Below are positions 1-40,258 of a stretch of 40,258 nucleotides of DNA, in pieces. The DNA comes from a virus: the IMG/VR virus record IMGVR_UViG_3300037088_001227, positions 1 to 40,258 of that record, one strand, 5' to 3'. Made by a program: the position numbers and the translations under genes. Numbering within the stretch: position 1 is the stretch's first letter; each line of letters opens with the position of its first letter. The notes under the pieces were generated by a model. That model was given only the letters and a program-made list of their open reading frames with translations. It ran no database searches and was not told the DNA's origin.

Positions 1-1419
1 CTACCGTTGTGTTAGAAGTTTTTTTTTACCGTCAGCAGCTACTGTCTTATCGTTTTCTTGATTCTGAAAGCTGTTGGGAGATGCAACTGGCGATGGAACA
101 AGTATTTTATCCTCTGGATCGTCAGGATTTGGAAGCGGCCGTCCATATTTCTCCTTCGCGTAGCGCAATGTTAAAGGGAACCCCATTTTTTGTAAATTTA
201 AATCGATATTTGTTTCCTTCAGCATATCAAGCGCTTGCGATACATCGGTTTGACAATAAGGATAGCCGTCTTGTGGACCGTAATTCGCGATGACATAAGG
301 TTTAAAAAGATCATCAGAGATTGCTTCATCGATAACAGCCGCATCGGCTTCAACAAATTCCTGTTTAACCTCCTTCGCCATGTCCTCGCCGCCAAGTTTT
401 CCGGGTGTGGCTTGTGACGATCCGGTATGGCCCAGGACAAGTTGTCCGTATGTATCGTCTACCCATTTCTGCAGGTCACCATAAACAAGATGGCTTGCCG
501 CTTGCGCTGCCATTTGCACAAATGTAATATCAGATTCTTTTGAAATCACAGCCGCCGAATCTTCTGCTAATCCCTGTATTGCTGTAATCAATAGTGCCTT
601 CTGATCCGGTTGGGATGTATCGTATTTTCCAACTCGATAGCCAAGCAAGGTCTCAGCAAATTTCAGCCACCATTTAATATCGTAGTTTTTAAAAAGATAA
701 AGATATGTTAATGGACGCATGAGTGCGGTTCGCGCTACTAATCCACTCATTGCATTTGAATGTGCGATAATAAATCGCTGTCTTACCATCGGATCGTTCT
801 CTATACTTACACCATCGACAGGACTATTCGCAAGTTCCTCATCGCTGAATATTCCTTTATAATATTGGATTCGATTCGGATCTATCAGCATGCGCAATTC
901 ATTCGGATCGCTATAGAGATCGGTGGCCTTTCCAAGACGGAATTTTTTCGGATCGACAAAAGTTATATCATCGAACATGTATTTTCTATCTCTCTGATTC
1001 CAGTTGATTTGATTCACAGAGTAGGCCTTGGGCACGCAATCGGCAATGTTGCCGATAATAAAATTTAAATGCCTCAAACCTTTAAAGTTAATCTGAACAT
1101 CTTCTGCTATTTTCAGGTCTTTTGGAGCTGTCGAATAAGGAATAACGGTCCTATTCCTGCGGATAACCGATAATTTGCGGGCCTGAAAAACTGCCAAAAG
1201 CTTGGCATCTTTCTCTAACATCTCCGAGAACAATTCATTCTGCCGGTGAACATATCCGGAGTCGGCTTCTTCGAGAATTTCTGCAAGCCGGCGCGGTGTT
1301 AAGTGGCGTCCAGGATAATCTGAGAACCGATCGGTGATACTGACGACAGGAATTCGCTCGGTTAACTGATCGCTCAACTTCGATTTTATTTTAGATGTCG
1401 GGTTACTCTTTTTTTTCAT
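1..1419 (-). CDS. Mu gp29-like portal protein (DUF935)
   Basis: Portal of the Mu-like head: forms the dodecameric ring at the capsid vertex through which DNA is packaged and the tail attached. The 472-residue frame is complete, with TAG at bases 1-3, and is close to the usual DUF935 length. The N-terminal third shows the family layout: a basic start, LTPRRLAEILEEAD at about 41-54, then a conserved stretch around KDAKLLAVFQARKLSV. The start follows AAAGGA 5 bases upstream. It is the last gene seen in the leftward block that also holds the terminases; in Mu, gp28 and gp29 are adjacent, whereas here five or more genes lie between them. The gp30/F-like head protein expected next would lie left of the window. 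The family call is from recognition of sequence and context. Confidence 0.82.
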   Translation of the reverse strand: MKKKSNPTSKIKSKLSDQLTERIPVVSITDRFSDYPGRHLTPRRLAEILEEADSGYVHRQNELFSEMLEKDAKLLAVFQARKLSVIRRNRTVIPYSTAPKDLKIAEDVQINFKGLRHLNFIIGNIADCVPKAYSVNQINWNQRDRKYMFDDITFVDPKKFRLGKATDLYSDPNELRMLIDPNRIQYYKGIFSDEELANSPVDGVSIENDPMVRQRFIIAHSNAMSGLVARTALMRPLTYLYLFKNYDIKWWLKFAETLLGYRVGKYDTSQPDQKALLITAIQGLAEDSAAVISKESDITFVQMAAQAASHLVYGDLQKWVDDTYGQLVLGHTGSSQATPGKLGGEDMAKEVKQEFVEADAAVIDEAISDDLFKPYVIANYGPQDGYPYCQTDVSQALDMLKETNIDLNLQKMGFPLTLRYAKEKYGRPLPNPDDPEDKILVPSPVASPNSFQNQENDKTVAADGKKKLLTQR

Positions 1420-1476
1420 AATGGTCCTTTGAATTTGTTCCGCGCTGTGCGCGTATCATTTTTAGGCAGCTTGCTC

Positions 1477-2199
1477 TCAGAGATTATAAGTGAACGACAA
1501 TTTCAACTGCCGATCGCCGGTGAATGGTTGATGAAACAAAATGCCCAATGAGATCTCGTGCGTACGCGCGGCTACACCCGCACCGACACCTTCGGTATCG
1601 AGCGCAAGGAGCGGGAATTGGACGACTCCGCATATCTGCAATGGAGAAAAGGCAGCCGCCAGAGTGAGATGCAATCCTTGCTGCAGCGACAATGCGACAC
1701 CGAGAGAAATGAAAGAGCCGAACCGAAGTATCGGCTCTTCATAGGCGATCATCTCGACTGACTTGACTTGCGCTGTGTCGATATAGATGCTGCCATCTTT
1801 TGCTGTGATAATTGCCGTTGAGTCTATGAGTCTATGAGCCGATGAGTCGTTGAGTCGCAAAGACTTGACGACAATGAGAACATTTTTTACGTCACTTTCA
1901 AGCATACCTTTAGGCAACCTCACAGGAGGCTTTGAAGGGTGTTCCAAAAAAGGAATTGACGCCCGGCGATAATCGTGTTTTATAATTGAAACAAAACCAG
2001 AATCTTTCGATTGGACAACCTTATTCTGTACCGTCTGTGTCGTTTTATGTTCGCAACCTCGCAAAGAAATAATGAGGATACTTATTGCCGTGATGCCGAT
2101 GGATATATATTTGACAATGTCTTTCACAGCGAGAACCTTCTCAACGATCGGAGAAACAGACTTAATGAGACCGCTTATGTATTGAATTAAATTTTTCAT
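1477..2199 (-). CDS. Membrane-anchored phage protein of unknown function
   Basis: Unrecognised 240-residue protein. It has one membrane segment at about residues 30-47 (YISIGITAISILIISL) followed by CEHK, a polar middle region, and a C-terminal third rich in alternating hydrophobic residues and glycine (FGSFISLGVALSLQQG...) that resembles beta-strand, outer-membrane-type sequence. The start has AGGTGA 4 bases upstream. Residues 113-125 (LRLNDSSAHRLID) are encoded by a GAGT-rich repeat array that also occurs elsewhere in this window. It lies between the fibre-like protein and the portal with short spacing, so it is probably cotranscribed. Roles in lysis or host-surface interaction are possible but not shown. 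Confidence 0.6.
   Translation of the reverse strand: MKNLIQYISGLIKSVSPIVEKVLAVKDIVKYISIGITAISILIISLRGCEHKTTQTVQNKVVQSKDSGFVSIIKHDYRRASIPFLEHPSKPPVRLPKGMLESDVKNVLIVVKSLRLNDSSAHRLIDSTAIITAKDGSIYIDTAQVKSVEMIAYEEPILRFGSFISLGVALSLQQGLHLTLAAAFSPLQICGVVQFPLLALDTEGVGAGVAARTHEISLGILFHQPFTGDRQLKLSFTYNL
1812..1862 (+). repeat. GAGT-rich array E1, inside a gene
   Basis: GTTGAGTCTATGAGTCTATG then AGCCGATGAGTCGTTGAGTC. It is translated on the minus strand within the 1477-2199 gene. Confidence 0.7.
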
Positions 2200-2203
2200 G
2201 CTG

Positions 2204-3406
2204 TCACCTGTTGGTATAGTTATCCAGATTTTTTGCTGCGTTGCGCTGAGTTTCGATACCGATTGTCTTTGCAGAGGATCGCTGTGTGTTCACATCAATA
2301 TCTTTTGCTGATAATCGCTGTGCGTTCACATTAATATTCTTTGCTGATCGACGTTGAGCGCCGACGTCTATTCTCTTTGCTATCCATCGCAATTTCTCCA
2401 ACCACGACAAAGGTGTAATAAGAATCTCACCCAATAAGTACGAGATCCCATACATATTGCCATTCAAAGAAAGATGGAAGCCAAATAAACCCGACAAGAC
2501 AGACGATGCTGAAATATCTCCGGCAATCGAAAGAGTTTGGAACATAGAGCCAGTTGCCGTTGCAAATCCGGAAGCAACTCCATTAATAGAAAGAGTCTGA
2601 AACATCGATCCGGTTATTATAGCAGACCCAGCGGCAATTCCGGCAATCGAAAGAGATTTGGAAAGAATAGCCGCTAAAAAACTTGAAGCAGATATGCCAC
2701 CGCCGATAAAAACAGATCCATAAAGGTCGCCAGTAGAATACGCGACAGCAGAAATGTTTCCTGCAATAGAAAGAGATTTAGAAAGAAGAGCTGCTAAAAA
2801 ACTTGAAGCAGATATGCCACCGCCAATGGAAACAGATCCACAAAGGTCGCCGGCGGAAGATGCGACAGCAGAAATATTACCAGCAAGAACAATAGTAGAT
2901 GTTGCACCATAAATATAAAAACATAAATCATTTACGGCTCGAGCATACCATATTCCAGTATTATATAGTTGGACATTGTTGCCACCATGCGTAGGTGACG
3001 TCGTATCCTTTCCTACCGCAAGTGTGTTCGAGCCGTCTCCACCATTATATTCAATTTCAACGACATAATGGACTCCATTTCCTAATGGATATGTGCCATC
3101 AAAAGTAAATTCTACTAAATTTTTTGTTGTTGGAAAATTACTAGAGCCTATATCAACGGGACTGGATGTCGCCAAGACACTTCCCGTTGCGGTTCCAGTT
3201 GATCCATAGGTTCCAGTCATCGCATATAATTTTGCGTAAACATTCCCCGTTGGCGAGCCTATTTTATAACAATAAAATTTCACACTAGATAGTTTATCGC
3301 CATTGCCGGTAAAGCATTGAGCCTCTCCGATGTAAGCTGATGCGTTACAATTAGCCGATTGACTCCAATTGCTTTCACTATATGAATCAACTATCTCAGG
3401 CATCAT
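2204..3406 (-). CDS. Repeat-built fibre/spike-like protein
   Basis: 400-residue protein of three parts. Residues 1-170 look like a beta-sandwich, carbohydrate-binding style domain (TGNVYAKLYAMTG, then GNGVHYVVEIEYNGG). Residues 175-334 are eight tandem 20-residue units with consensus xGxISAxSxxxGxLxxxLSI, suggesting a stacked beta-solenoid or fibrous shaft. Residues 343-400 are nearly five copies of a 12-residue unit (AKxIxVxxQRxS), compatible with an amphipathic or trimerising tail. The start has GAGATGA directly upstream and a double ATG. There is no similarity I can name precisely. A tail fibre or spike role is inferred from architecture, and a second, different fibre is encoded at 28117-29802. 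Confidence 0.6.
   Translation of the reverse strand: MMPEIVDSYSESNWSQSANCNASAYIGEAQCFTGNGDKLSSVKFYCYKIGSPTGNVYAKLYAMTGTYGSTGTATGSVLATSSPVDIGSSNFPTTKNLVEFTFDGTYPLGNGVHYVVEIEYNGGDGSNTLAVGKDTTSPTHGGNNVQLYNTGIWYARAVNDLCFYIYGATSTIVLAGNISAVASSAGDLCGSVSIGGGISASSFLAALLSKSLSIAGNISAVAYSTGDLYGSVFIGGGISASSFLAAILSKSLSIAGIAAGSAIITGSMFQTLSINGVASGFATATGSMFQTLSIAGDISASSVLSGLFGFHLSLNGNMYGISYLLGEILITPLSWLEKLRWIAKRIDVGAQRRSAKNINVNAQRLSAKDIDVNTQRSSAKTIGIETQRNAAKNLDNYTNR
2207..2380 (-). repeat. 12-residue (36-bp) coding tandem repeat
   Basis: The last 58 codons of the fibre-like gene form units AKRIDVGAQRRS, AKNINVNAQRLS, AKDIDVNTQRSS, AKTIGIETQRNA and AKNLDNYTNR. The invariant AK and QR positions recur every 12 residues. 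Confidence 0.85.
2405..2884 (-). repeat. Eight 20-residue (60-bp) coding tandem repeats
   Basis: Residues 175-334 of the fibre-like gene split exactly into eight 20-residue units. Units 1-2 and 3-4 are a recent 40-residue duplication (AGNISAV.../GGGISASSFLAA...), and units 5-6 share GSMFQTLSI. Unit number may vary between relatives by recombination. Confidence 0.85.
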
Positions 3407-3420
3407 TCATCTCAATATTA

Positions 3421-3996
3421 TCAGTCTTCCGTGACGGTCAATGCTGCTGCTGCGAAGGAAGCAGTCGTGCCATTGGTTACTGCACGTGCCGTTGTCAATG
3501 CTGCCCAGTAAAGCAGATTGCCATTTGTTAAGGCGTCGTAAATTGCGAAGTAACCTATTATCGCCGCGCTATTCCAATCTGCGGTCGCGGTTGGAAATGT
3601 GACGGCATTATTATTGCTTGTTTGTCCGCTCGTGCCGCTCGAAGCCGTCGTTGATGCGGCTGCTTGTGTACCCGCCATGTCGGTTAGCGCCATTGCTGCA
3701 CCGGCGCATATTTTTACACGCGCGTAACTGCCGGTAGCCGGTAACTCTGTGAATGATGCATCTGATGCGGCGGTGCCAAGAGCAATAAACAGCGCAGGCG
3801 CTGCCGACCATGACGCCGTTGCGCCCGTAAGCGGCAATGTTTGACCCCTAAATAAAAAGTCAATGAGCTTATTCTCGAGCCAATCGGATTTACCAGCCAT
3901 CATCGCACAGGCGAATACAGGCATGCCGGTGATTTTTTTTATAACAAATGCGAATACAAACAGGATGAGTATCGCAGTTAATGAAGTTGGCACCAT
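3421..3996 (-). CDS. FRG/SYARV-type virion-associated protein with hydrophobic N-terminus
   Basis: 191 residues from the ATG at 3996, chosen because AAGGAG lies 7 bases upstream; a longer frame reaches 4059. Residues 1-22 are a membrane-like segment (TSLTAILILFVFAFVI). Residues 45-105 carry a pattern common in small phage structural proteins: LENKLIDFLFRGQTLPLTG, then ALFIALGTAA and SYARVKI. The exact virion role of that family is uncertain to me. The first 38 residues resemble the start of the cement protein at 24377 (SL..IL.LF..A..I.K.TG..VF..AM....DW), so the two share an N-terminal module. It sits between the small membrane protein and the repeat fibre in the leftward late block. Confidence 0.65.
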   Translation of the reverse strand: MVPTSLTAILILFVFAFVIKKITGMPVFACAMMAGKSDWLENKLIDFLFRGQTLPLTGATASWSAAPALFIALGTAASDASFTELPATGSYARVKICAGAAMALTDMAGTQAAASTTASSGTSGQTSNNNAVTFPTATADWNSAAIIGYFAIYDALTNGNLLYWAALTTARAVTNGTTASFAAAALTVTED

Positions 3997-4015
3997 GATA
4001 ATACTCCTTTGATTA

Positions 4016-4138
4016 TTAGATAAATAGTTGTTGGTCGGATATTTGCCCGGACTCGCCACAACTACGCAACGTGGTGCAAACGTACGCGATTGTGAGCGTT
4101 ATAAACAGGCAGATGCCGTATTTAAAATACTTTTTCAT
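4016..4138 (-). CDS. Small membrane/lipoprotein-like peptide (40 aa)
   Basis: MKKYFKYGICLFITLTIAYV followed by CTTLRSCGESGQISDQQLFI. It has a basic start, a hydrophobic stretch at about 8-20 and a cysteine just after it, compatible with a signal or lipoprotein leader though the lipobox is weak. Its start codon overlaps the stop of the methylase gene (ATGA), which implies translational coupling. It is too short for routine gene calling. The function is unknown; an Rz1-like spanin component is conceivable but there is no second evidence. Confidence 0.5.
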   Translation of the reverse strand: MKKYFKYGICLFITLTIAYVCTTLRSCGESGQISDQQLFI

Positions 4139-4932
4139 GCAGATTTTGACAGTTTTTCCTTCGTGCAAAGAGGAGGCAGAGTATAATTACTGATGAGCAG
4201 TTCCTTTCGCATCGCGTTGCTATTATTTTTTGGCAGCGTGACACGAACATTAATCTTCCGAATATTGAATTCGGCAAACAATTTCTTCACCAGTTTATGA
4301 TCGTTCGAGGAAAGTAAAAACTTTCCTTTGATGCTCTTCAATTGGTCGCGCAGATCGATCCAATCCTGTTCGGTGAGGAGATCGTAATTTGAAGAACCGC
4401 CTCGCGTATCCGGATATGGCGGATCGATATAAAAGAATGTTTCCGGTGAATCATAAACGCGGATGCATCCGCGAAAGTCGAGACATTCCACATGGACACC
4501 AGCGAATCTTTCCGCTACAGCCGAAAGATATTCTCTTGAATGCGTAACAGATCGAATGCCAGATTTGGCAGTTCCAAAGTTCTTTCCCATGCCGCCGAAA
4601 CTATCTGCCAGAGAAACCCAAAATACAAAAGCGCGTTCTATTTCATCAGGAGAGCGCTGTGCCTTTTTCAATTCATTCCACAGCGCTCGGCTATGCAGCC
4701 AGTGTTTTGCGCGTTCGGCAAGTTCAGCCGGCCGATGCTTGACAACACGGAAAAAGTTAGCGAGTTCTTCGTTCTTATCGTTGAAGACTTCGCCGGCACT
4801 CTTCTCTTTAGAGATAATCAGTGCAGCGGACCCGCCAAACACATCGACGTAAGTCGTGTGTGGAGGATATGCTGAAATGACGAGATGACGGATCGGCCAC
4901 TTGCCGCCCGGGTATGCAAAAAGTTTGTTCAT
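4135..4932 (-). CDS. DNA adenine methyltransferase, D12 class (Dam-like)
   Basis: N6-adenine methyltransferase, likely protecting phage DNA from restriction. From the ATG at 4932 the protein (265 aa) begins MNKLFAYPGGKW, the FxxPGGK S-adenosylmethionine motif of the D12 family. It continues with VDVFGGSAAL (residues 29-38) and the catalytic DPPY motif in YIDPPYPDTRGG. The start was chosen because AGGAG lies 6 bases upstream and the motif begins at once. The same frame stays open to an ATG at 5031 that overlaps the previous stop codon. That longer form would add a 33-residue hydrophobic, signal-like leader (MKHWLLILILFIVQTSSS...). The target sequence cannot be read from the gene. Confidence 0.9.
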   Translation of the reverse strand: MNKLFAYPGGKWPIRHLVISAYPPHTTYVDVFGGSAALIISKEKSAGEVFNDKNEELANFFRVVKHRPAELAERAKHWLHSRALWNELKKAQRSPDEIERAFVFWVSLADSFGGMGKNFGTAKSGIRSVTHSREYLSAVAERFAGVHVECLDFRGCIRVYDSPETFFYIDPPYPDTRGGSSNYDLLTEQDWIDLRDQLKSIKGKFLLSSNDHKLVKKLFAEFNIRKINVRVTLPKNNSNAMRKELLISNYTLPPLCTKEKLSKSA

Positions 4933-5027
4933 ACAGTACTCCTGTGATGGTGGATGATGTGTTGTTTTTACAGCATCCGAGGAGGACGTTTGAACGATGA
5001 ATAAAATTAATATTAATAACCAATGCT

Positions 5028-5288
5028 TCATTGTGCCACGATTCGCTTTAATAATTTTCTAAAACGTCTCTTCTGCTTCACTTTTTCTCTTTCACCGAAC
5101 CAAAACTCGACATTTCCTTTTACACTCGTGCGCACATCGAAAAACAATCCGAGAAATTTCACAAAGAGGGGATGATCGAATGAGTTTAATTTTCCAAAAT
5201 GGCAGCGCCTTCTTAATCCATGCCTCCAGCTCACCGGAAATATGAATGAGAGCGTTGCGATGAAAAAAGCTTTGATTCGTCTCTTCAT
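5028..5288 (-). CDS. Small basic protein of unknown function
   Basis: 86 residues from the ATG at 5288. The longer frame from 5315 starts inside the REP-like palindrome and is unlikely. The N-terminus MKRRIKAFFIATLSFIFPVS is basic then hydrophobic, and the C-terminus is strongly basic (KVKQKRRFRKLLKRIVAQ). It ends in a 4-base overlap (ATGA) with the long form of the methylase gene, so it is cotranscribed with it. I see no recognised family. Confidence 0.5.
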   Translation of the reverse strand: MKRRIKAFFIATLSFIFPVSWRHGLRRRCHFGKLNSFDHPLFVKFLGLFFDVRTSVKGNVEFWFGEREKVKQKRRFRKLLKRIVAQ

Positions 5289-5304
5289 TTTACATTCACC
5301 TTTC

Positions 5305-5328
5305 GGGCACGACATGTCGTGCCCCTAC
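5305..5328. repeat. REP-like palindrome A1
   Basis: Perfect 20-bp palindrome GGGCACGACATGTCGTGCCC followed by CTAC (GTAG on the other strand). It lies in the gap between the large terminase and the next leftward gene. Confidence 0.85.
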
Positions 5329-5339
5329 AAAAGAATTAA

Positions 5340-6992
5340 TCACCATGCGCCTTTTTCAAAAACGGCTTCACGTTTTGAGACACTCTCATATGCTACTTCA
5401 CCGGCGTGCGGGAATTTTTCGATCAGTTCAACACAACCGGCAAGCGTATCCGGACCATCATCACCGAGCCCGCCTGCAGAAACTTGTCCACCTTGCGGAA
5501 ACGCTTTGCATTGCCGAATGAGTAATTCCTGATCCGGATCGGATTGGTCGAATGTGATAATTCCTTCTTTCACGAATGGAACGATCCGCTCGATACGGCT
5601 CTCTTTACTCTCGCCGGTGTGAACGACCTCGAAGAACGGCAGCAACTCTTTATACTTCTTTTGAAGCCGCATGTATTCGCGTTTAAGAAGGATTTGAAAT
5701 CCGTTCGTTTCGACGCCGACAAGTTTTGAATGGAACTCACGCCTTTGGCGATATGTCGCATCGATCATTTCATCGATAGGTCCTTGTTGAATCCAGGCGC
5801 GACGGACCGGAATATGGATCGTGCCATCCGGCAATCCTGCAACGCCAACGGTGATGACAGCTTTGTAATCGCCGGCATCATTAGCCGATGGATCCACAAA
5901 AGTATAATTCGTGTAAGTTCGCGCTGCGAGCTGCTCGCGTGTGTGGAAGCGGAAATAATGGTCTTTAAATTTCTGGTCCCTTCGACTGCGCGGCATCATC
6001 TGCATTTCCGGTTGGAACGTTTCCGGATCATTTTTACGGTCCTGCAGAAGCTTCAATGTCGGATGTCGGAACTCCCAGGCGCTCTTCTCGCTGTCGGTAA
6101 AGCCGGCTTCTCTACATTTTTTAGCAATTGCGCGATCGTCTTTTGTTGCCAGAGGATTTTCAACGAGAGCACGGAAGATGCGTTTATTAAAATGCGATGT
6201 GTATTTTCCGGTCATCAGCTCATCTATGATATTTCCTTTGACCGTAAAATTACAAAGAAGCAACGCGCTCCAGTGAGGAGAGTTAACAGCTTTGAGAATG
6301 TCCTGCTTTACACTATCTATAAATTTCTGAACGAGTGCCGGAGAATCCGGCTTTGTCGGATCGTCAATGTCGTTTAAAATTATATGATCCGGACGATGTC
6401 CGAAATTTTCCTCGCCGCGCAGCGATTGCTCGCGTCCGTAGCCCTTCACCTTGCGGCCCGTGGTGGTTATGAAGTCACCGAACTCCCATGAGACACTTCC
6501 CTGCAATTTGCCGAAGTCATTCTTGATACGCTCGTTGATTTCCAACTCGAGCTTTATCGGAACGCATTTCGTTTCGGCTTTATCCTGCGTCTTGGCAATA
6601 ATCGGGACGAACCATCGTTCGGCAAACAACAACTTATGCAGCGGATCGGCTTTGCCGAGGAGTGTATCTTTTGCGGATTCGCGGAAGGCAGCTACAATAG
6701 AAAATATATTTGGCAGCTCCGCGATCTTAAAAAATTCAGGATGAATCGGAGAGAAACCGGCATCGATTGGATCCAGCGGCGCATCCGGAGTCTTCCATAT
6801 CGTCCGATACTCCTCTTTAGTTTCGCAGTAATGCGGCAGATAGGTTATGCAGAAAAAGAACTTGTCGACTTTAGCGCGAGCAATACGCGCGCGTTTTTTC
6901 TCGGCGCTGTCGTTCGGAAACGGCGTCGCTTGCTTCTGAATGCGCTGCATCAGTTCGCTATATTGCTTTTCAAAGTCTTTCTGAGTCAACAT
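5340..6992 (-). CDS. Large terminase subunit, Mu gp28-like
   Basis: Packaging motor ATPase and nuclease, 550 residues, the usual length for the family. A degenerate Walker A is seen at residues 101-110 (AAFRESAKDT), a Walker B-like acidic strand at 203-210 (HIILNDID), and the RNase H-like nuclease starts at FVDPSANDAGDYKAV (365-379), with the expected second acidic residue at GVETNG (E428). It follows the gp27-like gene, as in Mu. The start ATG lies just downstream of a repeat (C1), with no strong Shine-Dalgarno visible, so start confidence is lower than family confidence. Confidence 0.88.
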   Translation of the reverse strand: MLTQKDFEKQYSELMQRIQKQATPFPNDSAEKKRARIARAKVDKFFFCITYLPHYCETKEEYRTIWKTPDAPLDPIDAGFSPIHPEFFKIAELPNIFSIVAAFRESAKDTLLGKADPLHKLLFAERWFVPIIAKTQDKAETKCVPIKLELEINERIKNDFGKLQGSVSWEFGDFITTTGRKVKGYGREQSLRGEENFGHRPDHIILNDIDDPTKPDSPALVQKFIDSVKQDILKAVNSPHWSALLLCNFTVKGNIIDELMTGKYTSHFNKRIFRALVENPLATKDDRAIAKKCREAGFTDSEKSAWEFRHPTLKLLQDRKNDPETFQPEMQMMPRSRRDQKFKDHYFRFHTREQLAARTYTNYTFVDPSANDAGDYKAVITVGVAGLPDGTIHIPVRRAWIQQGPIDEMIDATYRQRREFHSKLVGVETNGFQILLKREYMRLQKKYKELLPFFEVVHTGESKESRIERIVPFVKEGIITFDQSDPDQELLIRQCKAFPQGGQVSAGGLGDDGPDTLAGCVELIEKFPHAGEVAYESVSKREAVFEKGAW

Positions 6993-6993
6993 A

Positions 6994-7034
6994 AAACCTC
7001 ACCCTAACCCTCTCCTAAAGGAGAGGAGATTGGT
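6994..7034. repeat. C/G-rich stem-loop repeat C1
   Basis: Plus-strand pattern CCCTCTCCT-AAAGGAGAGG flanked by CCTCACCCTAA and AGATTGG. It occupies the whole gap between the two terminase genes. Confidence 0.8.
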
Positions 7035-7507
7035 TATCGTTTCTTGCCGTATTTTTTACTCATTGCATTTCCAAACTCTATCAGCAGCGGTTGAATAAGC
7101 TGTAAGGTTTCATTATCTCGCTCGGCGAGGAATTCTGTCAGCTCAGAGGTCATCAGAAGCACATTGCCGTAATTGTCGACATCTTTTTGCAGCGCTTTCG
7201 CGGAGAGCATCAGCTGGCGGATTGCGTATACTTCCGATGGATTAATTTTCTTTGAAGTCTTAATCTCTTCGACCATCTGTGCCATGCGCTCTACAACGAT
7301 GGCGAGCATGCTTTTTGTTGCGGAGAACGAAGTGAGTCCGATTGCTTCGCGTTCTTTATCCCAATCGTTTCCGCTTGTCACATCATCCGATTTCCATCGG
7401 TAGATTGTAGTTTCAGGGATATTGATGCGCTTTGAAATCGCGGCAACATCGAGACCTTCTTCGATGTAGAAACGTTTGGCATCGATTCGTTCGTTCTTGT
7501 GTGCCAT
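7034..7507 (-). CDS. Small terminase / DNA-recognition protein, Mu gp27-like
   Basis: 157 residues. The N-terminal helix-turn-helix (AAISKRINIPETTIYRWKSDD, roughly residues 22-42) is of the kind that opens terminase small subunits and DUF1804 proteins. The rest is helical and charged, ending KKYGKKR. It sits immediately upstream of the large terminase, as gp27 does in Mu. Its likely task is to recognise phage DNA and hand it to the large subunit. It is the first gene after the leftward terminator at 7551-7620, so it probably heads a separately controlled late unit. Confidence 0.8.
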   Translation of the reverse strand: MAHKNERIDAKRFYIEEGLDVAAISKRINIPETTIYRWKSDDVTSGNDWDKEREAIGLTSFSATKSMLAIVVERMAQMVEEIKTSKKINPSEVYAIRQLMLSAKALQKDVDNYGNVLLMTSELTEFLAERDNETLQLIQPLLIEFGNAMSKKYGKKR

Positions 7508-7525
7508 ACAACCTCACCTTTCATC

Positions 7526-7549
7526 GGACACGATATATCGTGTCCCTAC
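7526..7549. repeat. REP-like palindrome A2
   Basis: Perfect palindrome GGACACGATATATCGTGTCC followed by CTAC, between the terminator and the small terminase gene. Confidence 0.85.
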
Positions 7550-7550
7550 A

Positions 7551-7620
7551 AAAACAAAAAAAGCCCCAACCCTCTTGTGGGGATTTGATTAATCAAATCC
7601 TTACAAAAAGATTGGGGCTC
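7551..7620 (-). terminator. Rho-independent terminator of the leftward early operon
   Basis: Read on the minus strand: AGCCCCAA (7619-7612) pairs with TTGGGGCT (7569-7562), followed at once by a T-rich run (TTTTTTTGTTTTTG, 7562-7549). Inside the loop sits another perfect 20-bp palindrome, GGATTTGATTAATCAAATCC (7581-7600), flanked like the REP family by TTGTGG and TTACAA. The terminator seems to have captured or evolved from a REP-like element. It separates early from terminase genes. Confidence 0.8.
7578..7605. repeat. REP-like palindrome A3 inside the terminator loop
   Basis: GGATTTGATTAATCAAATCC is a perfect palindrome with a divergent core but with family-like flanks (TTGTGG on the left, TTACAA on the right). 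Confidence 0.65.
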
Positions 7621-7691
7621 GTTATGATCCGATAACCCGGTATTAAACTATGTCTAATCTACTAACTTCTTAACCGTATGTCAATGCAAAG

Positions 7692-7898
7692 TTATGTCTT
7701 AGATTCGGCGGCATGACTGCATTCATGCTGTCTTGGTGCACGAGGAGTATATTCGCTCGCGAGCACATCTTGTTCCAGAAATTTCCAATGAAACTCACCG
7801 TGTCCATTATAATTAATTTCTTCGATCTTTTGCGGGTATTTTGTTTTAGATATTTTATCCAATAAGTTGATAAGGTCGTTAAGACTCGGCATCAGCAT
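7692..7898 (-). CDS. Small early protein of unknown function (68 aa)
   Basis: Acidic/basic mixed 68-residue protein, MLMPSLNDLINLLDKISK then GHGEFHWKFLEQDVL. It starts at 7898 with GGGGAGA one base upstream; the second ATG at 7892 gives better spacing and may be the real start. It is the last gene before the leftward terminator. I recognise no family. Confidence 0.5.
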   Translation of the reverse strand: MLMPSLNDLINLLDKISKTKYPQKIEEINYNGHGEFHWKFLEQDVLASEYTPRAPRQHECSHAAESKT

Positions 7899-7929
7899 TT
7901 CTCCCCGGGTGATTTGGCACGTAAAAATG

Positions 7930-8060
7930 GAACTTGTCCGGACAATCTTTGTTCACGCCACTGTACCGACGCCCCGCCCCTCACGGTAAACGGGAAGGTT
8001 GCCCGGGCAAAAAACACCTGGACATCCACCCCGTGTCGGAGAGGCGAACCGGTACAGCAT
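7930..8060. other. GC-rich palindromic island, possible structured RNA or regulator site
   Basis: Non-coding by my reading. It holds two near-identical 12-bp perfect palindromes 65 bp apart, TTGTCCGGACAA (7934-7945) and TTGCCCGGGCAA (7999-8010). A long-range pairing is also possible: CTGTACCG-A-CGCC (7961-7973) with GGCG-AAC-CGGTACAG (8043-8057). A further inner pair is CACGG (7982-7986) with CCGTG (8031-8035). Base composition is visibly GC-richer than its neighbours. Weak open frames cross it on both strands. It does not resemble the other repeats in the window. Confidence 0.5.
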
Positions 8061-8097
8061 TTGAACGATTGTAGTATAATGAAAAAACGAAAGATTT

Positions 8098-8421
8098 TCA
8101 ATGCTTTGCTCTTTCATCCTTATCAGAGAAAATTGTGTTCTTGATTAATTCCTTTCCACGCTCGGTCAGATCGATGCGGAGAATAAATTTGCCTCTGCGC
8201 GTTACTTTTACCAATCCGTTGTTTTCAAGATTTTCGATGTATGAAAGCACCGCATGGACAAATGGGCTGCCTTCCAATACTTCTTTACCATAGCATTCAA
8301 GAAACGGCACTACATCCTTGCATATTTTTTTTATCTCGCGGAAACTGAGTCCGTTTCTATTCTCTCGTTGCATTTCTGCGAGCATTGCATCGTCGAGTTG
8401 CTTGATTGGTTTGGTGGTCAT
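8098..8421 (-). CDS. Winged-helix-like early protein
   Basis: 107 residues. The C-terminal half, HAVLSYIENLENNGLVKVTRRGKFILRIDLTERGKELIKN, has the helix-plus-wing pattern of winged-helix DNA-binding domains, with a characteristic LTERGKEL end. It is probably a phage early regulator or host-takeover protein; the partner is unknown. The start lies at the edge of a TGATT-rich repeat, so its leader is repeat sequence. Confidence 0.55.
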   Translation of the reverse strand: MTTKPIKQLDDAMLAEMQRENRNGLSFREIKKICKDVVPFLECYGKEVLEGSPFVHAVLSYIENLENNGLVKVTRRGKFILRIDLTERGKELIKNTIFSDKDERAKH

Positions 8422-8457
8422 TGTGCGATTTCCGATTTAGTGATTTGGTGATTGGTC
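8421..8457 (+). repeat. TGATT-rich array B1
   Basis: GCGATTTCCGATTTAGTGAT then TTGGTGATTGG on the plus strand, in the leader of the 8098-8421 gene, which runs the other way. Confidence 0.75.
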
Positions 8458-8470
8458 GAATGAAGAGGAA

Positions 8471-8704
8471 TCATAATTTCCTCGCGGCTTCGTGCACGGG
8501 CGCAAAACAGATCTCGCATAGGCATCCTTCCGGATGTCCTGCAGGACGCTTGAAATGTTTCTTCTTTTTTCCCTTGCTGCCAAGTTTTAAGCCGAGTTCA
8601 AACGCTGTGCGAATCAGCCCTTTAACCTCTTCAAATAAATAATTTTCTTCGAGAGGCATATCGGCAAAGAGTTTAGTTAGCCCCGCGTTTTGTATTTCTG
8701 TCAT
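8471..8704 (-). CDS. Small early protein with CxxC motif
   Basis: 77 residues. It has a helical N-terminus (FEEVKGLIRTAFELGLKLGS), a lysine run GKKKKHFKRPAGHPEG, then CLCEICFAPVHEA, which may bind a metal with the nearby histidines. The start overlaps the ATPase stop by 4 bases (ATGA). The function is unknown; coupling to the HerA-like ATPase suggests a shared task. Confidence 0.5.
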   Translation of the reverse strand: MTEIQNAGLTKLFADMPLEENYLFEEVKGLIRTAFELGLKLGSKGKKKKHFKRPAGHPEGCLCEICFAPVHEAARKL

Positions 8705-10389
8705 TTTAGTACTTCCGCCAGGATGTGATTGTAAAGCTGATCTATTTCTTCGTCGGTAGCGCCGTGCAGCGCGATTTCAGATCGTATCTTTTCTTTCAGA
8801 TACGGGAACGATCGCGCTTTATTATCGACGCGCAGCAGTCCGGCCGCTTTCAAGGCGAGTCGCATATTTTTTACCTTCGTGCTGTAATCTCCGCTCGTCT
8901 TCCATCCGAAGCATTTCTCGCAGATCTGACCATGCTCCACTCCCTTTGCAAGGCTCTCCACAAAGAGGAGCGCTTTCTTTTGATCTTCCGGAAGAGCTTT
9001 GATAAGCTGCACCAATCTTTCTTTCGCTTCCTGCAGGAATTTCTTCTGCAGAGCAGCTATCGGCGCGACTTCATATTGCACGGCGCCGCCGGTCCCGCCT
9101 TTAGGAATCTGAGCAAGAACTGCCTTGGTTATCTCGGCGACAAGAATCTCTTTGTTCGGCAGTTTCTGCATCACCTCGAGTGCGATATGATCAGCATCCA
9201 TCGCTTGCAATGGCAGCGACATCGGCTGAACAGTTGCGATGCTTTCCGAAACCTTGCGGACATAATCTGTCAGCTGCTGCACCTGTCCGAAGAAATCCTT
9301 TCGAATGGATTGGATTTCTTTCTGCAGTTGTTCGAGCGCGATAAGCTTTTCATCCGGAATCTGTTTTGGCATGGACGGCAGCGGAGGCAAAGTTGCCAGA
9401 AGAGGACGTTGAATTTCATCGACACTCTTTTCGCCAATTGCGATCGCCTTCGCCATTTCATCATCCAACCAGGATGGCTGCACATAAATCTTTTTGCTCC
9501 ACTGCGGAGTACATGCATAAAAATGTCCGCGCTTTAATGTCATGATTTCATCTTCGGCCGGCCGCAGTTTTTTGGGGATAGGCATCTGATCTAAAGTATG
9601 CCGTACTTCATTTCGTTCGGATTGAAGTCCGAGTATCCAGGTTGAAACCTGTTTCAAAGGCGTCTTGTCGACGCCGCTCATATCCTGTGAATCGATCCAG
9701 AGGTAGTTATGATTTGTCGCGCCCTGGCGGATAAACTCTTCTGCGAGTTGCTTGCATGGATTGCCTCGCTCCTGCGGCATGAATTTCCACGCCTCGGGAA
9801 TTACAACTATAACGTCGTGCATTTCCTTCAGCACGATTTCGAGCACACTTCGGATGATGAGCGATTGCAGCTCCTCGCGCAGCCGTTCAAGGTCCATGAC
9901 ATTGATGCCGGTTTGTAGTTCGAGTGTGTTGCTGAATGTCGTTACGGAGATCTGAGGAAGGATTAAATTTAAATATTCATCGAGCGTTGTGTACACGCTG
10001 CGGCTGAGCGAATTCGTTTTTGGATTGGCAAGCGCTGTTTCGATATTTCTTTTCACTTCCAGGAGAGAACTTGTTCCCTTGCAGGCGGTCATAATCCATG
10101 AACGCTCGAACCGCATTTTTTCTTTCAGTGTTGCCTCCAGGAGCGCGGAGACGTATTGCCAATCGGATCGCTCTTTAAAATAAGGAGGAATGCGCTGGGC
10201 GTTTGCAAACCCGCGCTCGCCGGGCTTAGTGCGAAAGACGATCGCTTTAAGATCGCTGCGAGTGATAAGCGCCTCGAGCGTCGTTGTTTTTCCGGAGAGC
10301 TGTGTGAGTCCGGTAACGATAAGATGAGAAAGAGGAACGCCGACCGCGTTGCCGGTCCCGATTTCGTACCCAAGATGAATTAATTTCAT
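8701..10389 (-). CDS. HerA/VirB4-like P-loop ATPase
   Basis: 562 residues. The N-terminal ATPase domain carries a Walker A at 27-35 (GLTQLSGKT) and a Walker B-like strand at 193-200 (VIVVIPEA) in which proline replaces the usual aspartate before the catalytic glutamate. A conserved stretch around RQGATNHNYLWIDSQDMSG (sensor-type) and QSERNEVRHTL follow. Residues 335-420 are helical and coiled-coil prone; the C-terminus ends in a probable winged helix (GDYSTKVKNMRLALKAAGLL). HerA-family enzymes pump or remodel DNA. Mu has no counterpart, so this is an added early function, and whether it serves replication, segregation or host takeover cannot be told. The gene is joined to its neighbours by 4-base overlaps. 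Confidence 0.72.
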   Translation of the reverse strand: MKLIHLGYEIGTGNAVGVPLSHLIVTGLTQLSGKTTTLEALITRSDLKAIVFRTKPGERGFANAQRIPPYFKERSDWQYVSALLEATLKEKMRFERSWIMTACKGTSSLLEVKRNIETALANPKTNSLSRSVYTTLDEYLNLILPQISVTTFSNTLELQTGINVMDLERLREELQSLIIRSVLEIVLKEMHDVIVVIPEAWKFMPQERGNPCKQLAEEFIRQGATNHNYLWIDSQDMSGVDKTPLKQVSTWILGLQSERNEVRHTLDQMPIPKKLRPAEDEIMTLKRGHFYACTPQWSKKIYVQPSWLDDEMAKAIAIGEKSVDEIQRPLLATLPPLPSMPKQIPDEKLIALEQLQKEIQSIRKDFFGQVQQLTDYVRKVSESIATVQPMSLPLQAMDADHIALEVMQKLPNKEILVAEITKAVLAQIPKGGTGGAVQYEVAPIAALQKKFLQEAKERLVQLIKALPEDQKKALLFVESLAKGVEHGQICEKCFGWKTSGDYSTKVKNMRLALKAAGLLRVDNKARSFPYLKEKIRSEIALHGATDEEIDQLYNHILAEVLK

Positions 10390-10751
10390 AGAACCTCCAA
10401 AAGTTCAAATCTCACAACCCATTTATCGAAGTCTCCCATGCGCCAGACTTTCCAGAGCATGTCGACTTCGTATTTTCCGATTACTTTTATATCGTGCGCT
10501 TTCAACCAGGCAAACCCTTCGGCTGCATAGTCGGAATCCGGAGCGAGCTTCGTGCTTTCAAAAACCGGATCCACCGTCAGGCGAATTTTCGCAACGGGCT
10601 TTCCTTTAAACCGCGGTTGCTTATCGTAAGCGAGACAAATATCTCCTTTATGGAATCGTATCGCATACTCCGGTTTCCAATCGCGGCGAGTGCAGGTCTT
10701 CGCGCCGGCAATGAGTGCAGGCGTTGTCCAGGCAAAAGAAATTATTTTCAT
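10386..10751 (-). CDS. ASCH/PUA-like domain protein
   Basis: 121 residues beginning MKIISFAWTTPALIAGAKTC and then TRRDWKPEY, the ASCH signature (all..G.KT.TRR.W), followed by FHKGDICLAYDKQPRFKGKP and VAKIRL. ASCH folds bind RNA or modified bases. In phages such proteins are often found among early genes and may act on modified nucleotides or RNA. The stop overlaps the ATPase start, so the two are cotranslated. Confidence 0.7.
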   Translation of the reverse strand: MKIISFAWTTPALIAGAKTCTRRDWKPEYAIRFHKGDICLAYDKQPRFKGKPVAKIRLTVDPVFESTKLAPDSDYAAEGFAWLKAHDIKVIGKYEVDMLWKVWRMGDFDKWVVRFELLEVL

Positions 10752-10755
10752 ATGG

Positions 10756-11109
10756 TCAATGATGCAAGTTCAATGGTATTTTATCGTCGTACATTGCAGC
10801 CAGTGCATCGATCCTGCGAAGATGTTCCCGCAATCGTTCTTGTTCGCGGAGAAGTCCTTCCAGCCAAGCGGGACAATTCTGCTTTGTATTTTTTAAATCG
10901 TTTTTTGCTTTTGTTACCTTCGAGGAAGTTTCATCGCCTGTCGACTTTGAAGCCTTTTTAATTACAACTCCATCGGCTTTTAAAATGTGACGCAAATTAT
11001 AAACGTCTGCTTGATTGCAGACATCTAAAACTATAATTTCCGCCATGCTTTGTCCGGCTTTGATCATGTCTATCACGACTTGCCGGTCGTCATCTGATTT
11101 GAATGCCAT
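10756..11109 (-). CDS. Early protein of unknown function (117 aa)
   Basis: MAFKSDDDRQVVIDMIKAGQ opens an acidic/helical protein. The middle is Lys/Ser/Thr rich (KKASKSTGDETSSKVTKAK) and the C-terminus is a probable coiled coil (LLREQERLREHLRRIDALAAM). A GGAGAATCACC stretch precedes the ATG. No family is recognised. It lies one short gap from the ASCH gene. Confidence 0.5.
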   Translation of the reverse strand: MAFKSDDDRQVVIDMIKAGQSMAEIIVLDVCNQADVYNLRHILKADGVVIKKASKSTGDETSSKVTKAKNDLKNTKQNCPAWLEGLLREQERLREHLRRIDALAAMYDDKIPLNLHH

Positions 11110-11121
11110 GGTGATTCTCCT

Positions 11122-11150
11122 TCGGTTAGTGATTGGTGATTTGGTTATTT
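11122..11150 (+). repeat. TGATT-rich array B2
   Basis: GGTTAGTGATTGGTGATTTG on the plus strand, in the gap before the 10756-11109 gene and touching the 3' end of the 11145-11732 gene. Confidence 0.7.
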
Positions 11151-11732
11151 ACTCCTCAGCAGCTTGCCGTCTTTTTCTGTGAATTCTTTTTTCTCGTCGA
11201 ATGCATCCTCTCCCGAGAGTGTTTTTATTTTACCGTCGCGCTTTTCCGGAGAGCCGAACATCCTCTTCAATCTCTCCTCGCGTTTAGCAACCTCCTCACA
11301 CGTTTCAGATGCTGCATGTTGGTACCCACAATTGCTGCAGAGAGGAAAGCATTTGAGACAGATCTCGCCGTGGTGCAGTTCGTTGCCGCAATCGCATTTA
11401 TAGACCCCCTCTTTATCTCCCCCTCGTAAATGAGGGGGAGAAATTGGTTGCGTTGATTTTGCCGGCAGCCAGCGGTGTACGTGCTTACAAAAGACTAAAT
11501 AATTGTGCTTCGTGCTCAAAATCCAATCCTCTTTGCAGCGGAAAAATGCATCGAGGCGCGCGAGCAGATCTTCTTTCTTGTAGCCGGGGATCCCAGGCAT
11601 GGGACTGCGGAGAAGATCTATCGTTGCGGCGACATGGTCGGTCGAGGGTTTCCAATGCTCATGGTAACGGGCTTTGAAAAGCTCAAAGTAGCGCACGATC
11701 ACTTCGCCGGCATCGTCGGTGATTTGGCTCAT
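11145..11732 (-). CDS. Zinc-ribbon early protein, replication-like N-terminus
   Basis: 195 residues. Residues 1-90 are helical (YFELFKARYHEHWKPSTDHV, then LLARLDAFFRCKEDWILSTK), in the style of phage replication or replisome-organiser C-domains. Residues 113-135 hold a cysteine cluster (CDCG, CLKC, CSNC) that probably binds zinc. Residues 96-110 (QPISPPHLRGGDKEG) are the translation of a C-family repeat that occurs between genes elsewhere, so a repeat has been absorbed between the two domains without breaking the frame. The start overlaps the next gene's stop by 4 bases. Confidence 0.6.
   Translation of the reverse strand: MSQITDDAGEVIVRYFELFKARYHEHWKPSTDHVAATIDLLRSPMPGIPGYKKEDLLARLDAFFRCKEDWILSTKHNYLVFCKHVHRWLPAKSTQPISPPHLRGGDKEGVYKCDCGNELHHGEICLKCFPLCSNCGYQHAASETCEEVAKREERLKRMFGSPEKRDGKIKTLSGEDAFDEKKEFTEKDGKLLRSK
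11401..11446 (+). repeat. C/G-rich stem-loop repeat C2, inside a gene
   Basis: CCCCCTCTTTATCTCCCCCT, a short loop, then GAGGGGGAGAAATTGG. It lies within the zinc-ribbon gene and is translated on the minus strand. Confidence 0.85.
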
Positions 11733-12016
11733 TGTGGGTTCTTCTTAATATTTCGCAACACCTGGTAAACTCCGCTTACTTTTTCATCACCGAGGAAACA
11801 ACAGACCGGTGAGTAAACGGCTAATGCATCATTGTATGCTTTGGCTGCAATCGGCGAAGTATGTCTGTCTGTAAAGTCGATTATTCTTTCATCCAGCATG
11901 AATATTTTTAATAATTCAAGTTGAAATCCGATAGACGATAATTGTTCATCATAAACAGGCTTTAGATGCTTATGACATAAAAACGAAGAACCGGGATAGA
12001 AGATAATCTTGCTCAT
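11729..12016 (-). CDS. Early protein of unknown function (95 aa)
   Basis: Starts MSKIIFYPGSSFLCHKHLKP. The cysteines and histidines near the N-terminus (CHKH) may bind metal. The C-terminal part reads VCCFLGDEKVSGVYQVLRNI. It overlaps both neighbours by 4 bases (ATGA at each end), inside a chain of coupled small genes. No family is recognised. Confidence 0.5.
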   Translation of the reverse strand: MSKIIFYPGSSFLCHKHLKPVYDEQLSSIGFQLELLKIFMLDERIIDFTDRHTSPIAAKAYNDALAVYSPVCCFLGDEKVSGVYQVLRNIKKNPQ

Positions 12017-12108
12017 CCGATAATCCAGTGAACGATTAAGAGAATAATTCCGGAGCAGATGCCGGATAAAAATGAAAGAGCAAATTTTTCACGCTGAATT
12101 TGTTTCAT
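12013..12108 (-). CDS. 31-aa single-pass membrane peptide
   Basis: Begins MKQIQREKFALSFLSGICSG and continues IILLIVHWIIG. It has a charged head and one membrane helix from about residue 10 to 30. GGAGAG lies 4 bases upstream, and the start and stop each overlap the flanking genes by 4 bases (ATGA). These features argue that it is translated in spite of its size. The function is unknown. Confidence 0.55.
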   Translation of the reverse strand: MKQIQREKFALSFLSGICSGIILLIVHWIIG

Positions 12109-12524
12109 AAAACTCTCCAGGTCTGCACCACGTTGCCGGTCACGCGGCATTTTCGCTTCACATCGGCGGTGAGTAATCCTAATTTGCGCAGATCGTTATT
12201 GCGAGCTGAGACCCAGCCGGATTCTTTGCCGAGGCGTTGCGCGATCTCAAAGTTTGTTGCGGGACCGAACTCGGCAAATGTCAGCCAGACCTTTTCGCAC
12301 ATTTCTCCGAGGTGCAGTTGATCATGATTGAGAAGCGCATACGCGAGCTTGCGCGTCTCAGCGCCCGTTGGAATGGACTTTGGTGCGGCTTCAAACCGGG
12401 TCTGCTGCGTGGTTGTCGGGCGAGGAGACCTCGCCCCTACGGAGTCGAATAACGGCGTTCCGCTCGTCTGTCCGAACCTTCGGATATGATCTGCGCGTAA
12501 ATTATTTTTTGCGAAGCTTGTCAT
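12105..12524 (-). CDS. Winged-helix early regulator with an in-frame REP insert
   Basis: 139 residues. The C-terminal half (EKVWLTFAEFGPATNFEIAQ, then RLGKESGWVSARNNDLRKLG and LL) is a clear winged-helix/MarR-like DNA-binding fold. Residues 28-38 (SVGARSPRPTT) are the translation of a REP-like palindrome (A4) inserted in the N-terminal linker. The start at 12524 lies three bases from the stop of the next gene. Its likely role is early transcription control or replication initiation. Confidence 0.6.
   Translation of the reverse strand: MTSFAKNNLRADHIRRFGQTSGTPLFDSVGARSPRPTTTQQTRFEAAPKSIPTGAETRKLAYALLNHDQLHLGEMCEKVWLTFAEFGPATNFEIAQRLGKESGWVSARNNDLRKLGLLTADVKRKCRVTGNVVQTWRVL
12418..12440. repeat. 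REP-like palindrome A4, inside a gene
   Basis: GGGCGAGGAGACCTCGCCC followed by CTAC. It has an 8-bp stem and is read in frame as part of the winged-helix protein. Confidence 0.85.
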
Positions 12525-12527
12525 TTC

Positions 12528-12710
12528 CTATTGTGCGCATTCAATTTGATAATCCACATACTCCTGGGGCGTTTCACCTTCATTGTAGCCGTAACGTATC
12601 ACATCTTCGTCGTCTCCGAGAATCCAATTATACTTATCAGATCCAAATTTACTATGGAGATATTCAATGGCTTGTTTTTTCCATTCTTCAAAAGTTATTT
12701 TTGTTTCCAT
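12528..12710 (-). CDS. Small acidic early protein (60 aa)
   Basis: METKITFEEWKKQAIEYLHS begins an acidic protein with several tyrosines and tryptophans (YNWILGDDEDVIRYGY, then TPQEYVDYQIECAQ). It may mimic DNA or bind a host protein, as small acidic phage proteins often do; this is speculation. It lies between a 57-aa gene and the winged-helix gene with very small gaps. Confidence 0.5.
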   Translation of the reverse strand: METKITFEEWKKQAIEYLHSKFGSDKYNWILGDDEDVIRYGYNEGETPQEYVDYQIECAQ

Positions 12711-12721
12711 ATTATTTTTCC

Positions 12722-12895
12722 TCAGACAATCGCAAAGAGTTTTCGCAGTTTCAATATTTTCATTTTCATCACCGCTTTTAAAAGAGTCCGCCAGGCATTA
12801 TTTTTTCCCGCCAACTCAACAACGTCCGCACCGTCTCGCACGAGGATAGTGCAGCAGGAACCATCATCGGCCGAGATGATGCTGACGCACTCCAT
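12722..12895 (-). CDS. Short early gene (57 aa)
   Basis: MECVSIISADDGSCCTILVR opens the frame, which ends in a basic helix (KAVMKMKILKLRKLFAIV). The ATG overlaps the upstream stop (TGATG), so translation is coupled. It is just under the length used by many gene callers. No family is recognised. Confidence 0.5.
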   Translation of the reverse strand: MECVSIISADDGSCCTILVRDGADVVELAGKNNAWRTLLKAVMKMKILKLRKLFAIV

Positions 12896-13125
12896 CAGAA
12901 TCTCCCGCCCTTCTGTCCGTTATGAGAAGAGAAAAGATTAGGAAGGACATCGCTTAATTGTAAATCGGTATTTGCAGAGATAGTGATATTGCTGCGCGTC
13001 ATGTCCTCGCGCACGGAGAAACCACATCCATTGAGGATGCAAATCATTCCAACTGTTTCGCCTCCTTCAATGATCGGTGTGAAGTCATGGATGTGGTTGC
13101 AAGGTGTTTTTTGTAATTCAATCAT
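12895..13125 (-). CDS. Early protein of unknown function (76 aa)
   Basis: MIELQKTPCNHIHDFTPIIE, then VGMICILNGCGFSVRED. It has a Cys/His N-terminus (CNHIH) and a second cysteine pair spaced as in a small zinc site. The start overlaps the stop of the HNH-repeat gene. Function unknown. Confidence 0.5.
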   Translation of the reverse strand: MIELQKTPCNHIHDFTPIIEGGETVGMICILNGCGFSVREDMTRSNITISANTDLQLSDVLPNLFSSHNGQKGGRF

Positions 13126-13754
13126 TATGACCCCCTCTTAGTCTCCCCCTTGTTAAGGGGGAGAAATTTATTGAGAAATGTTTTGCCGGATGGGGTGAGC
13201 TTGTGCCATCTTGTTCTGTCGTATTTGCCGCTGACTATGTACCCGTCAGAGGCAAGAAAGCGAATTGTTATCCTGCAGAGGTTCGTTGGGAAGATCATTT
13301 TCTTTCTTATCTGCGCAATGATCTCCGATGGTGTAGCAACATCGCACCCGGGAGGCGTGAGCTCCTGTATAGCGCGGAGAACTTCAACTCGCGGACTTGT
13401 GCCGAGAGCGCTCTCAAAATATTTATTCATCGATCCGAATTGTTTCGCAATGATCGCGTGGATGTCCCTGCCGTCTTCTGCAAGCTCGGTGTAGGCTGGA
13501 AAGCGATGGTGCTTATTCCAAAACGCACATACAAGAAGTGTTAATTCTTCCGGCTTCCAGATATGGTAATTAGACCGCATCTTGAGCGCCGCATCGATAT
13601 AGGCGGACCATGACCCAAATCTTTTCTTGACTGTCACGGCATAACCAGGAGTGAAGTCGGCAATGCGCGGCGGAGTATTATTCTTTTTATAGAACTCACA
13701 TGCGGCATTGAGAAGATCTTCGTTGGTGTATTTTAATTTATATTGCCGTGGCAT
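13125..13754 (-). CDS. HNH-associated-repeat DNA-binding protein without a nuclease domain
   Basis: 209 residues from the ATG at 13754, where the MPRQYKLKY start follows the overlap with the upstream gene; the longer frame to 13820 is shadow. Two copies of the motif found next to HNH/homing endonucleases are visible: PRIADFTPGYAVTVKKRFGS (then WSAYIDAAL) and FPAYTELAEDGRDIHAIIAK (then QFGSMNKYFESAL). The C-terminal part looks like a winged helix (ITIRFLASDGYIVSGKYDRT). No HNH, GIY-YIG or LAGLIDADG catalytic motif is present, so it probably binds DNA without cutting. The last ten residues (LNKGETKRGS) come from a C-family repeat. Confidence 0.6.
   Translation of the reverse strand: MPRQYKLKYTNEDLLNAACEFYKKNNTPPRIADFTPGYAVTVKKRFGSWSAYIDAALKMRSNYHIWKPEELTLLVCAFWNKHHRFPAYTELAEDGRDIHAIIAKQFGSMNKYFESALGTSPRVEVLRAIQELTPPGCDVATPSEIIAQIRKKMIFPTNLCRITIRFLASDGYIVSGKYDRTRWHKLTPSGKTFLNKFLPLNKGETKRGS
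13130..13172 (+). repeat. C/G-rich stem-loop repeat C3
   Basis: CCCCCTCTTAGTCTCCCCCT, a short loop, then AAGGGGGAGAAATTTA on the plus strand. It supplies the final codons and stop of the 13125-13754 gene. Confidence 0.85.
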
Positions 13755-14142
13755 TTTCCGGCTCCATGATTGCCGATTCGTATGAATAGATTTCCATGAC
13801 GGCAGCATTAGCAGCGGCATTCACGACCGGTTCTGGCAAATTCTTCGTCCGCTCGAGAGAAAGAATAAAGAGTTTAAACTGCTCGATGAGTTCGAGGTTG
13901 CCGATCAGTGCTAACTCGATAATTGCTGCTCCAAATCTTGTCCGCGCTTCCTGCAATTTGCGCCTGACATTATACGCGGTCACTTCTTCGACCGGTAAGA
14001 ATAATGTCGACTTGGTAAGCGGATCGAGAAAGTATGCAAATACATCGGCTCCGTTTTGTGTGATCGATCTTTCGCCGATCGGTCTGGCTCCGCAGTTGCG
14101 GATGATGGTGTTGCGGCGTTCTTCTGGTGCTAATTCAATCAT
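13738..14142 (-). CDS. Early protein of unknown function (134 aa)
   Basis: MIELAPEERRNTIIRNCGAR begins a mostly helical protein (VRRKLQEARTRFGAAIIELA). GGAGATCACC precedes the ATG. It overlaps the next gene by 17 bases. No family is recognised; it lies between the small helical protein and the HNH-repeat protein in the early operon. Confidence 0.55.
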   Translation of the reverse strand: MIELAPEERRNTIIRNCGARPIGERSITQNGADVFAYFLDPLTKSTLFLPVEEVTAYNVRRKLQEARTRFGAAIIELALIGNLELIEQFKLFILSLERTKNLPEPVVNAAANAAVMEIYSYESAIMEPENATAI

Positions 14143-14160
14143 GGTGATCTCCTTTTATGC

Positions 14161-14184
14161 GGGCACAATATATTGTGCCCCTAC
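14161..14184. repeat. REP-like palindrome A5 (tandem with A6)
   Basis: Perfect palindrome GGGCACAATATATTGTGCCC followed by CTAC. Confidence 0.85.
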
Positions 14185-14191
14185 GAAAACA

Positions 14192-14214
14192 GGGCGCATG
14201 CGATGCGCCCCTAC
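14192..14214. repeat. REP-like palindrome A6 (tandem with A5)
   Basis: GGGCGCATGCGATGCGCCC followed by CTAC, 11 bp after the first copy's palindrome and with a different core. Confidence 0.85.
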
Positions 14215-14219
14215 AAAAA

Positions 14220-14579
14220 TTATTTTATTCCGAAATGTTTACGGTAATCCGGCACACCGGCGAGAATGGTTTCTTCCGTCGACTTTGGAATCGATGCATC
14301 GAATGTCGGAGTTCTTTTCTCACGGTATTTTGCGCTTTCTTTCGCTAACTTTTTCTGCTGCTCTTCCTGTGCCTTCAGGTCTTTCAGGATGTCGGCAATA
14401 TCCTTCGCATATTTGGTTGTGACTTTGGTGGTCAGATGAAACTCAACACCGAAGGCCTCTGCTTTACCATCTTCGAGGCGCTGCAATTCACGCAGCGCTT
14501 GCTCTTTAACGTCGGCACATATCTCTGCATGCGCTTTTTCCTTAATAAGATGTTTGGCATATAATTGGATCGCGTTCAT
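14220..14579 (-). CDS. Helical early protein (119 aa)
   Basis: Start MNAIQLYAKHLIKEKAHAEI at 14579, supported by GGAAAGG 5 bases upstream; the frame continuing to 14849 is antisense-like shadow. The centre is a likely coiled coil (IADILKDLKAQEEQQKKLAK). Proteins of this size and style are common between GemA and the early genes of Mu-like phages, but I cannot name a family. A REP-like palindrome forms its leader. Confidence 0.55.
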   Translation of the reverse strand: MNAIQLYAKHLIKEKAHAEICADVKEQALRELQRLEDGKAEAFGVEFHLTTKVTTKYAKDIADILKDLKAQEEQQKKLAKESAKYREKRTPTFDASIPKSTEETILAGVPDYRKHFGIK

Positions 14580-14591
14580 AGAAACCTTTCC

Positions 14592-14614
14592 GGGCGAGGC
14601 GACCTCGCCCCTAC
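14592..14614. repeat. REP-like palindrome A7
   Basis: GGGCGAGGCGACCTCGCCC followed by CTAC, immediately upstream of the Shine-Dalgarno of the 14220-14579 gene. Confidence 0.85.
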
Positions 14615-14616
14615 AT

Positions 14617-14967
14617 TTAGTGAGGGATGAGAGAATAATTGACTGTCTTTTCCTGCTGCAACTTATTGAGTCGGTTGATTTCGTGGAATAACAAAATGCG
14701 ATCGCGCGTGAGCGAACGGATTTTATATAAATCCGTACCTTGATTGGCAAATGCCAGATCTGTACCGCGTATATTATAAAGCCGCACCATCTGCGCGATG
14801 GAATCGCCGCCCGCGATATTGATGAGCTGCTCAAGCCGTTCGTTGTCATACAACGATTCGAACGATGGAGCGATTGTTTTATTGCGGCGGTTGCGCAAGA
14901 TTCTGGTAATCCATGCGCCGCCTATGCCGACGACGATAAGAGATAAACCTATTGTGGTGAGATCCAT
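14617..14967 (-). CDS. Membrane-anchored early protein (116 aa)
   Basis: N-terminal membrane helix (MDLTTIGLSLIVVGIGGAWI), then a basic stop-transfer (RILRNRRNK) and a cytoplasmic helical domain (EINRLNKLQQEKTVNYSL). N-in or N-out topology is not decided. It is encoded between GemA and the helical protein. Function unknown. Confidence 0.55.
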   Translation of the reverse strand: MDLTTIGLSLIVVGIGGAWITRILRNRRNKTIAPSFESLYDNERLEQLINIAGGDSIAQMVRLYNIRGTDLAFANQGTDLYKIRSLTRDRILLFHEINRLNKLQQEKTVNYSLIPH

Positions 14968-14977
14968 AAATGCTCCA

Positions 14978-15511
14978 TTAAGAAATTGAGTGATTAGGTG
15001 ATTGTCGATTTTGTGATTGGGTGATTTGTGATTTAGTGATTGTGCGACTGGGCGATTGAGAATATTTTAGAAACGCTTGCAAGTCCGGATGCGCGAATTT
15101 CAATGTGCCTTTTGCGAGTCCATCGTTGATCAGCGCGATCATGCCGTTTATTATTTTCCCGAGCTCGGCTGCGGTGCAGCTCTGTGTCGACTTCTTTTTT
15201 GTTTCTTTGAAACAGAATCCGGCAATGTCATTCCAGTTCCATCCGAGCAGGTAGCCGAGCTTCGCAATCTTCTTGTGTTCCTGTGCGTTCTTCAATTTTA
15301 AGTTGGATCCGGAGCGCATGCGATCAAGCATATTCTCCATCTGCTGCTTGATAAGATTAAGATATTCATCGTCGATGTTGGCGCAGGAATCCTTGCCGCA
15401 AATGGATCGGAGGATAACGCGGTACGTTTCATCATCGAGCGAGAGATCCCGCTTGAGAACGTGGATTCTTTGGATTAAGAGATTGCGAGATTTGGTGATT
15501 GTGCGATTCAT
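14978..15511 (-). CDS. GemA/gp16-like protein (DUF1018)
   Basis: Mu GemA alters host gene expression and DNA supercoiling; this 177-residue protein shows the family start IQRIHVLKRDLSLDDETYRV, then ILRSICGKDSC, and a C-terminal domain with ELGKIINGMIALINDGL. Both ends are repeat-derived: the first codons (MNRTITKSRN) and the last about 26 (SQSPSRTITKSQITQSQNRQ and on) are translations of TGATT-rich arrays. It is located right after MuB in the early operon, as in Mu-like phages. The family call is good; the function is by family only. Confidence 0.78.
   Translation of the reverse strand: MNRTITKSRNLLIQRIHVLKRDLSLDDETYRVILRSICGKDSCANIDDEYLNLIKQQMENMLDRMRSGSNLKLKNAQEHKKIAKLGYLLGWNWNDIAGFCFKETKKKSTQSCTAAELGKIINGMIALINDGLAKGTLKFAHPDLQAFLKYSQSPSRTITKSQITQSQNRQSPNHSIS
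14982..15060 (+). repeat. TGATT-rich array B3, coding for the GemA tail
   Basis: About 79 bases of TGATTRGGTGATTG-like units on the plus strand. They form the end of the GemA reading frame on the minus strand. Confidence 0.85.
15474..15511 (+). repeat. TGATT-rich array B4, coding for the GemA start
   Basis: GATTAAGAGATTGCGAGATT then TGGTGATTGTGCGATTC. It overlaps the first 12 or so codons of GemA. Confidence 0.75.
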
Positions 15512-15748
15512 TTATTCGTTTTCGTTTGAAAAATTCAATTGCATTAATATTGAAGAGTGTATAAGAAAAAAAGCATCGGCATCCTGGAGGGTGCTAAAAT
15601 TCTGCTCGTTGATCACGAGATATGTTTCCCACCCAATCCGGCGCGTGTAAGTAACCCTGAATGGCCGCGGATATTTTCCTGTGTCCTGCTTTAGTGTCAT
15701 TTTGAACGTTTCTTTTTTATTGTGTAAAATCGATTTCCGTATGAGCAT
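15512..15748 (-). CDS. Small early protein (78 aa)
   Basis: Start MLIRKSILHNKKETFKMTLK at 15748, chosen for AGGAGAG 3 bases upstream; the in-frame extension to 15769 runs into a REP-like palindrome. The later part reads VTYTRRIGWETYLVINEQNF. It is adjacent to the GemA start with no gap. No family is recognised. Confidence 0.5.
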   Translation of the reverse strand: MLIRKSILHNKKETFKMTLKQDTGKYPRPFRVTYTRRIGWETYLVINEQNFSTLQDADAFFLIHSSILMQLNFSNENE

Positions 15749-15763
15749 ATTCTCTCCTCTTTC

Positions 15764-15787
15764 GGGCACGACGTGTCGTGCCCCTAC
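15764..15787. repeat. REP-like palindrome A8
   Basis: Perfect palindrome GGGCACGACGTGTCGTGCCC followed by CTAC, between MuB and the next leftward gene. Confidence 0.85.
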
Positions 15788-15797
15788 AAAAGCGTTT

Positions 15798-16748
15798 TTA
15801 ATCCGCTACCATTCCTTGTGCAATCAGGATGCAGTCATCATCGATTTTCTTTTCTTCGTGCATCTGCATGACATCGTAAGCGCGTGCCATTAATACCACG
15901 AGTGTTGCGACGCCGAATTTCCGCAGCGACCAATCCCATGCTTTTTTCAATTCATCCCGCTCCAATTTGTGCGGCCAGAAATCAGCGATCTTTTTTGCTT
16001 CATCGAATCCAATGTCGCCGACTTCGCATTTCAAACTGATTCGCCGCTTGAGATAGCCGAGCACCGGATCCTGCAGGAGCTTGTTCAGCCGGCTCGTGCC
16101 GATCAATACAATAGAGCATCTCCCCTTTTCTTCACCGCCGTGTATGTCTTTCAGGATTGCGAGCGTGCGCGCTTTAAGATTATCCGCCTCGTCGATGACG
16201 AGCTGGCGCGGCTTGCGCTGCAGGTTGCGGATAATTGCGAAGAGCCGATCGTCCTGGCTGCCCGACATCTGGCTTTCGATATTCAGAGATTCACCGATGC
16301 GATGGAGAAGCGACGAAGGCGATGTCGTGCTGGTGAGCTCGACATAGCTTGAAATTTCCGGATTGAGCGCAACGAATCGCGCGGACGATTTTGATTTTCC
16401 GCAGCCGAAGTGTCCGGTGATCTCGCAGATGAGTTTTCTTTTCCACGCGAGCATCATCGTGCCGTGTATCTGTTTTACGACGGAAGTGTCGACGATAAGA
16501 TTACTCGCTACCCAGTTGCGATAGAAACGGGCGAGAAGTTCGTCCATCTTTTCTTTTTCGCCCGGGTAAGAATCGCTCAGGATTTGAGATACGGTTGGAG
16601 TAGAATAGCCGATAAATTTTCCAATGTCGCGGAGTGTGAGCTCTTTCGATTCAATGAGACCGCGAAGCGTGGATTTAATTTCTTCGTTGCTCTTGCGGCC
16701 CGGATCGTCGTCTTCTAAAAGTGAGAACTTGTTAACTGTTGGTGCCAT
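15798..16748 (-). CDS. MuB-like transposition ATPase
   Basis: AAA+ ATPase that captures target DNA and stimulates the MuA transpososome; 316 residues against 312 in Mu. The N-terminal HTH (LTLRDIGKFIGYSTPTVSQI, residues 38-57) is followed by Walker A GHFGCGKS (112-119), Walker B LVIDEAD (183-189) and sensor 1 region SIVLIGTSRL. It follows MuA with only one short gene between them. The ATG has AGGAGG 6 bases upstream (GGAGGATTACGA). It should act with the transposase in replicative transposition. Confidence 0.92.
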   Translation of the reverse strand: MAPTVNKFSLLEDDDPGRKSNEEIKSTLRGLIESKELTLRDIGKFIGYSTPTVSQILSDSYPGEKEKMDELLARFYRNWVASNLIVDTSVVKQIHGTMMLAWKRKLICEITGHFGCGKSKSSARFVALNPEISSYVELTSTTSPSSLLHRIGESLNIESQMSGSQDDRLFAIIRNLQRKPRQLVIDEADNLKARTLAILKDIHGGEEKGRCSIVLIGTSRLNKLLQDPVLGYLKRRISLKCEVGDIGFDEAKKIADFWPHKLERDELKKAWDWSLRKFGVATLVVLMARAYDVMQMHEEKKIDDDCILIAQGMVAD

Positions 16749-16779
16749 TCGTAATCCTCCTTCAGGATCGTTTTAAAAC

Positions 16780-16803
16780 GGGCACGATATATCGTGCCCC
16801 TAC
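16780..16803. repeat. REP-like palindrome A9
   Basis: Perfect palindrome GGGCACGATATATCGTGCCC followed by CTAC, between the 42-aa gene and MuB. Confidence 0.85.
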
Positions 16804-16809
16804 AAAAAA

Positions 16810-16938
16810 TTATTTTATGCGCTCTGCCTTATAACCTATCATCCATTTAAATGCATAAGGAGCGAGGTTGCCGAGAGGCAACTCAAAATATTCAGAGGCG
16901 TTCCAAATCATCCACCGAAATAATTGCCAGGGCGTCAT
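16810..16938 (-). CDS. Small hydrophobic protein between MuA and MuB (42 aa)
   Basis: MTPWQLFRWMIWNASEYFEL continues PLGNLAPYAFKWMIGYKAER and IK. The start overlaps or abuts the MuA stop (TAATGATG), so coupling is likely; a second ATG at 16941 would add one residue. It is rich in tryptophan and aromatic residues. It is below the length cut-off of common callers but has a complete, well-placed frame. Function unknown. Confidence 0.6.
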   Translation of the reverse strand: MTPWQLFRWMIWNASEYFELPLGNLAPYAFKWMIGYKAERIK

Positions 16939-16940
16939 CA

Positions 16941-18848
16941 TTATTTTATCCGATCGTTCACCATTGCAAGCGAGAGCGGCGATTGTTTCGCGCGCTTGCG
17001 TGCTTCTTTTTGTTTTTCAATGTCAGCTGCTGTACTATCCAATTCATTTTTATTCTGCGCGGCTTGCTGTTCGATGCCGGTGATCATAGTGATTGTCGGT
17101 GCACTGGTCATGAGCAGCTCGCGGGAAACCGGTGAAGCATTCATCAGCTCGCCTTCCAGGAGCATCCTCTTTGCATCAGCATTCGAGATGCCTTTACGAT
17201 ACGTTTGAAGCTCCTTCTGCATTCCTTTTTCGCCGCGTGTGCGATCGTGCAGGATTTTTTCCCAGCCGCGTTCCGTCTGCCCGATCATTTCTTTGCTCAC
17301 TGCGACTGCGGCAAATTCTCCGTCCACATAAATAGAGACCATACCCATATCGTTCGGATCGTAATACACGTCGCACGGCTTGTCGTTATAGGGCATCAGC
17401 GCATCGCTGTAGTAATCTGCGTTCTTGAGTGCAACCTGGCAGCGCCGGATTTTTCTGCCTTGCACTTTCAGCATCAGGAAGTCAAGCACACGCATATCGA
17501 TCGCGCGCTGATGTGGTTGATTAGAGAGATAACATTGTATCGGCGATTGTTCGTTGAGCGAGCGGTGCACGCGGTTGTTATAAGTATTGATGCCTATAGC
17601 AACGAGCGCGTCAAATTTGTCGACCGATAAGCATGCACCTTGCTTCATTTCATCTTTAAGAGAGTCCGGTTTATTCTGGTAACGATTCCCCTTGTACCCC
17701 GGCAAATACTTTAGCATCGTTTGAATTGTCTTATACCATCTCTCCTGCTGTGCTTTCGATTGACCGTGATACGGAAGCGTGTAATGAAGTTTTGTCATGC
17801 GCTGGATACTGAGTCGTGCGGTGTCTTCGAAATCTATCTTGCCGAAAATGCGCTGCGTGTAATTGGAGCGATAATCTTTACCGTTATCGATCATAATTTC
17901 TTCCGGCACATTGACGAGCGGGATCTGCACGTATGCCGAACCGTTGAATGCTTTTATCTGCGAACCCAGAACGCCATTGCGATATGCAAGCGAAACTGTC
18001 TGCGAGTTCGGCTGCCAGGATAAGTGATACCCTATAATGAGTCCGGTGCGGATGTCGATAAAAGAAGAAATCCATCGTCGGTCGAGAACTCCTTTTTCAT
18101 TCAGGACCATAAAATCGAGCTCGGTATGATCGCCGATCCAGAGCTGTCCTGGCAGGTACTGCGTGACATCGCGCGTGACGTACGGTTGCTGCTGAGATTC
18201 AAAATCATTCTTGCGCGCGCGGCCGCGGCGGACGGAAATGTATTCTTCACGCCATTGACGAAGGAAGCGGGTGATGCTCTGTTCGCTGGGAAGATCTTCG
18301 AGAGAGGCGATTTCGTGATTGGGTGATTGAGAGATTTGGTGATTTGGAGATTTGATGATTTGGCGATTTATACATCGAGCGCGGAGCGCACGATAACAAC
18401 TGGAGGCGTTTACACCTTCGCGTGGATAAAGTGACTTCAAAAAGTCTTCGACAGAAAGTAATTCGCCGTTGGTCGGAACCACGACACTGAGGTCTTTCGC
18501 ACTTCTCAATGAACCTTCATCGGTACGGTCGCGGCGTGTTAATAAATATTCAATTGCCTGGTGAAGCTGCGGATGGTTCGAGATCATAAAAAGTTTCTCT
18601 CGCAAAGGAAGCTCAAAAAGTTTACGCAGTTTCGTAAGATGCCGGTACATTGTCGGCAGAGCGATACCCGTTTCGGAAGCAACTTGCTCGATAGTTATTT
18701 TTTCGTTAACGAGAGAGACGATCGCATTCGTGCGAGAAATAATTTCGGACGTCAACTTAGAAATTGATACGGTTGGAATAGAAAGTTCCGAGTGACGAGT
18801 TTCGAGTGATGAGTTATGGGTTATAACTTCTATATTATTATCTATCAT
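16941..18848 (-). CDS. MuA-like DDE transposase
   Basis: Catalyses strand transfer for integration and replicative transposition; 635 residues against 663 in Mu. The N-terminal HTH (TIEQVASETGIALPTMYRHL) is followed by a second DNA-binding region, then the RNase H-like core with D240 (WIGDHTELDF), D321 (EIMIDNGKDY) and E369 (KAQQERWYKT). The C-terminal beta-barrel (VYYDPNDMGMVSIYVDGEFA) and a basic tail complete the layout. Residues 161-181 (NRQIIKSPNHQISQSPNHEI) are the translation of a TGATT-rich repeat inserted between the DNA-binding and catalytic parts. Residues 8-23 (VITHNSSLETRHSELS) come from a GAGT-rich repeat. The catalytic triad is intact, so activity is plausible. Confidence 0.93.
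   Translation of the reverse strand: MIDNNIEVITHNSSLETRHSELSIPTVSISKLTSEIISRTNAIVSLVNEKITIEQVASETGIALPTMYRHLTKLRKLFELPLREKLFMISNHPQLHQAIEYLLTRRDRTDEGSLRSAKDLSVVVPTNGELLSVEDFLKSLYPREGVNASSCYRALRARCINRQIIKSPNHQISQSPNHEIASLEDLPSEQSITRFLRQWREEYISVRRGRARKNDFESQQQPYVTRDVTQYLPGQLWIGDHTELDFMVLNEKGVLDRRWISSFIDIRTGLIIGYHLSWQPNSQTVSLAYRNGVLGSQIKAFNGSAYVQIPLVNVPEEIMIDNGKDYRSNYTQRIFGKIDFEDTARLSIQRMTKLHYTLPYHGQSKAQQERWYKTIQTMLKYLPGYKGNRYQNKPDSLKDEMKQGACLSVDKFDALVAIGINTYNNRVHRSLNEQSPIQCYLSNQPHQRAIDMRVLDFLMLKVQGRKIRRCQVALKNADYYSDALMPYNDKPCDVYYDPNDMGMVSIYVDGEFAAVAVSKEMIGQTERGWEKILHDRTRGEKGMQKELQTYRKGISNADAKRMLLEGELMNASPVSRELLMTSAPTITMITGIEQQAAQNKNELDSTAADIEKQKEARKRAKQSPLSLAMVNDRIK
18308..18370 (+). repeat. 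TGATT-rich array B5, inside the transposase gene
   Basis: About 63 bases of GATTGGGTGATTGAGAGATT-like units, read on the minus strand as transposase residues 161-181 with no frame disruption. Confidence 0.88.
18783..18835 (+). repeat. GAGT-rich array E2, at the transposase N-terminus
   Basis: AGTTCCGAGTGACGAGTTTC then GAGTGATGAGTTATGGG. It is translated on the minus strand as the first part of MuA. Confidence 0.75.
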
Positions 18849-19186
18849 TGCATCTCCAGAGAGCGGATGGGCTCGGAAAAAAGATTGAGTTGATTGCGCC
18901 GCTCTGCCTCAGAGCGCCGCAGTTCGATGAGCCGTGCCTTCATAGCATGTAAAAGTCTATAGTCGTTCGTAAGGGACATGATAATTATTGCTTCGTCGTA
19001 CCCAAGTTTCGCGGCGTTAGCGATGGAGCGTTCGAGACACATCTTGCGAAGCGTCGATGCGCTCTTGTGTCCGATTTTTTCCGCGATAAATTTCCAGCCG
19101 TCGAATGCCGGTTCATCTCTCCGCAATCTCTCGGTGAGTTCCCACTGTGCGATTGTTGCATAAAGTATTGTGTGAGGAATGTTCAT
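18845..19186 (-). CDS. Early protein upstream of MuA (113 aa)
   Basis: MNIPHTILYATIAQWELTER begins a helical protein with GWKFIAEKIGHKSASTLRKM, which may be an HTH-like segment. It overlaps the MuA start by 4 bases and the preceding gene's stop by 4. It probably belongs to the transposition/early control unit. No family is recognised. Confidence 0.55.
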   Translation of the reverse strand: MNIPHTILYATIAQWELTERLRRDEPAFDGWKFIAEKIGHKSASTLRKMCLERSIANAAKLGYDEAIIIMSLTNDYRLLHAMKARLIELRRSEAERRNQLNLFSEPIRSLEMQ

Positions 19187-19524
19187 TTCTTTGCGATAAG
19201 ATTTTCAGGCGATTTGCATTGCGCGGATGGAGTGGATTGTTTAGATTGACGCAGCATGGTCAATAAATATTCTTGGACTTTCATAAAAATGCCGCCGCTT
19301 TTCATCCGTCCGGTCATAACCCAAGCCACTGAGGACTTAGGTAGCAAAGTATTATTGGTAATCTCTTTCTGGGATAAATTTAAACGGTTGGCTATAACAC
19401 GCATCTCTTTATATGACAGAGGTTCCGGCAGAGGGCCGAGTGGATCCAAACAGCCGCAGAATTTACAGTCCGGGAGATGGAAAGATTCGGGGATGGGGAG
19501 ATGGGTTAATTTATTTTTCGACAT
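19183..19524 (-). CDS. HTH early protein with CxxCG motif (113 aa)
   Basis: Start MSKNKLTHLPIPESFHLPDC at 19524, with GGAG 7 bases upstream; the same frame is open much further up but that part is antisense-like. CKFCGC (about residues 20-25) may bind metal. The centre is an HTH: EMRVIANRLNLSQKEITNNT, then LLPKSSVAWVMTGRMKSGG. It overlaps the next upstream gene by 14 bases. It is likely a small transcription regulator of the early region. Confidence 0.6.
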   Translation of the reverse strand: MSKNKLTHLPIPESFHLPDCKFCGCLDPLGPLPEPLSYKEMRVIANRLNLSQKEITNNTLLPKSSVAWVMTGRMKSGGIFMKVQEYLLTMLRQSKQSTPSAQCKSPENLIAKK

Positions 19525-19786
19525 TGAGGAGCTCCCGATGAGAATGCTTTTTGATAGTGTGAGTTTTATTGCAGAGCGGACAATCATGTTTCGGGCGCGG
19601 TTTGGGAGCAGGAAGAACTCCGATAGAAATAAAATGAAGACGAATTTTTTTACGATTGGCTTTGGATATTTTGGAATATCGACGCGCGATATAATTAAAA
19701 ACGTGACAATCATCGATGTCGATCTCGCGAGCGACACTATGCACAGATTTGCCCTTAGCGCGAATCTTTCCGGCAAGAGATGTCAT
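19511..19786 (-). CDS. HTH protein with C-terminal Cys/His motif (91 aa)
   Basis: Start MTSLAGKIRAKGKSVHSVAR at 19786 with GGAGGA 6 bases upstream. The N-terminal half (KGKSVHSVAREIDIDDCHVF) reads as an HTH that may bind DNA, and CPLCNKTHTIKKHSH near the end resembles a small zinc finger. It lies in the regulator cluster just left of the control region. The target is unknown. Confidence 0.6.
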   Translation of the reverse strand: MTSLAGKIRAKGKSVHSVAREIDIDDCHVFNYIARRYSKISKANRKKIRLHFISIGVLPAPKPRPKHDCPLCNKTHTIKKHSHRELLNVEK

Positions 19787-19814
19787 TGGGAGTCCTCCGC
19801 CCACTTGGAAAATT

Positions 19815-19842
19815 CAAGCCCCCCTAAGGGAGGCAGGAAATG
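19815..19842 (+). repeat. C-type repeat C4 (short, degenerate)
   Basis: TTCAAGCCCCCCTAAGGGAG then GCAGG, in the gap between the first two leftward genes. It is shorter than other C copies. Confidence 0.5.
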
Positions 19843-19846
19843 GCTT

Positions 19847-20074
19847 TTAGAGGGCTGCATCGGATGTCTCAACTGGTTTGGAATATGGCTTGCTGATAAC
19901 CTTGTTAATCGCAGGAAGGAGCGATGGCATTTCGCCTTGGAATGCACGGCCAACTCCTCTGGCGCTTTTACCAATTCTGGCGGCAACTTCTTTTTGTTTC
20001 CAACCGTTGCCACGCATTTTCAAAAAGAGCGCCGCGCGATTCAACCGGCGTTGTTTTTTGTTTTTATGTTTCAT
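19847..20074 (-). CDS. First leftward gene: small HTH protein (75 aa)
   Basis: MKHKNKKQRRLNRAALFLKM is basic; then GWKQKEVAARIGKSARGVGR forms a convincing helix-turn-helix. AAGGAAG lies 3 bases upstream of the ATG. It is the first gene after the leftward promoter at 20113-20141, so it is in the position of Mu ner (a small negative regulator of early transcription), although it is only matched by position and fold here. Confidence 0.65.
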   Translation of the reverse strand: MKHKNKKQRRLNRAALFLKMRGNGWKQKEVAARIGKSARGVGRAFQGEMPSLLPAINKVISKPYSKPVETSDAAL

Positions 20075-20112
20075 ATACTTCCTTGTAGAGTGTTCTAAAG
20101 TGAACCTATAGG

Positions 20113-20141
20113 AAGATAGAAAACCTTCTATCGACTGTCAA
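20113..20141 (-). promoter_or_regulatory. Leftward early promoter
   Basis: On the minus strand: TTGACA (20141-20136), a 17-bp spacer, then TATCTT (20118-20113). This is a near-consensus sigma-70-type promoter. The left operator lies across its -10, so repressor binding should block it. Confidence 0.78.
20115..20132. promoter_or_regulatory. Operator O1 of the divergent control region
   Basis: GATAGAAAACCTTCTATC: perfect 7-bp arms GATAGAA/TTCTATC around AACC. It covers the -10 of the leftward promoter. Confidence 0.75.
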
Positions 20142-20147
20142 GTAAAA

Positions 20148-20165
20148 AATAGAAAATCTTCTATC
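20148..20165. promoter_or_regulatory. Operator O2, abutting the repressor start
   Basis: AATAGAAAATCTTCTATC: the same inverted repeat with one mismatch. Its centre is 33 bp (about three helical turns) from O1, on the same DNA face. The repressor ATG follows one base later. Confidence 0.75.
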
Positions 20166-20166
20166 T

Positions 20167-20628
20167 ATGAATAAGCATGTAGAAATTGGAAAAAGGCTGC
20201 GAAAGTGGGGTATTGGTAAGTATGGGAGCGTGGGTGCATTCGCTTCTGCACTCGGAATAGTGTCAGAAGGAATATCGCCTTATCTCAGCGGCAAGGCGCG
20301 TCCCGGGAACAAGATGCAGGACAAATTACGCGCTCTCGGCTGCGACATTGATTGGCTGATGACGGGATTAGACAAAGAAGAAACGAATAAAAAATTCAGC
20401 GAGATGGTCGCGCGGATCTCTCAACAAGAACTTACGAAGGGCGAGATGGAGATTGTCGCAATTCTTCGTACATTAGAAATAGCCGAACCAATCGATTTTC
20501 ATATTTACTTTGATTACGCACAAGCAGTGCAGGATAAAATTAAAAAAGGGACCGGAAAGTCGCATCAATATAAAATGGTTGCAGAGCCGCAGGTAAAATA
20601 TGGTGTAACTAAAAAGAGGAGGAAATAA
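20167..20628 (+). CDS. XRE-family phage repressor
   Basis: 153 residues. The N-terminal HTH (GSVGAFASALGIVSEGISPY, LSGKARPGNKMQDKLRALGC) ends in DIDWLMTG, a signature of XRE regulators. There is no LexA/S24 peptidase domain, so induction would not rely on self-cleavage. The start sits one base after an operator, with no room for a Shine-Dalgarno, so the message may be leaderless, as from the lambda maintenance promoter. It most likely binds O1 and O2 to silence the leftward promoter and control its own gene. Confidence 0.8.
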   Translation: MNKHVEIGKRLRKWGIGKYGSVGAFASALGIVSEGISPYLSGKARPGNKMQDKLRALGCDIDWLMTGLDKEETNKKFSEMVARISQQELTKGEMEIVAILRTLEIAEPIDFHIYFDYAQAVQDKIKKGTGKSHQYKMVAEPQVKYGVTKKRRK

Positions 20629-20630
20629 TT

Positions 20631-20978
20631 ATGGGACTGAGCCAATCTAAAGCAGAATATTCGTCCGAATATTCTATCAAAGGAAGTATCGTTGCGGATG
20701 CTTGTCGTGAAATAATCCAATCGATGGGATTAAAATTAAGTGAGTTCTCACCTCAGACCGGTATGATCTCTGCGAAGGCACCGATGTTTAGTATGAATGC
20801 AAATCGAGAGTTAATATTGCAGATCTCAAAATCCGGAGAAGGAACAATGGTGCATGGCAGCGCATCAGCTGCAGAGGGATTAGCAACGAGTGGAAGAGCA
20901 CAGAAATTGATCACAGAATTCTTCAGCGAACTTTCTTCCCATCCGGCGCTTGCCGGTAAGTCTAAGAGCGGCTGGTAG
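20631..20978 (+). CDS. Accessory protein of unknown function (115 aa)
   Basis: MGLSQSKAEYSSEYSIKGSI continues as a small alpha/beta domain (VADACREIIQSMGLKLSEFS, ELILQISKSGEGTMVHGSAS). GGAGG lies 8 bases upstream and only 2 bases separate it from the repressor gene, so it is probably expressed in the lysogen. There is no signal peptide. No family is recognised; it is of the kind of lysogeny-expressed accessory (moron) gene. Confidence 0.6.
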   Translation: MGLSQSKAEYSSEYSIKGSIVADACREIIQSMGLKLSEFSPQTGMISAKAPMFSMNANRELILQISKSGEGTMVHGSASAAEGLATSGRAQKLITEFFSELSSHPALAGKSKSGW

Positions 20979-21044
20979 AGACCTATAGAATTTTATTTGC
21001 ATTACTGAATGATTCTCAAGGCACAATTCAAAGGAGGGTTTGTC

Positions 21045-21437
21045 ATGAAGAAACATTTATTTTCTTTTTCACTATTCATCATTCTATTCTCAGCGATTCT
21101 CTTTTCCCAAAGTCAGGAAGATCAAATAGTCTATGTCACTCGAACCGGAAGCAAGTATCACTCAGCCGGTTGTTCCTATCTGAAGAGGAGTTCGATACCG
21201 ATGAAATTGTCGGAAGCGAGCGCAAAATATTCACCTTGTTCTCGCTGTGCTCCACCCGTTCTATCTACTCTATCAAAGAAAAAATCAACTTCCAAAATTC
21301 AAAAGAACAGTTCCACGTCATCAAAAGAAACGCAGATTGGAACGACGCCGACAGGGAAGACTCTATATCAAGGACCCCGAGGAGGTATTTATCATTATAG
21401 TAAGAGCGGCCGCAAGGTCTATCAAAAGAAGTATTGA
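21045..21437 (+). CDS. Secreted Cys-rich protein with basic GPRGG domain (130 aa)
   Basis: Start at 21045 with GGAGG 7 bases upstream. A signal peptide (MKKHLFSFSLFIILFSAILF, SQSQ) precedes an Ada-like metal-binding-type motif, YHSAGCSYLKRSSIP...SPCSRCAP. After a Ser/Lys linker comes TGKTLYQGPRGGIYHYSKSG then RKVYQKKY, matching the PBCV basic-adaptor type domain by eye. Such proteins are exported, and this may alter the lysogen's envelope or surroundings. It is expressed rightward after the repressor. Confidence 0.65.
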   Translation: MKKHLFSFSLFIILFSAILFSQSQEDQIVYVTRTGSKYHSAGCSYLKRSSIPMKLSEASAKYSPCSRCAPPVLSTLSKKKSTSKIQKNSSTSSKETQIGTTPTGKTLYQGPRGGIYHYSKSGRKVYQKKY

Positions 21438-21457
21438 ATATTTCCATTTATCTTAAA

Positions 21458-21727
21458 ATGGACAATATGGTTCGCTTCAAAAATATTTGGGAAGCAGGTT
21501 TATTATTTGTTGTCGCCATTCTTCTTTTGGTTATTTTTCATTCATGTAAGAACGGTAGCAATTCTATTTCAACCGACAATTCAGTCCCGAATAATAATCC
21601 TGTTTCAACTGATTGCGCTGCAGCAAACAGAACCGGCGCAATTTGTAATGATGGCACCACAAGCACCGCGACTGGAAGCGGAGCTTGTTCTTCTCATGGC
21701 GGCGTTAAGAATTGGATATGTAGATAG
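21458..21727 (+). CDS. Lipoprotein-like DUF3761 protein
   Basis: About 89 residues from 21458, or 86 from 21467; neither has a clear Shine-Dalgarno. The N-terminus carries a hydrophobic segment and a lipobox-like end (LLLVIFHSCKNG). The C-terminus (AICNDGTTSTATGSGACSSH then GGVKNWICR) matches the DUF3761 pattern (C.DG....G.CS.HGGV..W). It follows the other secreted gene closely, and a rho-independent terminator ends the unit. Probably a lysogenic-conversion gene. Confidence 0.65.
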   Translation: MDNMVRFKNIWEAGLLFVVAILLLVIFHSCKNGSNSISTDNSVPNNNPVSTDCAAANRTGAICNDGTTSTATGSGACSSHGGVKNWICR

Positions 21728-21777
21728 CTATTGACTTTTAAAATACCAAATCGTACGTTGTAGCAGTATTTGAATAA

Positions 21778-21803
21778 GACTCCCGCTTATGCGGGAACGA
21801 CAT
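21778..21803. repeat. Inverted repeat of a different type (D1)
   Basis: TCCCGCTTATGCGGGA hairpin followed by ACGAC. It is a short stem-loop repeat unlike the A-C families; one copy was seen here. Confidence 0.55.
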
Positions 21804-21836
21804 AAGCTTTAGATATTCGGTAAACCGATCATAAGG

Positions 21837-21886
21837 TGCCGAGTTTGTTTTCCAAATGAGGAAAGCAGACTCGGCATTTTTTTTTG
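21837..21886 (+). terminator. Rho-independent terminator after the repressor/accessory unit
   Basis: TGCCGAGT (21837-21844) pairs with ACTCGGCA (21869-21876), with an inner TTTTCC/GGAAAG pair, and is followed by nine T residues. It separates the lysogeny genes from the lysis and late genes. Confidence 0.85.
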
Positions 21887-21922
21887 TTTAAAAGTGAAAA
21901 CGAAAATGCCGGAGAAAGATTT

Positions 21923-22585
21923 ATGCGATCAAAAATTGGCTGGTTATCTCTCGGTATGTGTCTTGGCTTTATGCTTGGCGGCATTATCCTTTTCCTTCTA
22001 TTTAAAAACCCTCCGGAGCAAGTACGCAAAGATGATTCAAAAGAAATCCTGGATTTCGTCATTGGAGAATGGACGAATCCGGAACCTGACTCAATTCTGG
22101 TTGCAGGTATCATCCATCGCGACAAATCCGGAATATTTCAGTTGCGGAAAATTCCAGACACAGTCCGTGCTCTGGCATCTCACATCGAAGCATATTGTAA
22201 AATTCCGAAAGGCGTGGTAATTGCACAATGGATCCTAGAATCAAAGTGGGGACTATGCAGTTTGGGAGCGGAGAATTACTTCGGAATGACATTGGCAGCG
22301 GTGAAAAAATACATGCAACAACCGAAGTATGTTATACAACAGGACAAAAGGTTTGTGAACGGAATTGCGATTCCGGAGATTGTCCGCTTTGCTCGCTTCA
22401 AAAATATTGCGGAATGTTTCAACGTGTACGGACAATACATTCAGGGTTCAAAGCTCTACGCGAACGCATTCAAACATTCGGATCAGCCGGAGAAATTTGC
22501 AATGGAACTCGCTAAGCATTACGCAGCGGATCCGGAATATGCAATAAAGCTGGTCACGCTCATGCGAAGATACAAACTGGAGTAA
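21923..22585 (+). CDS. Membrane-anchored glucosaminidase-family endolysin
   Basis: 220 residues from 21923, with GGAGAA 6 bases upstream. A signal-anchor helix at about residues 5-27 (IGWLSLGMCLGFMLGGIILF) precedes a glucosaminidase/lysozyme-like domain: IPKGVVIAQWILESKWGLCS (catalytic Glu in LESKWG), NYFGM, IAECFNVYGQYIQG and AADPEYAIKLVTLM. It should cleave peptidoglycan in lysis. The signal-anchor suggests export through Sec followed by release or tethering, like SAR endolysins; this is inference. Confidence 0.8.
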   Translation: MRSKIGWLSLGMCLGFMLGGIILFLLFKNPPEQVRKDDSKEILDFVIGEWTNPEPDSILVAGIIHRDKSGIFQLRKIPDTVRALASHIEAYCKIPKGVVIAQWILESKWGLCSLGAENYFGMTLAAVKKYMQQPKYVIQQDKRFVNGIAIPEIVRFARFKNIAECFNVYGQYIQGSKLYANAFKHSDQPEKFAMELAKHYAADPEYAIKLVTLMRRYKLE

Positions 22586-22588
22586 AAC

Positions 22589-22912
22589 ATGATCACAGGT
22601 AGAACGACATTGCTCGGACGGCAGAGAGAATATCAACTTCGCCTTGAGACTTTGAAAATTGAAATCGACACTGCAGCGAAGGGAATCATTCTTCACTTCG
22701 AGCCGCTCGATCAAGATCTCGAATATGTGAAGAACATTATACCGGAACGGTTGAAGGTGAACGTGTCGACAATCGAACGCAAGATGCGCGAGCTTAAGAA
22801 AATATCTATTGAGATTGAAGTGATAGAAAGGGAACTCGCGCTCTTTATATTCTTGCCAACACATCGATCACCCTCAGCATATTACTCACGCCCTGGCTGG
22901 AAGATCTGCTGA
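22589..22912 (+). CDS. Coiled-coil protein of the lysis module (107 aa), possibly frameshifted
   Basis: MITGRTTLLGRQREYQLRLE then a strongly coiled-coil segment to about residue 85 (IERKMRELKKISIEIEVIER, ELAL). The last part (THRSPSAYYSRPGWKIC) looks like out-of-frame sequence. A -1 frame beginning before this point encodes a membrane helix and no start codon of its own, so the real protein may be a coiled coil plus membrane segment made by frameshifting, or a sequence error has split one gene. It lies 3 bases after the endolysin. Possible holin- or spanin-like partner. Confidence 0.5.
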   Translation: MITGRTTLLGRQREYQLRLETLKIEIDTAAKGIILHFEPLDQDLEYVKNIIPERLKVNVSTIERKMRELKKISIEIEVIERELALFIFLPTHRSPSAYYSRPGWKIC

Positions 22913-23106
22913 AGCTTTATTTAATAACCGCGGTGGTGCTTATAACGCTGACGATCAATGTGGCGTTTCGAATCAAGTGGCTGCTGGATATTATTGTTGA
23001 GCATCTCGTGCAGGCAGTGCTGCAAAAAGTATTACAAGATCAGGATATACAAAAGATTATGCATTGGAAATTTGAAGCGATGAAAAAGAAAGTAGGGGCG
23101 AGGTGA
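22819..23106 (+). CDS. Membrane-helix frame without a start, -1 to the previous gene
   Basis: Open from 22819 to TGA at 23104-23106, with no ATG, and GTG only inside the helix. It encodes TSITLSILLTPWLEDLLKLY, LITAVVLITLTINVAFRIKW and then a helical tail (IIVEHLVQAVLQKVLQDQDI). It would join the preceding coiled-coil gene at about codon 80 by a -1 shift. The tail and helix composition look like real protein. Coordinates mark the open frame, not a proven start. Confidence 0.4.
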   Translation, partial: SDRKGTRALYILANTSITLSILLTPWLEDLLKLYLITAVVLITLTINVAFRIKWLLDIIVEHLVQAVLQKVLQDQDIQKIMHWKFEAMKKKVGAR

Positions 23107-23118
23107 CCTCGCCCGTAC
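23092..23118. repeat. REP-like palindrome A10
   Basis: GTAG-GGGCGAGGTGACCTCGCCC-GTAC, overlapping the end of the membrane-helix frame and lying before the protease gene. Confidence 0.85.
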
Positions 23119-23128
23119 GGAGAATGCG

Positions 23129-24310
23129 ATGAATAAAAAAGAAATCGTGATTTTTGGAAGCGAAACGGATTTATCCAGTCAGGTATTAAAAATCGGTCAA
23201 GCCGATCCGGTTGTACCGCTGGAATTTGACCTCCTCGTCGAAGGTGCAGCATATCCAAAAGCAAAAGACATCAATGGAAAGATTCAGCCATTTATTATCA
23301 CAGCGGAGCATATTGATTCTGCCGTAAGGCATCTTGCTCAAAGACGAGAACGCGCGCCCAAAAGAGATCTCGTTGTGGACTATGAGCATCAGACTTTAAA
23401 AGACATTCAAGCTCCGGCTGCCGGCTGGATGAACGGTCTTGTCTCTATAGTACGCGATGGCAAGAAAGTATTGCGCGCACAGATGAGCGAATGGACAAGT
23501 AAAGCGAATGAATATTTAAAGAATCATGAATATCGATATGTCTCACCTGTCTTTGCTTTGAATGGAAGAGATAAAGTCACCGGCGAGATTTTCCCCTGCA
23601 TGATTCTCAGTGCTGCTCTCACGAACGAACCTTTGATCGACGAATTACAGCCAATAGTAGCTAAACAATATTTTCAAACCATTTCAGGAAAGGATACCAG
23701 TATGAACGAAGTCATTAAAAAACTCTGTGCGTTTCTCGGGATTGCCGAGACCGCAGACGAACAAACGGTTGCGGCGAAGTTTACGGAATTCGCAGCGAAC
23801 GTAAAGACAGCCCTGGCTGCTACGACCGAGATCGCAGCAAAAGATGTGCTCATGTATATCTCGGGCGCCAAGATCGCCATTGCCGCCAAAACCGATCTCG
23901 TAAAAGTGATCTGCGCGAAAGATGGCGCGACGATCGAGGAAGCTACCGCAATTCACATCGCTGCAAAAGAGAGCGCGGCAAAAGTAGTAACGCTCCAAAC
24001 CGAACTCGATGCATTGAAAACGAAGGAAGTCAATGCGGCAGTCGACGCGATTGTTGCAAAAGGAATTACCGATGGCAAGATCACTCCTGCGACAAAAGAT
24101 GCGATGCGCATTTTTGCCGCGAAAGACATAAAAGCATTCGAGACGTACCTTGCGGCCGCGCCGGTGATTCTGCCGAGCGGAAAGCTGCCTGAAGGCGGTG
24201 AACAGATCGTTGCTGGAAAAGATGGATTGACCGATGCTGACAAAGCAATCGCAGCAACCTTCAAGCTGAAACCTGAAGATGTTGCAAAATACAATCCGGC
24301 GAAGAAGTAG
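23129..24310 (+). CDS. Mu gpI-like head maturation protease with scaffold domain
   Basis: 393 residues. The N-terminal half is the protease: VVDYEHQTL (residues 82-90) is the hallmark of gpI-like proteins, with FDLLVEGAAYPKAKD before it and YRYVSPVF and SAALTNEP after. The C-terminal half (from about 192) is helical, Ala/Lys-rich scaffold. Protease and scaffold are made from one gene, with a second start inside, as for Mu I and Z. It should process the head shell before packaging. It is followed by cement and capsid genes as expected. Confidence 0.88.
   Translation: MNKKEIVIFGSETDLSSQVLKIGQADPVVPLEFDLLVEGAAYPKAKDINGKIQPFIITAEHIDSAVRHLAQRRERAPKRDLVVDYEHQTLKDIQAPAAGWMNGLVSIVRDGKKVLRAQMSEWTSKANEYLKNHEYRYVSPVFALNGRDKVTGEIFPCMILSAALTNEPLIDELQPIVAKQYFQTISGKDTSMNEVIKKLCAFLGIAETADEQTVAAKFTEFAANVKTALAATTEIAAKDVLMYISGAKIAIAAKTDLVKVICAKDGATIEEATAIHIAAKESAAKVVTLQTELDALKTKEVNAAVDAIVAKGITDGKITPATKDAMRIFAAKDIKAFETYLAAAPVILPSGKLPEGGEQIVAGKDGLTDADKAIAATFKLKPEDVAKYNPAKK
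23702..24310 (+). CDS. Nested scaffold protein (gpZ-like internal start)
   Basis: In frame with the protease, starting MNEVIKKLCAFLGIAETADE at codon 192. AGGAAAGGA lies 7 bases before this ATG, a better ribosome site than that of the full-length gene. The 202-residue product would be the free scaffold around which the capsid assembles. The overlap is known from Mu; here it is inferred from the ribosome site and domain boundary. Confidence 0.7.
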   Translation: MNEVIKKLCAFLGIAETADEQTVAAKFTEFAANVKTALAATTEIAAKDVLMYISGAKIAIAAKTDLVKVICAKDGATIEEATAIHIAAKESAAKVVTLQTELDALKTKEVNAAVDAIVAKGITDGKITPATKDAMRIFAAKDIKAFETYLAAAPVILPSGKLPEGGEQIVAGKDGLTDADKAIAATFKLKPEDVAKYNPAKK

Positions 24311-24311
24311 A

Positions 24312-24335
24312 AAAGTAACGAGTTTCGAGTATCGA
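24312..24335 (+). repeat. GAGT-rich array E3
   Basis: AGTAACGAGTTTCGAGTATC then GAGC, in the gap after the scaffold gene. Confidence 0.55.
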
Positions 24336-24376
24336 GCAAAATAAAATATCTATTCACATTTTTAAAGGAGTTTAAT

Positions 24377-25303
24377 ATGATACACAGTTTGATTATTCTG
24401 GCGCTGCTTTTCGGAGCTGCGCTGTTGATTCAGAAGGTCACCGGCGGAACGGTGTTTCCATTTGCGATGACGGTATTGGCTCAGGACTGGACGGGTTCGG
24501 AACGCGAAGGTGAATTCTTTTCTTATCCTGTTCTCACCGGAGTATTAATTTATGAAAATGCAATCGTTGTGCTCGATGCAGCCGGCTATGCAAAGCCTGG
24601 AGTCCCCGGCACAGGTCTTATTTGTTGCGGACGATCGACGCAGCAAATAGATAATACGCTTGGTCAATCCGGCGATCTGTTTGTGCGGGTAAAACGCGGC
24701 GTCTTCGCCTACAATAACAGTGCAGCCGCAGATTTAATTGCGCAGACTGAGATCGGAGATGCATGTTATATCGTCGACGATAACACAGTCGCAAAGACGG
24801 ATGGCGTTGGTACACGCAGCGTTGCTGGTAAAATTGTTGACGTCGATGCAAGTTATGTCTGGGTATTGATGCCGGGCAATACGATTTCGATCAGCGGCGA
24901 TTTAGTCTCGACAAATAATCTCAGCGATGTGACGAGCAAACCCACTGCCCGCGCGAATCTCGGCGCAAACCTTGTCGCATTAACGCTCGATGTTGCTCTT
25001 CTTAATGGCACGGCAGTATATCGCATTGCATCGCCCGTTGCCGGAACGATTACGAAAATACAAACGAGTTTGAAAGCCGCTCTCGGGACCGGTAATGCAA
25101 CTTTGACCGGTCAGATCGCGGCGGTAGCAATTACAACCGGCGTCGTTACATTGGTTCAAGCCGGATCAGCCGCAGGTCAGGTGAACGTGTGTTCTCCTTC
25201 TGCTGCGAATACGGTCGCGATTGGAAGCGATATTAATTTTACCGTCGGCGGTTCAAATTCGGTAGCGACGGGATGCACGGTTACAATTTTGATTGCGACA
25301 TAA
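24377..25303 (+). CDS. Capsid cement/decoration protein with leader and fibre-type C-terminus
   Basis: 308 residues, AAAGGAG 6 bases upstream. Residues 1-38 form a hydrophobic N-terminal module (IHSLIILALLFGAALLIQKV) like that of the protein at 3421-3996. Residues about 55-170 match Mu-like head decoration proteins: RVKRGVFAYNNSAAADLIAQ, GDACYIVDDNTVAKTDGVGT, RSVAGKIVDVDASYVWVLMP. The C-terminal part (NNLSDVTSKPTARANLGA, then VYRIASPVAGTITKIQTSLK) is a tail-fibre style sequence. It sits between the scaffold and the major capsid, the normal place for cement proteins. The added C-terminal domain would probably be displayed on the head surface. Confidence 0.72.
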   Translation: MIHSLIILALLFGAALLIQKVTGGTVFPFAMTVLAQDWTGSEREGEFFSYPVLTGVLIYENAIVVLDAAGYAKPGVPGTGLICCGRSTQQIDNTLGQSGDLFVRVKRGVFAYNNSAAADLIAQTEIGDACYIVDDNTVAKTDGVGTRSVAGKIVDVDASYVWVLMPGNTISISGDLVSTNNLSDVTSKPTARANLGANLVALTLDVALLNGTAVYRIASPVAGTITKIQTSLKAALGTGNATLTGQIAAVAITTGVVTLVQAGSAAGQVNVCSPSAANTVAIGSDINFTVGGSNSVATGCTVTILIAT

Positions 25304-25349
25304 AAACAACCCCACCCTTCCCTCCCCTTAGAAATAAGGGGAGGAGATT
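25300..25349 (+). repeat. C/G-rich stem-loop repeat C5
   Basis: CCCACCCTTCCCTCCCCTTA, a short loop, then AAGGGGAGGAGATTGG, downstream of the cement gene. Confidence 0.8.
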
Positions 25350-25373
25350 GGGTGACTGGGCGATTGAGTGATG
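25344..25373 (+). repeat. TGATT-rich array B6 (fused to C5)
   Basis: GATTGGGTGACTGGGCGATT then GAGTGATGG, immediately after the C5 stem. Confidence 0.75.
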
Positions 25374-25413
25374 GAAAATAAAAAACAAAACAAACAATTT
25401 AAGGAGAAGCAGT

Positions 25414-26412
25414 ATGAAACGAATTTTGAAATGGACTTTGATCGTGCTTGCGTTTGTCGCATTCTTTGCGCATCCGGCGGGCGCGGTCGGAATGCTTGCA
25501 GCGGGAATAGTTATTAATCCTGCAAACATCCAGGGACTTTATAAATCATGGAACACGATTTTTAATCAAGCGCTCTCTGCAGCCCAGCCGCAATGGCAAA
25601 AAATTGCGATGGAAATTCCATCGACAACATTGGACCAAGGATATGCATGGCTTGGCGCGTGGCCGAAACTGCGCGAGTTCATCGGCGAACGCCAGATTAA
25701 AAAATTAGCAGCAAATAATTATACTATTAGAAATAAAACATTCGAAAGCACCGTGCAGGTCGAACGCGCTGCAATTGAAGACGATCAATACGGTGTCTAT
25801 GGAATGATGATGGCTGCTATGGGAACGTCCGTTCGGCTGCATCCGGATGAACTTATATTCGGATTACTCAACGGTGGATTCACTACTATAAAAAGTTACG
25901 ACGGTTATACTCTTTATTCGGCCAATCATGCGAGTGGATCAAATACAGCTGTAGCCGCATTGAGTTTCGCAACCGGAGGCAGTTATGCAATTGCCAAAGC
26001 CGCTTTGGGACGTGTGAAGGATAGTGAAGGACGCCCGCTCTTCTACGGCAGCGAAAGAGATATTCTTGTTGTAGGTCCGGAAATGGATGAAAAAGCACGG
26101 ACCGGTTTGAATGCTGATTTTATTTCTATTGCCAGCGGCAGCACTCAAAACAACCCGTGGAAAAATTCAGCCGACTTAGTTGTAAGTCCGCAGATCACAA
26201 GCGCAACGGCATGGTTCCTTATCCGGCCATTTGCCGGTTTGATGCCGCTCATTCATCAGACGCGTATTGCTCCGGAATTTGTCGAGAAGACAAATCCGAA
26301 TCAGAGCGATCTTGTCTTCATGCATGATCTCTATATTTATGGCGTGCGTGTAAGATGGAATGCAGGTGTCGGTTTGCATCAGCTCACGTATGGTAGCACA
26401 GGCGCAAGCTAA
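25414..26412 (+). CDS. Major capsid protein, Mu gpT-like, with signal-like leader
   Basis: 332 residues, AAGGAG 7 bases upstream. After a hydrophobic leader (residues 1-27, MKRILKWTLIVLAFVAFFAH then PAGAVGM) the HK97-fold gpT sequence starts at about 35: VINPANIQGLYKSWNTIFNQ, then SSTLD-type region, YAWLGAWPKLREFIGERQIK and YTIRNKTFESTVQVERAAIE. Mu gpT itself begins at the equivalent of residue 33, so the leader is an addition. A second ATG at residue 27 is possible but has no ribosome site. Whether the leader is removed by the protease or by a signal peptidase is unknown. Confidence 0.88.
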   Translation: MKRILKWTLIVLAFVAFFAHPAGAVGMLAAGIVINPANIQGLYKSWNTIFNQALSAAQPQWQKIAMEIPSTTLDQGYAWLGAWPKLREFIGERQIKKLAANNYTIRNKTFESTVQVERAAIEDDQYGVYGMMMAAMGTSVRLHPDELIFGLLNGGFTTIKSYDGYTLYSANHASGSNTAVAALSFATGGSYAIAKAALGRVKDSEGRPLFYGSERDILVVGPEMDEKARTGLNADFISIASGSTQNNPWKNSADLVVSPQITSATAWFLIRPFAGLMPLIHQTRIAPEFVEKTNPNQSDLVFMHDLYIYGVRVRWNAGVGLHQLTYGSTGAS

Positions 26413-26455
26413 ACCCCCTCTATTTCTCCCCCTAGAAAAGGGGGAGAGTTTTAAG
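26412..26455 (+). repeat. C/G-rich stem-loop repeat C6
   Basis: CCCCCTCTATTTCTCCCCCT, a short loop, then AAAGGGGGAGAG. It begins at the stop codon of the capsid gene. Confidence 0.85.
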
Positions 26456-26556
26456 GATGCTGAACGTCTCGTCGGTTCCCAATAGCCGGCGGGACGGTGA
26501 GCCTCCTTCAAGTCCGGAGAGGAGTAACACCTCTCCGGATTTCTAAAAGATAAAGC

Positions 26557-26580
26557 GGACACGATGTATCGTGTCCCTAC
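26557..26580. repeat. REP-like palindrome A11 (tandem with A12)
   Basis: GGACACGATGTATCGTGTCC followed by CTAC. Nearly perfect palindrome (GATG/TATC centre). Confidence 0.8.
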
Positions 26581-26586
26581 AAAAGC

Positions 26587-26610
26587 GGGCATAATATATT
26601 GTGTTCCTAC
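26587..26610. repeat. REP-like palindrome A12 (tandem with A11)
   Basis: GGGCATAATATATTGTGTTC followed by CTAC, degraded arms. The pair forms the leader of the next gene; the same frame is open through it, which explains a longer spurious start at 26564. Confidence 0.75.
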
Positions 26611-26623
26611 AAATAAAAATATC

Positions 26624-28030
26624 ATGTCAAAAAAAGTAGGCATATCAGCTACATGGGTCGGCAGCGTTCTTTCGCATTCCAACGCCGTGAGAGCAGCATT
26701 TCTTAGTGGCATGCCTTCAGGTTGGGATTTCGATTTGATTATCGATGCAACTAGTTATGCACAAATCAACAACCCGCCCGACTATTATAAATGTGACAAT
26801 GGTAGTAATTTCGGAGAATACTTAATTGCCAATAATTATTTAATCGCTGTCGAACCCGTCTCAGCTGCTTTTTCAGATAAATTCAATATTGATCAGATGC
26901 ATGATGCCGGCATCTATATTGTCGCAGGGCATGATGCAGACGATAATAATCGTTATGCTGATCCAATTACATATCCACAAGCACCACCATATCTTTATAG
27001 TGCGATTACCTGTGGATGGGGTGAAGCGTACAATACTATGTCATGGGGACCGGGATTAGAGCTTTTCGACTTTCTTTCCGATTGGTTAATAATCGGTGAG
27101 AGTATAGCGGTCGGTGTTGTTGCGTCGAAACTTGCAGCGATCATCGATGCGCATCCGGAATATAATTATTACGATGCACGCCAACATCTAAGACAGATAT
27201 GCAGTCTTTATCCTCTCTGGACGGAAGCGGATGGTTTTGGACGTCCAGATATTACAAAAAATATTAATACTCTCGATTTGGGCATACCTACCGAAATTAT
27301 CGCGACAAAAAGCTTGGATAATTTATCGGTGATTCTTTCCTGGGTAGACTTCAAAACTACACGCTGGATGAAGACACGAGTAACTTCTGATAGTGGAGAA
27401 ATTGTTTACGAAGGATCGTTCCAATCTTGCCGATGGTTCAGTGATATAGTGGGATCGAAAACGTTTACGATCCAATCCGTTGATGTTGATGGCAATCTTT
27501 CGGCCGCATTAGCTTGCGCGAAGATCACAGTGATCGGACTTCTGCAAACAAGAATTCCAGCTGCATCGATCGAAGCGGAAGCTGCACCACAGTATGATGG
27601 TTATTGCACGCAGGATGGATCTGCCGACGGCGATATTGCACCGGCGCGGATAAGTCTCGAGCAGCTCCGCCAGCTTACCGGCGATTCTGAAACAATCGTT
27701 ATTCAATCCGTCATCGATGAGGCGATAGAATGGGCTGACGATCATATAAATAGTTATGCCGCCAAAAAATATATTGTGCCGATGAATCCCGTTCCATCGA
27801 AGGTGAGAAGTCTGAGCGCAGATCTCGCGACGTTTAAATTGTTTGAAAAACGATCCATGAATACCGGCGGCGATGTGCCGGAGACATATCGTAAAATGTT
27901 CGACAATTCAGATTCCTTTTTACAAAAAGTAGCTGCTGGCAAAGCCGTAATTGATGGAGCAATAACTCCACCCGCAAGTGTGACAAACACGGGTGGATGG
28001 GTTGGCGGTAAGAAAAGAATAGAATGGTGA
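26624..28030 (+). CDS. Degenerate subtilase-like domain fused to gp36/DUF1320 neck protein
   Basis: 468 residues from the ATG at 26624. The same frame runs upstream to 26564 through two REP elements. Residues 5-210 resemble subtilases in the second half: IYIVAGHDADDNN (oxyanion-loop AGN changed to AGH, 101-103), PYLYSAITCGWG, and GESIAVGVVASKLAAIIDAH (Ser160 in the place of GTSxA). The usual Asp and His of the triad are not evident, so it is probably inactive. A beta-rich linker (220-310, Fn3-like) follows. Residues 343-445 are DUF1320/gp36: SLEQLRQLTGDSETIVIQSV, IDEAIEWADDHINSYAAKKY. Located straight after the capsid, as gp36 is in Mu-like phages. Only the C-terminal call is firm. Confidence 0.72.
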   Translation: MSKKVGISATWVGSVLSHSNAVRAAFLSGMPSGWDFDLIIDATSYAQINNPPDYYKCDNGSNFGEYLIANNYLIAVEPVSAAFSDKFNIDQMHDAGIYIVAGHDADDNNRYADPITYPQAPPYLYSAITCGWGEAYNTMSWGPGLELFDFLSDWLIIGESIAVGVVASKLAAIIDAHPEYNYYDARQHLRQICSLYPLWTEADGFGRPDITKNINTLDLGIPTEIIATKSLDNLSVILSWVDFKTTRWMKTRVTSDSGEIVYEGSFQSCRWFSDIVGSKTFTIQSVDVDGNLSAALACAKITVIGLLQTRIPAASIEAEAAPQYDGYCTQDGSADGDIAPARISLEQLRQLTGDSETIVIQSVIDEAIEWADDHINSYAAKKYIVPMNPVPSKVRSLSADLATFKLFEKRSMNTGGDVPETYRKMFDNSDSFLQKVAAGKAVIDGAITPPASVTNTGGWVGGKKRIEW

Positions 28031-28040
28031 TGAAAAAAAA

Positions 28041-28108
28041 TGAGTGATTGGGAGATTGAGTAATCGGGTGAGTGGGAGATTGAGTGAATTGGTGATTGGG
28101 TGATTGAA
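28041..28108 (+). repeat. TGATT-rich array B7
   Basis: GAGTGATTGGGAGATTGAGT and further units over about 68 bases, filling the gap before the tail fibre gene. Confidence 0.85.
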
Positions 28109-28116
28109 AAGATAAA

Positions 28117-29802
28117 ATGAAAATTCCAATATTTGAAAAAACAGGACGCAAGGCAGCATTTAAGGACCCGGGTGCGGGTCAATTCGGTTTTTCAATGATA
28201 ACTGTCGGCAGCTCTGCGAATAATGCGATAACAAATTGCGGCGGCATAAGCAGCAATAGTTATGTTTCGCAAATGACCGGCTATAGAATATCCGCAGCGG
28301 GTGAGGGAGACTTCCGATACCTCTATGCAGATCAAATGCATGTAAAAGTTTTTGTTACAGATATAGAGCGGGCCCCGTCAAGCAGTCCGGTAGCGGCTGA
28401 CTTTACAGTCCCGTCTGCAGGCGCATCATCGCCATTAGTTGTGCAAGAATTTGCCAATTTTCTCGGACATGTTTTTGCCCAGGGAGATATTGTTCGTCTG
28501 CGGATCATGAGTCGCGCTGATAATACCTCGATCACCGTTGCGGATGTATGGGGAACGGTTATGTACTCATCGAGAAATGCAAATGCAAACCCCACAACAC
28601 AGACGTATAGTTTTACACGGTCTGCAGCACCCAATGCCGGCACCGGTTCCGGGACAATTCCCAAAGGAACGGTTGCGCTCGATTACGGCGTGAGCGGAAA
28701 CGGATATTACGAAGTAACTGCTGTCGATGGAGTCAATGGCGCCAATAGTCCATATGCACAAACAGTAACATGGACCGGACATCCCGCAACCGGCTGCGTC
28801 GTAAAAGCAAGATTTGGAAATCTTAACGGCATCACTGATGCAGATTTTGGCGGTGCATTAACCGGTTATGGATTTTACGGAAGCAATGTGTATATAAAAG
28901 GTAAGGTTGTAATGACCAATCAAGGCTCGATTAATATTTCCGGATTTAATAATGACGCTGGTTTTATAACTGGTGGTGATCTTGGAAATAAGACATATTA
29001 CAGCAGCACGGCGCCAGTCTCGCCGAGAGTAGGAGATTTTTGGTTTAACACATATGTTCCCGGTCAGTATAAAATGAACCGTTGGAATGGCACGACGTGG
29101 GATATTGTCTCGGTCTATATGGACGGTTCTGGTGTATATGCAGGAAATATCATAGCAGGGCAAGTAACGGCGGGAACATTTACAGGGTTTACATTTCAAA
29201 CAGCGGCTTCGGGCAAGCGAGTTGAGATGCGAAGTTCCGACAATGAGTTGGAGTTTTTTGAGGCGAGTGGATCGAAAGTGAGAATTGGATCGAATGTCTC
29301 TTCATCTTTTCCCGGTATAACAATAACTGATGGCGTATTATTTTCTTCTACAACAGTTGATGGTTTAAATGCTATTTATGGCGTCTCGACTGGTTATCCC
29401 AATGCTTATGCAGGTGCTTTTCATGCTACTGGGAGTGGGAATAATTATGCTGTTTATGGCTATGCCATCGGTGGAACTTCCAATTATTCTTTCTATGGTG
29501 CGGCAGGCGACGTATATAATGCTGGTGCGGGAACTTTCACAGGTGCGGTCACAGGAAGTAATCTTGCAATATCGAATTGGAATACAGCTTATGGTTGGGG
29601 CAATCATGCAAGTGCAGGATATGTAACCGGCACACCTTGGACATCTTGGGCTGCACCAGCGAGTCATGGTGCAAGTTTTGGATCACATTCTGGAGCAAGT
29701 CTTTATGTCGCCGGATCGTCTGGCGGTGCAGTAACTACACAGGTATATATTATACCGATAACAATTAATGGCGTGACGTATAATCTTTATTCAACGCCCT
29801 AA
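28117..29802 (+). CDS. Tail fibre / receptor-binding protein
   Basis: 561 residues. It contains fibre motifs: NWNTAYGWGNHASAGYVTG (about 486-504), FNNDAGF, repeated YxxNA/GYxVxG segments and an Asp/Gly-rich beta structure. The N-terminal part (GFSMITVGSSANNAITNCGG) does not look like an attachment domain I know. The C-terminus ends in ITINGVTYNLYSTP. It probably recognises the host surface. Position among head genes is unusual for a fibre and suggests a modular insertion. No intramolecular chaperone is obvious. Confidence 0.75.
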   Translation: MKIPIFEKTGRKAAFKDPGAGQFGFSMITVGSSANNAITNCGGISSNSYVSQMTGYRISAAGEGDFRYLYADQMHVKVFVTDIERAPSSSPVAADFTVPSAGASSPLVVQEFANFLGHVFAQGDIVRLRIMSRADNTSITVADVWGTVMYSSRNANANPTTQTYSFTRSAAPNAGTGSGTIPKGTVALDYGVSGNGYYEVTAVDGVNGANSPYAQTVTWTGHPATGCVVKARFGNLNGITDADFGGALTGYGFYGSNVYIKGKVVMTNQGSINISGFNNDAGFITGGDLGNKTYYSSTAPVSPRVGDFWFNTYVPGQYKMNRWNGTTWDIVSVYMDGSGVYAGNIIAGQVTAGTFTGFTFQTAASGKRVEMRSSDNELEFFEASGSKVRIGSNVSSSFPGITITDGVLFSSTTVDGLNAIYGVSTGYPNAYAGAFHATGSGNNYAVYGYAIGGTSNYSFYGAAGDVYNAGAGTFTGAVTGSNLAISNWNTAYGWGNHASAGYVTGTPWTSWAAPASHGASFGSHSGASLYVAGSSGGAVTTQVYIIPITINGVTYNLYSTP

Positions 29803-29829
29803 GAGAAACAATGAAACTGAAACGCAATA

Positions 29830-30234
29830 TTATTTATAAACACGAATCATTACAGAAGCATTTGCAAGGAGATTGTCTTCCGATGTCCCATTTGAAGAAA
29901 ATGTATAAATCATGATACGAGTACCATCATACCAAAAGGATTGTATGAGTTCACCCTCTCCCATTCCACCTGAGATTAATATTATAGTTTTATCTATTGT
30001 GAACTCATGCTTTGATGTTACAAGATATGTTCCGATAGATTGACGAGACCAAATGAGAGTATCTGAGAATGTATTGGAGAGTATAGTTGGGACTGGAGCT
30101 TTGATTCCGTTTTGATAAACGAGCGCGACATATTCTTTGTAATCTGGTTCTTGCGGAACCGAGACAATGTTATCTTTCTCTTTGCAAGAGATGAGCAGTA
30201 AAGAAAGAACGAGAATGAATAGAGATTTTTTCAT
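29830..30234 (-). CDS. Reverse-oriented lipoprotein (moron)
   Basis: 134 residues from the ATG at 30234, with GGAGG 5 bases upstream. A lipoprotein leader MKKSLFILVLSLLLISCKEK (lipobox LLISC) is followed by an all-beta domain (KEYVALVYQNGIKAPVPTIL, HEFTIDKTIILISGGMGEGE). It is the only minus-strand gene in the rightward block and lies right after the tail fibre gene. Such an independently expressed lipoprotein next to the fibre is typical of receptor-masking or superinfection-exclusion proteins (as for T5 Llp); that role is inferred from position. Confidence 0.7.
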   Translation of the reverse strand: MKKSLFILVLSLLLISCKEKDNIVSVPQEPDYKEYVALVYQNGIKAPVPTILSNTFSDTLIWSRQSIGTYLVTSKHEFTIDKTIILISGGMGEGELIQSFWYDGTRIMIYTFSSNGTSEDNLLANASVMIRVYK

Positions 30235-30252
30235 AACGACCTCCAAAATGAA

Positions 30253-30353
30253 GTCCGCCGCCTCTCCGAGTCTATCACCGACTAAGGAGAGAGTTACGCA
30301 GAAAGACAGCGGACATATTATTTTCAGTTTTTGTTAGGTGCATCAGTCGGTGA
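30253..30353. promoter_or_regulatory. Leader with mutually exclusive stem-loops
   Basis: Nested stem: GTCCGC (30253-30258)/GCGGAC (30309-30314) outside, CTCTCC (30262-30267)/GGAGAG (30286-30291) with AGTC/GACT inside. An alternative uses TCACCGACT (30275-30283) with AGTCGGTGA (30345-30353), 9 bp perfect, and would break the inner stem. It precedes the lipoprotein gene on the minus strand and the 30416 gene on the plus strand. A 13-codon frame (30275-30316, minus) ends inside it. Switch-like control is possible but unproven. Confidence 0.45.
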
Positions 30354-30415
30354 CGAAACTCTTTAAGAAAGCTAAGAATTGGGCATGAGAAAGTCAAGTT
30401 AAAAAGGAGAAACCA

Positions 30416-30811
30416 ATGAAACTCTCTATATTCGAACGACTTATGATCATAAACAATTTGCCGTCCACCGGCAGTATCGAAAATGCGGTCGCCTTGCCGA
30501 TGATACGTGAAAAGGTGGAAATAAAAAACGATGAAGTGCGCCGCATACAATTGAGGAGTGATGGAAAATCCGGACTCACTTGGAGTGAGAAAAAAGCAAA
30601 AGATAAAGATGTTATTTTTGGTAAACTCGAGAAGTCGATACTTAAAAAACATTTTGAACACTTGAGTGCGCAAGGGTGGCTGCCGATCGGGAATTCGGTA
30701 ATCATATCACTGTATTGTAAGCTCACCGGCGCGTCGGTCGATGCGATAAAAGAATCCGTGATCGAGGATAATGAGGTGGTGGAGAACCCCGTCGCAAAAA
30801 CAAAGAAGTAA
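30416..30811 (+). CDS. Phage protein of unknown function (131 aa)
   Basis: MKLSIFERLMIINNLPSTGS. The start has AAGGAG 6 bases upstream. The sequence is charged and helical (EKKAKDKDVIFGKLEKSILK, KHFEHLSAQG). It lies just after the lipoprotein and before the virion morphogenesis gene in the structural cluster. No family is recognised; a head-tail connection or assembly role is possible from its position. Confidence 0.5.
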   Translation: MKLSIFERLMIINNLPSTGSIENAVALPMIREKVEIKNDEVRRIQLRSDGKSGLTWSEKKAKDKDVIFGKLEKSILKKHFEHLSAQGWLPIGNSVIISLYCKLTGASVDAIKESVIEDNEVVENPVAKTKK

Positions 30812-30813
30812 TA

Positions 30814-30854
30814 ATGCGATTTGGTGATTGAGCGATTGAGTGATTGGGTGATTA
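30814..30854 (+). repeat. TGATT-rich array B8
   Basis: GCGATTTGGTGATTGAGCGA then further units, in the leader of the virion morphogenesis gene. Confidence 0.8.
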
Positions 30855-30860
30855 AACAAT

Positions 30861-31418
30861 ATGGGTAATTCAAATTTTACAAATCTCAATAGAACTCTCG
30901 GCGAGATGCTGGCGCGCGCGGGCGATCTTTCGAAACCCCTCGCAGAAATCGGGATGTTCATGAGTAGTGAAATGAAAAAGAATTTTGATGAAGGCGGCAG
31001 GCCCGATACCTGGCCGGAATCCCAGCGTGTGCAAAGACATGGCGGCCAGACGCTGCGAGATAGTGGAACGTTAAGGAACTCGATAGATTATGAAGTAACG
31101 CCGGATGGTGTTAATGTCGGGCCATCTGCAGTTGGAAGGAAGCATTTAACCGATCCGAGAATTCTTGCAGCTCTTAATTTTGGCGCTGAGATACAACATT
31201 ATCAACGACAAGAAATATTTTTCCGCAAAAGAAAGTCAAGGGGAATTCACAAGGGACAATTTAAAACAGGAACGGAAGAAGATGTTGGGCTTCGTGGAAT
31301 GAAATTCGGTGCGCATGCAACGAAGCTATTCCCTTACAACTATACATATGTCCCAGATGATGCGAGCGAGACAATGGGACAAATTCTATGCGATTATATT
31401 ATTAGGCAGCCGTCATGA
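30861..31418 (+). CDS. Phage virion morphogenesis protein (gpG/tail completion type)
   Basis: 185 residues. It matches phage virion morphogenesis proteins: MSSEMKKNFDEGGRPDTWPE, then QTLRDSGTLRNSIDYEVTPD and GVNVGPSAVGRKHLTDPRIL. Usually involved in tail completion or joining. The ATG has no strong Shine-Dalgarno, being preceded by repeat sequence. The stop overlaps the next gene's start by 4 bases, so translation is coupled. Confidence 0.75.
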   Translation: MGNSNFTNLNRTLGEMLARAGDLSKPLAEIGMFMSSEMKKNFDEGGRPDTWPESQRVQRHGGQTLRDSGTLRNSIDYEVTPDGVNVGPSAVGRKHLTDPRILAALNFGAEIQHYQRQEIFFRKRKSRGIHKGQFKTGTEEDVGLRGMKFGAHATKLFPYNYTYVPDDASETMGQILCDYIIRQPS

Positions 31419-31846
31419 TCTCGATTGCAAATACACAGGATGCGCTGATAGCGGATGTAAAAGCGAAAGTCACCGGTCTAAAAACCGTGGACGTGATGGA
31501 AGGTGAGTTTAGCGTAAAGACTCTTCAGGAATTGATTATACTTACTCCCTTCGTGATCGGATCATATCGTATGCCAAAGCCTGTTGAGACCGAACGCGAT
31601 GCTGCAGGCGGAAGCGGAATATTAGAGCATCAGTTTATACTTATCGTCGGAGCTGCAACATTGCTGCGAAAATATAAAGCTCAGCGTAATTGTCTTTCGA
31701 TCATAGATGACATCAGAACTCTGTACGATGGAAAAGTATTGACGGTCGATGGTGAACCGGTAATGTTTGGTTTAAAATCGATTGAACCTATCGATGGCGG
31801 CGATGGGCTTGTGGTGTATGCCGTTGTGTTCTCGGTGTATGATTGA
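31415..31846 (+). CDS. Mu gp37-like protein (DUF1834)
   Basis: 143 residues, MISIANTQDALIADVKAKVT then LKTVDVMEGEFSVKTLQELI, with the C-terminal strands EPIDGGDGLVVYAVVFSVYD. Position between the gpG-like protein and tail tube, as in Mu (gp37), supports a head-tail connector or tail terminator role. Coupled to the upstream gene. Confidence 0.65.
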   Translation: MISIANTQDALIADVKAKVTGLKTVDVMEGEFSVKTLQELIILTPFVIGSYRMPKPVETERDAAGGSGILEHQFILIVGAATLLRKYKAQRNCLSIIDDIRTLYDGKVLTVDGEPVMFGLKSIEPIDGGDGLVVYAVVFSVYD

Positions 31847-31854
31847 ATAAAATT

Positions 31855-31889
31855 GTGTGATTGAGTGATTGGGTGATTTAGTGATTAGA
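31855..31889 (+). repeat. TGATT-rich array B9
   Basis: GTGTGATTGAGTGATTGGGT then GATTTAGTGATTAG, between gp37-like and tube genes. Confidence 0.8.
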
Positions 31890-31909
31890 AAATAAAACGA
31901 GGTGAATAT

Positions 31910-32773
31910 ATGAAAACAGTACCAGGTGGTTTTAGTTTAGTAGAGTTCGACAGCGATCCGGCGTTTCCAACTGCAACTCAAATAACCAAACTTTTGAAAG
32001 CCGGCACAAGTATTGTACCAAAGACACCGACAGAAGAGTTTGCGGATGGCACGATCGGTGCTGTGCTGAAACAAATGGATATTAGCATCCGCAGTGCGAA
32101 TGTAGATAATGCCGCCGGGTCCGCTTATGCATTGCTGAAGGCTGCAGAGATTGCCGCCACACCATTATATTTTCGGTTTACAACAATATTAAAGCAAGGC
32201 GCGTTGATAGATGATTGCGAGTCAGGATTATCCAGCTTTACATTCACCGGTGTAACGGTTGATGTGAGCACAGATTGTGTGGTTGGCACGCATTCGAGAA
32301 TTCTAACAATAGCAGATAATGCCGGAGTCGGTGTATTGGGTGGTGTGAACTTCGATACGCCTATTAATATTAATGGGACCGTAAGGAATTTCTGGGTCAA
32401 GAGTAGTATAGATGTCCCAGCTAACCAATTGAAAATAAATTTTTATTCTCAAGCAGGTGGAACTGGACTTTTCGGATATGCATACTTACCGGCATTATCA
32501 GCTGGAGTTTGGACGCTCGTAAATATCACATTGACAATATCCTCCCCCTCTGCAACCGTTATAGCAAGTTGGGGAATTGCGCAGGTGTCGGACTTAGGTG
32601 CACTTACTTTAAAGTTCGATGATATGAGATTCGGCATTCCGAACATTATTGTAAATAATGTTTTAGCACAGGTTGAATTTGAAGAGAATGAGATCGGGAA
32701 ATTTAATGCGATGAAGGTAACAGGCAGCGGAGTTGCAGTGGACGAAAGCCATTTGATAAGTTTGACTATGTAA
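31910..32773 (+). CDS. Tail tube paralogue 1 with inserted sandwich-like domain
   Basis: 287 residues. Ends 1-95 and 243-287 resemble the complete tail tube at 32874: TPTEEFADGTIGAVLKQMDI (compare TPTEEDAAGRVG) and the closing EVD-type strand with VAVDESHLISLTM (compare GSETDLLTLTLS). Between them, residues 97-242 are a beta-sandwich-like domain (DDCESGLSSFTFTGVTVDVS, LKINFYSQAGGTGLFGYAYL, ALTLKFDDMRFG) like carbohydrate-binding jelly-rolls. GAGGTGA lies 5 bases upstream. Probably a decorated or specialised tube ring. Confidence 0.68.
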   Translation: MKTVPGGFSLVEFDSDPAFPTATQITKLLKAGTSIVPKTPTEEFADGTIGAVLKQMDISIRSANVDNAAGSAYALLKAAEIAATPLYFRFTTILKQGALIDDCESGLSSFTFTGVTVDVSTDCVVGTHSRILTIADNAGVGVLGGVNFDTPININGTVRNFWVKSSIDVPANQLKINFYSQAGGTGLFGYAYLPALSAGVWTLVNITLTISSPSATVIASWGIAQVSDLGALTLKFDDMRFGIPNIIVNNVLAQVEFEENEIGKFNAMKVTGSGVAVDESHLISLTM

Positions 32774-32777
32774 AACT

Positions 32778-32831
32778 ATTGAGAGATTTAGCGATTGAGT
32801 CATTGAATGATTGAGTCATTGAACGATTGAG
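32778..32831 (+). repeat. TGATT-rich array B10
   Basis: GAGAGATTTAGCGATTGAGT then CATTGAATGATTGAG, between the two tube genes. Confidence 0.75.
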
Positions 32832-32873
32832 AAGACAAGCAAATAAATAACCACAAATTAAAAGGAGCAAGTC

Positions 32874-33284
32874 ATGATATTATTTCCAGGCGGTATCAGC
32901 AAGTTCGAATTTGCTGCGACAAATAGTTTTCCAGGCACGGAGCTTCAGGGCGTGATGAAAGAGACAAAAATCACATTCAAAACTCCGACAGAAGAAGATG
33001 CGGCTGGACGCGTCGGTTCAACCGGCAAATCGGTCGATTTTACGATCGTCTGTAAAGATCTGAATGATACACCATGGGCAACACTTCGCGGATATGAGGC
33101 AGCTTCGACACCGTTTTATGTAAAGATCACAGGTATTAATACGGCGCAATCGCTGGTGCTGAAACTTGTGATGGGTATAGTGGAGTTGCAGCCGACCGAA
33201 GTCGCCAAAAATTGGAAACGTATTCTGCTGGGATCCGGCTTCGCAGGCAGCGAGACAGATCTGTTGACGCTGACGCTGTCGTAA
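32874..33284 (+). CDS. Tail tube protein (paralogue 2, short)
   Basis: 136 residues, AAGGAG 7 bases upstream. MILFPGGISKFEFAATNSFP, TPTEEDAAGRVGSTGKSVDF and WKRILLGSGFAGSETDLLTL are the tail tube pattern (compact beta-barrel, closing strand LTLTLS). Forms the tail lumen. The longer copy at 31910 is most likely a duplicate. Confidence 0.65.
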   Translation: MILFPGGISKFEFAATNSFPGTELQGVMKETKITFKTPTEEDAAGRVGSTGKSVDFTIVCKDLNDTPWATLRGYEAASTPFYVKITGINTAQSLVLKLVMGIVELQPTEVAKNWKRILLGSGFAGSETDLLTLTLS

Positions 33285-33330
33285 CAATTTGCAGTGCACC
33301 TTGGAGGTGCGTCGCAAATAAAGGTAAACG

Positions 33331-33357
33331 GTAGGGGCGAGGTGACCTTGCCCTTAC
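33331..33357. repeat. REP-like palindrome A13
   Basis: GTAG-GGGCGAGGTGACCTTGCCC-TTAC, one mismatch in the arms. It lies in the leader of the tail chaperone. Confidence 0.8.
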
Positions 33358-33375
33358 AATTATATAGGAGCTCGC

Positions 33376-33819
33376 ATGGAACAAAAGATTTATGAAATAG
33401 GCGGACGGAAGTTTCGGTTCGCTCTCTCGCTGGATCAGGATGAATTGCTGGCGCCCATCGTTCTTGAGATGTTGAAAGAAAATTCAACTTTGCTTTCTTC
33501 ATCGGCAAACGCGATGGTCGACATGCAGCAAGAACCGACATCCACATCTTTAAAAACAAATTTATTACAAATCGGCTTCGATGCGATGAAGTTGAATGCA
33601 TGGGTCTATGCGAAAGGTTACGCGCAAAGGATTATGGCAACCTTATTGGTTGAAGAGGAAAAAGAATTTGATGCAAAGGATATAACTGAGAAGATGATCT
33701 TCTTTGGAAAGCAGGATTGTCGCAAAGAGGCCTCGGAGCTGGTCAATCTTTTTTTTCAGAGAAGCGGCGCCTTCGGAGTAAGTACGCCGCAATCTTTGAC
33801 CAGTCCGATGATGAGTTAG
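33376..33819 (+). CDS. Tail assembly chaperone (gpG-like, unshifted product)
   Basis: 147 residues, AGGAG 5 bases upstream. Located between tail tube and tape measure, where lambda G/Mu-like chaperones are. Sequence is helical (FDAMKLNAWVYAKGYAQRIM, RKEASELVNLFFQRSG). Wraps the tape measure during tail assembly by family logic. Ends at TAG 33817-33819 unless the ribosome slips at 33750-33756. Confidence 0.7.
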   Translation: MEQKIYEIGGRKFRFALSLDQDELLAPIVLEMLKENSTLLSSSANAMVDMQQEPTSTSLKTNLLQIGFDAMKLNAWVYAKGYAQRIMATLLVEEEKEFDAKDITEKMIFFGKQDCRKEASELVNLFFQRSGAFGVSTPQSLTSPMMS

Positions 33820-33980
33820 ATTGCCCCGTTAGCTCGCAGGACCGGATTGCCTATGAGCTTTCCGGCAACGACGGCACAAAGTTCAATCTGGTGAAGAAAA
33901 TGAATCTTGAAGATATTTATAAACAGTTATTTATTATGCAAGAAAAAGCAGAACGAAGACCGGCAAAAAATGAAGAGTGA
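33376..33980 (+). CDS. Frameshifted tail assembly chaperone (gpGT-like fusion)
   Basis: After a -1 slip at T-TTT-TTT (33750-33756), codon TTT (33754-33756) is followed by TCA at 33756 and the frame continues SEKRRLRSKYAAIFDQSDDE to NEE at 33977, giving about 201 residues. The downstream frame has good protein character (LSGNDGTKFNLVKKMNLEDI) and its own ATG is not preceded by a ribosome site. Drawn as one span although the frame changes. It is the T-extension that recruits tube protein in lambda-like systems. Confidence 0.65.
33750..33790 (+). promoter_or_regulatory. Programmed -1 frameshift signal
   Basis: Slippery T-TTT-TTT at 33750-33756, 7-nt spacer, then a stem GCGGCG (33764-33769)/CGCCGC (33785-33790) with an inner CTTCGG loop. 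Layout matches known -1 sites. Confidence 0.72.
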
Positions 33981-34016
33981 TTTGTGATTTGGAGATTGAG
34001 TGATTGGGTGATTGAG
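33976..34016 (+). repeat. TGATT-rich array B11
   Basis: GAGTGATTTGTGATTTGGAG then ATTGAGTGATTGGGTGATTG, in the leader of the tape measure gene. Confidence 0.8.
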
Positions 34017-34024
34017 GAAAGAAG

Positions 34025-36313
34025 ATGTCTCCTGTTAGCGAAGTAAAAACAGTTTTCACAGTTGACCTGGCGCCATTTGTCGATGGGTTGAAAACTATGC
34101 TCTCGATGACGGAGACAACCGGTCAACAGCTCAATCAGCTTCTCACGGTTAATGCGAAACCACCGGATTATTCGGGACTCGAAGCGCAATTGAAGGGGCT
34201 TGCAGATCGCACCAAAGAATATGTAGGGGCGAATCAAAGCAGCATTGCTTCGAATCAGACTGCTATTCCGGTTGAACAAAATTTAACAAACGAAACCGGC
34301 AAAGCCGAAAAAGCATTATTTAAAAAATCCGATACACTGCGCGGTATGCGGCGCGAAGCAATGATGGGCATGGGAGCTTTATCATTTCTCATGATGAGTA
34401 TGCAGCAAATGGGCGATAGTGCCGATGGCGCCGAGAAGAAAACCAGTTCGCTCACCAAGGGATTAAAAGAAGGCGTAGGGGCAGGATTTGAAGTGGCAAT
34501 GATGCTCTTGATGGTCAATCCGGAATTGGGAGTTCTCGCAATCGCTATAGGTTTAGTTGTCACTGTCGGTATAACACTCGCCAAAGTGTTTAACGATAAC
34601 ACCGAGGCAATGAACCGACAAAAAGAAGCCCTCGATGAATTATCGGTAGCCATGAGGGGCGTGTCGATAACAGATTTACAATCCTATCGTGATGGCTTGC
34701 AAAAAAATATAGATATTCGACAAAAAGATATTAACCAGATGAAAGAACATCTGAAGCAGCATGGAATGATGATAGATGACGAAGGTGAGGCTTTAAAAAA
34801 ATCTATCAAAAATGAGCAAGAACGTCTTGATACAGAGACTAAACTTCGTGATGCTGCCGATGCAGAATTAAAATCTAAAACAAAAAGCACTGCAGAAGCG
34901 ATCGCATTTACAGTCAAAGCAGAAGTTGATGCTATTGCCGATAGCCGTAAAAAAGAACTTGCCGACGCAACGCTGACATATAATAAAGAGCAGGACGAAT
35001 GGAAGGGTCATCACGATGCACTTGTCGCTTCAACCGAAAAACACAATGCGCTAATAGCTCAGATAAACAAAAAATATGACGATCAGGAAAAAGCACAAGC
35101 TGACAAGGACCAAAAGGAATCTGATCAGGAAGATCAGAAAGCCGAAAAAGCAGCCGAGCAATTAGCAAACGCAAAACAATCGGCATCGGACTCATGGTTT
35201 GAGCGCGATCTGAATACTATGCGCATCCAAGGCATCCAAAAAGGATTGACTCAGGAAGAAATCGATACACAGAGTATGACTGCACAGCGAGCGCGATTGC
35301 AAAACAGTCTCAATGTGCTCAATGCGATTATTGATGTTAACGATGCCGGGCAAATAAAGCAGCAGGCAGATCTTGCTAAGCAAATAAGTGCTATCGATGC
35401 GAAGATGGCTGCCGACAAAGCGGAAAATGCAAATAAGGTTAAGGCGATAGAACAGCAATTAGTAAGTTACGTTGCCAAACTTGCGGATGAAACAGCTAAA
35501 CAAAAAGCCAAAGAAATAAAGGCGTGGACTGATGAGCATCAATACATCATTGGTCCTATGAGAGCAGGGATAGCATCATGGGCGGAAGGATTGAAAGGCG
35601 CTGCCGTGACATGGAATACTGTCTGGCAAAGTATGAAGGGATCTTTGGTAGATTTTCTTGCGGACTATGTAGCGAAATGGGCAACAGCGGCTATTGCCAA
35701 TGCCGCAATTAGTGATTCAAGTGCAATTGCAAGCACCACAGCAGTCACCACCTCGATGACAACAATAGCGGCGGCGGCACTTCCCGCTGCAACATTGGTT
35801 TCGATAGCAAGTTTCGGAGCAGCAGACATAGCAGCGGATGCAGGTATGGCCACCACCTTCGCGACTTCACAAGTTCTCAGTTTGGTTCCCAAGTTTGCGC
35901 AAGGCACACCACCGGAAGGTTTTATTGTTCCACCCGGATATGACAAAGATAATTTTATGATCGGTGTCAGCTCGGGCGAAAAAGTAAATGTGCAATCCGC
36001 AATGCGGAATACTTATCTACCGACGATCAACAAACAGACGATGGCCGCTCCGGCAGCATTGAGACAGCAAGATCTGCGAGATGCAGCAGTGGAAGCGGTA
36101 AAGGCGCAGATTGCAATATCAAACCAATCCGGAGGCGCATCCGGAGGCGGTGCTGGAAACAATCAGGTGCACCTGAATGTCAATGTGAACACTGTTATTG
36201 GAACAGATCAATATGTGCGCGACAATTTAAAACCGGCATTAGAGAAGTTAATGCGAGAGCTTGGTGCTTCCTCAATTGATGAAGTGTTTATTAATAAATG
36301 GAAGAATGTTTGA
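34025..36313 (+). CDS. Tail tape measure protein
   Basis: 762 residues, mostly helical and coiled coil with long Ala/Lys/Gln segments, and a hydrophobic region at about 150-190 (EVAMMLLMVNPELGVLAIAI, GLVVTVGITLAKVF). It lies after the chaperone and before tail-tip genes, the standard place. Sets tail length and may form the channel in the host membrane. At 762 residues it would measure roughly 110 nm at 1.5 angstrom per residue; this is a rule of thumb. GAGGAAAGAAG precedes the ATG. Confidence 0.85.
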   Translation: MSPVSEVKTVFTVDLAPFVDGLKTMLSMTETTGQQLNQLLTVNAKPPDYSGLEAQLKGLADRTKEYVGANQSSIASNQTAIPVEQNLTNETGKAEKALFKKSDTLRGMRREAMMGMGALSFLMMSMQQMGDSADGAEKKTSSLTKGLKEGVGAGFEVAMMLLMVNPELGVLAIAIGLVVTVGITLAKVFNDNTEAMNRQKEALDELSVAMRGVSITDLQSYRDGLQKNIDIRQKDINQMKEHLKQHGMMIDDEGEALKKSIKNEQERLDTETKLRDAADAELKSKTKSTAEAIAFTVKAEVDAIADSRKKELADATLTYNKEQDEWKGHHDALVASTEKHNALIAQINKKYDDQEKAQADKDQKESDQEDQKAEKAAEQLANAKQSASDSWFERDLNTMRIQGIQKGLTQEEIDTQSMTAQRARLQNSLNVLNAIIDVNDAGQIKQQADLAKQISAIDAKMAADKAENANKVKAIEQQLVSYVAKLADETAKQKAKEIKAWTDEHQYIIGPMRAGIASWAEGLKGAAVTWNTVWQSMKGSLVDFLADYVAKWATAAIANAAISDSSAIASTTAVTTSMTTIAAAALPAATLVSIASFGAADIAADAGMATTFATSQVLSLVPKFAQGTPPEGFIVPPGYDKDNFMIGVSSGEKVNVQSAMRNTYLPTINKQTMAAPAALRQQDLRDAAVEAVKAQIAISNQSGGASGGGAGNNQVHLNVNVNTVIGTDQYVRDNLKPALEKLMRELGASSIDEVFINKWKNV

Positions 36314-36372
36314 ACCCACCCGAACCCCCTCTTGCATCTCCCCCTAAAAGGGGGAGAGAATAGAAAAGGGGA
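36314..36372 (+). repeat. C/G-rich stem-loop repeat C7
   Basis: CCCCCTCTTGCATCTCCCCC then TAAAAGGGGGAGAGAAT. It occupies the gap between tape measure and tail-tip gene, and supplies a GGGGAAGAG-like ribosome site near its end. Confidence 0.8.
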
Positions 36373-36387
36373 AGAGATGAATCGTAA

Positions 36388-38964
36388 ATGAGAAAAGCAG
36401 TTTCAGCAGATTATGATGTGTATGCAATCGCCGCCGGAAAGACGGTCCATTGGAAGGTATCGGTGAAGAAAGTCGCGGTACTCAATGAAGCGCAATCTGT
36501 GGGCACGTGGATCGATGTGACCGACCATCTCGATAATACGATGCCGGATAAAATCTCCGAATCGATTGAATTGCTGATGGGACAATTTGCGACGACGGTT
36601 TTGAGTTTTAAAGGTCTCGATATTGCATGGTGGAAGGCGAATATTTTTAATGCGACACAATATTTAGAGTTAAAAGTAGAGTTTTGGCTGAACGATTTGA
36701 CCTCAGATACAATCACTCCTTTTGGCGGATGGATCGATAAGAAAAAAGACGGCAACTGGTGCGTAACGAGCGATGAGGCAACGGATACCGTTGTATTTTC
36801 AGTTGCGGGATATTTGGAATATGCAGCACGCACGAGTGCGGTTGCAATAACGATACAAATATTAGATAACAATACAGATGGTGCTTCCCTGGTTGGATTA
36901 AGGCTTGAAAAACTTTCAGGACTCTATCTCACCAGTTCCAATGTGACTTACTTCCCACTAAAGAAGGGAATACATTCTCTCCAACTAAGTTACACGGCTG
37001 GAACTCCGAATGTATGGACTGCAAGTTTAGATGGCGGCATCGAGGTAACACTTCCGACGACGAATGGGACCATTACACTCGGCAATGGAAATGGATCGGT
37101 AGGCGATATTAACGAATTTGATACACAGAAGGTTTTGATCTACATAAAGGTGTTGGAACTTCAACCATTGATTACAGCGGTAACGCAGGGAATTATCCAA
37201 AATGTAACGGGCGATGCATTGCCGCAGACATGGTTTAATCATTTTTGGGTTTTTCAATTGCTTCGAAGAATGTTCGAACAAATCGGAATTACGAATTACA
37301 CGTTCGATAACTTCCGAATTAAGACGTTTGACGGTAGGCGCGTAGTATCATTTTGGGATGTTCCGCCCGGCGATAGTTATTATGATAAACCCAGTGCAAT
37401 TGCATGTGACAATACGAATAATTTGCTCTGGATCGGAATCAAAGATAGAATTTATAAGCATGATTTATCAACGCATCTCTATACTCTCATTGGCACGCTA
37501 CCGACCGGCTATGCCATTGTAAAATTATGGAGCGAAGATTCTGCATCCGGATTTATTTGGGGCGTTTGCCGGAATGCGGCAGGCGCGCACAAGATAGTCA
37601 GACTTGGCATATCGGGAGCTTCAATCGATACCTATACGATAACGCGCACTACAACTGTAAAAGGTTCAGAGGCGAACTTCGCGCTCGATCTGACAACACG
37701 CGGTATCTTTTATCTTAATTGGGTTACATATATCACGACGAATCTTTTTCTTCTAAACACTCTCACGGAAGTGACTCACACAACGGCTGATGCAAGCGGT
37801 CAATCGTTGAACTGGCCTGCATTCTGCGATGGCTCGGGGAATTATTATTATCAGATAATTTTTAGTACTGATTTTACAAAAGTATCATATAGTGGCGGGA
37901 CATTTCATTTAACCACAATGCATGCTCATTGCGATGTTCCGATTCTCAGGGCGGTGTATTCTCACACGCTTGGATTGTGGATGGGAGCAAAGTGTTACCT
38001 GGCGGATTACGAGACCATATTCACTACATACTGGGAGTTTGTGAAATGGGACCCAGTGGCAAACAATTCTCTTACAGACGAGTCTTCACTTGTTGACTCT
38101 TCGCAATTAGAACCGGTCGGATTTGTTGCCGCTGAATATGTTGTTCCTGGCGAAGCGAATGCATGGGTCTATTGGTTTGACAAAGGTGCCGTTCAGCAAA
38201 AAATCCATAGAATAAATAACACCACGGATGGTGATTCAGCTACCCAAATTGGTGATCCTTTGCCGGTAGGTATTAATGTCGACGAAGTAGTTTCCGCAAA
38301 TCAAGTTTGTTGTGATACGGTCAACAATAGGTTAATTGGTCTTTCACTTCCCCTTGGATTGTTATTCGAATTCGCTTCTACCATCTCGATGTATATCGCA
38401 GCAGAAGCCGATTACAGTTCCACAACAATTTACGACGCATTGAAAGAGCTTTTTGGTTTCAATCTTATGCCTCGCATCAGCGGTCAGAAGCAAGCGTTTG
38501 CTTATAGACGATTCGATGAGAATGGATTGCCCGTCACAACAGGTAATACAGTAACGCTCGATGCGGACAAGGCAAAGAATATTTCAGAAGATACCGGTTA
38601 TGGAGACGCTTATGATGTCGTCACTGTCGATAATGGCGTGAATAGCGTTTCGTGCGATGCAAATGGATTTGATGCGGTTGCGATGGGAGACGACAAAGAG
38701 CTTCAAGTTTCTTGCAGATTCATCGCCGATAATTTACTGAAAGACTTTGCTGATTGGTATTACAATTATTGGAAGACGAGCAAGACTCGCTATCAGGTTC
38801 CGACGCCGGTAATTCCTTTTTTCCAGTTTGAACCCTTCGATGGAGCGAACCTGGATTTCTCCGGAAAGATAAATACACTTGTAGAATCTGTGCCGGCAAG
38901 CGGACCTATTATTGGGCAGGGTATCTCGCGAGATGGAACGACTGAATTTGAGGTGGTAGTATGA
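36388..38964 (+). CDS. Large tail-tip/hub protein with propeller-like insert
   Basis: 858 residues after the tape measure. The N-terminal about 150 (GKTVHWKVSVKKVAVLNEAQ, DVTDHLDNTMPDKISESIEL) and the C-terminal about 200 (AKNISEDTGYGDAYDVVTVD, WKTSKTRYQVPTPVIPFFQF) look like hub/tail-tip parts. Residues about 335-625 have repeated blade-like strands (PSAIACDNTNNLLWIGIKDR, IYKHDLSTHLYTLIG, VYWFDKGAVQQKIHRI), suggesting a beta-propeller inserted in the hub. A four-codon frame (MNRK, 36377) precedes and overlaps the start as ATGA, suggesting reinitiation. The propeller may bind the host surface. No enzyme motif is seen. Confidence 0.6.
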   Translation: MRKAVSADYDVYAIAAGKTVHWKVSVKKVAVLNEAQSVGTWIDVTDHLDNTMPDKISESIELLMGQFATTVLSFKGLDIAWWKANIFNATQYLELKVEFWLNDLTSDTITPFGGWIDKKKDGNWCVTSDEATDTVVFSVAGYLEYAARTSAVAITIQILDNNTDGASLVGLRLEKLSGLYLTSSNVTYFPLKKGIHSLQLSYTAGTPNVWTASLDGGIEVTLPTTNGTITLGNGNGSVGDINEFDTQKVLIYIKVLELQPLITAVTQGIIQNVTGDALPQTWFNHFWVFQLLRRMFEQIGITNYTFDNFRIKTFDGRRVVSFWDVPPGDSYYDKPSAIACDNTNNLLWIGIKDRIYKHDLSTHLYTLIGTLPTGYAIVKLWSEDSASGFIWGVCRNAAGAHKIVRLGISGASIDTYTITRTTTVKGSEANFALDLTTRGIFYLNWVTYITTNLFLLNTLTEVTHTTADASGQSLNWPAFCDGSGNYYYQIIFSTDFTKVSYSGGTFHLTTMHAHCDVPILRAVYSHTLGLWMGAKCYLADYETIFTTYWEFVKWDPVANNSLTDESSLVDSSQLEPVGFVAAEYVVPGEANAWVYWFDKGAVQQKIHRINNTTDGDSATQIGDPLPVGINVDEVVSANQVCCDTVNNRLIGLSLPLGLLFEFASTISMYIAAEADYSSTTIYDALKELFGFNLMPRISGQKQAFAYRRFDENGLPVTTGNTVTLDADKAKNISEDTGYGDAYDVVTVDNGVNSVSCDANGFDAVAMGDDKELQVSCRFIADNLLKDFADWYYNYWKTSKTRYQVPTPVIPFFQFEPFDGANLDFSGKINTLVESVPASGPIIGQGISRDGTTEFEVVV

Positions 38965-39758
38965 GTAATCCAATTTTCGTTTTTGAAGGTGTGAAAGCCG
39001 CGACGTTGACAGCGTCTGCAGGAAGTGCAACCGGCTTCCCGACCACACAATTGCAGGACGATCGATATGATACGCTATGGAAGAGCGGATCGGCTGCACA
39101 GAATCAAACACTGCAGGCACAATTTATAATCGCAAAAAATATAGATAATGCACTAATTGCTAATCATAATCTTGCGAACTTGGGACTAACATTATTAGAG
39201 ATAGACGTAGCTACAAATGGATCGGATTGGAAACAGGTGGCAACCTTAACGAGTTTTCCTGATCCATTATATATTCCATTCACTAACACTTTTAATGCAT
39301 ATGCACGATTAGCATTTGTAAAATCGAGCGCATTAAGTGCTATACCGCAAGTTGGGTTATTATATTTTGGTGCGCGTGCAGATATGTCGCTCTATCTTAA
39401 TTCTCCTGAGCGCGGCCCCCAGGCAGATGCCGTGGTAGTAGAATCGATGAGTGGATTAAAATATGGATCATCTATGCACGGTGACCGCGAGACGTGGATG
39501 ATAAACTCTAAAAGTTTGACAGCCTTGCAGCTCTATGGATGGGTTCGATTAGTGAGAGCTGTGAATGGGATGCAATATCCTTTTTGGTTCTGCGATATGG
39601 ACGGCAATTGGCACTTCGTACGTTTTAAAAAGAACTATTTGCCGTGGGTCGGTAAAGGCAATGTCGCATTTCCTGTAAGTGGCATCGAGTTCGACGAGGA
39701 ACGCGTAGGCATCGCAACGAGCTTGCCGGGCGGGTATACCGTCCCAGCACCGGCTTGA
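38961..39758 (+). CDS. Tail-tip associated protein
   Basis: 265 residues, starting 4 bases before the hub stop (ATGA). MSNPIFVFEGVKAATLTASA then FPTTQLQDDRYDTLWKSGSA has galactose-binding-like features seen in tail-tip proteins, and WFCDMDGNWHFVRFKKNYLP near the C-terminus is a probable fibre-like closing segment. No enzyme motif is seen. It is the last phage gene before the right end. Confidence 0.6.
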   Translation: MSNPIFVFEGVKAATLTASAGSATGFPTTQLQDDRYDTLWKSGSAAQNQTLQAQFIIAKNIDNALIANHNLANLGLTLLEIDVATNGSDWKQVATLTSFPDPLYIPFTNTFNAYARLAFVKSSALSAIPQVGLLYFGARADMSLYLNSPERGPQADAVVVESMSGLKYGSSMHGDRETWMINSKSLTALQLYGWVRLVRAVNGMQYPFWFCDMDGNWHFVRFKKNYLPWVGKGNVAFPVSGIEFDEERVGIATSLPGGYTVPAPA

Positions 39759-39922
39759 AGCGAGGCTGAATCGTCTTTGAACTGCCTTTGATGGTCGGTA
39801 AATTTTGCGAAAATTTGGCAGACAATATTCTTGAATCACTCCTGACAATCTGTCAAGTGTCCTAAATTGGGACTCTCAAATAATGTGATGGGTACCATGC
39901 TTTAATGTGATCGCGTACATTA
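39759..39922. other. Phage right-end region, no gene seen
   Basis: Contains the symmetric AAATTTTGCGAAAATTT (39801-39817), a repeated GACAAT, the near-palindrome GTCCTAAATTGGGAC (39859-39873) and two direct copies of TAATGTGAT with a 22-bp period. No frame of more than a few dozen codons looks real. Confidence 0.55.
39881..39919. other. Candidate Mu-type right end with two MuA-like sites
   Basis: TAATGTGATGGGTACCAT at 39881 and TAATGTGATCGCGTACAT at 39903 differ little and are 22 bp apart, as are MuA sites. Reading inward from 39919 the end is TGTACGCGATCACATTA, with the TG expected of Mu termini. A second TG-type candidate, ending at 40058 (TGAAGTCTAATTG inward), cannot be excluded. Confidence 0.4.
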
Positions 39923-40258
39923 ATGAAGAGTCTTCCTCTTCTCTTCAATCCCTTTCTTGACACTACTACGTTTTTCTCGTACTATGCTTGTGAAAAGAGT
40001 TATTTTATCCTTTCGATTATTTCTATGGGGCAGAAGATTATTATTCAATTAGACTTCATGACGACAGTTTTTTTTGTAGACCAACCACCATTTTGGGAAA
40101 CGTTGTATTTCCAGATTATGCTGATTGGTATTCTCGCTCTGATTGGATATGCATTCTATTTTCAGCGAAAGCGTCGTCGTCGATCCTTACAGCAACAAAA
40201 TGTATTTACACGGCAATTGATTGATTCGATGGAAGCAGAACGAAAACGCATAGCTACT
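39923..40258 (+). CDS. Host sensor histidine kinase, 5' region disrupted or missing, cut by window end
   Basis: Open frame to the last base. From about 40073 the product reads VDQPPFWETLYFQIMLIGIL, ALIGYAFYFQ, RKRRRRSLQQ and RQLIDSMEAERKRIAT. These are the end of a Y_Y_Y sensor domain, a membrane helix and the start of the HisKA_3 dimerisation region of large two-component sensors. Upstream of 40058 the frame does not look like the normal sensor domain, so the phage may interrupt the gene. A TTGACA (39957)-17-TACTAT (39980) promoter-like site lies between. Confidence 0.6.
   Translation, partial: MKSLPLLFNPFLDTTTFFSYYACEKSYFILSIISMGQKIIIQLDFMTTVFFVDQPPFWETLYFQIMLIGILALIGYAFYFQRKRRRRSLQQQNVFTRQLIDSMEAERKRIAT

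Follow-up and report, generated by a model that had tools for sequence, protein, structure and literature searches.

The tail sheath protein of phages has an inactive subtilisin-like domain (PF04984), and Ig/Fn3 domains occur as additions on phage structural proteins. The head-tail adaptor of phage Mu, gp36, is a dodecamer whose C-terminal arm inserts into the clip domains of the portal (PMC11915804). In phage JBD30 the adaptor, too, is dodecameric, and its C-terminus lies between the portal clips (PMC11445458). As the C-terminal end sits at the portal clips in both phages, an N-terminal extension on the outside of the adaptor is conceivable. The gene described here would represent such an extended adaptor. 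Like the Ig/Fn3 additions, it places accessory material on a conserved virion protein, but it adds a degenerate protease segment and the carrier is the adaptor. Like the tail sheath, it would combine an inactive subtilisin-like fold with a structural protein, but the gene is a different one, and Pfam returns no PF04984 match for it.

The window, the whole stretch of DNA that was analysed, is a 40,258-base virus record from a fen metagenome. The fusion ORF occupies 26624..28030 on the plus strand as one uninterrupted frame, from ATG 26624 to TGA 28030, and encodes 468 amino acids, as the initial annotation had correctly placed it in coordinates, strand and frame. It joins a subtilase-like segment, an Fn3-like segment, a linker and the gp36 adaptor, and is a real fusion. 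The gene is found, identical, in the MAG contig PLMS01000114.1 of an Ignavibacteriae bacterium, and its carrier is a Mu-like prophage of such a bacterium. An alternative upstream ATG at 26564 sits within a palindromic repeat, making 26624 the better start. There is no good Shine-Dalgarno sequence at 26624, and several genes of the phage have AAGGAG or similar. The GC3 of the S8 part is 0.335, the lowest among the compared genes (0.35-0.46 in the others), compatible with a recent foreign origin. Capture from the present host was considered and rejected; the host genome has S8 genes, but its only match to the segment is the prophage itself.

The adaptor part of the fusion is readily recognized. 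Residues 341-448 match PF07030 (Mu gp36/DUF1320) with an E-value of 2.3e-18 and 67 bits against a gathering cut-off of 24.7, and they also match phrog_195 (head-tail adaptor), bearing out the earlier assignment of this domain. The gp36 part spans 27572..28027 (plus strand), where DNA homology to the stand-alone gp36 gene of the closest relative, L081, starts at 27572. As in Mu-like phages, it is positioned after the gene for the major capsid protein gpT (25414..26412, plus strand, E 2e-72), in a Mu-like head gene order that is collinear with L081. An ORF at 23129-24310, Mu gpI-like protease/scaffold by position and sequence only, lies upstream, and a tail-completion/Neck1-like ORF at 30861 lies downstream. 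The N-terminus of gpT (window 25414-25500) has a signal-peptide-like hydrophobic leader, MKRILKWTLIVLAFVAFFAHPAGA. A similar leader is found in L076-L078 (MKRILLVAMLLVVALPALASA) and L079 (MKKLFFVLMLSLVAVMPIFASS), is present in L081, and is absent from the more distant L080. The ORF at 24377 begins with a membrane-type helix.

The fusion ORF differs from Mu gp36 in its ~310 extra N-terminal residues. Residues 1-219 (26624..27280, plus strand) are a subtilase-like segment that would correspond to the part of an S8 protein beyond the catalytic His helix, and support is best for residues 90-217. No Pfam, PHROG or meaningful PDB sequence match was obtained for residues 1-310, and no PF00082 (Peptidase S8) match is listed for the ORF at E-values up to 10. 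When residues 1-311 were searched by tblastn against 396 genomes of the phylum, 12 matches other than the gene itself reached E ≤ 0.01, the best having an E-value of 1.1e-4 for one genome, equivalent to about 0.04 over all 396. Eight of these 12 are S8 proteins that match at the Ser loop, between residues 152 and 225, and they are not independent observations because the proteins are related to one another. Compared to Bacteroidota S8 subtilases of the L005-type clade, which are apparently secreted and have a C-terminal sorting tail, the segment is 31-38% identical over ~55-68 residues around GTSxA...SLYP...GxG, and keeps the order of S8 motifs across residues 90-217. It is without the catalytic Asp and His, the oxyanion Asn and the N-terminal core of these proteases, and is joined to a phage adaptor.

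Profile comparisons agree with this assignment to differing degrees. A profile built from S8 loci gives the query 20.6 bits, while the best of 10,000 shuffles reached 7.6, but part of its set had been picked for similarity to the query; once those sequences are removed, the score falls to 3.3 bits, which is not significant. When similarity to a single S8 protein, and not to the query, decided which S8 sequences entered the set, the score was 12.5 bits and the best of 20,000 shuffles reached 9.3, so that the serine-loop pattern claimed in the initial annotation stands above chance, if weakly. With hhalign, residues 93-217 match the query-independent S8 set at an E-value of 3.5e-5 and a probability of 72%. 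In a test of the serine register, the catalytic GTS of 14 of 60 other S8 proteins aligned with GES in the query; 60 shuffles that keep GES averaged 0.5 such proteins and never gave more than 9. Among 18,950 NCBIfam families, the only match is the subtilisin-like QhpE (NF049966), with residues 90-192 aligned to profile positions 109-210 at an E-value of 0.022 and 14 bits, far below the 165-bit cut-off. QhpE-like S8 proteins of the phylum (L184, L185) gave no useful pairwise alignment with the segment. Phage S8 proteins (L084-L087, L119-L183), used only as an alignment and control set, are not close to it. Within this set, viral contigs L167-L170 and L174-L182 encode S8 domains in proteins of ~500-660 amino acids, a group apart from the 350-aa type (L119-L129).

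It is quite unlikely that the N-terminal segment is unrelated to subtilases and that chance similarity has drawn attention to some other alpha/beta domain. The missing Pfam S8 match, the mere 3.3 bits of the generic profile lacking the query-selected clade, and the score of residues 40-157, which on their own do no better than shuffles, would all fit such an origin, but several partly independent tests agree on one register. The similarity, weak but recurrent, thus makes S8 ancestry of residues ~90-217 very probable, and residues 1-90 are not assigned to S8 with confidence.

From a single sequence, AlphaFold2 gave no usable model of the segment alone (pLDDT 32). When supplied with an alignment of S8 proteins it reached a pTM of 0.64 and a pLDDT of 61, with residues 161-210 at 76-87. 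For this model, the top Foldseek matches are subtilisins in the PDB (E 8.6e-5, TM about 0.55) and predominantly phage S8 proteins in BFVD. Because the alignment consisted of S8 proteins, the model is a compatibility check and not an independent proof of fold. The following residues, ~219-310 (27278..27553, plus strand), plausibly form an Fn3-like beta domain: residues 225-305 have a weak tblastn match (E 0.006) to a secreted Bacteroidota protein, L013, and no Fn3-type Pfam match was found for residues 219-310.

The oxyanion pattern reported in the initial annotation is not intact. At the position of the S8 motif AGN the segment reads AGHD (residues 101-104, 26924..26935, plus strand), and when the segment is aligned with 21 S8 proteins of viruses, His103 falls in the column of the catalytic Asn. 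The query starts after the HGTHVAG segment in this alignment, and Ser160 is kept within GES (residues 158-160, 27095..27103, plus strand), at the position of the catalytic-Ser motif GTS. Only Ser160 of the catalytic Asp/His/Ser is aligned in the best alignment; the suspicion that Asp and His are missing is thus borne out, and in an alternative register the His of SHSNAV near the N-terminus may serve as the catalytic His. A working protease is unlikely because the catalytic segment and the oxyanion Asn are absent from the best alignment, and with the catalytic residues missing, an active protease was ruled out as an explanation. Of the proposal of an inactive subtilase module on gp36, a subtilase-derived, apparently inactive segment on gp36 remains, as judged from sequence, and a binding module displayed at the head-tail joint would be compatible with the known features of the Mu adaptor.

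The 396 genomes of the phylum have 35 gp36 matches, one of which is the fusion gene itself. The other 34 sit in open frames of 131-252 amino acids, and gp36 stands alone in all six phage contigs as well, so that the search for the fusion in relatives found no second case among these 40 genes. Scans of IMG/VR with short peptide patterns, which need exact matches and can miss distant relatives, did not find the same fusion, annotated phages have no match to residues 1-311, and plasmids have four chance-level matches, one of them S8. A literature search for such fusions found nothing relevant.

Comparison to L081 places the extension in a variable interval. The gp36 of L081 is 86% identical and begins MADPETEADPQYDGYC; its ATG start codon is GCT in the window. 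In blastn, homology between the window and L081 ends after a two-hairpin RNA-like element 3' of gpT and restarts at 27572, the start of gp36 in L081. Between these points L081 (4515-5947) has ORFs of 108 and 365 amino acids that are unrelated to the fusion extension, without Pfam matches or convincing PHROG matches. In L076-L079, gp36 follows ~200 nt after gpT. Since L081 homology breaks here, the contents differ and the spacing in L076-L079 is short, ~26545-27570 is variable cargo, fused to gp36 in this phage, and Mu-like phages of this group appear to have an exchangeable cargo slot in the interval from gpT to gp36. This bears on the idea that the gene is an artefact, with two sequences joined or a stop codon deleted by an error. 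The window and PLMS01000114.1, identical over the gene, are probably one assembly, but L081 is collinear on both flanks and differs in the contents of the slot, as at a natural insertion site, and an artefact is most improbable.

The two-hairpin element (26453..26543, plus strand; about 4355-4450 in L081) forms the 5' border of the slot. Its MFE z-score is -7.2, L081 has the same fold with different stem sequences, and no Rfam family matches at gathering score. The palindromic repeat directly upstream of the fusion ORF (26556..26600, plus strand) belongs to family D2, which ends in CCCCTACAAAA and, like family D1 (an 8-base-type repeat, GTGATTGGGTGATTG; e.g., 28035-28116), is found between phage genes. 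Exact copies of D1 and D2 in the host genome are mostly on the prophage contig (4/7 and 5/6, respectively). Elsewhere in the window, a 400-aa ORF at 2204-3406 (minus strand) has internal 120-nt tandem repeats (2519, 2638, 2758).

The explanation preferred here, with a probability of about 0.45, is that a captured subtilase fragment and an Fn3-like domain in the cargo slot became fused in frame to the adaptor, giving an inactive collar on the neck. In this reading, the C-terminal part of an S8 subtilase, lacking the catalytic Asp/His segment, would have entered the slot together with an Fn3-like domain, and their frame would continue into gp36, whose own ATG is lost. The adaptor subunit would still dock on the portal by its C-terminal arm while carrying ~310 extra residues at its N-terminus. 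With a dodecameric adaptor as in Mu, the neck could be surrounded by as many as 12 inactive subtilase/Fn3 modules, which would serve as a binding or decorating collar and not as a protease. Observed are the ORF, the gp36 domain, the weak S8 homology of residues 90-217, the loss of catalytic residues and a slot that differs in L081; from these we infer that the extension is expressed, folds, is displayed and binds. Counting against this explanation are the single instance, in one assembly, and the poor Shine-Dalgarno context of ATG 26624; in addition, the truncated subtilase core may not fold, and twelve additions of ~34 kDa at one neck may be sterically difficult. That the fragment has become a receptor- or polymer-binding collar on the 12-fold adaptor by way of the exchangeable slot is a doubtful, though possible, extension.

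The main rival, nearly as likely as an inactive collar, is a functionless relic: an incomplete remnant of a captured subtilase gene whose frame matches that of gp36 by accident, with an extension that is tolerated or a prophage that is defective. The N-terminal catalytic half and the oxyanion Asn are missing, no clear ribosome-binding site precedes the ORF, which follows directly on a palindromic repeat, and no second example was found; it is the lack of a ribosome-binding site, the truncation and the uniqueness that bring the relic so close. Against it, more than 310 codons before gp36 are free of stops and frameshifts, and because the adaptor's own ATG is lost, gp36 synthesis seems to depend on the fusion ORF, or else on a GTG within it. 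Such an internal start, e.g., the in-frame GTG at 27530, would yield a gp36 that, like the one of L081, has a short N-terminal tail, and a cut by the prohead protease, for which the Mu gpI-like ORF upstream is the candidate, would likewise keep the subtilase part out of the virion. No Shine-Dalgarno sequence precedes GTG 27530, and two separate products are an unlikely outcome.

Whether as inactive collar or relic, the gene looks like a one-off capture and not a widespread new protein family, a variant of the accessory-domain fusions on phage structural proteins. As a single and possibly decaying case it changes little on its own. Should it be expressed, it would provide a natural case of protein display on a dodecameric adaptor ring and of an adaptor N-terminus that tolerates a large domain. 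The finding also suggests that the interval between gpT and gp36 is an exchangeable slot in these phages.
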